Origin: an uncultured Opitutaceae bacterium | Lineage (GTDB): Bacteria; Verrucomicrobiota; Verrucomicrobiia; Opitutales; Opitutaceae | Direction of reading: 5' to 3' | NCBI GenBank assembly: GCA_903919205.1 | Contig: CAIXHE010000068.1 | Span: 1 to 40,850 of the forward strand | Length of the DNA: 40,850 nucleotides | Program-made: the position numbers and the translations under genes | Notes under the pieces: generated by a model | Seen by the model: only the letters and a program-made list of their open reading frames with translations | Database searches by the model: none | What the model was told of the DNA's origin: nothing | Shown: one piece after another, positions 1 to 40,850 of the stretch | Layout: each line of letters opens with the position of its first letter | Position numbering within the stretch: position 1 is the first letter of the stretch

Positions 1-117
1 GAGGTCGAGGGCGACCGGTACTTTCCCGAGTGGAGGCACCTCGCCTGGCGAGAGACCGCGCGCCGCGAGAGCGCGGACGCGCACTACCGCTACACGTTCC
101 TCACGCTCGAGCGCTAG
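1..117 (+). CDS. folA: Dihydrofolate reductase, C-terminal fragment (cut by window edge)
   Basis: The first 38 codons in frame 1 end in TAG and read EGDRYFPEW, then WRE, then YRYTFLTLER. This is the typical C-terminal strand pair of bacterial DHFR (EGD..FPE ... W ... Y.F..YER). The family reduces dihydrofolate to tetrahydrofolate with NADPH in the cytoplasm. The N-terminal part, with the substrate and NADPH sites, lies upstream of the window. The stop codon overlaps the stop of the convergent gene in the four bases CTAG at 114-117. Identification rests on the short tail only. Confidence 0.8.
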   Translation, partial: EVEGDRYFPEWRHLAWRETARRESADAHYRYTFLTLER

Positions 118-644
118 CCCGCCGCGCGCGCCGCGTGCGCCCGGGCGACCTCCACGTATTTCTCGGCCCAGCCGCGCAGGCCGGCCCGCTCCGCGGCCGA
201 GAGCGCTCGCACGACCTTCGCGGGGGAGCCGTAGACCAGCGACCCCGGCGGGCACTGGAATCGCTGAGGCACCAGGGAGTGGGCGCCCACGATGCTGCGC
301 GCCCCGATCACCGCGCCGTCGAGCACGGTCGACCCCATCCCGATCAGGCACTCGTCGCCGACCGTGCAGGCGTGCACGATGGCATTGTGGCCGATCGTGC
401 ACCAGGCCCCGATGTGGGCCCCGTGCTCGTCGGAGAGGTGCACCACCGCATTGTCCTGGACGTTCGTGCCCTCACCGACGCGGATCACGTTGATGTCCCC
501 CCGGAGCACGGCGCCGTAGAAGACGCTGGTGTTCGGGCCGAGGACGACATCCCCGACCACGGTGGCACTCGACGCCACGAACAGGCACGCACCCGTCTCG
601 GGCGTCCTAGACAGGTGCTTCGCCAGCCGTTCCTTGACCGTCAT
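114..644 (-). CDS. Gamma-carbonic anhydrase family protein (left-handed beta-helix)
   Basis: A 176-residue protein made of hexapeptide repeats of the LbH fold (YrdA/PaaY/Cam group). The gamma-carbonic-anhydrase metal ligands are visible: H69, H86 and H91 (AVVH ... GHNAIVH), with R49 and Q63 at the positions conserved in the family. Members bind Zn, Fe or Co as trimers and may hydrate CO2, but many homologues have no shown activity, so the enzymatic role is inference. The length matches YrdA-like proteins. It runs convergently to folA and shares its stop region. It has its own start at 644, in a 71-base spacer from the di-heme gene upstream on the same strand. Confidence 0.88.
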   Translation of the reverse strand: MTVKERLAKHLSRTPETGACLFVASSATVVGDVVLGPNTSVFYGAVLRGDINVIRVGEGTNVQDNAVVHLSDEHGAHIGAWCTIGHNAIVHACTVGDECLIGMGSTVLDGAVIGARSIVGAHSLVPQRFQCPPGSLVYGSPAKVVRALSAAERAGLRGWAEKYVEVARAHAARAAG

Positions 645-715
645 GGGGCCGATTGAGCGCCGATCCCCGCCTAACGAAAAGCATATTCGCCCCCCCGGGC
701 CGACCCCCCGCCACC

Positions 716-1972
716 TCAGAGCGTCCCGAGGAACGCGAGCAGCTGCTGCTTCTCGGAGGCGGTGAGCCCGGAATACGCGGCGCTCGAGGCCGCCCCCTGC
801 CCGGCGTGATCGAGGATCGCCTGGGCCACCGTCTGGGCACGTCCGTCGTGCAGGTAGGGACCGCGCGCGCCGAGACCCCAGAGCGGCGCTGTGCGCATCT
901 CCTTCGTCGAGGCATCCCCCTGGGCGATACCGTCGCCGAGGGCTCCCATGTCATGGACAAGGAGGTCCGAGTAGAGGGCCACGCTGCGGTTCGCGAGCGC
1001 CGCGCTCGAGTTGGGGCCCGTCTCGAGGGTGGGCGTGTGGCAGCTCGCGCAGCCCGTCGACACGAAGAGCTTCTGGCCGGCAACCGTGGAGGCCGAGGGC
1101 GCGCCTCCTGCCGGCGGGGGCGCCAGCAGGCGCATGAAGTTGGCCAATCGGTCGATCTCGGAGAGCCCGGTCTTGGAGTTCGGCTGGTCCTCGATCGGGG
1201 CCGAGGGGCTTACGTACTTGGCCAGAAGGGCCTCGTTGCCGTCGGGCGCAGCCGCCTTGGGGAAAAGGCGGTTGGTGATGCCGATCTCCTCGTTGAGCGC
1301 GTCCGCGCTGAAAGAGAGCAGCGTGGCGTGCTGGGCCTTCCAGCCGAACCGCCCCACCCGCTCTTCGCCGGACGCGACGTCCGCGACCATCGCGGCTCGC
1401 CCGCGGACTGACTCGGGCTCCTCAGATGCGTTGGCCTCGATTGTGGCGTCCGGTATGGCCTCCAGCAGGCCCGCGCCGAACAGGGGAGTCGGGATGCGCT
1501 TGGCCTGGACGTTCGACTCGCTCGGCACCACCTCCAGGAGCGCCGGGGCGATCGCATGGGCGTGCAGCAGCGTCCCGTCCAGCGAGGTGAGCGGGTCGAA
1601 CACGCCGTCCTCGGTGCGACCAAACCGTGTGACGGCGTTGTGGCTCGTGCCCCCCGGGGCGGGTGCCGAGTGGCAGACCACGCAGGAGGTGTTGTTGAAG
1701 AGGGGGCCGAGTCCGGTCTGCGGCGTCTCTACCGTCCTGAAGTCGCCGGAACCGGCCGTGAACTCCGCCTTCTCCGCCGCGGTGGCCGCGGCCAGCACCA
1801 GCCCGAATCCGACGACAGCGGGGGCCGGTGCCCCGGGAGCGCCGGGCGCCCCTGGGGCGACTGGCGCCGGCCGGCCTTGGGGAACCGGCGGCTGCGAACG
1901 CAGGGAGTACACGGAGGCGAGGGCGCAGAGCAAGAGGAGCGCAGGGCGGGCGTGGGGGATTCTCGGGTTCAT
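716..1972 (-). CDS. Di-heme oxidoreductase (DHOR/DUF1111-type c-type cytochrome), periplasmic
   Basis: A 418-residue protein with a Sec signal peptide (residues 1-27), then a Pro/Ala/Gly low-complexity linker (about 30-52) with APG repeats. There are two heme c motifs, C97-V-V-C-H101 and C308-A-S-C-H312. The first sits in GLGPLFNNTSC, characteristic of the di-heme oxidoreductase family (putative peroxidases). The C-terminal part has the TAPLWGLG and YLHDGRA motifs of that family. It should act in the periplasm in electron transfer; substrate unknown. It is divergent from a two-component system, and a PmrA-box-like repeat lies directly upstream at 1996-2012, so control by that system is a reasonable inference. 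The ATG at 1972 leaves almost no leader if the proposed box and -10 are right. Confidence 0.85.
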   Translation of the reverse strand: MNPRIPHARPALLLLCALASVYSLRSQPPVPQGRPAPVAPGAPGAPGAPAPAVVGFGLVLAAATAAEKAEFTAGSGDFRTVETPQTGLGPLFNNTSCVVCHSAPAPGGTSHNAVTRFGRTEDGVFDPLTSLDGTLLHAHAIAPALLEVVPSESNVQAKRIPTPLFGAGLLEAIPDATIEANASEEPESVRGRAAMVADVASGEERVGRFGWKAQHATLLSFSADALNEEIGITNRLFPKAAAPDGNEALLAKYVSPSAPIEDQPNSKTGLSEIDRLANFMRLLAPPPAGGAPSASTVAGQKLFVSTGCASCHTPTLETGPNSSAALANRSVALYSDLLVHDMGALGDGIAQGDASTKEMRTAPLWGLGARGPYLHDGRAQTVAQAILDHAGQGAASSAAYSGLTASEKQQLLAFLGTL

Positions 1973-1995
1973 GGGCCCAGCCTATCCGAACGCGG

Positions 1996-2012
1996 ATTAA
2001 GCTCGCATTAAG
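1996..2012 (-). promoter_or_regulatory. CTTAAT-N5-CTTAAT direct repeat facing the di-heme gene
   Basis: Read on the minus strand the bases are CTTAAT-GCGAG-CTTAAT, a perfect direct repeat with an 11-base period. This is the form of the PmrA/QseB-type box bound by OmpR-family regulators. It ends 23 bases before the ATG of the di-heme gene, with GATAGG at 1986-1981 as a possible -10. Regulator assignment is inference from the adjacent response-regulator gene. Confidence 0.6.
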
Positions 2013-2050
2013 AGCCCGCGCTCCGCCGAATTTTTCCGGTGCGAGGCCCT

Positions 2051-2084
2051 CTTCATCTCCCCTTAATCTCGCAGGACGTATTCT
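2051..2084 (+). promoter_or_regulatory. CTTCAT-N5-CTTAAT repeat plus -10 (TATTCT) upstream of the response regulator
   Basis: On the plus strand CTTCAT (2051-2056) and CTTAAT (2062-2067) are separated by five bases. A possible -10, TATTCT at 2079-2084, follows 11 bases later. This is the geometry of promoters activated by PmrA/PhoB-like regulators, where the tandem half-sites replace or overlap the -35. The response-regulator ATG is at 2109. Suggests autoregulation. Confidence 0.55.
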
Positions 2085-2108
2085 GCGCGGCGTGCACGCC
2101 CTGATCCC

Positions 2109-2759
2109 ATGAGAGTCCTGGTGGTGGAGGACGAACCCGACCTTCTGGCAGGGGTGGTGCGCGCGCTGCGCACGCAGGGCTACTCCGTGGACAGCGCAGC
2201 GGACGGCGAGGAGGGGCTCTTCAAGGCCGAGTCGGTCGACTACGATGCGGTGCTCCTCGATGTGATGCTGCCCGTCCGCGACGGATGGAGCGTGCTCGAG
2301 GCGCTCCGTCGCAAGAAGAAGACCCCCGTCCTCATGCTCACTGCCCGGGACCGGCCCGTCGACAAGGTGCGCGGGCTCGACTCGGGTGCGGACGATTACC
2401 TGGTGAAGCCGTTCGACCTCGGCGAGCTGTTGGCGCGCGTGCGGGCGCTCATTCGCCGCGGCGCGCAGGAGCCCAGTCCCGAGATCACCCTCGGCGACGT
2501 GCGCATCGAGCAGGCCGCACGCCGCGTCACCCGCCTCGGTGCCCCGGTCACGCTCACGGCCAAGGAGTACACCATCCTCGAGTACCTTGCGCTCAACCGC
2601 GGCCGCCTCGTGACCCGCAGCGCGCTCTACGAGCACGTCTTTGACGAGAACGACGACTCCTTCTCGAACCTGATCGACGTCCACATCTCCAACCTCCGAA
2701 AGAAGCTAGGGCACGGTCTGATCGCGACCCGCAGGGGCCTCGGCTACTGCATCGAATGA
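2109..2759 (+). CDS. OmpR/PhoB-family response regulator
   Basis: A 216-residue two-domain regulator. The N-terminal receiver has the acidic pair E7/D8, phospho-acceptor D51 (LLDVMLP), T78 and K100 (VKPF). The C-terminal winged helix (about 125-216) ends in the usual LIDVHISNLRKKLG and GLGYCIE segment. Overall it resembles the CopR/PmrA/QseB/TctD branch. Its stop overlaps the ATG of the kinase gene (ATGA at 2756-2759), so the two are translationally coupled. The upstream spacer has two PmrA-box-like repeats, one toward this gene and one toward the divergent di-heme gene. The signal sensed cannot be told from the sequence. Confidence 0.95.
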   Translation: MRVLVVEDEPDLLAGVVRALRTQGYSVDSAADGEEGLFKAESVDYDAVLLDVMLPVRDGWSVLEALRRKKKTPVLMLTARDRPVDKVRGLDSGADDYLVKPFDLGELLARVRALIRRGAQEPSPEITLGDVRIEQAARRVTRLGAPVTLTAKEYTILEYLALNRGRLVTRSALYEHVFDENDDSFSNLIDVHISNLRKKLGHGLIATRRGLGYCIE

Positions 2760-4228
2760 AACGCACCCGCTCGATCACGTGGCGCCTCCAGTTCTGGTAC
2801 GGCATCCTGCTGGCCGTCGTGCTCGCGGGCTTCGGCCTTACGGCCTACATGTTCGAGCGCTCGGCGCTCGTTCGCACGACCGACGCCGAGCTCGAGCGCC
2901 GCATCGGCTCGGTCGCGCGCGAGGTGCGCCAGGCAGCCAAGCCCCCGGGCGGGCCGGGGGATCTCCGGCCGGACGAGCCTCCCCCCGAAGGCCCACCCGA
3001 GGACGACCCCGGACGGGAGCCCAGGCCCCGCCGCGCGCCGGGCCTCTCACTCGCGCCCCGCGAGCGCCAATCTTATGCCGCCGACGCGCCGGGTGGCTGG
3101 TATTACATCCTCTGGCTTGACCAGGGACGCCAGGTGATCCGCTCGCCCAAGGCCCCGGCGGACGTCCCTATGCCCCGGCTTCTGGAGGATCGGCCCAGCG
3201 GGCCCGTGCTGCGGGCCCGCGGCGACATCCGCGAAGCCTGCATGCCGCTCAAGCCGGGCGACGTGGCGCTCGTGGGCCGCATCCTCACCGAGGACTTCCA
3301 GCAGCTGAGGCAGTTCGCGTGGCTTCTCGGCATCTCCGCTGTGGCCATCCTGGCGCTCGGCCTGCTGGGCGGCTATTGGCTCGTCAGTCGCTCGCTCCGG
3401 CCGATCGCCGAGATAAGCCGCGCGGCCGCGAGGATCGCGGCCGGCAACCTCGGCTTGCGCATCCAGACCGACGACACCGAGAGCGAGCTGGGAGAGCTGA
3501 CGAGGGTTCTCAACGACACGTTCGGCCGCCTGGAGGCGTCGTTCGTGCAGCAGACGCGCTTCACGGCGGACGCGGCCCACGAGCTTCGAACCCCCGTTGC
3601 GGTGCTACTCACGCACACCCAGAACGCCCTAGCCGTGGCCTGCCCCTCGGAGACCCACCAGGAGGCGTTCGAGGCCTGCCAGCGAGCGGCCCAGCGCATG
3701 CGCTCCCTGATCGAGGCGCTCCTCACGCTGGCTCGCCTCGACTCCGGGGAGCGGACGATGCGACGGGAGTCCTTCGACCTGTCGCGGCTCGCGTCGGAGA
3801 GCCTCGGCCTGGTGCGCCCCCTCGCCGAGCGGCGGGGCATCACGGTCGAGTCGGACCTCGCCCCCACCCCGTGCGTGGGCGACCCGGGCCAGATCGACCA
3901 GGTGATCATGAACCTCGTGACGAACGCGATCCACCACAACGTCGAGAAGGGGCGCGTGCGGGTCACCACCCGGACGGACTGCGGCTGCGCCGTCTTCGCG
4001 GTCTCCGACAGCGGGCCCGGCATCGCTCAAGGCCACCTTTCGCATGTATTCGAGCGGTTCTACAGGGCGGATGCGTCGCGCAGCCGATCGTCGGGTGGCA
4101 CGGGTCTCGGGCTCGCGATCGCCAAGGCGATCGTGGAGGCGCACGGCGGCTCTATCCGTGCGGAGAGCCGCAAGGAGGGGGGGGCCGTGTTCACGGTCGT
4201 CCTGCCGGCCGCGGGTTCGCCCGGTTAG
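2756..4228 (+). CDS. Membrane sensor histidine kinase, partner of the response regulator
   Basis: A 490-residue HAMP-containing kinase. TM1 is near residues 13-35, followed by a periplasmic region with an unusual Pro/Arg/Glu-rich stretch (about 60-105). TM2 is near 183-207, then HAMP. The H-box is RFTADAAHELRTP with H275. The N-box (MNLVTNAIHHN), G1 (DSGPGIA), F-box (VFERFYRAD) and G2 (GGTGLGLAIAK) are all intact. It should autophosphorylate on H275 and pass phosphate to D51 of the regulator. The start overlaps the regulator stop (ATGA). The Pro-rich sensor region gives no clue to the ligand. Confidence 0.95.
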   Translation: MKRTRSITWRLQFWYGILLAVVLAGFGLTAYMFERSALVRTTDAELERRIGSVAREVRQAAKPPGGPGDLRPDEPPPEGPPEDDPGREPRPRRAPGLSLAPRERQSYAADAPGGWYYILWLDQGRQVIRSPKAPADVPMPRLLEDRPSGPVLRARGDIREACMPLKPGDVALVGRILTEDFQQLRQFAWLLGISAVAILALGLLGGYWLVSRSLRPIAEISRAAARIAAGNLGLRIQTDDTESELGELTRVLNDTFGRLEASFVQQTRFTADAAHELRTPVAVLLTHTQNALAVACPSETHQEAFEACQRAAQRMRSLIEALLTLARLDSGERTMRRESFDLSRLASESLGLVRPLAERRGITVESDLAPTPCVGDPGQIDQVIMNLVTNAIHHNVEKGRVRVTTRTDCGCAVFAVSDSGPGIAQGHLSHVFERFYRADASRSRSSGGTGLGLAIAKAIVEAHGGSIRAESRKEGGAVFTVVLPAAGSPG

Positions 4229-4283
4229 GGGGCGCCGCACGATTCTCGTTGCAGGCCGCGCGTTTTGGGGCCGCCTTCTGCAC

Positions 4284-4415
4284 ATGGGCTCCAAATACGT
4301 GCCGAGCATTAAGGACGTGCAGGCAAACCTGAGGTACCAGCGCAAGCAGCAGGAGGCCGCGCGCGCCAAGCGGTCCGCCGCCAAGGCAGCCCCGCCCAAG
4401 CCCAACGCTCCGTAG
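4284..4415 (+). CDS. Small basic hypothetical protein (43 aa)
   Basis: A short frame from ATG 4284 to TAG 4415, beginning MGSKYVPSIKDVQ and ending in an Ala/Lys/Pro-rich tail. It is rich in Lys, Arg, Gln and Ala and probably one amphipathic helix with a disordered end. Codon third positions are mostly G/C, as in neighbouring genes. It begins 55 bases after the histidine kinase stop on the same strand and ends five bases before the convergent permease stop. I do not recognise it. It may be a real small gene or chance coding in the spacer. Confidence 0.4.
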   Translation: MGSKYVPSIKDVQANLRYQRKQQEAARAKRSAAKAAPPKPNAP

Positions 4416-4420
4416 AGCGC

Positions 4421-5395
4421 CTATTTCTCCTTCGAATAAGGGACGCCCACCGCCCTAGGGGCGACCGACTCGCCCACGAAGCCCGCCAGCAGCAGCACGG
4501 TGAGGATGTAGGGTAAGGCGATGATGAACTGCACGGGCACGACGCCGACCCCCGGAAGCGCCACGCCCTGCAGCCGGGCCGCCCCGGCATCCGCGAAAGC
4601 GAAGAGCAGGCAGGCAGCGAGCGTCGGGTAGGGCCGCCACTTCCCGAAGATGAGGGCGGCCAAGGCCAGGTAGCCCTTTCCAGCGGTCATGTCGCGAACG
4701 AAGCCGGCGCTCGCCACGGTGGAGATGTAGGTTCCCGCGACGCCGCAGAGCACGCCCGAGATCAGGCATGCCTGGTAGCGCAGGGCATTGACTGAGATCC
4801 CCGCGGTGTCCACCGCGAGCGGATTCTCGCCTACCGCGCGCAGGCGAAGTCCGAAGCGGGTCCGGTAGAGCACCCAGGCGCTCGCGGGAACCACGATCGC
4901 TGCAAGATAGACGATGGGGCTGTGCCCGCTTACGAGCTCAGCGTAGGCGAGCCCGGGAAGCGGGTGAGCGCGGGCCGCCTGGGCCCACGGCCAAGGCAAA
5001 CCGAGGAAGCGCTGGCCGGGAAGGTCGAGCTGGGGGGTCTGCCCCCCCTGCTCGAACCAGGCGAGGGCCAGCGTCGGGGCGAGACCCGCCACCATGATGT
5101 TCACGGCCATCGCCGCGACCACCTGGTTTCCCCGGTGGGTCACGCACGCGAACGCGACGACGAGTCCGAGGAACACCGCGGCGGCGACCCCGGCACCCAG
5201 CCCCATCCAGGCCGAGCCCGTGACCGCAGCCACGGCCGCCGAGGCAAAGGCGGCAGCAAGCATCTTCCCCTCGAGGGCCAGGTCAATCACGCCGGCCCGC
5301 TCCGAGAACATGCCGGCCAGGGCCGCGATGACGAGCGGGGTCGCGACGCGAATCGTCGCGGCCATGATGAGGATCACTTCCCGGTAGGTGTCCAT
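4421..5395 (-). CDS. ABC transporter permease, nucleoside/BMP-type (second permease)
   Basis: A 324-residue polytopic protein of the branched-chain/ribose-type permease family (BPD_transp_2), most like the YufQ/BmpC-type permeases that partner BMP binding proteins. The family region MFSERAGVIDLALEGKMLAAAF near the N terminus and RAVGENPLAVDTAGI in the middle (the loop contacting the ATPase) are present. It should form the membrane channel with the preceding 364-residue permease. Its ATG follows the TGA of that gene after one base (TGACATG), indicating coupling. It is the last gene of the operon and is convergent with the small plus-strand frame. Confidence 0.9.
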   Translation of the reverse strand: MDTYREVILIMAATIRVATPLVIAALAGMFSERAGVIDLALEGKMLAAAFASAAVAAVTGSAWMGLGAGVAAAVFLGLVVAFACVTHRGNQVVAAMAVNIMVAGLAPTLALAWFEQGGQTPQLDLPGQRFLGLPWPWAQAARAHPLPGLAYAELVSGHSPIVYLAAIVVPASAWVLYRTRFGLRLRAVGENPLAVDTAGISVNALRYQACLISGVLCGVAGTYISTVASAGFVRDMTAGKGYLALAALIFGKWRPYPTLAACLLFAFADAGAARLQGVALPGVGVVPVQFIIALPYILTVLLLAGFVGESVAPRAVGVPYSKEK

Positions 5396-5396
5396 G

Positions 5397-6491
5397 TCAG
5401 CGGGAGGCCGCCCCGAGGAGCGCGGCCAGCGGCCTGCGGAACAGGTTCTCCATCGCGCCGCAGAAGAGGATCACAAGCCCCTGGATGAGGATCACCATGT
5501 CTCGGTTCACATGGGGCATGTCAAAGGAGAGCTGCGATCCCCCCTGGTAGAGGGCCCCGAACAGGAGCGACGAAGCCAGGATTCCCAGCGGATGGTTTCG
5601 ACCCATCAGGGCCACGGCGATGCCGACGATCCCCGCGCCCCCCGGGAAATCCAGGAGGATCCGGTGCTGTGAGCCGGCGAGCTCATTCACGCCGAGGCAG
5701 CCCGCCAGCGCCCCCGACAGCAGCATCGCCACGATCGTGGTGCGCTCGGGCGAGATCCCTGCGTAGACGGCGGCCTGCGGGTTCTGCCCCACGACCCTGA
5801 GGGCGTAGCCCCAGCGGGTCCTCCAGAGGAACAGCCAGACGAGCAGGCAGGCTGCGAGCGCCAGGGCCGAGGCCAGGTTGAAGGGGGACGACGCGAACTT
5901 GATTCCCATTCGGCCGAGCACATCGGTCATGGCGGGCATGACTGCCCCCGGCCCGAACTCCCGGGACTCGGGCGACTGCTGGCCGGGCCTAATCAGGACG
6001 TTCACGAGCAGGTAGGTCATCAGCGCCGAGGCGATGAAGTTGAACATGATCGTCGTGATCACGATGTGGCTGCCCCTGCGGGCCTGCAGCCAGGCGGGGA
6101 CGAAGGCCCAGGCGGCCCCGAAGACGCAGCCCGCCGCGATCATGGCCGGGATCACTACCCAGGCGGACCAGGCCCCCATAGCGAGGCCGACCAGCCCCAC
6201 GCCGAGGCCTCCGATGTACGCCTGGCCCTCGCCGCCGATGTTGAAGAGTCCCGCATGGAAGGCGACCGCCACCGCGAGCCCGGTGAAGACGAAGTCGGTC
6301 GCGTAGAAGAGCGTGTAGCCAATCGAGTCCTGCGAGCCGAAGGCCCCCGCGACCATGAGCTTGAGGGCGGCCCACGGGCTCTCTCCGATCAGGCGCACCA
6401 CGATGCCCGAGAGCAGCAGGGCCGCCGCCAGGTTGACGAGCGGCAGCAGGCCGTACTCGGCCCACCGGGGAAGCCGGCCGCCGGCGCTCAC
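5397..6491 (-). CDS. ABC transporter permease, nucleoside/BMP-type (first permease)
   Basis: A 364-residue multi-spanning permease of the BPD_transp_2 family (YufP-like). It has an NIGGEGQ motif near the start of the core and RVVGQNPQAAVYAGI as the ATPase-coupling loop. It starts with GTG at 6491, and that codon overlaps the TGA of the ATPase gene (GTGA at 6488-6491), which supports this start. With the second permease, the ATPase and the BMP protein it makes a complete importer. In characterised relatives the substrates are nucleosides; the substrate here is inferred from family only. Confidence 0.9.
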   Translation of the reverse strand: MSAGGRLPRWAEYGLLPLVNLAAALLLSGIVVRLIGESPWAALKLMVAGAFGSQDSIGYTLFYATDFVFTGLAVAVAFHAGLFNIGGEGQAYIGGLGVGLVGLAMGAWSAWVVIPAMIAAGCVFGAAWAFVPAWLQARRGSHIVITTIMFNFIASALMTYLLVNVLIRPGQQSPESREFGPGAVMPAMTDVLGRMGIKFASSPFNLASALALAACLLVWLFLWRTRWGYALRVVGQNPQAAVYAGISPERTTIVAMLLSGALAGCLGVNELAGSQHRILLDFPGGAGIVGIAVALMGRNHPLGILASSLLFGALYQGGSQLSFDMPHVNRDMVILIQGLVILFCGAMENLFRRPLAALLGAASR

Positions 6492-8053
6492 CGGGAGCCC
6501 TCCCTGCGGACTCCGGCCATCATGAGGCCCAGGGTCTCCTCCGTGGCTTCCGCCCCCGGCAGCTCACCCACCACCTCGCCGCCAGCCATCACCAGGATCC
6601 GGTCCGAGAGCCCCATGATCTCGTCCAGCTCGACAGAGACCACGAGCACCGCCTTGCCTTGGTCCCTTAGCTCGACGATTCGCCGATGGATGAACTCGAT
6701 CGCCCCAATGTCGACCCCGCGCGTCGGCTGGCCGACGATCAGCACCGAGGGCCCGCAGTCCATCTCGCGCGCGAGCACGAGCTTCTGCTGGTTGCCCCCG
6801 GAGAACGACGTGATCCTAAGGGACGGGTCGGTCGGCCTCACGTCGAAGGCGGACATCTTGGCGACGCAGTCCGCCCGGATCGCCCCGCGCCTGAAGAATC
6901 CGCCGCGCGCGAAGGCGCCTCGGTCGTGGTAGCCGAGGATCACGTTGTCCTCCGCCGAGAAGCTCGAGACGACGCCCATCTTGAGGCGGTCCTCGGGCAC
7001 GTGCGCGACGCCAAGCGAGCGCAGGCCCCTCGGGCCGAGGCCCTTCGGGGTGAGCGCACGGCCGGAGAGAAGGACCTCGCCCGATGTAGGCCTGCGGATG
7101 CCCGTGAGGGCCTCGAGCAGCTCGGTCTGACCGTTCCCGGAGACGCCGGCGATGCCGACGATCTCGCCTGCCCGGAGCGCGAAGCTTGCAGACTTGACCC
7201 TGGGCACGCCGAGGCGGTCGCTGACGCAGAGGTTGCGCACCTCGAGGAGGACGGGGCCCGGGGAGGCCGGCCCCTTCTCGACCCGGAGCGAGACCGACCT
7301 GCCGACCATCTGCTCGGCCAGGGCCTTGGGCGAGGTGTCGCGGGTGGCCGTCTCGTGAACCACGGCGCCCTGGCGCATGACCGTGACCCGATCGGTGACC
7401 GCCATGATCTCGCGCAGCTTGTGGGTGACCAGGACCACGGTCTTCCCCTGGTCGCGCAGCAGCGAGAGCATCCGGAACAGCTGGTCCGCCTCGGGGGGCG
7501 TGAGGACCGCCGTCGGCTCATCGAGGATCAGGATCTCGGCGCGGTGGTGGAGCGCCTTCAGGATCTCAACCCGCTGCTGGAGGCCCACCGGCAGGTGGCC
7601 GGTCTCGGCGTCGAGCGGCACGTCGAGCCCGTAGTCGCGGGCGAGGGCCTCAAGCCCCGCCCTCGCCGCGGCAAGGCCCTTCCCGAGGAGGCGGCCGCCC
7701 TCGGCGCCCAGCACCACGTTCTCGAGCACCGAGAAGTTCTCCACGAGCATGAAGTGCTGGTGCACCATGCCGATGCCCGCGTCTATGGAGTCGCGCGGCC
7801 TGCCGATCTGGACCGCCCTTCCATTCACCCGGATCTCACCCCTGTCCGCGCGGTGAAACCCGTAGACGATGTTCATCAGCGTCGACTTGCCCGCCCCGTT
7901 CTCTCCGATCAGTCCGTGAATCGAGCCCCGGGCAACCGACAGGTTCACGTCGCGGTTCGCGTGCACGGCGCCGAAGCGCTTGTCGATCCCCACCAGCTCC
8001 AGCGCCGGGGCGGGTCTTCCGGGAGCCTGGGGTGATGGACTCTCCGGTTCCAC
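6488..8053 (-). CDS. ABC transporter ATPase with two fused nucleotide-binding domains (sugar/nucleoside type)
   Basis: About 521 residues, two tandem ABC domains as in RbsA/YufO. Domain 1 has Walker A GENGAGKST (residues 50-57) and Walker B ILILDEPT. Its signature region is atypical (LPVGLQQR rather than LSGGQ), as is common in this family. Domain 2 has a degenerate Walker A (GVSGNGQTE), an intact signature (FSGGNQQK) and a Walker B ending GQPTRG in place of DEP. So one site probably hydrolyses ATP and the other is degenerate. I chose the GTG at 8053, five bases after the BMP gene stop; the frame stays open upstream inside that gene but that part is not ABC-like. There is no strong Shine-Dalgarno, in keeping with coupling. 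Confidence 0.9.
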   Translation of the reverse strand: MEPESPSPQAPGRPAPALELVGIDKRFGAVHANRDVNLSVARGSIHGLIGENGAGKSTLMNIVYGFHRADRGEIRVNGRAVQIGRPRDSIDAGIGMVHQHFMLVENFSVLENVVLGAEGGRLLGKGLAAARAGLEALARDYGLDVPLDAETGHLPVGLQQRVEILKALHHRAEILILDEPTAVLTPPEADQLFRMLSLLRDQGKTVVLVTHKLREIMAVTDRVTVMRQGAVVHETATRDTSPKALAEQMVGRSVSLRVEKGPASPGPVLLEVRNLCVSDRLGVPRVKSASFALRAGEIVGIAGVSGNGQTELLEALTGIRRPTSGEVLLSGRALTPKGLGPRGLRSLGVAHVPEDRLKMGVVSSFSAEDNVILGYHDRGAFARGGFFRRGAIRADCVAKMSAFDVRPTDPSLRITSFSGGNQQKLVLAREMDCGPSVLIVGQPTRGVDIGAIEFIHRRIVELRDQGKAVLVVSVELDEIMGLSDRILVMAGGEVVGELPGAEATEETLGLMMAGVRREGSR

Positions 8054-8058
8054 GGGAC

Positions 8059-9036
8059 TCAGGGCGACTTGTATTCGGGCACAGTGATCTTCCCGGAGAT
8101 GATGTCGGCCCTGGCCTGGTTGAGGCGGGCCTCCATGTCGGGGCTCACCAGCTTGCGATTGAATTCGTCGATCGACACGCCGACGCCCTCCTCGGCCAAG
8201 CCTAGCACCTTCACGCCGGGCCTCCACGTGCCCTTCCTCGCCTCAGAGAACGCGGTGTAAACGGCGACGTCGACCCGCTTCAGGGCCGAGGTGAGCACGC
8301 TTCCCGGGTGCAGATAGTCCTGGTTGCTGTCGCAGCCGATGCTGAGCAGGCCCGCGTCGGCGGCCGCCTGCATCACGCCGACGCCCGTGGCTCCGGCCGC
8401 ATGGAACACGACATCGGCGCCGCGCCCAAACTGGCTCTTCGCAAGCTCGGCCCCCTCGGAGGGGTTGGTCCACGCGGCGGGGGTGGTGCCGGTCATGTTC
8501 TCGAACACCTCATCCTTGGGATTCACGTAGGCGACGCCGGCCCGGTACCCGAGCGCGAACTTCCGGATGAGGGGGATGTCCATGCCGCCCACGAAGCCGA
8601 CCTTTCCGGTCTTCGAGGCCAGGGCGGCCGCCATCCCGCAGAGGAACGAGGACTCCTGCTCGCGGAACACGATCGACTCTACGTTCGGGAGGTCCACGAC
8701 GGCGTCCACCAGGGTGAACTTCACGTCGGGATACTCCTTCGCCACGGTCTCGACGGCGGAGGCCTGGGTGAAGCCCACGGCCACGATGATGCTGGCACCG
8801 CGCCGCGCGAACTGGCGCATGATCTGTTCGCGCTGGGACGCGTTCTGGATCTCGAACTCGCGGGCGGCGATGCCCGTCTCCTTCTTGAAGCGCTGCACGC
8901 CCTCGCTCGCCGACTGGTTGAACGATCGGTCGAACTTTCCGCCGAAATCGTAGATGATGGCGGGCGAGAAGTCGGCCGCGCGCACGGACGGCGCAAGCGC
9001 CGCCATCAGGGCTAGGAGGGGCAGGAGTCGCTTCAC
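8059..9036 (-). CDS. BMP-family periplasmic substrate-binding protein (nucleoside-type)
   Basis: A 325-residue protein with a Sec signal peptide ending VRAAD (about residue 20). There is no lipobox cysteine, so it is likely soluble in the periplasm rather than a lipoprotein. The mature part has the PnrA/BMP features: [18 protein letters not shown] at the start, a GFVGGMD segment, and GCDSNQDY late. It should capture the substrate (nucleosides in characterised relatives) for the double ATPase and two permeases that follow. It begins with GTG at 9036, overlapping the TGA of glgP (GTGA at 9033-9036). This means it is translated in coupling with glycogen phosphorylase. Confidence 0.9.
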
Positions 9037-11507
9037 TTTACCGGGACCGCGTTCAGGTTCCAGATATCGCGAGCGTAGTCACGGATCGTGCGGTCGCTCG
9101 AGAACTTTCCCACGCGGGCCGTGTTGAGGATCGCCTTTCGGGCCCATCCCTCGCGGTCCCTGAACGCCGCGTCGACCCGGGCCTGGCAGTCGCTGTAGGA
9201 GCGGAAGTCAGCCAGCACCATGTAGGGGTCGCCCTCGTTGAGCAGGGTGCGGTGGACCGGCCCGAAGGCGCTGTGCTCGTCGGGGACCCAGTAGTCGCTC
9301 CCGAGCCAGTCTACCACGGCGCGGATCTCCTCGTCGTCGCGGTGGTAGTCCCATGGGTTGTAGCCCCGGATGCGGAGCGCCTCGACCTCCTCGACCGTCA
9401 TGCCGAAGATGAAGATGTTGTCGTCGCCAACCTCCTCCTTGATCTCGATGTTGGCGCCGTCGAGCGTCCCGATGGTGAGCGCGCCGTTGAGGGCGAGCTT
9501 CATGTTGCCCGTCCCGGAGGCCTCCTTGCCCGCGGTCGAAATCTGCTCGGAAAGGTCGGCGGCCGGGATGATCTTCTCGGCCAGCGAGACCCGGTAGTTA
9601 GGCATGAAGGCGACCTTTATCTTGTCCTTGATCCGGGCGTCGGAGTTGATGCGCGCGCCGATCACGTTGATGGCACGGATGAGGTTCTTGGCCACGTCGT
9701 AGCCGGGGGCCGCCTTGGCGGCGAAGATGAAGACCCTCGGGGTGATGTCCAGGGACGGGTTCTGCAGGAGCCTGCGGTAAAGGGCCAGGATGTGGAGCAG
9801 GTTCAGGTGCTGGCGCTTGTACTCATGAAGACGCTTGATCTGCGCATCGAAGATCGCGTCGGGCGACACCTGGATGCCGCACTCGGCCTCGATTTCACGG
9901 GCAAGGTCCACCTTGTTGGCGCGCTTGATGGCCATGAACTCGCGCCTGAAGTCGGCGTCGTCGGCGTGCTTCTCCAGTCCGCGCAGCAGGTCGAGGTCGC
10001 GCGCCCAGTCCCCGCTGCCGAGCGTTCGGGTGACCAAGTCCGAGAGCCTCGGGTTGCACTGCAAAAGCCAGCGCCTCGGCGTGATCCCGTTCGTCTTGTT
10101 CTGGAACTTGCCCGGGTAGAGCGCCGCGAACTCCGGGAACAGGTTTTTCTGGAGCAGGGCCGAGTGGAGCGCGGCCACGCCGTTCACGGCGTGCGAGCCG
10201 GCCACCGCGATGTTGGCCATGCGCACCATCTTGTGCCCGTTTTCCTCGATCAGGGAGCAGGCCCGCTTCTTGTCGTTGTCGTCGGGCCACTTGGCCTGGC
10301 AGAGCGCCAGCACCCGAACGTTGATCTCGTAGATGATCTGCAGGTGGCGGGGCAGCACCTTCTCGAAGAGCGGCACACCCCACTTCTCTAGGGCCTCGGG
10401 CAGCAGCGTGTGGTTCGTGTAGGCGAGCGTTCGCACCGTGATGTCCCAAGCCGCTTCCCATTCGATGTCGTACTCGTCGAGCAGCAGCCGCATGAGCTCC
10501 ACGACCGAGATCGAGGGGTGGGTGTCGTTCAGCTGGATCGCCACCTTGTCCGGGAAATTTTTCCAGGTGTTTCCCGCCGACCGGAAATGCCGGCGGATGA
10601 TGTCGCGGATGGAGCAGGAGACGAAGAAGTACTGCTGGATCAGGCGCAGCTCCTTGCCGTTCTCGGTCTTGTCGTTCGGGTAGAGGACCTTGGTGATCGT
10701 CTCGCCCATCGCCTTCTCGTGAACGGCCTCGACGTAGCCTCCGGAGTTGAAAGCCGCCAAGTCGAAGTCGTGCGAGGCCCGCGAGGCCCAGAGCCTGAGC
10801 AGGTTCACGGTCTTGGTGCCGTATCCGGCGATCGGGATGTCGTGGGGCACCCCGAGAATGGACCGGGTGTCCACCCACTTAGGCCGGTAATTGCCGTGGT
10901 CGTCGAAGATGTTCACCACCCGGCCGAACAGCTTCACCTCCTGGATGAACTCGGGGCGAACGATCTCCCAGGGGCTGCCGAAGAGCATCCATCGGTCGGG
11001 ATGCTCCGTTTGGCTGCCATCCACGATCTCCTGCTTGAAGAGGCCGAATTCGTAGTTGATGCCGTACCCAAGCGCCGGGTAGTCGAGGGTCGCCAGCGAA
11101 TCGAGGAAGCAGGAGGCCAGGCGCCCGAGGCCGCCGTTGCCCAGGCCCATGTCGACTTCCGCCTCGCGCACGTCCTGAAAATCTACCTTCAGGGACTTGA
11201 GAGCCTCCTTGACCGGTTCCTCCAGCCCCGTGGCCAGCAGATTGCTCTCGAACAGGCGGCCCATCAGGTACTCCATCGAGAAGTAGTAGACCCGCCTGGC
11301 ATTAACCGAGTTGTGCACCGACTGCGTGGCGATCATGCGCTCGCAGATGGTGTCCCTAACAGCAAGGGAAGTGGCTATCCACCAATCCCTTGGCGTGGCG
11401 GAGGCGGCGTGCCTCGCCAGGGTGGAGGTGAGGTGCCGCAGGATCAGCGACTTCATCACCTCGGCGGGTGCATCGTGGATCCTCGTGTCGATTGATGGAG
11501 TGGCCAT
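9033..11507 (-). CDS. glgP: Glycogen/alpha-glucan phosphorylase
   Basis: An 824-residue enzyme (from ATG 11507), close to the usual 800-840. It releases glucose-1-phosphate from alpha-1,4-glucan with inorganic phosphate and PLP. Family motifs are intact: [36 protein letters not shown], and the PLP site [15 protein letters not shown] with Schiff-base lysine K670. A GTG at 11531 would add eight residues; neither start has a clear Shine-Dalgarno. It lies 77 bases downstream of mutL and overlaps the BMP gene by four bases (GTGA). The pairing with a nucleoside-type importer is unusual and may simply reflect shared transcription. Confidence 0.96.
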
Positions 11508-11584
11508 GCGAAGGGGGGAAGCGATACCCACGCAAGACTCAGGCCAGCCATGGGTTCGGTCACGCTAAAACTGGGTCGGCCGGC

Positions 11585-13306
11585 CTATTTTTGGAATCGC
11601 CGTGCAAGCTCATTGTGGTTGAGCTCCACGCAGGTCGGGCGCCCGGACGGGCTGGAGAGAGGGGTCTCGGTTGCAAAGAGCTGGCCCACCAGGGAAACGG
11701 CCTCGGCCTCGCTCGAGGTCGCATTCAGGCGCACGGCCTTGGAGGCTGCGAGCCGGGCAAGCTCGTCGCGGGCCACCTCGAGGTCCTTGCCCGAAATGCG
11801 GCCTTCGCGAAGGGCGCCCACCAGGTCCCTCAGGAACCCTTCCGCGTCGCCGGGCTCCATCCACGACGGCAGCGCCTCGACACGGAAGAAATTGCGCCCG
11901 AACTCAGCCACCTCTAGGCCGTGTTCGCGCAGGAAGCCGAGGTGCTCCGTCAGCACGGCGGAGGACACTGGGTTGAGCTCGAGGGTCACCGGCAGCAGCA
12001 GCCTCTGCACCGGCACGCCTCCCCTGCCGAACTGCCCCTTCAGGCGCTCGTACCAGACGCGCTCATGCGCCGCCCTGCGGTCCAGGAGCAGGAGGCCCTG
12101 GGGAGTCTCGAAGATGGCGAAGGAGGCGTGCGCCAGGCCCAGGAAGCGCCAGGGGAGCGGCGCGGCGGCCGCCTCGTCGCTCGGGGCGGGCGCCGCCGGA
12201 AGGGGCGCCCGGGGTTCCTCGACCGCCCCGCCGGCCCGGAAAGGCCCGGGAAGGCCCAGGGGCTCGCCAAGCCCGACCGCGGGAGGCGCCCCGAGTGGCG
12301 CCGGGGCCGAGGCCGAGGCGGAGGCGCGCAGGACGTCCAGGACCGAGCGGATCACGAAGCCCCTCACCTGGGCCTCGCTGCGGAAGCGAACCTCCCTCTT
12401 CGCGGGATGCACGTTGACGTCCACGTCGGAGGGCCGGCACTCGAGGAAGGCAAAGGCCACGGGATAGCGGCCCACGACGAGCGACTCGCGGTAGCTCTCG
12501 ATCAGGGCCCCGTTCAGGGTGCGGCTGTCGACAGGCCTCGAGTTGACGAACAGCACGATGTCGTGCCGCGTGGCCCTTCCCTCCCCCGGCCGGCCGACGA
12601 GCCCGTGAAGGCGCAGGCCCGGCTCGGAGGCGTCGATCGGGAGCAGGCCCTGGACCGCCTGCCGGCCGTAGATCTCCGAAATCCGCTCCGAGAGCGACGC
12701 GCACTCCGGCGACCTGAACACGAGCCTCCCGTCCTCGTAGAGGGCGAACGCCGTGGACGGGCATGCCAGTGCGTAGAGCCGCACGCAGTCGACGATGTGC
12801 GCGGACTCGGTGCGTTCCGTCTTCAGGAACTTGCGGCGCGCCGGAACGGGTTCGAAGAGGTGCTCCACGTCGATCCGGGTCCCGACGGGCCGCCCGCACG
12901 CCTTTTCGTGCAGGACCTTGCCGGCATGGACGGCGATCTCCGTGCCCGAGTCCTGGCCGGCCTCGCGGGTCTGCAGCGTGAAGCGCGAGACGCTGGCGAT
13001 CGAGGGCAGCGCCTCCCCCCGGAAGCCGAAGGTGCCCAGCCGGTCCAGGTCCGCGGCCTCGGCGATCTTGCTGGTGGCGTGGCGCTGGAGCGCCATTCGG
13101 GCATCGTCGGGCGACATACCGCTCCCGTTGTCCTCGACGCGGATCAGGGCCTGCCCGGCGTGGGCGAACTCGACCACGATGCGGGTGGCGCCCGCGTCGA
13201 GGGCGTTCTCGACAAGCTCCTTCACGACGGCCGCGGGCCGCTCGATCACCTCGCCCGCGGCGATCTGGTTGGCCACCCGGTCGGTGAGAATGCGGACCTT
13301 GGCCAT
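11585..13306 (-). CDS. mutL: DNA mismatch repair protein MutL, endonuclease motifs degenerate
   Basis: A 573-residue MutL. The N-terminal GHKL ATPase is intact: E30 and N34 in ELVENALDAGA, D59 in VEDNGSGM, and GTFGFRGEAL. A Pro/Ala-rich linker (about 330-385) precedes the dimerisation domain. The endonuclease motif DQHA(x)2E(x)4E reads D409-R-R-A-A-H-E415-RVWY-E420, so the conserved Gln and His are both Arg. The terminal CPHGRP motif reads SPSGRP (552-557). Loss of both predicts a MutL without nicking activity, as in species with methyl-directed repair; this is inference. MAKVRI at 13306 matches the family start; an in-frame TTG lies upstream at 13327. It starts 21 bases after argH. Confidence 0.95.
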   Translation of the reverse strand: MAKVRILTDRVANQIAAGEVIERPAAVVKELVENALDAGATRIVVEFAHAGQALIRVEDNGSGMSPDDARMALQRHATSKIAEAADLDRLGTFGFRGEALPSIASVSRFTLQTREAGQDSGTEIAVHAGKVLHEKACGRPVGTRIDVEHLFEPVPARRKFLKTERTESAHIVDCVRLYALACPSTAFALYEDGRLVFRSPECASLSERISEIYGRQAVQGLLPIDASEPGLRLHGLVGRPGEGRATRHDIVLFVNSRPVDSRTLNGALIESYRESLVVGRYPVAFAFLECRPSDVDVNVHPAKREVRFRSEAQVRGFVIRSVLDVLRASASASAPAPLGAPPAVGLGEPLGLPGPFRAGGAVEEPRAPLPAAPAPSDEAAAAPLPWRFLGLAHASFAIFETPQGLLLLDRRAAHERVWYERLKGQFGRGGVPVQRLLLPVTLELNPVSSAVLTEHLGFLREHGLEVAEFGRNFFRVEALPSWMEPGDAEGFLRDLVGALREGRISGKDLEVARDELARLAASKAVRLNATSSEAEAVSLVGQLFATETPLSSPSGRPTCVELNHNELARRFQK

Positions 13307-13327
13307 TCCGGAGGGAACGTCCCGCAA

Positions 13328-14728
13328 CTAGGCGAGCGTCTTCGACCAGCGCGCGAACTGCCGCGAGGCCTGGGCGGGACCGGGCATGCCCGTGCCCTTG
13401 CGGGCCGCGAGGGCACGCCCGAGGTCGAACACCGAGGCCCAGTCCTCGCCGAAACTGCCGTGGATCTTCTTCACCTCGGCCCAGGAGAGCGCGTTCAGGG
13501 CGCATCCCTTGCGCTCGGCCAGCGCCACGACCGCACCCACCGCGTGGTGGGCCTTCCTAAAGGGGACGCCCCGGGCGACCAGGTAGTCGGCCAGGTCTGT
13601 GGCCAAGAGAGCGGGGTCCGCAACGGCGGCGGCGCACCGCTCGCGGTTGAAGGTGAGGCCGTGCAGCGTCCCCTCAAGCACCTCGGCGCAGAGCAGCGAC
13701 TGGTCGAAGCTGTCGAACACCGGCGGCTTGTCCTCCTGAAGATCGCGGTTGTAGGTCAGCGGCAGCCCCTTCACGAGGGTGAGCAGCGTGTGGAGGTTGC
13801 CCTGCAGCCGCGCGGACTTGCCCCTCAGGAGCTCGCACGAGTCGGGGTTCTTCTTTTGGGGCATGAGCGAGCTGCCGGTGCAGAAGGCGTCCGGCAGCGA
13901 CACGAACTTGAACTCGGCGCTGCTCCAGAGCACCAGGTCCTCCGCGATGCGCGAGAAGTGCACCCCGAGGAGCGCGCACGCCGCCGCGAACTCGATGTAG
14001 ACGTCCCTGTCCGCGACGGCGTCCATGGAGTTCTGGGTCACGCGCGGCCTGCCCTTGGAGTCGACGAAGCCGAGGGCCCGCGCCACGAACTCCCGGTCTA
14101 TGGGGAGCGTCGTTCCCGCGAGGGCGCCCGATCCCAGCGGGCAGACATTGGCCTTGTCGGCGACCTCGCCAAAGCGGGCGTGGTCGCGCTCCAGCATCTC
14201 CATCCACGCGAAGAGATGGTGAGCGGCCGACACCGGCTGGGCGCGCTGAAGGTGGGTGTAGCCGGGGATCAGGACGTCGCGAGCGGCCTCCGCGGCGGCC
14301 AGGATCGCGCGCTGCGCCAGCCTCACTCGGGCGGCGATGGCCGCGCTCGCGTGCTTGAAAAAGAGCCTCATGTCCGTCGCCACCTGGTCGTTGCGGCTGC
14401 GGGCCGTGTGCAGCTTGGCCGCAGCGGGCACCCGCGTCGTGAGCGCGTGCTCGATGTTCATGTGTACGTCCTCAAGGCGCTCGTCCCAGTGGAAGTGCCC
14501 GCTCGTGATCGATGCCAGAACGGCGTCCAGGCCCGCATGGATCGCGTCCCGCTCCCTGTCCGTGATCAGCCCGACATGGGCCAGCATGGCCGCGTGGGCC
14601 TTGCTGCCCGCGACGTCAAACGGGGCCAGGCGGCGGTCGAAGGAAGCCGACTCGCTGAACCTCAGCATCAGGGCGGCGGGACCGGTGTCGAAGCGTCCGC
14701 CCCAGGTGGCTTGTGTGTGCTTGGCCAT
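13328..14728 (-). CDS. argH: Argininosuccinate lyase
   Basis: A 466-residue enzyme that splits argininosuccinate into arginine and fumarate, the last step of arginine synthesis. The start [13 protein letters not shown] matches the conserved N terminus (W.GRF). The superfamily signature [20 protein letters not shown] is present around residues 285-304, with S286/S287 in the mobile catalytic loop. [13 protein letters not shown] and [10 protein letters not shown], both active-site motifs, are also present. The length is close to E. coli ArgH (457). It is the first gene of the minus-strand run leading to mutL and glgP and is divergent from a small secreted-protein gene. Confidence 0.96.
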
Positions 14729-14834
14729 GGGTGATCGGAGAGGAGATGACGCTCGCCGGGAGCGCTCTGCAACGCGAAAGATTCCCCGCTCGTTTCCGGT
14801 TTGCCCGGACCCCGGGTTCCCGCAGATTTGGCGG

Positions 14835-15305
14835 GTGACAAGGATTCCACGATTTATCGCCCTCGCCGCGCTCTGCCTGGTGTGCGCCCGCGCGGCCGAC
14901 GAGGACCTGGCGCCCTTCAACGTGGTGGCCATCGGTGAGGGGTCGGCCTCGCTTTTCACCGCCACGGTCACGATGAGGATGCCGCCGTTCGTGCGGCACC
15001 AGTCGGTGCTCACCTCCACCTACTCGGCGCAGGTCTTCCCCTACTTCTTCTTCAGCGAGAAGGGCCGCATCTCGATCACGATTCCGGAGGAGGACCTGCG
15101 CAAGGTGGCCATCGGCAGGCCGATCGACTTCGCGGGAAAGGCCTACAACGAGGCCGGTGAGGGTCGCAGGATCGAGGGACACGCGGTCCCCACCGGCCCC
15201 GGTAAGGGGCGGATCCAGGTGCGCGTCTATATCTCGCGCAGGATCTCGATCACCTACAACACCACCTACTTCCTGCCCGCCTACGCAGCGCCTAGTCCCA
15301 GATGA
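14835..15305 (+). CDS. Small secreted hypothetical protein (156 aa)
   Basis: Starts with GTG at 14835 (GGCGG lies just upstream). A Sec signal peptide of about 20 residues ends CARAAD. The mature part is about 135 residues, mostly beta-strand in character, with a [18 protein letters not shown] segment and a C-terminal [11 protein letters not shown] segment. No cysteines in the mature protein and no motif I recognise. It is likely periplasmic or exported. It is divergent from argH, with a 106-base spacer, and its last 14 bases overlap the end of the convergent OsmC gene. Function unknown. Confidence 0.65.
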
Positions 15306-15699
15306 GCTCGATCTTCTTGTCGACCGCGGGCGCCAGGCTGTGGTGAACGGGGCAGGCCCGGGCCGTGTTTTCCATGAGGCCCTCGGGAAGCCCCCGGGCT
15401 GCGGGCGGCATCCAGAGGCGGGCGGTCAGGCGGCTGACCCGGCGCGGTGAATCCGCGGACATCTCCTTCGTCACCTCGTAGCGCAGGCCCGCGAGCTCGA
15501 CGCCGTGGCGGCGCGCGACGATCGCCATCGTGGTGGCGATGCAGGTGGCGAAGGCCGTCGCGAGCAGGTCCGTCGGAGAGAAGGCCTCGCCGCGGCCCTG
15601 GTTGTCCCTGGGGGCGTCGGTGGCCAGCACCTGGCCCGAGGGCCCGTGGACGGCCGTGCAGTGGAGGTCTCCCTGGTAGTTGCCGGTGATCGTGACCAT
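15292..15699 (-). CDS. OsmC/Ohr-family peroxiredoxin-like protein
   Basis: A 135-residue OsmC-fold protein. The two family cysteines are present, C53 (ATCIATTM) and C116 (ACPVHHSL). Relatives with both cysteines reduce organic hydroperoxides as homodimers in the cytoplasm. The pattern SPTDLLATAFATCIATTMAI is typical of the YhfA/OsmC branch rather than strict Ohr. It is the last gene of the minus-strand group begun at 19152, following the phosphatase gene after 39 bases that hold two back-to-back palindromes. It overlaps the convergent hypothetical gene by 14 bases. Confidence 0.9.
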   Translation of the reverse strand: MVTITGNYQGDLHCTAVHGPSGQVLATDAPRDNQGRGEAFSPTDLLATAFATCIATTMAIVARRHGVELAGLRYEVTKEMSADSPRRVSRLTARLWMPPAARGLPEGLMENTARACPVHHSLAPAVDKKIELIWD

Positions 15700-15711
15700 C
15701 CGGCCATCATG

Positions 15712-15737
15712 CCCCGGCCGGGGCGTTTGGCAAACGC
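15712..15737. repeat. Two adjacent palindromes between the phosphatase and OsmC genes
   Basis: CCCCGGCCGGGG (15712-15723) is a perfect 12-base palindrome. It abuts GCGTTTG-G-CAAACGC (15723-15737), a 7-base inverted repeat around one base. Together they fill most of the 39-base gap between the two minus-strand genes. They could form mRNA hairpins that separate the two cistrons. No T-run follows, so this is not a classical terminator. Confidence 0.5.
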
Positions 15738-15738
15738 G

Positions 15739-17082
15739 TCATGGCTCGAGCGTGGTGAATTCGGGGTCGATCACCTTGCGGGCCTGGCGCAGCAGGGCGT
15801 TGAGGGGGGCGTCGAACGTCGGGCCCTGGCCGCTCGCCCCCGGGATGAAGATCGGCGCGCGCGCGGGCGGCCTGTCGATCGAGAGCGGCGTCGCCTGCCG
15901 CATCTGCTCGAGGGTCTGGCAGACATAGCTCGCCCTGACGAAGTAGGTCTGGGACTCGCCCGAAGTGCGCCGCCAGAGCTCGAACACAAGGGCGCCCCCA
16001 GGGAGCGCCGGGTTGGCCTGGGAGCCTGGGATGATCCAGTTGAGGCCGAGCAGCCCCCCGACGTTGGCGATGTTCGAGTCGTGACCGGCCAAGATGACGA
16101 CCTTCTCCTCAGGGGGGCCTACGGCGCCGGGCACCGGGAGGCCGAGCGCCGCCTGCTCCAGGGTGTCGATCACATGGGCCACCAGGTTTGAGCCCGAAAC
16201 CTGCGCCAGGTAGAAGGTCCGGTCCGAAAGGTCGAAGAAGAGCTGGTGGAGCGTGAGGAGGTCGGTGAGCGTCTTTGTATCCAGGCGCCCCCAGCCAACC
16301 TCGGGGTCGGGCTTTCCATCGGCGTATTCGAGGAGGAGGGCGTCGGTCGCGTTGAGCGATCCCTGCAAAGGGCCGCCGAAGTCCACAAGGTAGGCGCCGC
16401 GCCCCGGGGCTACGGAGATCGGCTGGTCGAAGGGAGATCCCTCGGGCGGCCGTCCACCCGCTCCATAGAGCACCGTCTTCAACTCGCCGAGCTGGAGGGC
16501 GTATGCGCGCTCGAGTGCGGAGGGATCCCCGCCGATGCGCCCGAGAACGGCGGAGGCCGCAAGCTCCCGGCTCGGGTGGCCCACGTGCGCCTGCACCGGC
16601 CGGAACAGGGGGTCGGGCAAGCCCGCATCCAGGGCGTGCACCTCGGGATCGACCTGGGGCACCAGCGCCTTCCCGAGGATCCGCGCCGTCTCGAACGTGC
16701 GCTGGTCGTTGTCCGCCCGGACATAGACCGCGGGGCCGTCCTGGGCGGGATCGCCCGAGAGCAGCCCGAGCGCCGTGAACCGGGTGCGGTAGTAGTCGCC
16801 CATCAGCGACACGAGGAGATTGCCATGCGGGGTCTGGATGCCCGGGTCGGCCTCCCACTTGGGCCAGGGCTGGGAGGACAACGCGGCCAGCTTCTCGCCG
16901 GTCAGCAGCGGTGTCCGCACGCCGTGGCGGGTGAGCACGATCACGAGCCGCAGCTCATCGCCCTGCTTGGGCGCCTGCGCCCCGCAGGGGCCGGCAAGCG
17001 CCACGCCCAGCAGGATTCCTAGTACCTTGGAGAGCTTCACGCTCCGAAAAGAAACGATTGCCCGGGCTTTTGCACGCAGCAT
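15739..17082 (-). CDS. Histidine acid phosphatase (phytase/AppA-like), exported
   Basis: Up to 447 residues, with a Sec signal peptide ending CGAQA. The catalytic RHGVRTP motif has nucleophile H53, and the proton-donor motif is H334-D335 (LAGHDSN). Both are diagnostic of branch 2 histidine phosphatases. Members hydrolyse phosphomonoesters such as phytate or glucose-1-phosphate in the periplasm; the substrate here is not known. The ATG at 17082 gives a long charged N-terminal extension. The GTG at 17040 gives a more compact signal peptide and may be the true start. It follows the methyltransferase-like gene after 18 bases on the same strand. Confidence 0.9.
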   Translation of the reverse strand: MLRAKARAIVSFRSVKLSKVLGILLGVALAGPCGAQAPKQGDELRLVIVLTRHGVRTPLLTGEKLAALSSQPWPKWEADPGIQTPHGNLLVSLMGDYYRTRFTALGLLSGDPAQDGPAVYVRADNDQRTFETARILGKALVPQVDPEVHALDAGLPDPLFRPVQAHVGHPSRELAASAVLGRIGGDPSALERAYALQLGELKTVLYGAGGRPPEGSPFDQPISVAPGRGAYLVDFGGPLQGSLNATDALLLEYADGKPDPEVGWGRLDTKTLTDLLTLHQLFFDLSDRTFYLAQVSGSNLVAHVIDTLEQAALGLPVPGAVGPPEEKVVILAGHDSNIANVGGLLGLNWIIPGSQANPALPGGALVFELWRRTSGESQTYFVRASYVCQTLEQMRQATPLSIDRPPARAPIFIPGASGQGPTFDAPLNALLRQARKVIDPEFTTLEP

Positions 17083-17100
17083 CTACGTGGGACGACAACC

Positions 17101-17664
17101 CTAGTACACGAAGGGCACGAGTCGCTTCGTGCGCGAGCGGTAGGCCCGGTAGGCCTCGCCCAGTCCGCCCAGCAGCGCGTCCTCCTCGACGTCGATGCGG
17201 TGCAGGAAGGCCCAGGTGGCCGGCACGACCATCAGCGCCAGCGAGACCCAGTTCCCTAGACACAGGCCGATGCCGAGGTAGGCAAGCAGCGCTCCCGTGT
17301 AGGAGGGGTGGCGGATCAGGGAGTACGGACCGGAGTCCACCACCCTGTGGTCGGAGGCGATCGCCACGTCGACCGTGAAGAAACGTCCCAGGTAGAGGAT
17401 GGCCCACCAGCGAAGCGCGATCCCGAGCGCGAAGACGAGGAGACCCGCCACGTACAGGGCTCTCCCCCCGTGCATGGACGCGGCCGGCAGCCGGATGCTC
17501 ACGGGGATCGAGAGCGAGATTGCGACCACGATCACCGCCCAGAGGACCCGGACCGAGCCCCGGTCCGCCGGCCTGGTGCCTCGTCCGGAGCGCCTGCGCC
17601 AGGCGAGGGCAAGCTCCGAGGCGAAGTAGGCGACTCCGATCACCGCTACCGGGGGCACGCTCAT
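17101..17664 (-). CDS. Isoprenylcysteine carboxyl methyltransferase (ICMT/PEMT)-family membrane protein
   Basis: A 187-residue integral membrane protein with about five hydrophobic segments. The family core is clear: GPYSLIRHPSYTG (112-124) with R118-H119-P120, and a late E160-E161 followed by AYRAYRSRTKRLVPF. These residues bind S-adenosylmethionine in ICMT-like enzymes. Bacterial members methylate diverse small or lipid substrates, and the target is not predictable here. The start at 17664 is six bases from the stop of the SLOG/SLATT-like gene, so the two are almost certainly co-transcribed. Confidence 0.85.
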   Translation of the reverse strand: MSVPPVAVIGVAYFASELALAWRRRSGRGTRPADRGSVRVLWAVIVVAISLSIPVSIRLPAASMHGGRALYVAGLLVFALGIALRWWAILYLGRFFTVDVAIASDHRVVDSGPYSLIRHPSYTGALLAYLGIGLCLGNWVSLALMVVPATWAFLHRIDVEEDALLGGLGEAYRAYRSRTKRLVPFVY

Positions 17665-17670
17665 AACTTG

Positions 17671-19152
17671 CTAGTGGGACTCGGAGAAGCTCGTGATCGA
17701 GTGCCACTCGAGCACCTCCTGCAGCAGCGCGCGCTCGGTCTTCAGGACGAGCCGCTCGAGGCTGTTCCAGGTCTGGCAGAAGGTGATCTGCTTGCGGCTG
17801 TCCTCGAGCATCGCCCTCATCTCGCGGTAGCGGGCGACGCGGCGCTGCAGGTCATTGATCGAGATGAGCGAGATGAACGAGGCCGCGACGACCGGCAGCG
17901 AGATCGGGAGGAAGTAGAAGACGGTGTCGCGGACCGCGTCGGACACCTCGATCTCGAGGGTGTGCGCGAGCGCGTAGGCGGCCGTGCTGACGATGGCCAG
18001 GACGGTCGCGATCCAGAAGCCCACCTTCAGGCGATGGAAGAGCGGCAGCGCGCGGCCCTCCTGCCGGTGGTAGTAGGCGAGCTGGTCGTCGATGCGCTTC
18101 TCCAGGTAGATCTTCTTGAACTCCTCCATCGACACCGGGTGGGTCGCCGCCGAGCGGCAATGGAGCATGTGCAGCGAGCGCGTGAGCCCGCGGACCCCGG
18201 GCAGGTCCAGGTCCTGGAAGAGCGGAGCGGCCCGGGGCAGGCCCCAGGTCGCGAGCGACGAGCGGCAGAACTCGGCCGCGAGGCGGCAGCGCACCCAGCT
18301 GTCGTGGGAGTGCGCGTGGCGCCGGAGCACGATCGCCACCGCGAGCGCCCCGCTCAGGCAGAGCAGCTTGGCCCACGGCAGCGCAAGCGTGTGCAGGCCG
18401 TAGGAGAGGGCCGCCGCGGCGATCAGGGTGGCCGCCACGTGGAGCAGCACGGTCGATACGATCAGGCGCCTGAACTGCGGTGCCCCCTTGCTGGCCGCGT
18501 GGTCGCACTTCTGCTGGAAGGCGAAGATCTCTCCCGGGGCCGTGAACGGGTTCTCGCCCCAGGTGGGAGCCGCGTCGGGAAGCAGGTTCAGCTTGAGCAG
18601 GCTCGAGTCGGAGCGCTCGAGTCGGCCCCAGTTCTCCTTGCGGATCTCGAAGGTGGCGGCGTCGATGATGAGGACCGGCTTGCCGATCGACTTGGCGTAG
18701 TCGATCACCTCGGCAGTGCCCCCCTTTCCCCTCGCGGGGTCGCCGTCCCACACGGCCAGCAGCACGTCGGAGCCGTTGACCGTCTCCATGCCGCCGTCGA
18801 GGTAGGCGTCCTCGCGGGTGCCGTTCTCGGTGATCACCCGCACGTGCTGGGCCCGCCCGAGCGTGTGCTCGACGACGCTCCAGTCGGAGACCGTGAAGTC
18901 CTTCGCGAACTCGGCCCGGGGCATCGGCAGGATCGCATGCCAGGTCATCCCCGCCTGGAGCGCCCGGCCGACGAAGAGCTGGTCGCTGCCGGTCGCCACC
19001 GAGGAGAGCGCCACCCACTCGCCCTTCGCCTCGCGGCGCAGGAGGTCGAGCGCCTCGGTCACGGCGTCGGCCACGGCGGCCTCGTTGACCAGGTGGCGGT
19101 GGCCGGAGAAGCCCACCACGTGGAACAGGGGTAACTCGGAACTTTTCGACAT
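17671..19152 (-). CDS. SLOG-like Rossmann domain fused to SLATT-like membrane domain (putative nucleotide-responsive membrane protein)
   Basis: A 493-residue protein in two parts. Residues 10-165 look like a SLOG-type Rossmann fold: HVVGFSGHRHL at the start (the G.[ST]GHR pattern), ALSSVATGSDQLF, DVLLAVWDGDPARGKGGTAEVI and KPVLIID. Residues 230-432 have four predicted membrane segments in two hairpins (230-252, 257-276, 376-397, 410-432). The cytoplasmic ends include AAEFCRSSLATWG and a C-terminal E..LL.EVLEW segment that recalls SLATT domains. In the published classification, SLOG domains are proposed to sense nucleotides and SLATT domains to act as membrane pore effectors in immunity-type systems. 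The assignment is from motif reading only. The gene heads a four-gene group. Confidence 0.6.
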   Translation of the reverse strand: MSKSSELPLFHVVGFSGHRHLVNEAAVADAVTEALDLLRREAKGEWVALSSVATGSDQLFVGRALQAGMTWHAILPMPRAEFAKDFTVSDWSVVEHTLGRAQHVRVITENGTREDAYLDGGMETVNGSDVLLAVWDGDPARGKGGTAEVIDYAKSIGKPVLIIDAATFEIRKENWGRLERSDSSLLKLNLLPDAAPTWGENPFTAPGEIFAFQQKCDHAASKGAPQFRRLIVSTVLLHVAATLIAAAALSYGLHTLALPWAKLLCLSGALAVAIVLRRHAHSHDSWVRCRLAAEFCRSSLATWGLPRAAPLFQDLDLPGVRGLTRSLHMLHCRSAATHPVSMEEFKKIYLEKRIDDQLAYYHRQEGRALPLFHRLKVGFWIATVLAIVSTAAYALAHTLEIEVSDAVRDTVFYFLPISLPVVAASFISLISINDLQRRVARYREMRAMLEDSRKQITFCQTWNSLERLVLKTERALLQEVLEWHSITSFSESH

Positions 19153-19226
19153 CCGCTCCGAGAGTTGAGAGGCAGGCGGCGTTTGCCAAGCCTGTTGGCG
19201 CGCGGCGCGGGCCGACGATTCTGCTC

Positions 19227-19247
19227 GCAGGCGCGCGCCGCGCCTGC
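19227..19247. promoter_or_regulatory. Perfect 9-bp hairpin upstream of DUF3311/symporter genes
   Basis: GCAGGCGCG and CGCGCCTGC are perfect complements around a three-base loop (CGC). The hairpin ends 15 bases before the GTG of the DUF3311 gene, in the 110-base divergent spacer. It could sit in the 5' leader of the symporter mRNA and limit ribosome access, or be an operator. No T-run follows. Confidence 0.45.
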
Positions 19248-19262
19248 AAATCCTCCCGCTGC

Positions 19263-19460
19263 GTGTTGAAGAAGCCCTCGACGCTCTCGGTGCTCCTTTC
19301 GCTGGTGCCCTTTACGGCCATGTGCTTCACCGTCTCGCTCTGGGACCGCGTCGAGCCCACGGTGCTGGGACTGCCGTTCAATTTGGCCTGGATTCTCTTC
19401 TGGCTCGTGCTGACGCCCGGGATCATGTGGACCGTGTACGGGATCGAGCGACGCCGATGA
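19263..19460 (+). CDS. DUF3311-family small membrane protein
   Basis: A 65-residue protein starting with GTG (then TTG AAG AAG). It has two hydrophobic segments (about 7-28 and 38-60) and the DUF3311 pattern PFNLAWILFWLVLTPGIMWTVY near the C terminus. DUF3311 proteins are regularly encoded just before sodium:solute symporters and may be accessory subunits. Here the stop overlaps the symporter start (ATGA at 19457-19460). The close coupling supports joint function; the role itself is unproven. Confidence 0.85.
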   Translation: MLKKPSTLSVLLSLVPFTAMCFTVSLWDRVEPTVLGLPFNLAWILFWLVLTPGIMWTVYGIERRR

Positions 19461-20905
19461 CGCCCGGCACCGTAGCCCTGTCGATCATCTTCGGGATCAT
19501 GGGTCTCGGGTCGGCGATCGGTTTCCTCGCGGCCAACAAGCGGAAGCTCAACCTCGAGGAGTGGGCGGTCGCGGGCAGGGGCCTCGGACTGATCCTCGTC
19601 TGGATCCTGCTTGCCGGGGAGACGTTCACCACGTTCTCGGTGCTGGGAATCAGCGGCTGGATCTACGCCAAGGGGGGGCCCACCCTCTATGTCCTCATCT
19701 ACCTGACGACCGGCCAGGTGCTCATATTCTTCCTGGGGCCCCTCCTCTGGGAGCTGGGTGCCCGCTTCCGGCTGCAGACCCTGGGAGACTTCTTTGCCCA
19801 GCGCTACGGCAGCCGCCTCCTGGCGGCCACGGTCTCCCTTGCGGGCGTCGTGTTCCTCATGGTCTACCTGCAGCTCCAGCTGACCGGCCTCGGCATCATC
19901 GTCGAGGTCGCTAGCTTCGAGCGCGTGGGACGCAACCCGGCGATGATCGTCTCCACGGCGGTCATAGCCTGCTTCGTGCTCTCGAGCGGGGTGCGCGGGG
20001 TGGTCTGGGTGAGCGTGCTCAAGGACTTCCTGCTGGTGGGCGTGGCCGTGATCGTGGGCATCGGCCTGCCATACCTCCATTTTGGTGGCATAGGGCCGAT
20101 GTTCGCCGCGCTCATCAAGGCGAGGCCCGGGTTCCTCACGATGCCGGGGGGGACCGCGACCCTCACCCACTCCTGGTTCATCTCCACCATCCTCGTCGAT
20201 TCGCTCATGTTCTGCTGGCCGCACTTCTTCGCGAGCGCCTTTACGGCGAAGAACGGCGACACCATCCGGCGAAATGCGGTCATCATGCCCTTCTACGTGC
20301 TGCCGCTGGCGCTCATCCTCTTCGCCGGGTGCGCGGCGATCCTGATCTCCCCCGGGCTCAGGAACGGGGACCTCGCACTCCTGACGGCGGTTCGGGCGAC
20401 CTTCCCGCCATGGGTGCTCGGCATCATTGGCGGCGCCGGCGCGCTGACCGCGATGGTGCCCGCCGCCATCCAGATCCTGACCGCCGCCACGCTCCTCGCC
20501 AAGAACGTGTACCGCCCCTACGTCGACCCCGGCATGACGGAGGAGCGGGTCGCCCGCGTGGCCCGGATCGCCGTCGGGGGGATCACGGTGGGCGCCCTCT
20601 ACCTGGCGCTCAACACCTCGCCCACCCTGGTCGGGCTCCTGATCCTCGGCTACTCCGGCGTGGCACAGTTCGGCCCGGGGATCGTCCTCGGCGTGACGTG
20701 GCGGCGGGTGACCTCCACGGGGATCCTGGCGGGCCTCCTCTGCGGACTCGCGCTCGCGGCGGCGCTCAGCTTCACCGGCCGCGATCCCTACCTGGGCCTC
20801 AATGCCGGGCTGTTCGGCCTCGGGTTGAATGTAGCGGTGGTCGTCGCGGTCAGCCTCCTCGGGAGCCGGCAGCCCAACGGGTTCGCCGCACCCTCGGCCT
20901 CCTAG
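19457..20905 (+). CDS. Sodium:solute symporter (SSS family, monocarboxylate/PutP-like)
   Basis: A 482-residue protein with about 13 hydrophobic helices. The start region IGFLAANKRKLNLEEWAVAGRG and SGVRGVVWVSVLKD near the middle are typical of the SSS family. The pairing with DUF3311 points to the MctP-like branch, whose known members import small monocarboxylates and amino acids with Na+. The substrate here is not determinable. ATG 19457 overlaps the DUF3311 stop. Its stop overlaps that of the convergent TIR gene in CTAG (20902-20905). Confidence 0.9.
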   Translation: MTPGTVALSIIFGIMGLGSAIGFLAANKRKLNLEEWAVAGRGLGLILVWILLAGETFTTFSVLGISGWIYAKGGPTLYVLIYLTTGQVLIFFLGPLLWELGARFRLQTLGDFFAQRYGSRLLAATVSLAGVVFLMVYLQLQLTGLGIIVEVASFERVGRNPAMIVSTAVIACFVLSSGVRGVVWVSVLKDFLLVGVAVIVGIGLPYLHFGGIGPMFAALIKARPGFLTMPGGTATLTHSWFISTILVDSLMFCWPHFFASAFTAKNGDTIRRNAVIMPFYVLPLALILFAGCAAILISPGLRNGDLALLTAVRATFPPWVLGIIGGAGALTAMVPAAIQILTAATLLAKNVYRPYVDPGMTEERVARVARIAVGGITVGALYLALNTSPTLVGLLILGYSGVAQFGPGIVLGVTWRRVTSTGILAGLLCGLALAAALSFTGRDPYLGLNAGLFGLGLNVAVVVAVSLLGSRQPNGFAAPSAS

Positions 20906-22965
20906 CGAAGCTGCTCCTCGGACTGCCCGACCGACCGCACGAGGGCCTGCCAGCGCGAGTCCGCATGCAGGGCGGTCATGAACGGATCGATGCCAACGCC
21001 GACCAAGCCCGGGTCGTGCTGCGCCCGGGCTCGCTCGAGCCAAGTGAAGGCCTTGTCGGTCTCACCGCGCTTGGAAAAAATTTCCGCGATCTGGAAGGCG
21101 GCAATGTCCCCGTTCGTGCGAATCAGATTCTTGAGGGCGGCATCCGCCTCCGCCGCGCGGCCTTCGGCCACGTAGACAAGCGAGAGAACGTACAGGCGCG
21201 ACCACTCGGTGGTGCTTTTCTTGGCCTCCGCCTCGGCTTCCTGGAGGTGGCCCTGCAGCAAATCGCTCAACGCCATCCCGGCCTGCCCCAGCGGTACGTC
21301 GGGGCTCAGCTCCGTGGCCCGCGCGTACTCCTCGTGCGCCCTCACGTAGTCGCCGGCGAGCCATAGCACGATCGCCAATGAATGGTGCGCCTCGGGATTG
21401 ACCGGGTCGAGCGCCACGGCCCGGGCAGCCCGCTCGATGGCCCGTTCCCGGCGGCCAAACACGAGGTCCAAAATCGCGGCGGCCGTCAGCAGGTCCGGGT
21501 TGTCGGGCGCAATTTTCAAAGCTCGGACGAGGGTCGCGGCGGCCCCCCTCATATCGAAATCAAAGTTGTACTGGAGGTCCACTTGCGCCAGCAGGGCCAC
21601 GGGCAGGTCGGGCGCCAGCTCGAGGGCGCGCGCGGTTGCGGTGCGGGCTTGGGCGAGGTGGTGCTCGAACTCGGCTCGGTCAATCGATCCCCATCCGCAG
21701 ATCCAGATGTGATCCTCGGCCAGCCACGCCCACGCCAGCGCGTACGAGGGATCGAGCTGCGTGGCGCGCTCATAGAACCCGATTGACTTGTTGATGCCCA
21801 CCTCCGTGAACCTATCGCCAAAAAACTTGCCCTGGAGGAAGAGCTGATGGGCGTCCGGGTTGCTCGTGCCGCCCGCGGCGGCCGCGAACACGCCTTCGGG
21901 CGCTGGGCCCTCGGCCCCAGGAAGGTGGCCGCGCAGCTCGCCCACGATCGCCTGGGCCACCTCGTCCTCGAGCGCGAACACGTCCTTGAGCTCGCGCGTG
22001 TAGCTCTGCGACCAGAGCTCCTCGCCGGTCGACACCCGGCTCAGCCGCGCTATGATGCGCACGCGGTTTCCCGACTTCTGGACGCTGCCCTCGACCAGGT
22101 TGGCGACCCCGAGCTTCTCGCCCATCTCCTGGGCCGTGGCCGACTTCCCTTTGAACGAGAACGACGAGGCCCGAGCCGCCACCTTCAGACCCGGCACCCT
22201 CTGCAGCACGGTCAGCAGCTCGTCGCTGATGCCGTCCGAGAAGTACTCGTTGTCCCGGTCCTCGCTCATGTTGGCGAAGGCGAGCACCGCCACCGACTTC
22301 TCGCTTGCAGCGGAGGGGGCCACGGCCTTTTGCGCGGGAGCGGCGGCCGGCCTCCACGATCTGAAGAGGGCGAGGGCGCAGGCTGCGGCGAGCAGCGCGC
22401 ACACGGGCAGGATCCAGAGGCGTGAGCGCTTGGGCGCCGGAGCGACCGCGGTGACCGGCAAGGGAGCCGGCGCAGGCGCGGCGGCGGCCATACCCGGCCC
22501 GGGCACGGCAGCCCCGTCCTCCAGGTGAAGGAGGCGCCTCACCCGGTCGCAGAAGTCCCCCGTGGCCGCGCCGCCCGGCAGGCGCGTCCACTGGCGCTCC
22601 CTGAAGCGCTCGGGCACGCGCGCCGCGGAGTCCGGCGTGTCATCCACCACCACGGGCACGAGGAAGGCCTGGTCATGGGCCATCAGGTAGGTCCGCTGCT
22701 CGGCCAGGTGCCACTCGAGGCGGAAGTAGCCCTCGGCCCGCGTCTGCGTGTGAGCGGAGATGACGGGGATGAAGAGCGCGCATTCCTTGATCTGCCTGCG
22801 GATCTGCTGGTCCCAGGCGTCGCCGCCGCGCAGCTCGCTCTGGTCGAACCAGACCTCGATGCCCGCGGCGCGCAGGGCGTCGCAGATGCCCTTGGCCGCC
22901 GCGGAATCCTGCTTGGCGTAGCTTAGGAAGACGGCACGTGAGGACGGGGAGACGGGATTCGACAT
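20902..22965 (-). CDS. TIR domain - TM - TolB/FlgO-like domain - TPR protein
   Basis: A 687-residue protein. Residues 10-150 form a TIR domain: AVFLSYAKQDSAAAKGI, IEVWFDQSEL, and ISAHTQTRAEGYFRLEWHL with E84 where catalytic TIR domains carry their Glu. A Pro/Ala linker and one membrane segment (about 187-205) follow. Next is a FlgO/TolB-like domain (about 225-350, SVAVLAFANMSEDRDNEYFSDGISDELL), then tetratricopeptide-like repeats to the C terminus. The TIR domain would be cytoplasmic and the rest periplasmic. TIR domains can cleave NAD or mediate binding, and which applies here is open. The ATG at 22965 starts just before the TIR domain; in-frame ATGs lie 6 and 11 codons upstream. It is divergent from the amidohydrolases. 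Confidence 0.85.
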   Translation of the reverse strand: MSNPVSPSSRAVFLSYAKQDSAAAKGICDALRAAGIEVWFDQSELRGGDAWDQQIRRQIKECALFIPVISAHTQTRAEGYFRLEWHLAEQRTYLMAHDQAFLVPVVVDDTPDSAARVPERFRERQWTRLPGGAATGDFCDRVRRLLHLEDGAAVPGPGMAAAAPAPAPLPVTAVAPAPKRSRLWILPVCALLAAACALALFRSWRPAAAPAQKAVAPSAASEKSVAVLAFANMSEDRDNEYFSDGISDELLTVLQRVPGLKVAARASSFSFKGKSATAQEMGEKLGVANLVEGSVQKSGNRVRIIARLSRVSTGEELWSQSYTRELKDVFALEDEVAQAIVGELRGHLPGAEGPAPEGVFAAAAGGTSNPDAHQLFLQGKFFGDRFTEVGINKSIGFYERATQLDPSYALAWAWLAEDHIWICGWGSIDRAEFEHHLAQARTATARALELAPDLPVALLAQVDLQYNFDFDMRGAAATLVRALKIAPDNPDLLTAAAILDLVFGRRERAIERAARAVALDPVNPEAHHSLAIVLWLAGDYVRAHEEYARATELSPDVPLGQAGMALSDLLQGHLQEAEAEAKKSTTEWSRLYVLSLVYVAEGRAAEADAALKNLIRTNGDIAAFQIAEIFSKRGETDKAFTWLERARAQHDPGLVGVGIDPFMTALHADSRWQALVRSVGQSEEQLR

Positions 22966-23095
22966 CGACAGGGACGGCAGCATGCATGCCCGACTCATGA
23001 AGCCCACTCCAGCCCAAAGGGTCCGGGCTCGGGAGTTTGGGGGAGTGCCTCGGGAACGCTGTTCTTGGCCCGAGGTATGCTTAGCCGGGTACCTG

Positions 23096-24547
23096 ATGAA
23101 AACCCCGTCGCTTAGGTCCGCCCTGCTCAGCGTGATCGCGCTCGCAGGGGCAGCTAATCTCGTTGCAGCCGAGACCGCGCTCCTCGTTGAGAACGGCCTC
23201 GTGTTCACGATGAAGGCTCCCCGCGAGGAGCCCTATGTAGGCTATGTCGCCATCGGCAGCGACGGCAAGATCCAGGAGGTCGGCCGCGGCAGCCCGCCGC
23301 CCACCCTCAAGGCGAAGGCGGTTCTGGACGCCTCGGGCAAGTTCGTCACCCCCGGCTTCATCTCGGCCCACAGCCACATCTGGCAGAGCGCCAACCGCGG
23401 GCTCGGCGCCTCCTCGACCCTCTTCGGCTGGATCACGGCCTTCAGCCGCTACACCGAGGCCTCCACGCCCGAGGACCTCTACTGGTACACGCTCCACGGC
23501 TGCCTCGATTTCCTGAAGTCGGGCATCACGTCCGCTTACAACTTCACCTTCGATGGCTCGCGCTGGACCGGCTACGAGAACTCGGTGCCCGCCCCCATTC
23601 CCGGGCCCTGGGAGCAGGAGCAGTTCAAGGGCGCCGCGGACTCGGGCATGCGCTTCATCCACAGCTTCAGCATTCCCTACTACGAGACGCCCGAGAAGAA
23701 CCACGCCAAGGTGGTCGAGTTCATCAACTTCACCAAGCAGTATGCGGGCAACCCCGGGTTCCTCAAGCTCTCGATCCAGGGCAACGTGGCCTTCATGGAC
23801 CAGAAGTCGTGGGCCTTCACCGAGGCGGCCTACATGAAGGAGTTCGGCCTGGACAACGAGATGCACATGTTCGAGCCGCCCGACGGCCTGAACCAGCGCG
23901 AGAAGTTCAAATGGCTCGAGGAGGCCGGCATGCTCGGGCCCCAGCTCTTCTTCGGCCACTTCATCCACACGACCCCCGAGATCGTCCGGAAGTGCGGCGC
24001 GGCCGGCTGCAACATGACGTGGCAGCCCCTGAGCAACGGCCGGCTCGGCTCGGGCATCGCCGACATCCCGGCCTATCTGAAGGCGGGCATCCAGGTCGGC
24101 ATGGGCGTGGACGACCAGGCCGCCTCCGACGTGCCGGATCCCTTCGAGAACATGCGCACCGGCCTCTATGCCATCCGCGACAAGTACGAGAACGCGTCGA
24201 TCCTCACGCCCTACGACGTGCTCAAGTTCCACACGATCGGCAGCGCCGTCGTGACCCACGTGGCCGACAAGGTCGGGAGCCTCGAGGTCGGGAAATACGG
24301 CGACTTCCTCATCATCAACCCGCGCGACCGCGACGTGGGGCCCGTCTACGACCCGTACGCGACGCTCGTGCTGGCCTGCACCCAGATGAACCTGGAGCAG
24401 GTCTATGTCGGCGGGAAGCTGGTCTCCCAGCGCGGCAAGATCATCGGCAAGGACTTCGACGCCGTCTCCGCAGAGGTCCACCGCCGGGCCGAGGCCGTCC
24501 GTGCCCGCGTCGACGCCGAGCCCCCCAAGGAGCGCCAGGGCCAGTGA
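23096..24547 (+). CDS. Exported amidohydrolase, TRZ/ATZ-like (first of tandem pair)
   Basis: A 483-residue metal-dependent hydrolase of the amidohydrolase superfamily. It has a Sec signal peptide ending NLVAAE (residues 1-25), so it is probably periplasmic. The metal ligands fit the one-metal deaminase/chlorohydrolase type: H92 and H94 (FISAHSH), a His in FGHFIH (H288), and D339 in MGVDDQAASD. The C terminus has VGSLEVGKYGDFLIINPRD, which closes the beta-sandwich. The substrate is unknown; relatives act on triazines, adenosine-type bases and imidazolones. It is followed after 37 bases by a clear paralogue. ATG 23096 is the only start that gives a signal peptide. Confidence 0.88.
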   Translation: MKTPSLRSALLSVIALAGAANLVAAETALLVENGLVFTMKAPREEPYVGYVAIGSDGKIQEVGRGSPPPTLKAKAVLDASGKFVTPGFISAHSHIWQSANRGLGASSTLFGWITAFSRYTEASTPEDLYWYTLHGCLDFLKSGITSAYNFTFDGSRWTGYENSVPAPIPGPWEQEQFKGAADSGMRFIHSFSIPYYETPEKNHAKVVEFINFTKQYAGNPGFLKLSIQGNVAFMDQKSWAFTEAAYMKEFGLDNEMHMFEPPDGLNQREKFKWLEEAGMLGPQLFFGHFIHTTPEIVRKCGAAGCNMTWQPLSNGRLGSGIADIPAYLKAGIQVGMGVDDQAASDVPDPFENMRTGLYAIRDKYENASILTPYDVLKFHTIGSAVVTHVADKVGSLEVGKYGDFLIINPRDRDVGPVYDPYATLVLACTQMNLEQVYVGGKLVSQRGKIIGKDFDAVSAEVHRRAEAVRARVDAEPPKERQGQ

Positions 24548-24584
24548 GCCTTCTCCCCAACGCCCCCTTCCTCCGGCCACTCCC

Positions 24585-26105
24585 ATGACGACACCCCGCA
24601 TCAAAGCCTGCCTCCTCGCCCTGCTCGGCCTTGCCGCGGGCGCGGCACCGTGCGCCGCCGGCACCCTCCTCGTAAAGAACGCGATCCTGATCACGATGAA
24701 GCCCGGCCAGGAGAAGCCGTTCGTGGGCTACCTCCTGGTCGGTGCCGACGGCAAGATCGTGAGCGTGGAGGCCGGCGCCCCTCCCGCGTCGCTGGCTGCG
24801 GACAGCACGGTGGACGCCACGGGGGAGTTCGTGGCGCCCGGGTTCATCTCGGCCCACAGCCACCTCTTCACCGGCCCCTACCGGGGCATCGGCCACGCCG
24901 AGACCCTCTACGGCTGGGCCGACGCGCTCAGCAAGCTCTACCGGCACATGGACGCCGAGGACGTCTACTGGTGCACCCTGCACGGGTCGGTGGACTTCCT
25001 GCGCAACGGCATCACCACCGCGTTTGACTTCACCAACAGCGGGGCGATCGGCGGCGTGGCGGTGGGCGTCAACGAGAAGGTCCCCCCGCCCACGCTGATC
25101 CCGGGCCCCTACGAGGAAAACCAGATCCGCGCCAAGGTAGACGCGGGCCTGCGCTTCATCGACAGCATCGGCCTGCCGCGGGTTGGCAGCAACGAGGAGA
25201 TGATCGCGCGGTTCGGACGCGTCTACAAGTACGCCTATGACACGTACGGGAACAACCCGCTGTTCCTGAAGATGGCGCTCAGCGGCGGCCTGCAGCGCGC
25301 ACCGACCAAGGACACCGCCTATCTCGAGGTCGAGGTGATGCGGAAGTTCAAGGTCATGAACCACGCGCACTTCCTCGAGAGCCCGGAGCGCGTGCCCGAG
25401 CAGCAGGCCAAGTTCTACTGGTACCAGGAGGCCGGCGCGCTAGGACCCGACTTCATCTTCGCGCACTTCATCCAGACGAACCCCGACATCCTGCGCATCG
25501 CGGCCAAGGCCGGGTGCTCCATGAGCTGGCAGCCGACCTCGAACAGCCGACTCGCCTCCGGCGTGGCGGACATCCCGCTCTACCGGGCCTTCGGCATCGG
25601 GGTCTCGGTGGGCCTGGACGACCAGTCCTGCACCGACATCTCGGATCCCTTCCAGAACCTGCGGATCGGCCTCGCCCTCATCCGCACCAAGTACAAGGAT
25701 GCCAAGGCCATGTCGGTCTACGACATGCTCTACCTCCACACGCTCGCGAGCGCCAAGGTGCTCCAGATCGACGACAAGGTTGGCAGCCTGGAGCCGGGAA
25801 AATTCGCGGACTTCCTGGTGGTCGACCCCCGGGAACCCGACACCGGGCCGATCCACGACCCGCTCGCCACCTACGTGTACGCCTGCGGGCTGCGCAACCT
25901 AAAGGAGGTCTACGTCGGGGGGAGGCTCTCGGTCGAGGGCACCCACCTCCTGACCTATGACGAGTCGAAGCTGCGCTCCGAGGTCTACAGCCGCATGGCC
26001 CGGATCGAGCAGGAGGCCGCTGCCGACGCTGCCCGCGCCTCGGCCGTTTCGGAGCGCAGCCTGGACCTGGACGGCTGCGGGCTTGCCGTGGCCTCCATGC
26101 ACTAG
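24585..26105 (+). CDS. Exported amidohydrolase, TRZ/ATZ-like (second of tandem pair)
   Basis: A 506-residue paralogue of the preceding gene with the same order of features. A Sec signal peptide ends CAAG (about residue 26). The HxH motif is H91/H93 (FISAHSH), followed by IFAHFIQT, the metal Asp in VGLDDQSCTDISDPFQN, and VGSLEPGKFADFLVVDPRE. Shared segments such as TLYGW/TLFGW, LYW/VYWCTLHG and DFL..GIT show recent common descent by duplication. The tail after about residue 460 is longer and Ala-rich. The pair probably acts on related substrates outside the cytoplasm. ATG 24585 gives the signal peptide. Confidence 0.88.
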   Translation: MTTPRIKACLLALLGLAAGAAPCAAGTLLVKNAILITMKPGQEKPFVGYLLVGADGKIVSVEAGAPPASLAADSTVDATGEFVAPGFISAHSHLFTGPYRGIGHAETLYGWADALSKLYRHMDAEDVYWCTLHGSVDFLRNGITTAFDFTNSGAIGGVAVGVNEKVPPPTLIPGPYEENQIRAKVDAGLRFIDSIGLPRVGSNEEMIARFGRVYKYAYDTYGNNPLFLKMALSGGLQRAPTKDTAYLEVEVMRKFKVMNHAHFLESPERVPEQQAKFYWYQEAGALGPDFIFAHFIQTNPDILRIAAKAGCSMSWQPTSNSRLASGVADIPLYRAFGIGVSVGLDDQSCTDISDPFQNLRIGLALIRTKYKDAKAMSVYDMLYLHTLASAKVLQIDDKVGSLEPGKFADFLVVDPREPDTGPIHDPLATYVYACGLRNLKEVYVGGRLSVEGTHLLTYDESKLRSEVYSRMARIEQEAAADAARASAVSERSLDLDGCGLAVASMH

Positions 26106-26115
26106 CCGCCGGGGC

Positions 26116-26661
26116 TTAGCCCGACACGTTCACCTGCTTCGCCGCGAGCCCGATGGCCACGTAGAGTTCCATCTCCGCATGGGCGCGCAGCAGCGCATCC
26201 ATGCGGGCGTTCTGCGAGAACCCAGCCTCCTGGATGGGCCGGCTAACCCTCGGGTAGTCGGGATGGAATGCCAGCGGGGTTCGGTTTGTCTTGCCGAGGA
26301 AGAGCGTCCGGCCGTCCTGCGACCACAGCGCCTCGCCGCGGTCCCAGACGAGACGCAGCACGCGGGCCCCTGCGGGCACCGCGGCCTGGCCCCGGAGCTG
26401 CACCGTCACCGGTCCCTGCCATCCGGCGGACCGCGCAAGGTCAGCAGCGTGGGCCCGCATCGTGGTGAGGATGATCTCCTGCCCGTTCTCACGGGAATAC
26501 CGGGACATCTCAAAGTTATAGTCGTCGATGTTCTCGATGACGACGCACAGCGCAGACGGGGCCTGCGGACGCCCTGCGCCAACCGCCGGAGTCACCGTCA
26601 GCCCCGTCGCCATGGAGCCCGCAATCACCAGCATGCAACGCAACCGGGGTAAGGTATTCAT
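26116..26661 (-). CDS. Exported hypothetical protein (181 aa)
   Basis: Starting at ATG 26661 the protein has an N-terminal hydrophobic segment (about 7-28) ending PAVGAG, consistent with a Sec signal peptide. An upstream in-frame start at 26706 would add 15 residues before it. The mature part has one long helix-like region (ENIDDYNFEMSRYSRENGQ) and beta-type segments (VTVQLRG, RVLRLVWDRGE). I recognise no family. It lies 124 bases downstream of nrdA on the same strand and ends ten bases from the convergent amidohydrolase stop. It may belong to the nrd transcript, but nothing links it functionally. Confidence 0.65.
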   Translation of the reverse strand: MNTLPRLRCMLVIAGSMATGLTVTPAVGAGRPQAPSALCVVIENIDDYNFEMSRYSRENGQEIILTTMRAHAADLARSAGWQGPVTVQLRGQAAVPAGARVLRLVWDRGEALWSQDGRTLFLGKTNRTPLAFHPDYPRVSRPIQEAGFSQNARMDALLRAHAEMELYVAIGLAAKQVNVSG

Positions 26662-26784
26662 GACTGCGTCCGTCCAAAACGATACCCCGATGCGGGAAAG
26701 AGACAAGGCCGCGGTCGCTCTCCACCCCAGGGCCGGCGGAACCAGCCATGGGAGGGCCCGCGGCGGCCGGGATTCAAGACATGC

Positions 26785-29700
26785 CTACTGGCACGCCTCG
26801 CAGGTCCCCCCGTTGCGCATGGCCTCGATGCTGCACGCCGTCTTCTCCTCGGCGGTGTAGGTCTTGGCAGGCGCCCCAGCCTCGGGGAAGGGCGTCTGGG
26901 TCAGGAGCGCACCGGCATCCCTCGACGCCGTCTCTCCCTTCGTCTCTCCGGCGGCGCCGCGCATCTCCTTCTTCACGTGGACGGTGGACTTCTCGATGTT
27001 GGAGGCGCCCAGGCCTCGCAGATAGTAGGTCGTCTTCAGCCCGGCGTGCCAGGCGTGGCGGTACATGTGCGAGAGCGTCTTCAGGTCGGGGGTCTTGATC
27101 CAGAGGTTCACGGACTGCGACTGGTCGATCCACTTCTGGCGGCGCGCCGCAGCGTCCACGACCCACTTGTGGTCGATGTCGAACGCGGTCAGGTACTTCT
27201 TCTTCAGGTCGGCCGGAACCCGCTCGATGTCGGCCAACTCGCCGTCGAAGTACTTGAGGCTGTCCATCATGTCCTGGTCCCAGAGGCCACGGGCCTTCAG
27301 GTCCTTCACGAGGAAGGGATTGAGGACGATGAACTCCCCCGACAGGTTCGATTTGACGAACAAGTTCTTGTAGGTGGGCTCGATGCAGGGCGACGTGTTC
27401 GTGATGTTCGAGATGGTTGCCGTGGGCGCGATCGCGAGCACGTTGCTGTTGCGCATGCCGTGGGCTGCGATCTTGGCCCGCACCGGCGTCCAGTCCATTC
27501 GGCCCCCATGGGGCACTTGGATCGGGAGTCCGCGCTCCTTCTCCAGCAGTTCCACGGTATCCTGCGGCAGGAGGCCGCGGTCCCACTTCGAGCCCTTGTA
27601 GGACGAGTACGTCCCGCGCTCCGCGGCAAGCTCCGAGCTCGCCTCGTAGGCGTAGTAGGCGATCGCCTCCATGGCCTCGTCGTTGAACTCCACCGCCTCC
27701 GGCGAGGCGAATGCCACGCCCTTCATGTAGAGGGTGTTTGCGAGGCCCATCATGCCGAGCCCGATGGGCCTGTGGCGCATGTTCGAGCGCTGCGCCGCCT
27801 CGGTCGGGTAGAAGTTGATGTCGATCACGTTGTCGAGCGCCCGCACCGCCATGCGGATCGTTTGGCGCAGCTTCTCGTGGTCGAGCGAGCCGTCGGCGCT
27901 CAGGTGGGTCTCCAGGATGACGGAGCCCAGGTTGCAGACCGCGGTCTCGTCCTTCGAGGTGTTGAGCGTGATCTCGGTGTTCTTCGTCACGAGCCCGTTC
28001 ACGGTCCAGCTGTGCTCGTCCGTGAACACCTGCAGGCAGAACGCATCCTCGTTGGGAAGCTGCTCCAGGGCCTCGAACACCGCGTGCATCTTCTGCTGGT
28101 GGCCGGCCTTCTCGAGGTTCGAGAGGAACCGGGCGTTGCCACGGAGCCGTCCGACGCCCGTCAGGTTCTCGAGGATGCGGCATCCGCGGATCGAGGAGAC
28201 GTGGAGCCTCCAGAGCTCGTTCTGGTAGTACTCGCGGGTGCCACCGTGCCCGTCGGGCAGCTCGGCCAGCCCGCCCTCGCGCATCCGTGTCAGCGAGGAC
28301 TTGATCCCGAAGTTGGCGAGCAGCACCTGGATCTCCGAGAGGAACTCCCGGCTGACGGAGGCAAGCGCGCACGTCGTTACGTCTCCCGCGGACTCCACCG
28401 TCGCATCCGCCGCGTAGAGGCCGCGCAGGTAGGCGGCCGCGGTGTCCCTCGAACCCCTCCACACGAACTCGGGGACCCTGAGCTTCGTCTCGGCGGTGAA
28501 GCCGGACTGCGCAAGGACGCGCGCAAGCGGGGCCGAGCAGAGGCGTTTCTTGTATTCGTCCCCCACAAACTTCGCGGTCAGCGAGGACGTGGTCGCCCCG
28601 GTCTCGCCGGCCTTTTCCAGGATGGCCGCCACGGCAGCCTCCACTTCACCGACGAGCGAATACTCGTTGGCCCACAGGTCGATGCAGGTCGAGACCGACC
28701 CGTTCTTGTGATGCATGTGGGTTCCGTCGCCGGCAACCAGCCCGCAGACCAGGGCGAGTTCCACGGAATCATCGGTGCCCCAGAGGCCCTCGGCCTGCTG
28801 GATCTCGATCAGGTCTCCGCGCTTGAGCTCCTGCGCCTCGACCCAGCCGCGGCCGACAACCCAGACCTTGTGATCGGGGGTCACCTTGTGGGTGTAGCCC
28901 TCCTTGGTCCAGATCCTGACAATGGGGGCATCCGGGCGCGGAAGCAGCATCGGGCCGGCCGGCACCGGACCCGAGCGACCGTAGACCAGGTTCACGGGTT
29001 CGGAGGTCAGCGGCGTGTTGCCGTGGCCGCCCACCAGGGCCAGCGTGCGCGCCTTCTCGAAGAGGTATCCGACGGTCACCAGGCCCTCGGACGTCACGAC
29101 GCGCTGGTCGGCCGTCATGCAGCAGAGGTTGGACGAGTGCACGACGCCCACGTGGTCCTGCGGCGAGCGCACGTTGCACGGGTCCTTGAACGTGATCCAG
29201 GGATGTCCGGTCTCGAAGATCATCGAGAGCATCTTCTTCCAGAGGTCGAGGGCCTCGATCTTGTGGCCGTGGACCTTGCCCTCCTCTGAGAGCTTCTCGT
29301 AGTGGAGGTACAGCTCCTCGAACCGGCGGCCGTAGGCGTCGTGCAGGTCAGGCACCTCGTTGGCGCGGAAGAGCGTCCACGAACCGCGCGCCTCCATGCG
29401 TTTCATGAAGAGGTCGGGGATCCAGTTCGCCGTGTTCATGTCGTGGGTGCGACGGCGGTCGTCGCCCGTGTTTTTCCTCAGCTCGAGGAACTCGTAGATA
29501 TCGTTGTGCCAGCTCTCGAGGTAGGCGCAGCCCGACCCCTTGCGCTTCCCGCCCTGGTTCACCGCCACGAGCTGGTCGTTGTGAAGCTTGAGGAACGGGA
29601 TCACGCCCTGCGACTCGCCGTTCGTTCCACCGATGTAGGCGCCCGTCCCGCGGACCGCAGTCCACGAGCCGCCCAGGCCGCCCGCCCACTTCGACAGGTA

Positions 29701-31251
29701 GGCGTTCTCGGCGATGCCGCGCTGGAAGATGCCCTCGATCGAGTCGTCGACGTAGTAGAGGTAGCAGCTCGAGAGCTGGGAATGCAGCGTGCCGCTGTTG
29801 AAGAGCGTGGGCGTCGACGAGCAGAACCTGCGGGTCTTGTAGAGCTCGTAGAGTCCGATCGACTTGTTCTCCCGGAGGTCTTTCTCGTCTAGAAAAAGCC
29901 CCATTGCGACGCGCATCCAGAAGAACTGGGGCGTCTCGATCCGGCGGGAGGGCTTCGAAACCTTGTCGACGATCAGGTATCGGTCGTAGAGCGTCTGGAC
30001 GCCCAGGAAATCGAACTCGAGGTCGGAGGACGGGTCCAGGGCTGCGCCCAGCTTAGCCAGGTCGTACTCCAGCAGGCGGGGGTTCAGCCGCTTGATAGCG
30101 ATCCCGTGCTCGATGTACTTCTTGAACGCCTTCTGGTGGCTCTCCTTCAGCTTGGCCACGCCGTCCCTCATGATGTCCCACCCGAGGACCTCCTCGTAGA
30201 TGTAGGTCAGCTGGATGCGGCCCGCGAACTTCGCGAAGTCCGCGTCCTTCTCGATCAGGGTCTTCGAGTTGAGGATGATCGTCGCGTCCAGGTCCTTCTG
30301 GGAGATCTGGTCGTACACCGCGCGGCGCAGCTCGAACTCGATCTCCTCGTCGGAGAGGCACAGGTCGAGGCCGGCCCGGGCGAACGCGATCCTGCGGCGC
30401 AGGTCGGTGCCGTCCCAGAGCACGGTGTCGCCGCTCGCCTTCTTGACGACGACCAGGGTCTCCTGCCCGGGGGTCGAGGGCGCCTTGGCGGCCTCGACCG
30501 TCTGCGCGCCGCTCGCCCGGGCGACCGCGCGCTCGGCCCGGTAGAGGATGTAGGCCTCGGCCACCTTGAAGTGACCGGCCTTCATGAGCTCCTCCTGGAC
30601 GATGTCCTGGACCTCCTCGATGCGCACGAAGGCCTGGCTCGAGGCCTTGACGCGCTCGGACACGGCCTTCGCGATCGCGACAGCCGGCGCGGAGTCGCGG
30701 GCCAGCGATAGAAACGTCTTTCTGACGGCGATCTCGACCTTGTGGTCGCTCCACGGGACCACCTGGAGGTTGCGCCGGATCACCCGGATCGTGCTCTGGG
30801 CCGCGCTCTCACGGCTGACCGAGATCTTCCGCGAGCGATTGATCAGGAGGCACTTCGCCACCATGTAGGCGTTGTTGTCGACCAGGGTCTTCTCGATCAG
30901 CTCATACAGCGCGTCCAGGCTCAGGCGCACGGGGTTCTGGCGGCGGGAGAGCTCGGTCAGGTTGACCGCGAGCTCGCGGCAGATCTGGGCCACCCAGGCA
31001 CGATTCTTGTCGGTGAAGATCTCTTTCTCGTTCTGGGAGATGCAGACGTTGGTGAGGGCCTTGCCGAGGGTGTCGGCGACCTCGGTCATGTCGAAGCGCT
31101 CCTCGCCGTGCGGGCACAGCAGGATGATCGGCGGGAGGGGAATCTCGTTTACAGGCAGGACGTCGCGCCAGGCGAAAACGGGCTTCTGTTCGATCGGAGC
31201 GTGGACCGTCGCCTTCAGGGCAAGATCATCGGCAAGGGGGATATTATTCAT
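26785..31251 (-). CDS. nrdA: Ribonucleoside-diphosphate reductase alpha subunit, class I, with intein
   Basis: A 1488-residue precursor; 1107 residues after removal of the intein (711-1091). It converts ribonucleoside diphosphates to deoxy forms with NrdB. The N terminus holds ATP-cone modules (about 153-245 and 265-349, with a degenerate one near 40-140), as in the large chlamydial NrdA. The catalytic loop reads SSN-L-C710 | T1092-E-I-T, matching N437, C439 and E441 of E. coli; ETAVCNLGS carries the C462 equivalent. The tail ends GGTCEACQ with the redox cysteine pair. The leader is AT-rich with no Shine-Dalgarno before ATG 31251. It lies 151 bases downstream of nrdB. Confidence 0.95.
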   Translation of the reverse strand: MNNIPLADDLALKATVHAPIEQKPVFAWRDVLPVNEIPLPPIILLCPHGEERFDMTEVADTLGKALTNVCISQNEKEIFTDKNRAWVAQICRELAVNLTELSRRQNPVRLSLDALYELIEKTLVDNNAYMVAKCLLINRSRKISVSRESAAQSTIRVIRRNLQVVPWSDHKVEIAVRKTFLSLARDSAPAVAIAKAVSERVKASSQAFVRIEEVQDIVQEELMKAGHFKVAEAYILYRAERAVARASGAQTVEAAKAPSTPGQETLVVVKKASGDTVLWDGTDLRRRIAFARAGLDLCLSDEEIEFELRRAVYDQISQKDLDATIILNSKTLIEKDADFAKFAGRIQLTYIYEEVLGWDIMRDGVAKLKESHQKAFKKYIEHGIAIKRLNPRLLEYDLAKLGAALDPSSDLEFDFLGVQTLYDRYLIVDKVSKPSRRIETPQFFWMRVAMGLFLDEKDLRENKSIGLYELYKTRRFCSSTPTLFNSGTLHSQLSSCYLYYVDDSIEGIFQRGIAENAYLSKWAGGLGGSWTAVRGTGAYIGGTNGESQGVIPFLKLHNDQLVAVNQGGKRKGSGCAYLESWHNDIYEFLELRKNTGDDRRRTHDMNTANWIPDLFMKRMEARGSWTLFRANEVPDLHDAYGRRFEELYLHYEKLSEEGKVHGHKIEALDLWKKMLSMIFETGHPWITFKDPCNVRSPQDHVGVVHSSNLCCMTADQRVVTSEGLVTVGYLFEKARTLALVGGHGNTPLTSEPVNLVYGRSGPVPAGPMLLPRPDAPIVRIWTKEGYTHKVTPDHKVWVVGRGWVEAQELKRGDLIEIQQAEGLWGTDDSVELALVCGLVAGDGTHMHHKNGSVSTCIDLWANEYSLVGEVEAAVAAILEKAGETGATTSSLTAKFVGDEYKKRLCSAPLARVLAQSGFTAETKLRVPEFVWRGSRDTAAAYLRGLYAADATVESAGDVTTCALASVSREFLSEIQVLLANFGIKSSLTRMREGGLAELPDGHGGTREYYQNELWRLHVSSIRGCRILENLTGVGRLRGNARFLSNLEKAGHQQKMHAVFEALEQLPNEDAFCLQVFTDEHSWTVNGLVTKNTEITLNTSKDETAVCNLGSVILETHLSADGSLDHEKLRQTIRMAVRALDNVIDINFYPTEAAQRSNMRHRPIGLGMMGLANTLYMKGVAFASPEAVEFNDEAMEAIAYYAYEASSELAAERGTYSSYKGSKWDRGLLPQDTVELLEKERGLPIQVPHGGRMDWTPVRAKIAAHGMRNSNVLAIAPTATISNITNTSPCIEPTYKNLFVKSNLSGEFIVLNPFLVKDLKARGLWDQDMMDSLKYFDGELADIERVPADLKKKYLTAFDIDHKWVVDAAARRQKWIDQSQSVNLWIKTPDLKTLSHMYRHAWHAGLKTTYYLRGLGASNIEKSTVHVKKEMRGAAGETKGETASRDAGALLTQTPFPEAGAPAKTYTAEEKTACSIEAMRNGGTCEACQ
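27979..29121 (-). mobile_element. Intein with LAGLIDADG homing endonuclease, inserted in nrdA
   Basis: 381 residues (711-1091 of the precursor), in frame. The N-terminal block is CMTADQRVVTSEG with splice nucleophile Cys1. Block B is VTPDHKV with T81/H84. The two endonuclease motifs are CGLVAGDG (126-133, acid D132) and YLRGLYAADA (231-240, acid D239), so the endonuclease may be active. The C-terminal blocks are LQVFTDEHSWTVNGLVTKN with H370 and terminal N381; the next extein residue is Thr. The usual penultimate His is Lys (K380). Removal restores NLCTEITLNT exactly, which fixes both boundaries. Confidence 0.93.
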
Positions 31252-31402
31252 TGTCTAAGTGTCAATTTACGAGAGAGTTGCAATTACGGAAATTTGGACG
31301 GAACGATAGGATTCCTGCGAGCCGCCGACGGCTGTTCAAGGGACCTCGGACGCGGTGGGGGGACGGTGGCTAGGGGATGGTTCGGCTACGGCAGCTCTGG
31401 GT

Positions 31403-32488
31403 TCAGAGCTCGTCGTCCGAGGCAACCGTCAATGAGGAGGACTTCTGGTATTCGGTGACCCGGCCCTCGAAGAAGTTCTGCTCCTTCGCGATGTCCATCA
31501 TCTCGGCCAGCCAAGGCAGCGGGTTCTTGATGCCGCTCGACAGCGGCGCCAAGCCGCAGCCTTCGAGGCGGCGGTCGGCGATGTAATCGATGTAGGTCTG
31601 AAAGTCCTCCAGGCGGAGGCCCACCGCGTTGACGGGCAGGCAGTCGCGAATGAACTCCTTCTCGAGCGTGACGGCCTCGCGCATCAGCCCGCGGAGCTCC
31701 TCCTTGTACTCGGGGGTCCAGATCTCGCGGTTCTCCTCGATCAGGTCCATGAACAGGTTGCGGAAGACCTCGATGTGGTTGGACTCGTCGCGCAGGGTGT
31801 AGCGGAACATCTGGCCGATCCCGGGGAACTTGTTCTGGCGGTACAGCGAGAGGATCATCCCGAAGAGGCCGTAGAACTGGGTTCCCTCCATGCACTGACC
31901 GAACACGAAAATGTTGGACGCGAGCAGACGCTTGTTCTCGAGCTGGGTGAGGTCCAGGTCCCGGCGAAGGTCGCGGGAGATCTTGGTCACGAACTCGTTC
32001 TTGCGGACGATGGTCGGGACGTCCTCGAACATCGCCTCGCACTCGTGCGGGTTGATCCCGAGGGAGGCGATCATGTAGAGCAACGAATCCGCATGGATGT
32101 TCTCCTCGTGGGCGTGGCGACCGAGCACCAGCTTCAGCTCTGGGGCCGTCACCAGCTCGCGCACCACGTGCTGGATGTTGTCACCCACGATGCCCTCGGC
32201 GGCCGAGAAGTAGCCGATGCCCATCCGGATGATCCAGCGCTCAACGTCGGACACCGACTTGGTGTCGCGCCACTGCTCGATGTCCTTGCCCATCGGGACG
32301 TCCTCGGGCTCCCAATGGTTCGCCTTCATTGTCCGATAGAGGTCGTAGGCCCACTGGTACTTCAGCGGCAGCAGGTTGAAGGTCATGCTGGGCCGGCCGT
32401 TGATGACGCGCTTGGCGGCAAACGCGGCCTCCGCCTTGGCCTGATCGAGGACAAACGTCTTGGTGCCTACCTGGAAGGTCTTTTGCAT
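31403..32488 (-). CDS. nrdB: Ribonucleoside-diphosphate reductase beta subunit, class Ic-like with Leu at radical site
   Basis: A 361-residue R2 protein that houses the dimetal cofactor for NrdA. All six metal ligands are visible: E98 (SAAEGIVGDNI), E129 and H132 (EENIH), E201 (MEGTQFYG), and E235 and H238 (DESNH). The first ligand is Glu, as in chlamydial R2, not Asp. The radical-Tyr position (E129 + 7) is L136, so no tyrosyl radical can form there. This fits the class Ic group, where a Mn/Fe centre stores the oxidising equivalent; chlamydial R2 has Phe. Y346 near the C terminus probably relays the radical to NrdA. ATG 32488 precedes the conserved part and follows CGGATCC. Confidence 0.95.
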   Translation of the reverse strand: MQKTFQVGTKTFVLDQAKAEAAFAAKRVINGRPSMTFNLLPLKYQWAYDLYRTMKANHWEPEDVPMGKDIEQWRDTKSVSDVERWIIRMGIGYFSAAEGIVGDNIQHVVRELVTAPELKLVLGRHAHEENIHADSLLYMIASLGINPHECEAMFEDVPTIVRKNEFVTKISRDLRRDLDLTQLENKRLLASNIFVFGQCMEGTQFYGLFGMILSLYRQNKFPGIGQMFRYTLRDESNHIEVFRNLFMDLIEENREIWTPEYKEELRGLMREAVTLEKEFIRDCLPVNAVGLRLEDFQTYIDYIADRRLEGCGLAPLSSGIKNPLPWLAEMMDIAKEQNFFEGRVTEYQKSSSLTVASDDEL

Positions 32489-32590
32489 GGATCCGAAAAA
32501 TTTAGAGCAGGGAATGGGGGCGACGGGACCTTTTCGAACGCGAAACAAGCCCATGCGAACTAAAGTTGCTGGAACTTATTTACGCGTTGT

Positions 32591-32612
32591 TGACCACAAC
32601 AGGATGTGGTCA
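32591..32612 (-). promoter_or_regulatory. Perfect 8-bp inverted repeat in the nrdB leader
   Basis: TGACCACA and TGTGGTCA flank six bases. It lies just downstream of the proposed nrdB promoter, probably in the early transcribed region, 103 bases before the ATG. It shares the half-site CCACAAC/GACCACA with the neighbouring repeat at 32627-32670. A repressor operator or RNA hairpin are both possible. Confidence 0.55.
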
Positions 32613-32626
32613 GGGCCCCGCAGTGC

Positions 32627-32670
32627 CACAACCTATTGAGATATGATTTTCGGGCGTCAATAGGTTTGTG
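32627..32670 (-). promoter_or_regulatory. Proposed nrdB promoter framed by a 13-bp inverted repeat
   Basis: On the minus strand CACAAACCTATTGA (32670-32657) and TCAATAGGTTGTG (32639-32627) are complementary apart from one extra base, with 17 bases between. TTGACG within the first arm and AATAGG within the second are 17 bases apart, so a sigma70-like -35/-10 coincides with the arms. Protein binding to the arms would block transcription of nrdB-nrdA. It does not match the NrdR box consensus I know. Confidence 0.5.
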
Positions 32671-32773
32671 AGCCCTCTTTGTTAAATCTTTAGAACATTT
32701 TTGCCCCCCCCTCCCGGGGACGCTGCCGGGCCCCGGGGGGTCCCTCGGGCCCAAGAATCGGGGTGGAGCGCGC

Positions 32774-33979
32774 TCAGGCGCCCGGGGCCGTATCCTTCGG
32801 CTTATTACGCGGGTCGACCGGCGCCAGACGGTGGCCGTGAACGACCACAGCGGCCTTCCCCCCCCGGTTCAGCCGGTCGAGCACCTCCGCCAGCTTGCGC
32901 CGCCGCTCTTCGGCCGCGCCGAACATCTCCATCTGGCCCGGGCTGTCGTCCACGCCCGAGAGCCGCACGCTGACCAGCCTGAGCGCGCGAGGGCGGCTCC
33001 AGGCGCCGCGGATGAGCGGCCCGATCAGCGGGTAGAACGGCGCCTCCAGGTCGGTGGAATCGGCGAGGCTCCGGCCGTGCGACTCCTGCGTGAAGTCCGT
33101 GTAGCGGACCTTGACGGTCACCGTGCGCACCTTGAAGCCGTCGGCGCGGATCTTGGGCATGAGCTCGTCGATCATGCGCTTGGCCACGCGCTCGACCTCC
33201 TCGAAGTCGGAGACGTCCGAGGCGAAGGTCTCCTGCTTCGAGTAGCTCTTGGCGTCGCCCTCCTCGGACTCGACGCGGCTGTCGTCGCGGCCGCGGGCGC
33301 GATCGAGCATCCCCCGCCAGTCCCGGCCGAAGAGCGACTCGAGCTCCCGCTCGCTGCGTGTGAAGAGATCGGATACAAGCTTGATCCCCCGTTGTGCGAG
33401 TGCCGCCTCGGTCTTCGCCCCGATGCCCGGCAGCCGGCCGATCGGGAGCGGCGCCAGGAACGCCGCCTCGTCCCCCACCCCGACGACGACGAAGCCCCGC
33501 GGCTTGCGGTGCTTGGAGGCGATCTGGGCGACCAGCTTGTTCGAGGCGATGCCCATCGAGACGGGGATCCGCAGCTCGTCCCAGATCCTCGACTGCAGGT
33601 TCCGAACGGCGACCTCCAGCTCGGCCAGGCTCCCTAGGCCGCACGGGCCGAGGTCCAGGTAACCCTCGTCGATCGAGTTGCGCTGCACCTCCGGGGTCAG
33701 GTTCTCGCACAGGTCGAACATCCTGCGGGAGACCTCGCCGTAGAGGCCGGAGGTGTGCGGGATCAGGACCAGGTCAGGGCACACCCGCCTGGCCCTCGCG
33801 GTCGGCATCGGCGTGTAGACTCCGCAGGCCCGCGCCTCGTAGCTCGCCGAGGAAATGATGCCCCGCTGCTCGCCACCCACCGCGCAGCGCTTGCCCACGA
33901 GCGTGGGGTCGCGCGCCTGCTCGCACGAGACGAAGAACGCGTCCGCATCCAGGTGAACGATCGTGGGGAAGTTCGGCAT
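32774..33979 (-). CDS. dinB: DNA polymerase IV (Y-family translesion polymerase)
   Basis: A 401-residue Y-family polymerase that copies past damaged bases. It starts PTIVHLDADAFFVSCEQ with metal ligand D11 and steric-gate position F16. The second catalytic motif is NSIDEGYLDL with D104 and E105. The helix-hairpin-helix region (LPGIGAKTEAAL) and the little-finger domain follow. Near the C terminus, GQMEMFG resembles the sliding-clamp binding motif (Q..LF type). The ATG at 33979 starts right at the conserved strand. It is divergent from an ECF sigma factor gene across a spacer with a perfect inverted repeat. The 285 bases between its stop and nrdB contain the nrdB regulatory repeats. Confidence 0.95.
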   Translation of the reverse strand: MPNFPTIVHLDADAFFVSCEQARDPTLVGKRCAVGGEQRGIISSASYEARACGVYTPMPTARARRVCPDLVLIPHTSGLYGEVSRRMFDLCENLTPEVQRNSIDEGYLDLGPCGLGSLAELEVAVRNLQSRIWDELRIPVSMGIASNKLVAQIASKHRKPRGFVVVGVGDEAAFLAPLPIGRLPGIGAKTEAALAQRGIKLVSDLFTRSERELESLFGRDWRGMLDRARGRDDSRVESEEGDAKSYSKQETFASDVSDFEEVERVAKRMIDELMPKIRADGFKVRTVTVKVRYTDFTQESHGRSLADSTDLEAPFYPLIGPLIRGAWSRPRALRLVSVRLSGVDDSPGQMEMFGAAEERRRKLAEVLDRLNRGGKAAVVVHGHRLAPVDPRNKPKDTAPGA

Positions 33980-34114
33980 TGGGGAGCCGCGCCTCACGCA
34001 ACCCGCGCGGGGTGCACCAGAGGGGACCGGTCGCGTCCAGGGGTCGTGCGCATTGCAAACCGGCATGCGCTCAAATCGTGCGGGTTGCACGAAAAAGGTT
34101 CGGGTGAAATCCCA

Positions 34115-34163
34115 TAAAGATCTTCCATGATTTTTAAGATCTTTACTGTCATCGCTTTATAAG
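34115..34163. promoter_or_regulatory. 10-bp inverted repeat and probable promoter between dinB and the sigma factor
   Basis: TAAAGATCTT (34115-34124) and AAGATCTTTA (34136-34145) are perfect complements with 11 bases between. Each contains the palindrome AAGATCTT, with centres 19 bases apart. TTAAGA (34134-34139) and TATAAG (34158-34163), 18 bases apart, form a plausible -35/-10 for the sigma gene, the -35 lying in the right arm. The stretch is clearly AT-rich against its surroundings. Likely operator. Confidence 0.5.
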
Positions 34164-34204
34164 GCCCCGAAGGACGGTGGCATGATTGTAGGTATAGGCG
34201 ATGC

Positions 34205-34876
34205 ATGACTCCAGAAGCCCTTTACGACGCCGAGCTTGTGAGACGCTTTCACGGTGGAGACGACTCCGCCTTTTCCGAGATCATGTCCCGCCACCAGAGC
34301 CGCATATTCTCGGCTGCGATGGCCCTCCTGCGCAATCACGCCGACGCCGAGGAGGTTACCCAGGACACGTTCGTGCGGGCCCACCGCGGCCTTGCGAACT
34401 TCCGGGGCGAAGCCTCGCTCGCCACCTGGCTTCATCGCATCGCGGTCAACCTGGCCCGCAACCGCTACTGGTACTTCTTCAGGCGGCGCCGCCACGCCAC
34501 CCTCTCGCTGGACGCCGAACTCCCCGGGGAGACGGGCTCGACCTTCTCGGAGCTGCTCTCCACCGAGGGCAACGACCCCGCGCGCCTGAGTTCGCGCGCC
34601 GAGTTCTCGGCAGCGATCGAGGCCTGCCTGGAGCGCATGGAACCCTCTCACCGAAAGATCCTTCAGATGCGCACCCTCCTCGACCAGTCCTACGAGGAGA
34701 TCGCGGGGGCTCTCGGCATCAATGTGGGCACCGTGAAGAGCCGCATCGCCCGGGCGCGCGAGCGCCTGCGGCGAATGCTGGCCGAGGACTGTCCGGACTT
34801 CTCCCGCGAGAGCGATCCCGCGGACTGGTTTGAGAGCGCCCGCGGCGAGGGCCAGCTGCAGGCCGTTCCCTGCTGA
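34205..34876 (+). CDS. ECF-type RNA polymerase sigma factor
   Basis: A 223-residue sigma-70 family protein of the extracytoplasmic-function type. The sigma-2 region (about 10-90) has RHQSRIFSAAMALLRNHADAEEVTQDTFVRAHRGL and FRGEASLATWLHRIAVNLARN. The sigma-4 helix-turn-helix (about 140-195) has YEEIAGALGINVGTVKSRIARARERLRR. No anti-sigma gene lies beside it; the next gene is convergent. A probable -10 (TATAAG) and an inverted repeat lie upstream, and AGGCG precedes the ATG at 34205. The roughly 30-residue tail after sigma-4 is acidic and ends in Cys. Its regulon is unknown. Confidence 0.93.
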   Translation: MTPEALYDAELVRRFHGGDDSAFSEIMSRHQSRIFSAAMALLRNHADAEEVTQDTFVRAHRGLANFRGEASLATWLHRIAVNLARNRYWYFFRRRRHATLSLDAELPGETGSTFSELLSTEGNDPARLSSRAEFSAAIEACLERMEPSHRKILQMRTLLDQSYEEIAGALGINVGTVKSRIARARERLRRMLAEDCPDFSRESDPADWFESARGEGQLQAVPC

Positions 34877-34886
34877 GGGCGCGCCG

Positions 34887-35996
34887 CTACCGGAGCCCCA
34901 GGAATCGGGCGAGAGACGCTACCGCGCCCGAGGTGGCGGTTCGCCCTGCGACGCGACGCGAGACGACCCGTAGCCGGCCCGCCTGCCTGTCGGCCTTGAG
35001 GTCGACATGGCCCACCAGCTCCGTGCCCGATAGAACGGGAAGCGCGTAGTAGCCCCTCTTCCTCTTCGGAGCGGGCACGTACGCCTCCCAGGCGTAGTCG
35101 AAGCCCCACAGCTGGCGGGTCACCCTGCGGTCGTAGATGACGGGGTCGAGCGGTGCCAAGAGCCGCGGCGGCTCGCGGCTGCCGCCGCAAGCCCGGGTCT
35201 CGAGGAGCGGCAGGTCCGTCCTGAGGCAGAACAGCCGCGGTCCGTCCCCCACCTCCACGGGACACGCCAGGTCGGCCACGAGAGCCGCCTCGGCCTTCGT
35301 GAGGGCGGCCAGCCTGTGCTGCCGAAGCCGCAGGACCGCGAGCCAGCGCTGCGTCTGCAAAGCCGTCGCCTGCGGCGCCGACAGGACGCCGTGCGGCAGG
35401 ACCCTCTCGGGCAGGTCGTAGAGCCTGCGGTTCGAGTCGCGTCCCGCGATCAGCAGGCGCCCGTGGAAGAAGAGCTTCTGCAGCGTGGCCTTCGCGAGCG
35501 TCGCCGAGCCCCACACCTTGCGGCCCTTGCGCCCGTCCGCGAAGGCCCAGGGGCCCAGCGGCCCTCGGGCCGCGACCTCTTCGAGGATCCGGCGGGAGAA
35601 GTCCCGCTCGCGCGGCGTCAGGCGCCCCAGCCAGGCGCTCCGGCGCGTGCTGCGCTCGCGCATCGAGGCGGCGAGGTGGGGCCAGGCGTCGAGCGGGAAT
35701 GCGACGAGCACGTCGGTGGAGGGCAGGTGGTGCTCGAAGGCCGCGCGCTTCTCCACCGGAAGCGGGTTGCCGGGCTCGCCGTGCAGGTGCCGCTCGAGGT
35801 CGCCCTGGCGGTAGCCCGCCACCCGGTTGCGAAGGATGTGCTCGTGCATCCGACCGCAGACGTCGATGGGGTCGATCTGCACGTAGCCGAGGTGCGAGAG
35901 GACGCCACCGACGCTGGGTACGGGCGCGTCGATCAGATGGGCGCGCAGAAGGAAGCGCCGCGCGTCGGCGGCGGTCACCTTGAGAGCCGCGCTCAA
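34887..35996 (-). CDS. YcaQ/AlkX-like winged-helix DNA glycosylase
   Basis: A 369-residue protein of the HTH_42 family. The catalytic Q-phi-D motif is Q40-I41-D42 in GYVQIDPIDV, and winged-helix elements fill residues 130-240. In E. coli YcaQ this family unhooks DNA interstrand crosslinks and removes alkylated purines. The C-terminal half has the beta-barrel motif LLAPLDPVIYDR and FDYAWEAYVPAPKRKRGYY, also typical. The TTG at 35996 overlaps the TGA of the amidase gene (TTGA), suggesting coupling; a GTG at 35978 is the alternative start. Genes around it are cell-wall and translation genes, so no functional link is visible. Confidence 0.88.
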   Translation of the reverse strand: MSAALKVTAADARRFLLRAHLIDAPVPSVGGVLSHLGYVQIDPIDVCGRMHEHILRNRVAGYRQGDLERHLHGEPGNPLPVEKRAAFEHHLPSTDVLVAFPLDAWPHLAASMRERSTRRSAWLGRLTPRERDFSRRILEEVAARGPLGPWAFADGRKGRKVWGSATLAKATLQKLFFHGRLLIAGRDSNRRLYDLPERVLPHGVLSAPQATALQTQRWLAVLRLRQHRLAALTKAEAALVADLACPVEVGDGPRLFCLRTDLPLLETRACGGSREPPRLLAPLDPVIYDRRVTRQLWGFDYAWEAYVPAPKRKRGYYALPVLSGTELVGHVDLKADRQAGRLRVVSRRVAGRTATSGAVASLARFLGLR

Positions 35997-37087
35997 GGGG
36001 CCGGGGGCCGCATCGGCGCGCTGCGCACCGGCGCGGCGGCCGCGGGCGCGGAAGGGGACGCGGCGGCCGGGCCCCCGGGCGGGGCCACTTCAGCCGCGTG
36101 AAGCGCGCGCACGGCCGCGGCATAGTCGTTCAGGCCCGCGCACACGGCCGCCGCGATCTTCTCGCGGTACTCGCCGGACTCGAGGGCGAGGCCCTCGGAG
36201 GCGCTCGAGATAAACGCGGGCTCCACGAGGGCACCGGGGCACTTGAGCCCCCGAAGCACCGCCAGGTGCTCGAATTTCTCGCCGCGGTCGCCGTTGCGAA
36301 GCGCGGAGAGCAGCTGGCGGTGGAGGGCGCCTGCCAGCACCGTGTTCCACGCGTTGAAGTCGTTCACGGGGGCCGCTCCGGGCTCGGCATCGTCCTTGTG
36401 CCCCAGGCTCCACGAATCCGTGGACCTCTGGGTCTTCGGCGGGAAGGACAGCACCTCCACGCCCGTCGTCCTCTTGTCGGGCCACACGGAGTTGAAGTGC
36501 ACGCTCACGAAGACGTCGGCCGCGGCGACGTTGGCTATCTCCGAGCGCGTGGGCTTCGCCACGTTGACGTCGGTGTCGCGCGTGAGGACCACCCGGTAGC
36601 CCGCCGCCTCGAGCATGCGCTTGAGCCTGCGGACCACGTCGAGCGTGAAGGCCTTCTCCATTGTGTGGAGCTCCGGGTTCTCGGTGCCGTGGTCCTCGCC
36701 GCCGTGGCCCGCGTCGAGAGCGATGACCCGCGGGACCCGCGGAGGCGTCCCGCAGAGCTCGGGGCGAAGGCGGGGCTTCAGCTTGAACTCGAAGTCCTCG
36801 CGGCTCACGTAGAACGCCCCCGAGCGCACCACCACCGGGTCGCCCAGGAACACCCGCAGGCCCGCCAGGTCGACCTCGCGGCTGTGGTCGGTCAGGCGCG
36901 CCACCGGCTGCGACCCCGACTTAAGCATGACGGCCGAGTCGGGGACCGACCGGGCGACGTGGAGGCCGAGGGCCGACGCGCCGTCCTCGAGGCTCACGTA
37001 GTCGACCGCGCCGACCCGCAGCGTCGCGGGCTCGGCTCTCGCGCCCAGGGCCGCGGCCACCAGCAGGAGGAGGGCTGCCCGCCGCAT
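35993..37087 (-). CDS. N-acetylmuramoyl-L-alanine amidase (Amidase_3), exported
   Basis: A 364-residue protein with a signal peptide ending GARAEP (about residue 18). An AMIN-like or copper-amine-oxidase-N-like beta region covers about 20-110. The Amidase_3 domain (about 118-330) carries the zinc ligands in IALDAGHGGEDHG, METMEK-type E (TMEKAFTL) and VSVHFNS, and the catalytic Glu in LVEPAFISS. It cleaves the amide between muramic acid and the peptide in peptidoglycan, for daughter-cell separation or remodelling. The tail is Pro/Ala-rich (about 335-364). It sits 13 bases downstream of infC and overlaps the YcaQ-like gene by four bases. Confidence 0.93.
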   Translation of the reverse strand: MRRAALLLLVAAALGARAEPATLRVGAVDYVSLEDGASALGLHVARSVPDSAVMLKSGSQPVARLTDHSREVDLAGLRVFLGDPVVVRSGAFYVSREDFEFKLKPRLRPELCGTPPRVPRVIALDAGHGGEDHGTENPELHTMEKAFTLDVVRRLKRMLEAAGYRVVLTRDTDVNVAKPTRSEIANVAAADVFVSVHFNSVWPDKRTTGVEVLSFPPKTQRSTDSWSLGHKDDAEPGAAPVNDFNAWNTVLAGALHRQLLSALRNGDRGEKFEHLAVLRGLKCPGALVEPAFISSASEGLALESGEYREKIAAAVCAGLNDYAAAVRALHAAEVAPPGGPAAASPSAPAAAAPVRSAPMRPPAP

Positions 37088-37100
37088 GGCAGGGATGAGG

Positions 37101-37766
37101 TCAGGCCACCGAGGGCTGCGAATCGTCAGCCTCGGGCTCGCCGCCCTCTTCGCTGTCCTTCACGTGGAACTTCGCCTTGCGCTTGTTGGCGGGCAGCGGC
37201 GTCAGCATCACGTGAATGTTGCGGCCGATCAGCTTGGGATCGTTGTCGGGATGGCCCATGCCGGCCAGGTCCACGACGGCTCGCTTCATCACCTCGAAAC
37301 CGAGCTCGGTGTGGGCCATCTCGCGGCCGCGGAACTTGAGCCGCAGCTTCACCTTGTTGCCATGGTCGAGGAATTCCTCGGCGTGACGCAGCTTGGTGTT
37401 GAAATCGTTGGGTGCGATGCGGGCCGTGAACTCGATCTCCTTGATCTTGCTCGCCGTGGACTTCGCGTGGGAGTGCTTCTTCTGCTCCTCGTAAACGTAC
37501 TTGCCGAAGTCCATGATGCGGCAGACCGGCGGCGTCGCGTTCGGCGCGACCTCGACCAGGTCGAGCCCCACTTCAAGCGCGAGGTTGACCGCCTTGGGCG
37601 TGTCCAGAATGCCCAGCTGCTTGCCCTCGGGGGAGATCACGCGCACCTGCGGGACCTTGATGCGGTGGTTGCGGCGGATGGCCGCGAACGGATCGTTGTT
37701 ACGACGCTGGAATTGCCCGGTGGGACGATTGCCGCCTGGGGCGGCCGAGGGAGTCGGTATGGCCAT
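37101..37766 (-). CDS. infC: Translation initiation factor IF-3
   Basis: A 221-residue IF-3. The N-terminal domain has RNHRIKVPQVRVISPEGKQLGI and DLVEVAPNATPPVCRIMDFGKY, then the linker EQKKHSHAKSTASKIKEIEF. The C-terminal domain has FRGREMAHTELGFEVM. It binds the 30S subunit and proofreads start codons. There is an N-terminal extension of about 30 Gly/Asn/Gln-rich residues and an acidic tail (EEGGEPEADDS). The ATG at 37766 is preceded by TTG and no Shine-Dalgarno. The usual neighbours rpmI and rplT are not downstream; an amidase gene is. Confidence 0.96.
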   Translation of the reverse strand: MAIPTPSAAPGGNRPTGQFQRRNNDPFAAIRRNHRIKVPQVRVISPEGKQLGILDTPKAVNLALEVGLDLVEVAPNATPPVCRIMDFGKYVYEEQKKHSHAKSTASKIKEIEFTARIAPNDFNTKLRHAEEFLDHGNKVKLRLKFRGREMAHTELGFEVMKRAVVDLAGMGHPDNDPKLIGRNIHVMLTPLPANKRKAKFHVKDSEEGGEPEADDSQPSVA

Positions 37767-37794
37767 CAATAATTACGCTGCTGGGTGTGTAAAG

Positions 37795-37827
37795 TCAGGG
37801 CTAGACCCTCTGCGCAAGCGGCCCTGA
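37795..37827. repeat. Inverted repeat in the infC leader
   Basis: TCAGGGC (37795-37801) and GCCCTGA (37821-37827) are perfect 7-base complements with a 19-base loop. They lie in the 70-base gap between the Fe-S carrier gene and infC. It may fold in the infC leader RNA. No T-run, so not a classical terminator. Confidence 0.35.
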
Positions 37828-37836
37828 ACACAACAC

Positions 37837-38220
37837 CTAAACGCTGAAGCTCTCCCCGCAGGAGCAACTTGCCTTGGCGTTGGGGTTGGTGAACTTGAAG
37901 CCGCCGGCGATCAGCTGGCTTGAGTAGTCGAGCACCGTCCCCTTGAGGTAAAGGGCCGTCCGGGCGTCCACGAGCACCTGGCAGCCGGCCGACCGCACCA
38001 GGATGTCACCCTTCTTGGGCTCCTGGGCGAACTTGAGCTTGTAGCTGAGGCCGTTGCAGCCGCCGCCCGTGATCGCGATGCGGAGGTAGTCACCCTGCGC
38101 CTCGCGGGCGATCAGGCTGCGCACCTTGGTGCCGGCGGCCTCGGTCAGGCGCACCAGGCTCTCGCCCCCCTCCCTCACGGGAGGGGGCGACGGGGGGGCG
38201 GCTAGGGTGGCGTCGGGCAT
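37837..38220 (-). CDS. A-type iron-sulfur carrier (ErpA/IscA/HesB family)
   Basis: A 127-residue protein with the three family cysteines C55 (GGGCNG), C119 and C121 (SCSCGESF), which bind the Fe-S cluster or iron for transfer to target enzymes. The core from residue 22 on matches ErpA/IscA. The first 20 residues are a Pro/Ala-rich extension (APPSPPPVREGG). Its DNA forms a GC hairpin (about 38163-38189). It lies ten bases downstream of pdxA and upstream of infC, in the same orientation. I cannot tell ErpA from IscA by sequence alone. Confidence 0.92.
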   Translation of the reverse strand: MPDATLAAPPSPPPVREGGESLVRLTEAAGTKVRSLIAREAQGDYLRIAITGGGCNGLSYKLKFAQEPKKGDILVRSAGCQVLVDARTALYLKGTVLDYSSQLIAGGFKFTNPNAKASCSCGESFSV

Positions 38221-38230
38221 TCCAGGTAGA

Positions 38231-39166
38231 CTATCGCCCTTCGCGCGCCCGAATCAAGCGCCGGGCCACGTCTATCGCGTTCGAAAAGCTACGGGGGCTC
38301 GCGCGGCCCTGGCCGGCGATGCCGAAGGCCGTGCCGTGGTCGGGGCTCGTGCGCACGTGGGTGAGGCCGAGGGTCACGTTCACCGACTCGTCGAAGTCGA
38401 CCACCTTCAGAGGGCCGAGCCCCTGGTCGTGGTAGAGGGCCACGGAGACGTCGAACTCCCCCCTGAGCTGGCGGCCGAAGAGCGTATCCGCAGGCTGGCA
38501 CCTCGAGAGGCCCGGGAAGGCCCCCCGAAGGCGCCCGAGTATCGGCTCAATGATGTCGCGCTCCTCGGTGCCGATGATGCCCCCCTCTCCCGCGTGGGGG
38601 TTGAGGCCGCAGACGCCGATCCTTGGGTGCTCCACGCCCTCCGAGCGGGCGAGCTCGTCGGCAGCGGCGACGGCGCGGCGAAGCTCGGGCTCGGTCAGGT
38701 GGAGCGGGACCTCGCGAAGGGGGATGTGCCAGGAGACGAGCGCGACGCGCAGCCTGCCGCCGCAGAAGGCCATCGTGGGGTCCCCGCCCCAGCGCTCGGC
38801 GAAGAACTCCGTGTGGCCCGGAAACGTCCAGCCGATCGCGGACATGCGCTCCTTGCTGATCGGCGCCGTGACGACGCCGGAGGCGGCGCCCTCGAGGCAG
38901 AGGGCGGCGGCGCGCTCGAGGGCGGCCCAGGCGACGAGCGCACCCTGCCCGTCGGGCTTGCCCGGCGTGGCGACGTAGTCCTCGGAGCCCACGGGCACCG
39001 CGGTGAATCCCCCCGGCAGCGAGGCGAGCCAGCGCGGCGGCCCGAGCACGGCCACGCCGGCGGCCTCCGCCGGGTGGGCGCGCAGCCACGCCTCGATGAT
39101 CTCGGGCCCTATGCCCGCGGGATCTCCGCAGGTGAGCGCGAGCGGGATCGGGGCGGGGGCACTCAC
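38231..39166 (-). CDS. pdxA: 4-hydroxythreonine-4-phosphate dehydrogenase (PdxA)
   Basis: A 311-residue enzyme of pyridoxal 5'-phosphate synthesis (DXP-dependent route); it oxidises 4-phosphohydroxy-threonine with NAD. It begins PIPLALTCGDPAGIGPE. The metal-binding histidines appear in PGHTEFFAE, GLNPHAGEGG and LYHDQGLGPLK, the three family motifs. The C-terminal RTSPDHGTAF is also present. The GTG start at 39166 overlaps the TGA of lpxA (GTGA at 39163-39166). The length is near the usual 320-330. Confidence 0.95.
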   Translation of the reverse strand: MSAPAPIPLALTCGDPAGIGPEIIEAWLRAHPAEAAGVAVLGPPRWLASLPGGFTAVPVGSEDYVATPGKPDGQGALVAWAALERAAALCLEGAASGVVTAPISKERMSAIGWTFPGHTEFFAERWGGDPTMAFCGGRLRVALVSWHIPLREVPLHLTEPELRRAVAAADELARSEGVEHPRIGVCGLNPHAGEGGIIGTEERDIIEPILGRLRGAFPGLSRCQPADTLFGRQLRGEFDVSVALYHDQGLGPLKVVDFDESVNVTLGLTHVRTSPDHGTAFGIAGQGRASPRSFSNAIDVARRLIRAREGR

Positions 39167-39927
39167 GCCTGGGCCTCCTCGCCGGCGGGGTCGGCACTGC
39201 GGGCCCGCGCGATGCCGCGCTTGCCCTCGGTGATGAAGGTGAGGAAGCGCACCGCCTCTGGGCTCCTGAAGGTGCCGAGCGCCAGCGCCTTCGAGGCGAT
39301 CGAGCGAATGTTGCCGACCGTGAAGTAGACGTGGCGGTACGCCTCCTTGAGCTCCTGGATCGCCTCGCGGGAGACGCCGCGGCGCCGCAGCCCGATCAGG
39401 TTGAAGCCCGCTACCTCGTTGCGCTCGGCGACCATCAGGAAGGGGGGGATGTCGAGCGTGATGCGCGAGAGGCCGCCGACGATGGCGCCCTCCCCGATGC
39501 GGCTGAACTGGTGGTAGGCCGAGCCGCCCCCGAGGATGGCGTGGCTGCCGACATGCACGTGGCCGGCCACCAGCACCGCGTTGGCGACGACCACGTTGTC
39601 GCCGAGCGCCGCGTCGTGCGCCACGTGGGAGCTCGCCATCAGCAGGCAGTTGGCGCCGACCTCGGTGAAGAGGCCCTTCTCGGTGGAGCGGTTGATGGTC
39701 ACGTACTCGCGGATGATCGTGCCCGCGCCCACCCGGGTGCCGGTCTGCACGGCCGGGTCGAACCTGAGGACCTGCGGATCGCCGCCCACGACCGCATAGG
39801 GGTGGACGGCGACGCGCTCCCCCAGGACGGCGCCGGCGCGCACGATGGCTCCGGCGTGGATGACGCAACCGTCGCCGAGCTCGGCTCCGGGCTCGACGAT
39901 GGCGGTGGGGTGGATGGACACACTCAT
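39163..39927 (-). CDS. lpxA: Acyl-ACP--UDP-N-acetylglucosamine O-acyltransferase (LpxA)
   Basis: A 254-residue left-handed beta-helix acyltransferase, the first enzyme of lipid A synthesis, cytoplasmic and trimeric. It begins VSIHPTAIVEPGAELG. The catalytic His is H104 in ASSHVAHDAALGDN, with H101 beside it. The VGGDPQVLRF and REYVTINRST segments and the C-terminal helical region (SREAIQELKEAYRHVYF) are typical of LpxA rather than LpxD. ATG 39927 is the sensible start. Its presence shows an LPS-type outer membrane. It is coupled to pdxA by a four-base overlap. Confidence 0.95.
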   Translation of the reverse strand: MSVSIHPTAIVEPGAELGDGCVIHAGAIVRAGAVLGERVAVHPYAVVGGDPQVLRFDPAVQTGTRVGAGTIIREYVTINRSTEKGLFTEVGANCLLMASSHVAHDAALGDNVVVANAVLVAGHVHVGSHAILGGGSAYHQFSRIGEGAIVGGLSRITLDIPPFLMVAERNEVAGFNLIGLRRRGVSREAIQELKEAYRHVYFTVGNIRSIASKALALGTFRSPEAVRFLTFITEGKRGIARARSADPAGEEAQA

Positions 39928-39983
39928 CGGGGCCAATCTCCGAAGGGTTGGCCCCGAGCGCGAGAACGTTTTGGCATGGGCCG

Positions 39984-40637
39984 TTAGCCCGCCTCCGGGG
40001 CGGCCTGGGCGACCCGCGCGCGGCGCGCCGTCTGGAGGCGGTCGGACAGGAGGTCCAGCTGGGCGTCCTTCAACAGGTCGTAGTTCTTAAGGAGGCGGAT
40101 CACCTGGAGGGTGTCGCTCTTGCCGTAGTTGCGGTTGGCGTCGATCTTGTCGATCAGGTCGAGCAGCATCGCCCTGAAGGAGAGGATGCCGTCTACGCCG
40201 CGCTCCTTCAGCATCTCGACGCTCTGGGAGCGGAACGGCTCGGCCGTGGGAAGGGCGGGCAGCACGAGGATCTTGGCGACGCCGCTCGTGATGCCGTCCC
40301 CCTCCGCGGGGAAGAGCTTCGCGGCCTGGCGCAGCACGTTCTGCTCCAGGAACCCGAAGATCTCCGGGGAACCCTTCAGGGTCGCCGGCGTGAAGACGTC
40401 GGTGTGCCAGGGCTTCACGGCCACCACGGCCTGGTGGACGAACTGGAGCTCCGTGGGGAACAGGAAGAAGTCGGGCTTGCGGCTGCCCTTCTGCCAGGAG
40501 GGATTGTGGACGAGCAGGTCGATCTCCTCGTCGCCCATCTTGCGGCGCGCCTGCACCTGGTACTTGCGGACCTGCCGCACAAAGAAGCCGTTCTGCTCGA
40601 AGAACTCCCGAACGATGCCCTCGTCGATGGCCGACAT
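39984..40637 (-). CDS. Conserved-looking hypothetical protein (217 aa), possibly nuclease-fold-like
   Basis: I do not recognise a named family. The N-terminal half has a basic, mixed pattern, FFEQNGFFVRQVRKYQVQARRKMG, followed by EEIDLLVHN and AVVAVKPWH. The order resembles the start of PD-(D/E)xK nuclease folds (acid in a strand, then a strand ending x-x-K), but the expected Glu before the Lys is Ala, so activity is doubtful. The C-terminal half is helical (MLLDLIDKIDANRNYGKSDTLQVIRLLKNYDLL). No signal peptide or membrane segment. It lies between aroB and lpxA in the same direction, 53 bases after aroB. Confidence 0.75.
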   Translation of the reverse strand: MSAIDEGIVREFFEQNGFFVRQVRKYQVQARRKMGDEEIDLLVHNPSWQKGSRKPDFFLFPTELQFVHQAVVAVKPWHTDVFTPATLKGSPEIFGFLEQNVLRQAAKLFPAEGDGITSGVAKILVLPALPTAEPFRSQSVEMLKERGVDGILSFRAMLLDLIDKIDANRNYGKSDTLQVIRLLKNYDLLKDAQLDLLSDRLQTARRARVAQAAPEAG

Positions 40638-40690
40638 GGGTCACACCCTAGCGACACCCACCCAAGAGTACACGAATTTTCTCCCGGCGC

Positions 40691-40850
40691 CTACACGGCG
40701 CCCACGTCCCGCCAGGCGGCCTCGACGGCCGCGGCAGGGACGTCGGCCCGCACCACCGCGTTTCCCAAGTCCCGAAGCAGGACGAAGCGCGGGAGGCCCC
40801 CGCGGGCCTTCTTGTCGCGGGTCATCGCGGACATGAGGTCTGCGAGCGGA
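40691..40850 (-). CDS. aroB: 3-dehydroquinate synthase, C-terminal fragment (cut by window edge)
   Basis: The frame from the window edge reads PLADLMSAMTRDKKARGGL, then RFVLLRDLGNAVV, and stops at TAG (40691-40693). The AroB C terminus has the form LM..DKK...G..R.VL...G. The enzyme makes 3-dehydroquinate from DAHP in the shikimate pathway, with NAD and a metal. The catalytic core is beyond the edge. It is upstream of the hypothetical gene on the same strand. Confidence 0.85.
   Translation of the reverse strand, partial: PLADLMSAMTRDKKARGGLPRFVLLRDLGNAVVRADVPAAAVEAAWRDVGAV

Follow-up and report, generated by a model that had tools for sequence, protein, structure and literature searches.

The window, i.e. 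the whole stretch of 40,850 nucleotides analysed here, originates from an uncultured Opitutaceae bacterium and carries nrdB, the gene for the R2 subunit of a ribonucleotide reductase (RNR), followed downstream by nrdA, the gene for the R1 subunit, which is interrupted by an intein; a pair of short boxes lies upstream of nrdB (Table 1). The preliminary description of this DNA had located NrdB at the same place, which is borne out, and the strand, on which it was silent, is the minus one. Besides the ATG at 32488, the open reading frame offers a longer in-frame start at 32554 (-).

Table 1. Features of the nrdB-nrdA locus and codons of the NrdB residues discussed in the text (Ct, Chlamydia trachomatis)
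Feature	Positions	Strand	Basis or remark
nrdB, R2 subunit, 361 aa	31403..32488	(-)	ATG at 32488; profile matches and best PDB match, C. trachomatis R2
nrdA, R1 subunit, 1488 aa with ATP-cone	26785..31251	(-)	Downstream of nrdB; open reading frame and profile
Intein, 381 aa, LAGLIDADG domain, inside nrdA	27979..29121	(-)	Profile match
Box 1, palindromic, putatively NrdR-box-like, 16 bp from box 2	32626..32641	(-)	Upstream of nrdB
Box 2, palindromic CCACA-N6-TGTGG, putatively NrdR-box-like	32594..32609	(-)	Upstream of nrdB
W59 codon (Ct W51), radical-transfer tryptophan	32312..32314	(-)	Alignment; role from PMC4118035
E98 codon, first metal ligand, Glu rather than Asp	32195..32197	(-)	Alignment
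E129-N-I-H132 codons, ligand pair	32093..32104	(-)	Alignment, 111 related loci
L136 codon, radical-tyrosine position	32081..32083	(-)	Gap-free alignment to Ct R2 residue 127
E201 codon, ligand	31886..31888	(-)	Alignment, 111 related loci
T231 codon, four before E235	31796..31798	(-)	Thr in 199/201 Leu rows, Ile in 29/30 Phe rows
E235-S-N-H238 codons, ligand pair	31775..31786	(-)	Alignment, 111 related loci
Y347 codon, C-terminal tail, probable inter-subunit radical transfer	31448..31450	(-)	Alignment

The assignment of NrdB to the R2 family is supported by two NCBIfam profiles, NF005550 (324.7 bits, cut-off 309) and NF007186 (241 bits, cut-off 237), and by PF00268 (223 bits). The best solved-structure match is the R2 of C. 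trachomatis (phmmer, E 7.9e-79, residues 13-354). The same protein came first when a profile of 21 Leu proteins was run against the PDB (E 5.5e-88, among the matches listed, 60 of 74), where molecule names do not give the R2 class, class Id being compared here by its published description only. Profiles of R2lox reached at most 42 bits and the tail tyrosine Y347 is present, so that NrdB does not look like a member of that group.

As regards the intein, its first residue is Cys and TEITLNTS follows it. An intein match was found in 5 of 111 related loci, and among the 109 loci with NrdA, 60 reach the intein site, 56 of which read through it uninterrupted. Upstream of nrdB, box 2 occurs in 25 of 37 upstream regions (the window plus those 36 of 80 genome_contigs loci that contain the search peptide and a sufficient length of DNA before it), and the TTGTG of box 1 stands at the same spacing in all 25 of these; a similar pair was present in 0 of 1800 random stretches, the pair having been spotted by reading the upstream regions and counted afterwards, which makes the count post hoc. 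NrdR is encoded in the bacterium's own genome, and the box pair may be linked to it; a search with a version of the NrdR consensus gave 0 matches within 3 mismatches.

The central feature of this protein is the residue at the position of the radical tyrosine. In the phmmer alignment with C. trachomatis R2, L136 stands opposite Phe127 and Y138 opposite Y129, with zero gaps from E129 to L136, and the L136 column remained unchanged across alignments of 253, 317 and 54 rows, the last made with L-INS-i. The preliminary description, which had counted from the pair E129-x-x-H132 to L136 as the radical position and had listed E98, E129, H132, E201, E235 and H238 as a ligand set with Glu first, was thus right on both points: in the loci more than 50% identical, Leu136, all ligands, Y138 and Y347 show no variation (111/111), a set in which the window itself is counted twice and some genomes twice. 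An alignment with Y138 at the radical site would, it had stated, overturn its reading. Y138 as radical residue was tested by alignment and rejected, because L136 aligns with F127 of the chlamydial protein with no gap nearby; Y138 falls on Y129, a column that is tyrosine throughout the 29 Phe class Ic rows as well. A sequencing error or an odd strain as the source of Leu136 was likewise rejected, Leu being found in all 111 related loci.

Moreover, the residues expected to carry electrons are retained. In C. trachomatis R2, W51 and Y222 have this function (PMC4118035; this and the other PMC articles are cited here from extracts), D226 is a second-sphere residue (PMC6370689), and a role in radical transfer is described for the tail tyrosine (PMC9531940). 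Their counterparts here are W59 (201 of 201 Leu rows), Y230 (197 of 201), D234 and Y347, the last two being kept in the Leu rows except for the degenerate L221, which has lost Y347, and the partial L232_2.

The first ligand and the radical residue were then read together in an alignment of 317 rows. Those from Verrucomicrobiota derive from 387 genomes, 125 of them with a PF00268 match, and all 134 matches were read. In addition, 294 genomes of Planctomycetota and 398 of Pseudomonadota were searched and the best 30 loci of each used, which is not a fair sample of these phyla, since the loci nearest to the window protein were taken; seven plasmid records, three phage records, 80 loci of a DNA scan and three solved-structure chains supplied further rows. 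Asp accompanies Tyr in 82 of 82 rows, Glu accompanies Phe in 30 of 30 (one of them the R2lox-like protein L235) and Glu accompanies Leu in 200 of 201, the single Gln/Leu row being the degenerate paralogue L221; four rows are gapped. The coupling of Asp with Tyr, and of Glu with its absence, therefore holds in 312 of 313 ungapped rows. When rows identical over residues 60-339 were merged (Asp/Tyr 81, Glu/Phe 26, Glu/Leu 171, Gln/Leu 1, gapped 4), it was kept in 278 of 279 distinct ungapped rows.

The preliminary description had suggested a survey of PVC genomes for Leu. Among the 134 Verrucomicrobiota R2 matches, in which one split gene makes two rows, 89 have Leu, 28 Tyr and 14 Phe (one of these R2lox-like), and three are gapped; the Leu proteins span 17 family codes, the Phe proteins 5 and the Tyr proteins 7. 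An R2 (PF00268) match was absent in 262 of the 387 Verrucomicrobiota genomes and in 15 of 57 near relatives. Within the Planctomycetota sample, a match of at least 77% was found in 4 of 294 genomes, the next best reaching 43%. The genomes of that sample with Leu loci are G426, G544, G575 and G708, for which transfer or misbinned contigs are possible; the same applies to the Leu NrdB, about 77% identical to that of the window, of L254, L255 and L256 in three of the Planctomycetota-sample genomes, and to a Leu locus (L020, 88% identical) in a bin named Rubrivivax (G427). Apart from this bin, the Pseudomonadota sample gave full-length matches of at most 39% and a 102-residue fragment of 41%, among the matches listed. 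Phage and plasmid matches were all less than 60% identical, and the search of viral_contigs returned no relative.

With respect to the RNR inventory, the own assembly (87.7% complete) contains one PF02867 match, the adjoining NrdA, and no match to the NRDD profile. Ten relatives assembled as single contigs have one PF02867 match each (10/10) and no NRDD match (0/10), and in the nine whose R2 was read (all but G040) Glu98, Leu136 and Thr231 were found in 9 of 9. The PF02867 profile also matches the controls Thermus and Haloferax, which we take to be users of class II RNR. Because no other RNR was detected with these two profiles in the complete relatives, these bacteria seem to depend for dNTP synthesis on an R2 that lacks the customary radical tyrosine. 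A Nramp-type transporter encoded in the own genome lends weak support to a supply of Mn.

Some Leu proteins depart from this pattern. The paralogue L221 (G417:C8:97268-98704) is an open-frame tandem copy adjoining L163, a full-signature Leu NrdB; it has lost four of the six ligands (E98Q, H132R, E235V and H238R) as well as the tail Tyr, and in these respects resembles a scaffold-type beta-prime. Yeast has an R2 of this scaffold type. Furthermore, two genomes that share an Opitutaceae-family genus code (g50) carry paired adjoining NrdB genes, at L206 (G164:C11) and L213 (G253:C42); one copy in the pairs keeps the ligands, with Y230 replaced by Asn and Y138 by His. Finally, L211 (G101:C24), a deep outlier of the Leu clade, has Trp125, Ala127, Ser130 and His138 and keeps Q198, Q204 and T231, and is perhaps a link between two kinds of ligand surroundings.

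These surroundings differ between the Leu clade and the Phe proteins of class Ic. When 197 Leu rows were compared with 29 Phe rows (L221_0, L206_6, L213_13, L235_4 and L211_5 being left out), six residues beside the ligands were found to be at least 95% conserved in the Leu clade: H125, H127, N130, Q198, Q204 and T231, whereas the Phe rows have Gln, Phe/Tyr, Ala, Val/Leu/Ile, Phe/Trp and Ile, respectively. In the Tyr rows the T231 column holds Ile, Val or Ser (82/82). In class Id, Thr294, four residues before Glu298, holds the unused tyrosine (PMC6754362), and T231 has the same offset from the fifth ligand, so that this Thr is common to the Leu clade and class Id. Shared by the Leu and Phe rows against the Tyr rows are only the first ligand Glu and a few further positions (M153, M211, I224 and G225). 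Judging from helix periodicity as the sole basis, H125, Q198 and Q204 may face the metals; the AlphaFold model of NrdB made from 21 close sequences was poor (mean pLDDT 49.9).

As for the published sequence traits of class Ic, PMC6370689 (tables 3-4) gives an EEHEEH first sphere, Glu before the second ligand and Asp before the fifth. In NrdB the radical Tyr, for which class Ic has Phe, Leu or Val, is replaced by L136; the first sphere reads E, E, H, E, E, H; E128 precedes ligand 2 (in 201 of 201 Leu rows) and D234 precedes ligand 5; and the equivalents of W51, F197, Y222 and the C-terminal Tyr are W59, F205, Y230 and Y347. By these published traits NrdB is to be classed as Ic and not as Id.

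The relationship between the Leu and Phe proteins was approached by trees covering Leu, Phe and Tyr rows, class Id and Ib rows being absent. In a tree with 12 diagnostic columns removed, from which, as from its AU tests, the long branches L221, L274, L245 and L213 were left out, all Leu rows fall into a single clade (99/100), while six Tyr rows, which were taken for NrdBz, join the Phe rows, among them C. trachomatis; the best tree puts the Leu clade tentatively beside this Phe/NrdBz group (support 49/75). Forcing Leu and Phe together cost 25.6 log units (p-AU 0.0325), forcing Leu together with 16 Chlamydia-type Phe rows gave a p-AU of 0.0886 and making all Phe rows a single clade one of 0.0221, the constraints having been picked after the first tree was seen and the p-AU values being uncorrected for the number of tests. 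In the L-INS-i tree (54 rows, 15 columns removed), which also lacks L211 and six rows with a motif that we take to be E. coli-like, the Leu rows (100/100) fall with ten Tyr rows (96/85), and joining them with the Phe rows gave a p-AU of 0.0792. The Leu clade is thus monophyletic in all three trees, a quick one included, and its neighbours differ between the two careful ones. A loss of the radical Tyr in the Leu clade separate from that of the Phe group is suggested by these alignment-based tests (p-AU 0.03 and 0.08).

The residue other than the studied Phe, to which the preliminary description had pointed, is no novelty, since Leu is already in print: class Ic has been defined by "Phe, Leu, or Val" at this site (PMC6370689), Leu, Ile or Val in R2c are reported with credit to Hogbom 2010 (PMC3824934), and reference sequences with "phenylalanine or leucine" have been used (PMC12918982). 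A multiple origin of R2c has been proposed as well: according to PMC3824934, R2c came out as polyphyletic in Lundin 2010, and the tree of PMC3824934 itself, with few sequences, shows R2c as monophyletic. The extract of Lundin 2010 (PMC3019208) speaks of Phe only, and six terms denoting class Ic, Leu or Phe, looked for in the main text of the 2009 RNRdb paper, were all absent. In the literature searched, from which subscription journals were mostly out of reach, no purified or characterised Leu R2 was found, and on Verrucomicrobia with a class Ic RNR nothing beyond one paper on chlamydial evolution; nor did that literature contain the single Leu clade, its share of 89 in 134, its place outside the Phe group or its own residues near the ligands. 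The separate Leu clade with its own ligand surroundings is the part worth a test.

Taken together, NrdB is probably the subunit that generates the radical in an aerobic class I RNR and does so with no tyrosyl radical at the customary position, Mn(IV)/Fe(III) being its most likely cofactor. A reaction of the dimetal site with O2 would leave an oxidised metal in site 1, where class Ic has Mn (PMC8463856), in place of the tyrosyl radical; this metal is most likely Mn(IV) paired with Fe(III), the arrangement of C. trachomatis. The hole would be passed via W59/D234 and Y347 to NrdA, while Leu136, a residue not easily oxidised, would fill the space. The Leu clade may have reached this Tyr-free state on its own branch, or by an early split from the Phe group. 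The oxidant is likely to sit on the metals rather than on a tyrosine, because the site has no readily oxidised residue and the electron-carrying residues are kept. A Mn/Fe cofactor is plausible and is the first guess, since the published traits of class Ic are present; it does not follow from the sequence, because class Id (Mn2) has Glu as its first ligand too and the ligand surroundings differ from those of the Phe class Ic. The prediction of a radical-free Mn/Fe site in the preliminary description thus stands as regards the missing radical tyrosine, the full site and the Glu in first place, and goes too far as regards Mn/Fe, that Glu being shared with the Mn2 class Id. Moreover, the Leu clade lies outside the Phe group in both careful trees, so that Mn/Fe handed down from a shared class Ic ancestor is no more than a possibility.

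Several other readings have to be weighed against this one. The Leu proteins could form a subclass of their own, in which the loss of Tyr and the change from Asp to Glu occurred independently of the Phe class Ic and a differently tuned, possibly dimanganese oxidant lies in a polar shell of H125, Q198, Q204 and T231; we regard this as tentative and somewhat unlikely, and were it true, metal-centred initiation would have at least two origins outside class Id, the ligand change being repeated in each. An oxidant of the Leu clade that is dimanganese, Mn2(IV,III), as in class Id, instead of Mn/Fe seems unlikely: it would agree with the Glu common to both, with T231 at the Thr294 offset, a column that is Ile in all but one of the 30 Phe rows, and with the trees, which place the clade outside the Phe group, whereas the Tyr of class Id, its Cys/Ser before ligand 2 and its Trp (with Lys) are absent, E128, I/V105 and G102 being found here, and among solved structures the R2 of C. 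trachomatis matches best (E 5.5e-88, among the matches listed, 60 of 74).

A diiron enzyme with its radical on another conserved tyrosine or tryptophan is quite improbable. Y93, W85 and Y216, clade-specific redox residues that are at least 95% conserved and rare elsewhere, might serve such a purpose, but Y138, the nearest in sequence, is also Tyr in all 29 Phe class Ic rows, and, a single Gln row apart, the Glu at ligand 1 tracks the missing radical tyrosine throughout the ungapped rows. It is very improbable, in turn, that the subunit does not work in an RNR at all, as an R2lox-like oxidase, a scaffold-type beta-prime, a pseudogene or an assembly error: a degenerate R2 paralogue, L221, does occur in the phylum, but here the tail tyrosine is present, nrdA adjoins, the checked positions are preserved in each of the 111 related loci, complete relatives show no other RNR by the PF02867 and NRDD profiles and R2lox profiles give at most 42 bits.

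The experimental work found on RNRs free of a tyrosyl radical concerns C. trachomatis (Phe) and class Id; a Verrucomicrobiota clade in which the Leu version is apparently the sole RNR is a natural system in which to test how the metal and its oxidation state are determined, for it retains the Glu ligand tied to tyrosine loss, yet alters the surrounding residues. If the loss was independent, the repeated change from Asp to Glu would amount to a sequence rule predicting metal-centred initiation.

Among the systems already known, the class Ic R2 of C. trachomatis (Phe127, Mn(IV)/Fe(III); RNRdb NrdBzc) likewise has the six ligands with Glu first, but carries Phe where Leu stands here and belongs to a separate clade in three trees. 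Class Id (NrdBi, Mn2) shares the Glu first ligand (PMC6754362, PMC6370689) and the Thr four residues before ligand 5, and differs in its Tyr at the radical site and its Cys/Ser before ligand 2, where NrdB has L136 and E128, as well as in a Trp seven residues after the first ligand and, in studied members, a Lys four after it, sites that are I/V105 and G102 here, each in all Leu rows but one (200/201). Class Ia (NrdBza) is alike in family and transfer residues, although its Tyr and Asp ligand are absent here. Two further proteins were compared by their descriptions. The R2 of Cyano SP phage ("If", PMC6370689) is without the tyrosine and has EEHEEH as here, but is phage-borne and has Asp before ligand 2, where NrdB has Glu. 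The ferritin-like partner of class O (PMC9531940) has Phe or Leu at the site; it partners another clade of RNR, described as minimal.
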